Of a stretch of DNA of 5,172 nucleotides, positions 1 to 5,172 are shown in pieces. The DNA comes from an uncultured Clostridia bacterium (GTDB lineage Bacteria; Bacillota_A; Clostridia; Christensenellales; Aristaeellaceae), in NCBI GenBank assembly GCA_947165745.1, contig CAMVBO010000157.1, forward strand, positions 1-5,172. The letters run 5' to 3'. Numbering within the stretch: position 1 is the stretch's first letter; every line of letters starts with the position of its first letter. The notes below the pieces were generated by a model that saw only the letters and a program-made list of their open reading frames with translations, was not told the DNA's origin and did not search any database. Position numbers and translations under genes: made by a program.

Positions 1-341
1 ACGTTCAGGTACTTATTGACGGTCTCCTTGTAGTCCAGATAGGTGGACTTCATGCTGCGCAGTTTCTCCCGCTGCTTGCGGTAGAGGATGTAGGCCTTGG
101 CGACCTGCTCGTAACCGCCGCGAGACAGAACGGCCTCCACGCTGTCCTGAATGTCTTCCACGGCCACCTTGCCATCCTTGATCTTCGGCAGGAAGTCCGC
201 GGAGGTCTTCAGCGCCAGAAAGTCGATGACGCTGTCGTTATACTCCGTCTTGGTGGCGTCGAAGGCCTTTTTGATGGCCTCGGCGATCTTGGTGATGTCA
301 AATTCGACGATCTTGCCGTCTCTCTTTACGACCTGATACAT
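1..341 (-). CDS. nrdD: Anaerobic ribonucleoside-triphosphate reductase, N-terminal part (runs off window)
   Basis: Class III ribonucleotide reductase reduces ribonucleoside triphosphates to deoxy forms without oxygen, using a glycyl radical installed by NrdG. Only the first 113 codons are visible. They begin MYQVVKRDGKIVEFDITK, the signature of an ATP-cone allosteric domain (about residues 3-90), where ATP or dATP sets overall activity. A charged helical linker follows (YRKQREKLRSMKSTYLDYK, about residues 87-105), as in clostridial NrdD. The catalytic barrel, zinc site and C-terminal glycyl-radical loop lie outside the window. The ATG at 341 has a GGGGAGG ribosome binding site 7 nt upstream. 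The gene lies 55 bp downstream of nrdG on the same strand and presumably shares its promoter and NrdR control. ATP cones also occur in NrdA, NrdJ and NrdR, but the adjacent activase and the linker favour NrdD; NrdR would begin with a zinc ribbon. Confidence 0.93.
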   Translation of the reverse strand, partial: MYQVVKRDGKIVEFDITKIAEAIKKAFDATKTEYNDSVIDFLALKTSADFLPKIKDGKVAVEDIQDSVEAVLSRGGYEQVAKAYILYRKQREKLRSMKSTYLDYKETVNKYLN

Positions 342-367
342 ACTTTATCCTCCCCTGTTTCTCTGCG

Positions 368-384
368 GGCGGCCGGTAGCCGCC
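368..384 (-). other. Intercistronic hairpin between nrdG and nrdD
   Basis: The 55-bp gap between the nrdG stop and the nrdD start contains a perfect 6-bp GC-rich stem, GGCGGC/GCCGCC, with a 5-nt loop. No T-run follows on the minus strand; the nrdD ribosome binding site comes next. It is therefore unlikely to be a full terminator. It may affect mRNA stability or the ratio of activase to reductase. The pairing is seen in the sequence; the role is inferred. Confidence 0.4.
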
Positions 385-396
385 TCTGTGTTCTCT

Positions 397-1098
397 TTAA
401 TCTACGCCTCTGACCTGGACGGCGGGCACAATCGGCCGCACCGCCTCCGCCAGGGCGTGCATTTCCTCTCCCGTGAAGGCCGAGAGGCCCTCGATGGCGA
501 TCACGTCGCCGGAATCCTTGAATTGCTGCAGATAGTATTCCTTGGCGCCTGCGATCCATTCGGCCGCCTCGACAAGGCTTTCCCGGGTGTGCAGGCCCTT
601 GACCACCGTGGTGCGGAACTCATACTCCACCGGGCTGGAGAGCAGGTAGTTCTTCGTTTCTTCCACGGGGCCCAGATCAAAGCCGGGCACCCCGACGGTC
701 CTGGCGTAGAGGGCGGGGCTGTTCTTGATGTCCACCGCCACCCGGTCCACCAGGCCTTCCTCCACCAGCGCCCGCAGGCGATCCGGGAAGGAGCCGTTGG
801 TATCCAGCTTCACCGCGTAGCCCAGATCCTTGATCTTTCGCAGAAAGCCGTCGATGTCCCTGTGCAGCAGGGGCTCGCCGCCGGTGATGGCCACCCCGTC
901 CAGAATGCCCTGGCGCTTTTTCAGAAAGGCCAGCACCGTCTCCTCGCCGTTTTCATCCCCCTGCAGCCGCTCCGGCAGAACCAGGGGCGCGTTGTGGCAG
1001 AAGGGGCAGCGGAAGTTGCAGCCGCCGGTGAACACCGTGCAGGCCACATGGCCGGGATAATCCAGCAGGGTCAGCTTTTGCAGACCGGAGATGCGCAA
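397..1098 (-). CDS. nrdG: Anaerobic ribonucleoside-triphosphate reductase activating protein (radical SAM)
   Basis: This radical-SAM activase uses a [4Fe-4S] cluster and S-adenosylmethionine to create the glycyl radical on NrdD. The 233-residue product starts MRISGLQKLTLLDYPG. It carries the cluster motif C27-x3-C31-x2-C34 (CNFRCPFC), the SAM-binding GGEP at 73-76, KLDTNG at 97-102 and DIKNSP at 123-128. It is longer than the roughly 155-residue E. coli NrdG and fits the NrdG2-type subfamily common in Clostridia. The start is TTG at 1098, with a near-perfect GGGAGGTGG site just upstream. An in-frame ATG at 1173 is upstream of the promoter -35 and cannot be in the transcript; the ATG at 1103 is out of frame. 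The activase precedes the reductase here, the reverse of the E. coli order. Activation of NrdD specifically, rather than of another glycyl-radical enzyme, is inferred from adjacency and from the NrdR boxes. Confidence 0.93.
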   Translation of the reverse strand: MRISGLQKLTLLDYPGHVACTVFTGGCNFRCPFCHNAPLVLPERLQGDENGEETVLAFLKKRQGILDGVAITGGEPLLHRDIDGFLRKIKDLGYAVKLDTNGSFPDRLRALVEEGLVDRVAVDIKNSPALYARTVGVPGFDLGPVEETKNYLLSSPVEYEFRTTVVKGLHTRESLVEAAEWIAGAKEYYLQQFKDSGDVIAIEGLSAFTGEEMHALAEAVRPIVPAVQVRGVD

Positions 1099-1103
1099 GG
1101 CAT

Positions 1104-1112
1104 CCACCTCCC
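1104..1112 (-). promoter_or_regulatory. Strong ribosome binding site fixing the TTG start of nrdG
   Basis: On the minus strand GGGAGGTGG lies 5 nt from the TTG at 1098 (8 nt counted from its GGAGG core). It nearly complements the 16S 3' end. The overlapping ATG (1103-1101) is in another frame and sits inside the site, so TTG is the supported start. Confidence 0.85.
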
Positions 1113-1132
1113 TCTTGTATGCTGCGAGCCAT

Positions 1133-1161
1133 ACTATAGCGCCATCTTGTTGTCTTGTCAA
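1133..1161 (-). promoter_or_regulatory. Vegetative (sigma-70/sigma-A type) promoter of nrdG-nrdD
   Basis: The minus strand reads TTGACA (1161-1156), 17 bp, TATAGT (1138-1133). The -35 is a perfect match, the -10 is five of six, and the spacing is ideal. Transcription would start near 1126 and give a leader of roughly 28 nt before the TTG. A promoter this close to consensus is expected to need repression, which fits the NrdR boxes just upstream. Confidence 0.88.
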
Positions 1162-1169
1162 GGGGGTGG

Positions 1170-1185
1170 ACACAAAATATAGGAA
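1170..1185 (-). promoter_or_regulatory. NrdR box 1 (promoter-proximal)
   Basis: The plus strand reads ACACAAAATATAGGAA. It fits the left half and centre of the known NrdR-box consensus (acaCwAtATaTwGtgt), with a degraded right end (GGAA instead of GTGT). It sits 8 bp upstream of the -35. NrdR is the ATP-cone repressor of ribonucleotide reductase genes and binds paired boxes. The identification rests on sequence match, pairing and the downstream genes. Confidence 0.75.
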
Positions 1186-1211
1186 GTTTTACCGGACTGT
1201 AACCAGTTTGA

Positions 1212-1227
1212 CCACAAAATATAGTGT
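1212..1227 (-). promoter_or_regulatory. NrdR box 2 (promoter-distal)
   Basis: The plus strand reads CCACAAAATATAGTGT, a better match to the NrdR consensus than box 1; only the first base and one central position deviate. It is 42 bp from box 1, close to four helical turns, so both boxes face the same side of the DNA as expected for cooperative NrdR binding. Its terminal GTGT is also the start of the left arm of the adjacent hairpin. Confidence 0.82.
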
Positions 1228-1255
1228 CAGACGGGAATTTGTTCCCGCCTGACAC
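1224..1255. repeat. 14-bp-stem inverted repeat in the divergent control region
   Basis: The arms GTGTCAGACGGGAA (1224-1237) and TTCCCGCCTGACAC (1242-1255) surround a 4-base loop. There is one imperfection, an A/C mismatch on the plus-strand RNA that becomes a G-U wobble on the minus-strand RNA. Neither side has a T-run, so it is not a typical intrinsic terminator. It lies upstream of both mapped promoters, between the NrdR boxes and glmS. It could be a palindromic operator or an insulating structure; its role is unknown. Confidence 0.8.
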
Positions 1256-1273
1256 CGATTGACATTCTACTCT

Positions 1274-1341
1274 CAAGCGCCTGATTTTGCAAGCCCTTTC
1301 GACAAAAAAGTTTTTACAAAGCTGTCCGTCCCGGGCGCTTG
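1274..1341. repeat. Spaced 8-bp inverted repeat around the glmS -35 region
   Basis: CAAGCGCC (1274-1281) and GGCGCTTG (1334-1341) are exact reverse complements 52 bp apart. The right arm overlaps the proposed glmS -35. A shorter nested pair, GACA (1301-1304) and TGTC (1323-1326), lies inside, around an A-run and T-run. It may be a two-site operator or chance. Confidence 0.35.
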
Positions 1342-1367
1342 TTCTTCTGTGCATTTTGTGCTATAGT
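1339..1367 (+). promoter_or_regulatory. Promoter of glmS (extended -10)
   Basis: TATAGT (1362-1367) is preceded by TGC, giving an extended -10. A weak -35, TTGTTC (1339-1344), lies 17 bp upstream. Transcription would start near 1374, leaving only about 30 nt before the ATG. That leader is too short for a glmS ribozyme. Its GGGAG ribosome binding site (1390-1394) is 9 nt from the start codon. Confidence 0.65.
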
Positions 1368-1403
1368 AAACTACAACACCACAAAATAAGGGAGTGTGCC
1401 ATT

Positions 1404-3242
1404 ATGTGCGGAATCGTTGGCTATGTGGGAACGGAACAGGCCGGGCCCATTCTGCTGGACGGACTGGAGCGGCTGGAATACCGGGGCTATGACTCGGCGG
1501 GCATTGCCGTTCTTTCAAACGAGAAGGGCCTGCAGGTGAAAAAGGCCAAGGGGCGGCTGAAGGTCCTCAGCGCTCTGGTGGACGGCGGCAAGGCGGTGGA
1601 AGGCAGTATCGGCATCGGGCACACCCGCTGGGCGACCCACGGCCAGCCCAATGACGTGAATTCCCACCCCCATCTCAGTGAGGACAGCCGCATCGCGGTG
1701 GTGCACAACGGCATCATCGAAAACTATGTGGAGATCAAGGAATATCTGATGGGCAAGGGCATCAGCTTCCGTTCCGAGACGGATACGGAGGTGGTGGCCC
1801 AGCTGCTGGCCTACCACTACCGGCAGACCGGCGACATCATGCAGGCGGTCTACCGCATGCTGCACCGCATCGAGGGCGCCTACGCCCTGGGCATCCTCTG
1901 CGCCGACCTGCCGGACGCCTTTATCGCCGTGCGCAAGGACGCGCCGCTGCTGCTGGGCTACGGCCAGGGCTGCAGCTTCATCGCATCGGACGTCACCGCC
2001 ATCATCAAGCACACCCGGGAGGTCTCCTATATGGAGGACGGGGAAGTGGCCGTGGTGCGCGCCGACGGCATCCGGGTCTACAACTCCCTGGGCCGCCCGG
2101 TGGAGAAGGAACACAGCTTCATCGACTGGGACGTGAGCGCCGCGGAAAAGGGCGGCTACGCCCACTTCATGTTCAAGGAGATCATGGAGCAGCCCGAGGC
2201 AGTGCGCAAGACCATCCATCCCCGGCTGAAGGATCGCCGGGTGGTCTTCGAGGAGCTGAAGATGAGCCCCGAGGAGATCCGCGCCCTGCAGCGCATCGTC
2301 ATCGTGGCCTGCGGCTCCAGCTACCATGTGGGCATGGTGGGCAAGTACAATCTGGAGCGGCTGCTGCGCCGCCCGGTGGAGACCATGCTGGCCTCGGAGT
2401 TCCGCTACTGCGACCCGCTGGTGGACGAGCACACCCTGGTCATCGTCATCAGCCAGTCCGGCGAGACGCTGGACACCATGGCCGCCCTGCGCGAGGCGAA
2501 AAAGCGCGGCGCCTACATCCTGTCCATCGTGAACGTGGTGGGCTCCTCCATCGCCCGGGAGTCGGACGACGTGCTCTACACCTGGGCCGGGCCCGAGATC
2601 GCAGTGGCCACCACCAAGGCCTACAGCACCCAGCTGGTGCTGCTGAACATGCTGGGGCTCTATTTTGGGGACATCCTGGGCAGCATCCCGGCGGAGGAGT
2701 ATGCGAGCCTCGTGGAGGAGCTGCAGGCGCTGCCGGCCAAGATGGAGGAGGTGCTGGAGAACACCGACAGGATCAAGTACCTGGCCTCCGTGTGCTTCAA
2801 CCACAGCTCCATTTTCTTCATCGGCCGGAACCTGGACTATGCCCTGGGACTGGAGGGCAGCCTCAAGCTCAAGGAGATCTCCTACATCCACTGCGAGGCC
2901 TACGCGGCGGGGGAGCTGAAGCACGGCACCATCTCCCTCATCGAGGACGGCACCCTGGTGGTGGCGCTGTGCACCTACGCGCCGCTCTTCGACAAGAGCC
3001 TCTCCAACATCGTGGAGGTCAAGGCCCGGGGGGCGGACGTGCTGGCGCTGACCGACGACAGCCATGCGGAAGAGCTGCGCAAGACCGTGCCGAATGTGCT
3101 GACGATCCCGGACACCCACACCGTCTTCAAGCCCTCCCTGGGCGTCATCCCCCTGCAGATCTTCGCCTACTACATGGCGCTGCAGCGGGGCTGCGACATC
3201 GACAAGCCCCGGAACCTGGCCAAATCTGTGACGGTGGAGTGA
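1404..3242 (+). CDS. glmS: Glutamine--fructose-6-phosphate aminotransferase (isomerizing)
   Basis: Cytoplasmic glucosamine-6-phosphate synthase converts fructose-6-P and glutamine to glucosamine-6-P and glutamate, the first committed step to UDP-GlcNAc for peptidoglycan. The 612-residue product is full length for the family (E. coli 609). It starts MCGIVGYVG, and Cys2 becomes the N-terminal nucleophile after Met removal. The glutaminase domain (about 2-240) shows RGYDSAG, HTRWATHG (73-80), HNGIIEN (101-107) and DTEV (127-130). The first SIS domain has CGSS (303-306) and SQSGET (350-355). The second starts near IFFIGRN (470) and has EGSLKLKEI (484-492) and AGELKHG (502-508). The tail NLAKSVTVE carries the conserved lysine K607. 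All expected catalytic motifs are present. An in-frame ATG at 1287 is upstream of the promoter, so 1404 is the start. It is divergent from nrdG and probably monocistronic, although no clear terminator follows it. Confidence 0.98.
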   Translation: MCGIVGYVGTEQAGPILLDGLERLEYRGYDSAGIAVLSNEKGLQVKKAKGRLKVLSALVDGGKAVEGSIGIGHTRWATHGQPNDVNSHPHLSEDSRIAVVHNGIIENYVEIKEYLMGKGISFRSETDTEVVAQLLAYHYRQTGDIMQAVYRMLHRIEGAYALGILCADLPDAFIAVRKDAPLLLGYGQGCSFIASDVTAIIKHTREVSYMEDGEVAVVRADGIRVYNSLGRPVEKEHSFIDWDVSAAEKGGYAHFMFKEIMEQPEAVRKTIHPRLKDRRVVFEELKMSPEEIRALQRIVIVACGSSYHVGMVGKYNLERLLRRPVETMLASEFRYCDPLVDEHTLVIVISQSGETLDTMAALREAKKRGAYILSIVNVVGSSIARESDDVLYTWAGPEIAVATTKAYSTQLVLLNMLGLYFGDILGSIPAEEYASLVEELQALPAKMEEVLENTDRIKYLASVCFNHSSIFFIGRNLDYALGLEGSLKLKEISYIHCEAYAAGELKHGTISLIEDGTLVVALCTYAPLFDKSLSNIVEVKARGADVLALTDDSHAEELRKTVPNVLTIPDTHTVFKPSLGVIPLQIFAYYMALQRGCDIDKPRNLAKSVTVE

Positions 3243-3325
3243 GCCCGGCTCCGGCGCATCCTCCGATCCGGTGAAGGAACAAGGCCCCGCGGGAACAAGA
3301 ATCGCCTGGAAATTTTGAAAAAGAG

Positions 3326-3355
3326 TAGACAAAATCGAAAGAGCGGGTATATAAT
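3326..3355 (+). promoter_or_regulatory. Promoter of the lipoprotein array
   Basis: TAGACA (3326-3331), 18 bp, TATAAT (3350-3355): a perfect -10 and a -35 with one mismatch. It is the only good promoter seen between glmS and the first lipoprotein. Transcription would begin near 3362, giving an unusually long leader of about 98 nt. Confidence 0.75.
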
Positions 3356-3362
3356 GACATGA

Positions 3363-3445
3363 ACCGTATGCGCTGAAGGGAAGCACATACTGTGGAGACG
3401 CCCCTCCGGAACCGAACGGCGGCGCAGGTATACGGTATTATTTTT
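3363..3445 (+). promoter_or_regulatory. Structured mRNA leader, possible cis-regulatory RNA
   Basis: The proposed transcript starts with ACCGTATGCGC (3363-3373), which pairs with GCGC (3422-3425) and ATACGGT (3430-3436). This closes the leader with an 11-bp stem interrupted by a 4-nt bulge. Small stems can form inside: CACA/TGTG (3384-3394), or the mutually exclusive GGAG/CTCC (3394-3407), and CCG/CGG pairings around 3406-3419. A short T-rich run (3438-3445) and the AGGAGG ribosome binding site (3446-3451) follow directly. Closing stem, branched interior and adjacent expression signals resemble a riboswitch or attenuator layout. I cannot assign it to a known class. The pairings are visible; regulation is inferred. 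Confidence 0.45.
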
Positions 3446-3459
3446 AGGAGGATTAGAGA

Positions 3460-3795
3460 ATGAAAAAGATCGTAGCACTGACCCTGGTTCTGGTTATGGT
3501 TCTGGCGCTGTGCGCCTGCGGCGGCAGCAAGACTGCGGCCGGCACCTGGAAGCTCACCGGCATGACCCAGGACGGCCAGGATTATTCCCAGTACCTTTCT
3601 ATGCTTGGCATGGAGATCACCATGGTTCTCAACGACGACGGCACCGGCACCATGGAGGCCATGGGCGAAAAGGTCGATGTGACCTGGGATGCCAACGGCA
3701 TCACCAGCCAGGGCGAGACCATCCCCTACACCCTCGATGGCGACAAGCTGATCATGGCGCAGGACGGCGCCGAGATGATCTTCACCCGTCAGTAA
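3460..3795 (+). CDS. Small lipoprotein, tandem family member 1
   Basis: The product is 111 residues of unknown function. Residues 1-20 form a lipoprotein signal peptide: MKKI, a hydrophobic LVLVMVLAL core, then L17-C18-A19-C20. C20 fits the lipobox (small residue at -1) and is the likely lipidated cysteine, which would anchor the protein to the outer face of the membrane. The mature domain (about 90 residues) is rich in predicted beta pattern: GTWKLTGM near 28-35, GQDY, DDGTGTM, VTWD, IPYTLDGDKL, and the end MIFTRQ. The repeated G-x-W start and DGTG turn recall small lipocalin-like barrels, but that is a guess from pattern. AGGAGG is 8 nt before the ATG. It is the first of four paralogues and is preceded by a promoter and folded leader. 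It pairs best with member 3 in the leader peptide and with member 2 at the C-terminus. Confidence 0.9.
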   Translation: MKKIVALTLVLVMVLALCACGGSKTAAGTWKLTGMTQDGQDYSQYLSMLGMEITMVLNDDGTGTMEAMGEKVDVTWDANGITSQGETIPYTLDGDKLIMAQDGAEMIFTRQ

Positions 3796-3866
3796 GCCCT
3801 TCTGCCCGGTACGGATTCTTTCTGGCGGCCGGAAGGCAGTCAGAATAAAGGGAAAGAGGAAAGCGT

Positions 3867-4223
3867 ATGAAAAAGATCGCAGCACTGACTCTGGTTCTGG
3901 TTATGGTTCTGGCGCTGTGCGCCTGCGGCGGCGGCAGCGACAGCAAGAATCCCGCTGTCGGCACCTGGAAGATCTCCGGCCTCTATGAGAGCGGCGAGGA
4001 CTACACCGCCTACATGTCCGCCCTTGGCTTTGACGGCCTGGTGATCGTTCTGAATGAGGACGGCACCGGCACCATGACCATGGATGGACAAACCGCCGAC
4101 ATCAAGTGGGAAGACGGCAAGTTCATCAACCCGGACACCAACGAGACCCTGCCCATCACCCTTGACGGCGACAAGCTGACCATCAAGCAGGACACCGTGG
4201 AGCTGGTGTTCGCCCGTCAGTAA
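3867..4223 (+). CDS. Small lipoprotein, tandem family member 2
   Basis: The product is 118 residues, the longest of the four, function unknown. The signal peptide and lipobox (LCAC, C20) match member 1, with V5 changed to A. A flexible GGGSDSKNP linker leads to AVGTWKISG. The mature domain keeps GEDY, NEDGTGTM, a lysine-tryptophan (IKWEDGK) and LPITLDGDKL, ending VFARQ like member 1. Relative to member 1 it has a short insertion before the LPITLDGDKL strand (NPDTNE region). GAGG lies 7 nt before the ATG. It is 71 bp downstream of member 1 with no strong promoter or terminator between, so the two are probably cotranscribed. The linker and GTW start are shared almost exactly with member 4, which suggests a closer duplication pair. 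Confidence 0.9.
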   Translation: MKKIAALTLVLVMVLALCACGGGSDSKNPAVGTWKISGLYESGEDYTAYMSALGFDGLVIVLNEDGTGTMTMDGQTADIKWEDGKFINPDTNETLPITLDGDKLTIKQDTVELVFARQ

Positions 4224-4244
4224 GCAGTTTCTCCGGAATAACAC

Positions 4245-4266
4245 CTGACAGCTGAATCGCTGACAG
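4245..4266 (+). repeat. Short direct repeat CTGACAG x2 upstream of member 3
   Basis: CTGACAG occurs at 4245-4251 and again at 4260-4266, 15 bp apart, in the gap between lipoproteins 2 and 3. It could be a minor regulator half-site pair or a duplication scar; chance is also plausible. Confidence 0.3.
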
Positions 4267-4292
4267 GAGAAATGAAAGAAAGAAGGTTACAT

Positions 4293-4634
4293 ATGAAAAA
4301 GATCGTAGCACTGACCCTGGTTCTGGTTATGGTTCTGGCTCTGTGCGCCTGCGGCGGCGGCAGCAAGAACGGCCCCAACGGCTCCTACAAGCTCAGCGGC
4401 ATCAAGATCGACGGGGAGGATTACTCCGACTACATCTCCATGCTGGGCTATGACAACTACACCATCACCTTCAATTCCGACGGTACCGGCAAGCTGACCG
4501 GCTCCGACGCCAACGTCTCCTTCAAGTGGGACGAGAACAACATCGACGACGGCACCGACGTGATCCCCTACACCTTCACCTCCAATTCCGTTTCCTTCGA
4601 GACCAGCGGCGTGGAGATGACCTTCACCAAGTAA
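4293..4634 (+). CDS. Small lipoprotein, tandem family member 3
   Basis: The product is 113 residues, function unknown. I place the start at 4293. It gives the same MKKIVALTL leader as the paralogues and has AGAAGG 6 nt upstream. An in-frame ATG at 4272 would add seven residues (MKERRLH) but has its purine tract only 2 nt away. The lipobox is again LCAC with C20. The mature part is the most divergent at its start (NGSYKLSG instead of GTW). It keeps GEDYSDY, SMLGYD (close to member 1 SMLGM), SDGTGKL, FKWDENN and IPYTF, ending MTFTK. The lysine-tryptophan strand resembles member 2. It is 69 bp after member 2 and is followed directly by two hairpins, the first overlapping its stop codon. Confidence 0.9.
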   Translation: MKKIVALTLVLVMVLALCACGGGSKNGPNGSYKLSGIKIDGEDYSDYISMLGYDNYTITFNSDGTGKLTGSDANVSFKWDENNIDDGTDVIPYTFTSNSVSFETSGVEMTFTK

Positions 4635-4645
4635 GCTTTGCTTAC
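4631..4645 (+). other. Small hairpin overlapping the stop of lipoprotein 3
   Basis: GTAAGC (4631-4636) and GCTTAC (4640-4645) form a 6-bp stem with a 3-nt loop that contains the TAA stop codon. It stands immediately before the stronger terminator hairpin. It is possibly part of a two-hairpin 3' end; chance is not excluded for so short a stem. Confidence 0.4.
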
Positions 4646-4651
4646 GTGCTG

Positions 4652-4683
4652 TTCCGCCCCGGTTCCCGGGGCGGAATTCTATT
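4652..4683 (+). terminator. Intrinsic terminator inside the lipoprotein array
   Basis: TTCCGCCCCGG (4652-4662) pairs perfectly with CCGGGGCGGAA (4666-4676), an 11-bp GC-rich stem with a 3-nt loop. The T-tract after it is poor (TTCTATT), so termination may be partial. It separates members 1-3 from member 4, and I see no convincing promoter between it and member 4. Partial read-through is the simplest way to express the fourth gene. Confidence 0.75.
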
Positions 4684-4741
4684 CCCTGTCCGGCCGGCGA
4701 CCGGCGTCGCTTGGCCGACGGTATGAAAAGGAGAAAAGAAT

Positions 4742-5092
4742 ATGAAAAAGATCGCAGCACTGGCCCTGGTTCTGGTCATGGTTCTGGCGCTGTGCGCCTG
4801 CGGCGGCGGCAGCGACGGCAAGAATCCCGCCGTGGGCACCTGGACGATCAAGTCCATGACCAACGGGGGAGAGACCTACAGCGTGGACGATGTTCCCACC
4901 TTGAAGGACTTTATCGTCATGGAGCTTCGCGAGGACGGCACCGGCACCATCACCTCCAGCGGCGAGACCACGCCTCTCACCTGGGACGGCAGCACCATCA
5001 CCGTGGAGGGCGACCCCGCCAGCTACAGCGTCTCCGGTGACACGCTGACGCTCAACAGCGACAGCTACACCTTCACTTTCGTCCGCAAATAA
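4742..5092 (+). CDS. Small lipoprotein, tandem family member 4
   Basis: The product is 116 residues, function unknown. The signal peptide MKKIAALALVLVMVLALCAC has the same lipobox cysteine C20, then the GGGSDGKNPAVGTW linker shared with member 2. The mature domain is the most divergent in its middle: the GEDY/SMLG segment is replaced by GETYSVDDVPTLKDF. It retains REDGTGTI, LTWDGSTI and a C-terminal strand ending FTFVRK. AGGAG is 8 nt before the ATG. It stands 107 bp after member 3, beyond a strong hairpin terminator, and is closed by its own terminator, so its expression is probably lower or separately controlled. No promoter was recognised in the gap. It is certainly a paralogue of the others; the lipocalin-like fold is only a suggestion. 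Confidence 0.9.
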   Translation: MKKIAALALVLVMVLALCACGGGSDGKNPAVGTWTIKSMTNGGETYSVDDVPTLKDFIVMELREDGTGTITSSGETTPLTWDGSTITVEGDPASYSVSGDTLTLNSDSYTFTFVRK

Positions 5093-5105
5093 GAGAAAAC
5101 TGTGC

Positions 5106-5141
5106 AAAAGAGCAGGGAGCAAATCGCCCCCTGCTCTTTTT
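5106..5141 (+). terminator. Intrinsic terminator closing the lipoprotein array
   Basis: AAAAGAGCAGGG (5106-5117) pairs with CCCTGCTCTTTT (5129-5140), a 12-bp stem with an 11-nt loop. It runs into five T residues (5137-5141), with a second T-rich stretch (5150-5160) beyond. This is a textbook rho-independent terminator and ends the array transcript. The A-rich left side might also let it work on the minus strand for a gene to the right of the window. Confidence 0.92.
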
Positions 5142-5172
5142 CGCGCCGATTTTTCTTTTTCCCATTAAAGTG

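Follow-up and report, generated by a model that had tools for sequence, protein, structure and literature searches.

Introduction

'Gene accordions', in which tandem paralogues change in copy number by recombination between their members, have been described for staphylococci and streptococci. In cultured S. aureus the csa1 arrays gain and lose copies, and induction of RecA raises their amplification (PMC7360770). The tandem paralogues of S. aureus esaG and streptococcal tipC recombine via shared blocks, with changes in copy number and mosaic genes as the outcome, and in lpl a recombination block of ~130 nt has been described (PMC9484751). The mycoplasma Vpma and Vsp clusters have their signal-peptide code and 5' UTR in common, and there the switching is carried out by a site-specific recombinase (PMC2268961).

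Here we describe four tandem lipoprotein genes, m1 to m4, from a ruminant-gut bacterium, lying on a 5,172-nt stretch of DNA (the window, by which we mean the whole of the stretch analysed). Like csa1 and lpl, they are tandem lipoprotein paralogues whose copy number differs between strains and whose members appear to recombine with one another (PMC7360770, PMC9484751). However, csa1 and lpl encode DUF576 proteins (PMC10730906), whereas the bodies here are predicted to be lipocalin-like, and the lpl block lies in the centre of the gene (PMC9484751), whereas the block here is the signal-peptide code. Gain, loss and mosaics of tandem paralogues via conserved blocks are features in common with tipC and esaG, and tipC also has a 5' block and encodes predicted lipoproteins, but these are immunity genes against T7SS toxins, with two blocks in tipC and three in esaG (PMC9484751). 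Vpma and Vsp likewise form gene clusters in which a conserved signal-peptide code is followed by differing mature proteins, but their conserved 5' UTRs and adjacent site-specific recombinase (PMC2268961) are not seen here. The array behaves like the csa1/lpl, esaG and tipC group and differs from it in block, fold and host group. Our literature search, which left most subscription journals outside its coverage, gave no study of this array among the matches listed.

Results

Four lipoprotein genes in a probable operon

On the minus strand the window carries nrdD, represented by its 5' end, and a gene for an nrdG-type activase; on the plus strand come glmS and then the four lipoprotein genes, each of which opens with a 66-nt block that we call the leader:

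3460..3795, plus strand: m1, lipoprotein with a Lipocalin_4-like body (ORF, 111 aa; PF13648 23.2 bits; model pLDDT 84)
3867..4223, plus strand: m2, lipoprotein, the copy missing from the RUG502 assembly (ORF, 118 aa; PF13648 23.6 bits)
4293..4634, plus strand: m3, lipoprotein (ORF, 113 aa; DUF5640 17.6 bits, below the cut-off of 28.5)
4742..5092, plus strand: m4, lipoprotein (ORF, 116 aa; PF13648 19.5 bits, below the cut-off; model pLDDT 85)
3460..3525, plus strand: m1 leader block (signal peptide, lipobox LCAC, two Gly), from the leader comparison
3867..3932, plus strand: m2 leader block, from the leader comparison
4293..4358, plus strand: m3 leader block, from the leader comparison
4742..4807, plus strand: m4 leader block, from the leader comparison

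For m3 the ORF list gives a start at 4272; the ATG at 4293 was picked by leader alignment and, by eye, for the AGAAGG that precedes it. Bacterial lipoproteins have basic residues at the N-terminus, then a hydrophobic stretch and a lipobox ending in Cys. Read from sequence, m1 to m4 all conform, with MKKI...LALCAC followed by GG, and all are built alike: a leader of 20 residues that closes with LCAC, then a Gly/Ser linker, then ~90 residues of body. Behind the lipobox Cys, the window has two GGC codons in m1 (3520-3528) and three in m4 (4802-4813); in the closely related RUG502 assembly these numbers are swapped (three in m1, L001 10061-10072; two in m4, 10920-10928).

Three local elements bear on expression:

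3326..3355, plus strand: promoter-like TAGACA-18-TATAAT ahead of m1 (consensus match only, 11/12)
4651..4677, plus strand: strong m3-m4 hairpin, a possible attenuator ahead of m4 (-25.3 kcal/mol, z -5.06)
5106..5140, plus strand: terminator-like hairpin with a U run 3' of m4 (-26.6 kcal/mol, z -6.46)

With the promoter-like site ahead of m1 (the scan found two such sites against 0.7 expected) and the terminator-like hairpin 3' of m4, it is likely that the four genes are expressed as a single operon. The m3-m4 hairpin is identical in sequence in RUG502 and has no clear T run. Judged by eye, a separate start with a plausible RBS can be assigned to every copy, and the 45 nt 5' of the four starts show no likeness. 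The flanks of m2 and m3 are mismatched as well.

Near-identical leaders on diverged bodies

A sequence-only reading of the window had held that the leaders differ by 1 to about 4 substitutions, with one silent base between m1 and m3, while the mature domains have diverged widely and keep only the patterns G-T/S-W/Y, DGTG and a central W. This is an accurate description. The 66-nt leaders, compared in all six pairs of m1 to m4, show 2, 1, 3, 3, 3 and 4 differing bases, the single difference between m1 and m3 being silent (nt 48, G/T), whereas the bodies have 21-41 identical residues of 88-92 aligned; the three patterns are present in all four copies. Nor is silent divergence uniform along the genes, a comparison that the same reading had proposed: by NG86, dS between the window paralogues is 0.06-0.12 in codons 1-22 and 0.45-0.74 in the remainder, where dN is 0.48-0.84. 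When only codons for the same amino acid are compared, 8 of 113 comparisons differ in the leader versus 47 of 176 in the body, and a contrast as large as this arose in 51 of 10,000 shuffles of columns between leader and body. One repeat family (D1) takes in the leader together with the beginning of the mature part:

3853..3974, plus strand: 122-nt block, m2 copy, 91% identical to the m4 copy
4728..4849, plus strand: 122-nt block, m4 copy

Relatives and copy number

Genome contigs were scanned with one leader peptide pattern, so that array relatives with other leaders would be missed; the scan gave 137 relatives, and the best 80 of the 137 loci were kept. Among these 80, full-length matches with at least 50% identity were found only in RUG502 (locus L001), RGIG2711 (L002) and RUG12056 (L003). 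The dS of glmS to the window is 0.06 for L001, 0.33 for L002 and 0.30 for L003, and we have therefore placed RUG502 in the species of the window or in one very near it, and treated the other two as sister species. A match at E<=1e-19 was present in 6 of 102 genomes of the genus. Copies adjoining nrdG or glmS number one in G068, two in L003, three in L001, four in the window and five in L002; the single copy in G068 (locus L101) adjoins nrdG with no glmS in between, and the five of L002 (B_0 to B_4) are, by body and in order, two m1/m2-like, one m3-like and two m4-like. Among protein clusters, the five of m2 type have 1-2 contigs each and the largest of m1, m3 and m4 type have 21-82, contigs not being independent strains.

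The gene 3' of the RUG502 array (L001:11375-12760) has a zinc-ribbon-like start and then an in-frame stop, beyond which a membrane stretch is followed by TPR-like repeats and a pair of m3-like barrel domains; at the corresponding place L003 has an uninterrupted zinc-ribbon/TPR-like protein (10859-11899), and L002 has no counterpart there. At its contig end (L002:6562-7079), L002 has repeated tracts, one frame of which gives PLRGTSPRGGSEKGP-like units.

Leader and body have different histories

Leader and body trees and dN/dS values were computed from 14 genes (four from the window, three from L001, five from L002 and two from L003), a set that excludes the more distant members, the copy in G068 and every database protein; alignment A1 holds 33 of 43 database proteins. 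In the body tree, m3 groups with B_2 (100/100) and m4 with B_3 and B_4 (100/100), and a clade of the seven same-species bodies is rejected (AU p 2e-5). In the leader tree it is the seven same-species leaders that fall on one side of a branch, with modest support (72/85), and AU tests reject the ortholog groupings m1+B_0+B_1 (p 0.031), W_m3+B_2 (p 0.032) and m4+B_3+B_4 (p 0.0076), two of the three values lying near 0.03 and the leader holding only about 20 informative codons. These groups were named from the body comparison, and the m3 group consists of window m3 (W_m3) and B_2, with the RUG502 hybrid gene described below excluded.

The leader dS to the L002 counterparts is 0.44 (m1-B_1), 0.41 (m3-B_2), 0.72 (m4-B_3) and 0.37 (m4-B_4). 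For the body of m3 the pattern is the reverse, with a dS of 0.16 to B_2 versus 0.46-0.71 to its paralogues. The orthologue of m1 may be B_0 or B_1, and the m1 body, at a dS of 0.47 to B_1, is hardly closer to it than to the paralogues (0.50-0.59), so that the contrast between leader and body comes from m3 and m4. Single codons tell the same species apart: codon 10 is GTT in all seven same-species leaders and GTC in all four of the Val codons found there among the seven sister leaders, and codon 14 is GTT in the same seven and GTC in three of four sister Val codons. Such a conflict between trees, together with species-specific silent states, is the mark of concerted evolution confined to the leader.

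The paralogous leaders within L002 are not homogenised (dS 0.27-0.69), so the process is not constant across the family. Among the 24 lipoprotein-like pairs that lie within 1.5 kb of each other in the fetched loci, leaders are more than 90% identical only in the nine pairs from the window and L001; the 11 pairs in L002 and L003 reach 65-80% and the other four 42-62%. The neighbours B_0 and B_1 (L002:3590-4364) show the opposite of the window, with bodies identical at 74 of 92 residues and leaders at 70%, a pattern that fits separate exchange of leader and body. Four database proteins, P0010 and P0014 (m3/m1), P0032 (m4/m2) and P0041 (two m4-like forms), are apparent hybrids with switches inside the body, which could be real recombinants or assembly errors; they were kept out of the evidence because the DNA is lacking and three of the four have a longest contig below 1.4 kb.

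A hybrid gene with its junction in the leader

The second gene of the RUG502 array joins the m2 upstream region and leader to an m3 body. Against the m2 upstream region and leader (71 + 66 nt) its sole mismatch is at nt 48, the 71 upstream nucleotides being identical, and against the m3 gene it mismatches only at nt 14, 24 and 153. The mismatch to m2 at nt 48 and those to m3 at nt 14 and 24 place the switch within nt 25-47 of the leader:

3891..3913, plus strand: 23-nt identical interval of the hybrid switch, m2 side (leader nt 25-47), from the L001 comparison
4317..4339, plus strand: 23-nt identical interval of the hybrid switch, m3 side (leader nt 25-47), from the L001 comparison

L001 lacks the body of m2, the spacer between m2 and m3, and the first part of m3. 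One gene has apparently been lost from RUG502 through a break that falls in the leader, a direction that we infer from gene order: loss, from four genes to three, is a simpler reading than gain because the order in L002 agrees with that of the four-gene array. Copy number, which the sequence-only reading had suggested comparing between strains, thus does differ between close strains (four in the window, three in RUG502), and the hybrid junction lies inside the high-identity block that the tandem paralogues share, in one strain pair and in metagenome assemblies. The hybrid itself comes from one assembly, there being only one other same-species genome available; that genome is a metagenome assembly, and the window appears to be a metagenome contig. 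A database cluster, P0028, whose representative looks hybrid-like by eye, contains 82 contigs, but clustering at 90% would also include m3 of the window.

We think it probable that the likeness of the leaders reflects concerted evolution by recombination within the array, accompanied by change in copy number. Gene conversion or recombination through the shared 5' block had been proposed from the window sequence, and the crossover of the hybrid within that block, the conflict between leader and body trees and the species-specific silent states all speak for it. An unlikely alternative is that one leader spread once, and recently, onto old bodies in a few events, with no exchange continuing since. 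That window leaders are just 1-4 bases apart and that homogenised leaders are absent in the sister species would fit such a capture, but the RUG502 hybrid points to a leader crossover that postdates the separation of the strains. Recent capture and continuing concerted evolution differ mainly in tempo.

Constraint and codon use

Selection on codons, on mRNA structure or on the signal-peptide sequence might instead hold the leader DNA constant with no exchange between copies. The leaders are functionally constrained, codon bias is strong, and C_1 of L003 shares 20 of 22 leader residues with m1 and fits the leader pattern at three mismatches. Yet sister leaders stand at a dS of 0.37-0.72, as against 0.06-0.12 for the window paralogues, and 15 of 22 degenerate leader columns have a synonymous alternative in at least one sister leader. 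With these columns varying and a leader dS of 0.44 for m1-B_1 and 0.41 for m3-B_2, a constraint that acts on the block as DNA or RNA, which had also been suggested from the window, is not supported. The idea is largely contradicted by this silent divergence across species and leaves the RUG502 hybrid unexplained, and we regard it as quite unlikely.

In each pair of copies, 16-19 of the 18-20 leader codons that encode the same residue are identical, versus 7.9-8.7 expected from RUG502 codon use, itself a rough estimate from 89 non-overlapping ORFs of at least 250 aa in the fetched stretches, some perhaps in the wrong frame. The 30 fetched RUG502 stretches were chosen around leader matches and cover part of the genome; they contain 47 other lipoprotein-like ORFs, by a selection rule that admits some false ORFs, and the best leader among these is 78% identical. 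For 34 of the 47, those scoring at least 0.5 against the leader, 381 pairs had at least eight same-residue codons, with a mean identical share of 0.53; the best single pair, of unrelated leaders, has 10 of 11 identical, which weighs in the opposite direction. A degenerate 62-nt leader pattern, allowed up to three mismatches, matched three sites in G001 and one in G003 among 102 genus genomes, all in the array, and nearly identical leader DNA by this measure was found in none of the other 100. Equally identical leaders elsewhere, the outcome that would have pointed to codon bias or translation constraint, were thus not encountered, either among the 47 ORFs or in the whole-genome pattern scan. 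Codon bias or translation constraint is not supported as the cause, in view of the excess over the codon-use expectation, the synonymous variation in the sister species and the absence of equally identical leaders outside the array in these scans.

Four distant ORFs of the same genome also match the family profile. Their leaders are 57-73% identical, and they are not supported as the source of the array leader; because these family members have distinct leaders, close linkage seems to matter for leader likeness. One of the four (C24) is without the lipobox Cys; a second (C5:71634) shares its contig with the array, ~57 kb away.

The bodies

PF13648 (Lipocalin_4) has a gathering score of 22.4 bits, which m1 and m2 exceed and m4 does not reach; m3 has no PF13648 entry at E<=1. 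For m1 and m4, lipocalin-like barrels are predicted, and the modelled barrels align to solved lipocalin-like proteins: the best fold matches are the same for m4 as for m1, and the nearest known lipocalin-like lipoproteins are Bacteroides 4qrl and S. pneumoniae SP_0198 (3ge2/5cyb), at 12-22% identity. Other small barrels, fatty-acid-binding and designed, score within ~1 Z unit, so that the exact family is not settled. A sequence search of the PDB gave one weak match (E 0.011) over residues 1-37, mostly leader. The fold matches of m1 and those of m4 both include a protease inhibitor of T. forsythia, potempin E. Pfam and NCBIfam contain models of the staphylococcal tandem lipoproteins, and in neither did the Lpl/DUF576 profile match m1 to m4 at E<=1. 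LXG toxins were matched in none of four genomes (G001, G002, G003 and G068), the B. subtilis control being positive, and the reading of the array as a string of T7SS immunity genes is not supported.

The three bodies that the window shares with RUG502 are identical at 88 of 89, 90 of 90 (m3) and 92 of 92 residues, and therefore give no indication that they are diversifying within the species. Across species the bodies clearly evolve fast, with a dN/dS of ~0.55 for m1, 1.06 for m3 and 0.88 and 0.82 for m4, as against 0.12 for glmS, although these are NG86 values with biased codons, in which dS may be underestimated. Diversifying selection on the exposed domain, another of the early suggestions, accordingly finds nothing in its favour within the species, and the values between species (0.55-1.06) fit relaxed constraint as well.

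It is highly improbable that the array is an antigenic or phase-variable surface repertoire of the mycoplasma Vsp/Vpma type with the leader as its switch site, a swappable repertoire in the phase-variation sense, since the likeness in layout, a conserved signal-peptide code before diverged mature parts (PMC2268961), is set against one apparent operon in which every copy has its own start and plausible RBS, 5' flanks that are unlike each other by eye, no recombinase among nine chosen long L001 ORFs (Pfam E<=1e-5; two ORFs had no match), a sole reported inverted repeat of at least 18 nt (21 nt at 81%) and shared bodies that are identical or one residue apart between strains.

Discussion

Concerted evolution of the leaders probably came about as follows. 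The four genes are paralogues of long standing that share one apparent operon, and their products are predicted to be small beta-barrel proteins, lipocalin-like and lipid-anchored. The m3 and m4 bodies had diverged prior to the split of the sister species. Since the leader encodes a part presumably kept alike by export and lipidation, it would be left as the longest DNA homology between copies, and recombination would therefore tend to fall there. Exchange, whether by unequal crossover, conversion or deletion between direct repeats, would then homogenise the leader, re-pair bodies with other upstream regions and alter copy number. In the sequences themselves we see homogeneous leaders, conflicting leader and body histories, one hybrid with its crossover in the leader and one to five copies in relatives; RecA-type homologous exchange would be the agent. 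A role in the envelope, with the barrels binding a ligand or partner, may be suggested with low confidence.

It is tempting to speculate further, although we consider it an unlikely possibility, that signal-peptide code serves as a general recombination anchor across which leader, body and upstream modules are re-paired, and that the array is perhaps an orphan repertoire of inhibitor or immunity proteins against envelope-acting enzymes. If this were true, strains would combine barrels and levels of production in different ways.

In this case, which can be checked, it is the code for the signal peptide that evolves in concert as a unit, and not the mature protein. The array also carries two cautions for tandem lipoproteins, where leader similarity tells little of how old the bodies are or what they do, and whole-gene trees blend two histories. 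The accordion mechanism described for staphylococci and streptococci (PMC7360770, PMC9484751) would, with concerted evolution of the leaders, extend to ruminant-gut Clostridia and to another fold.
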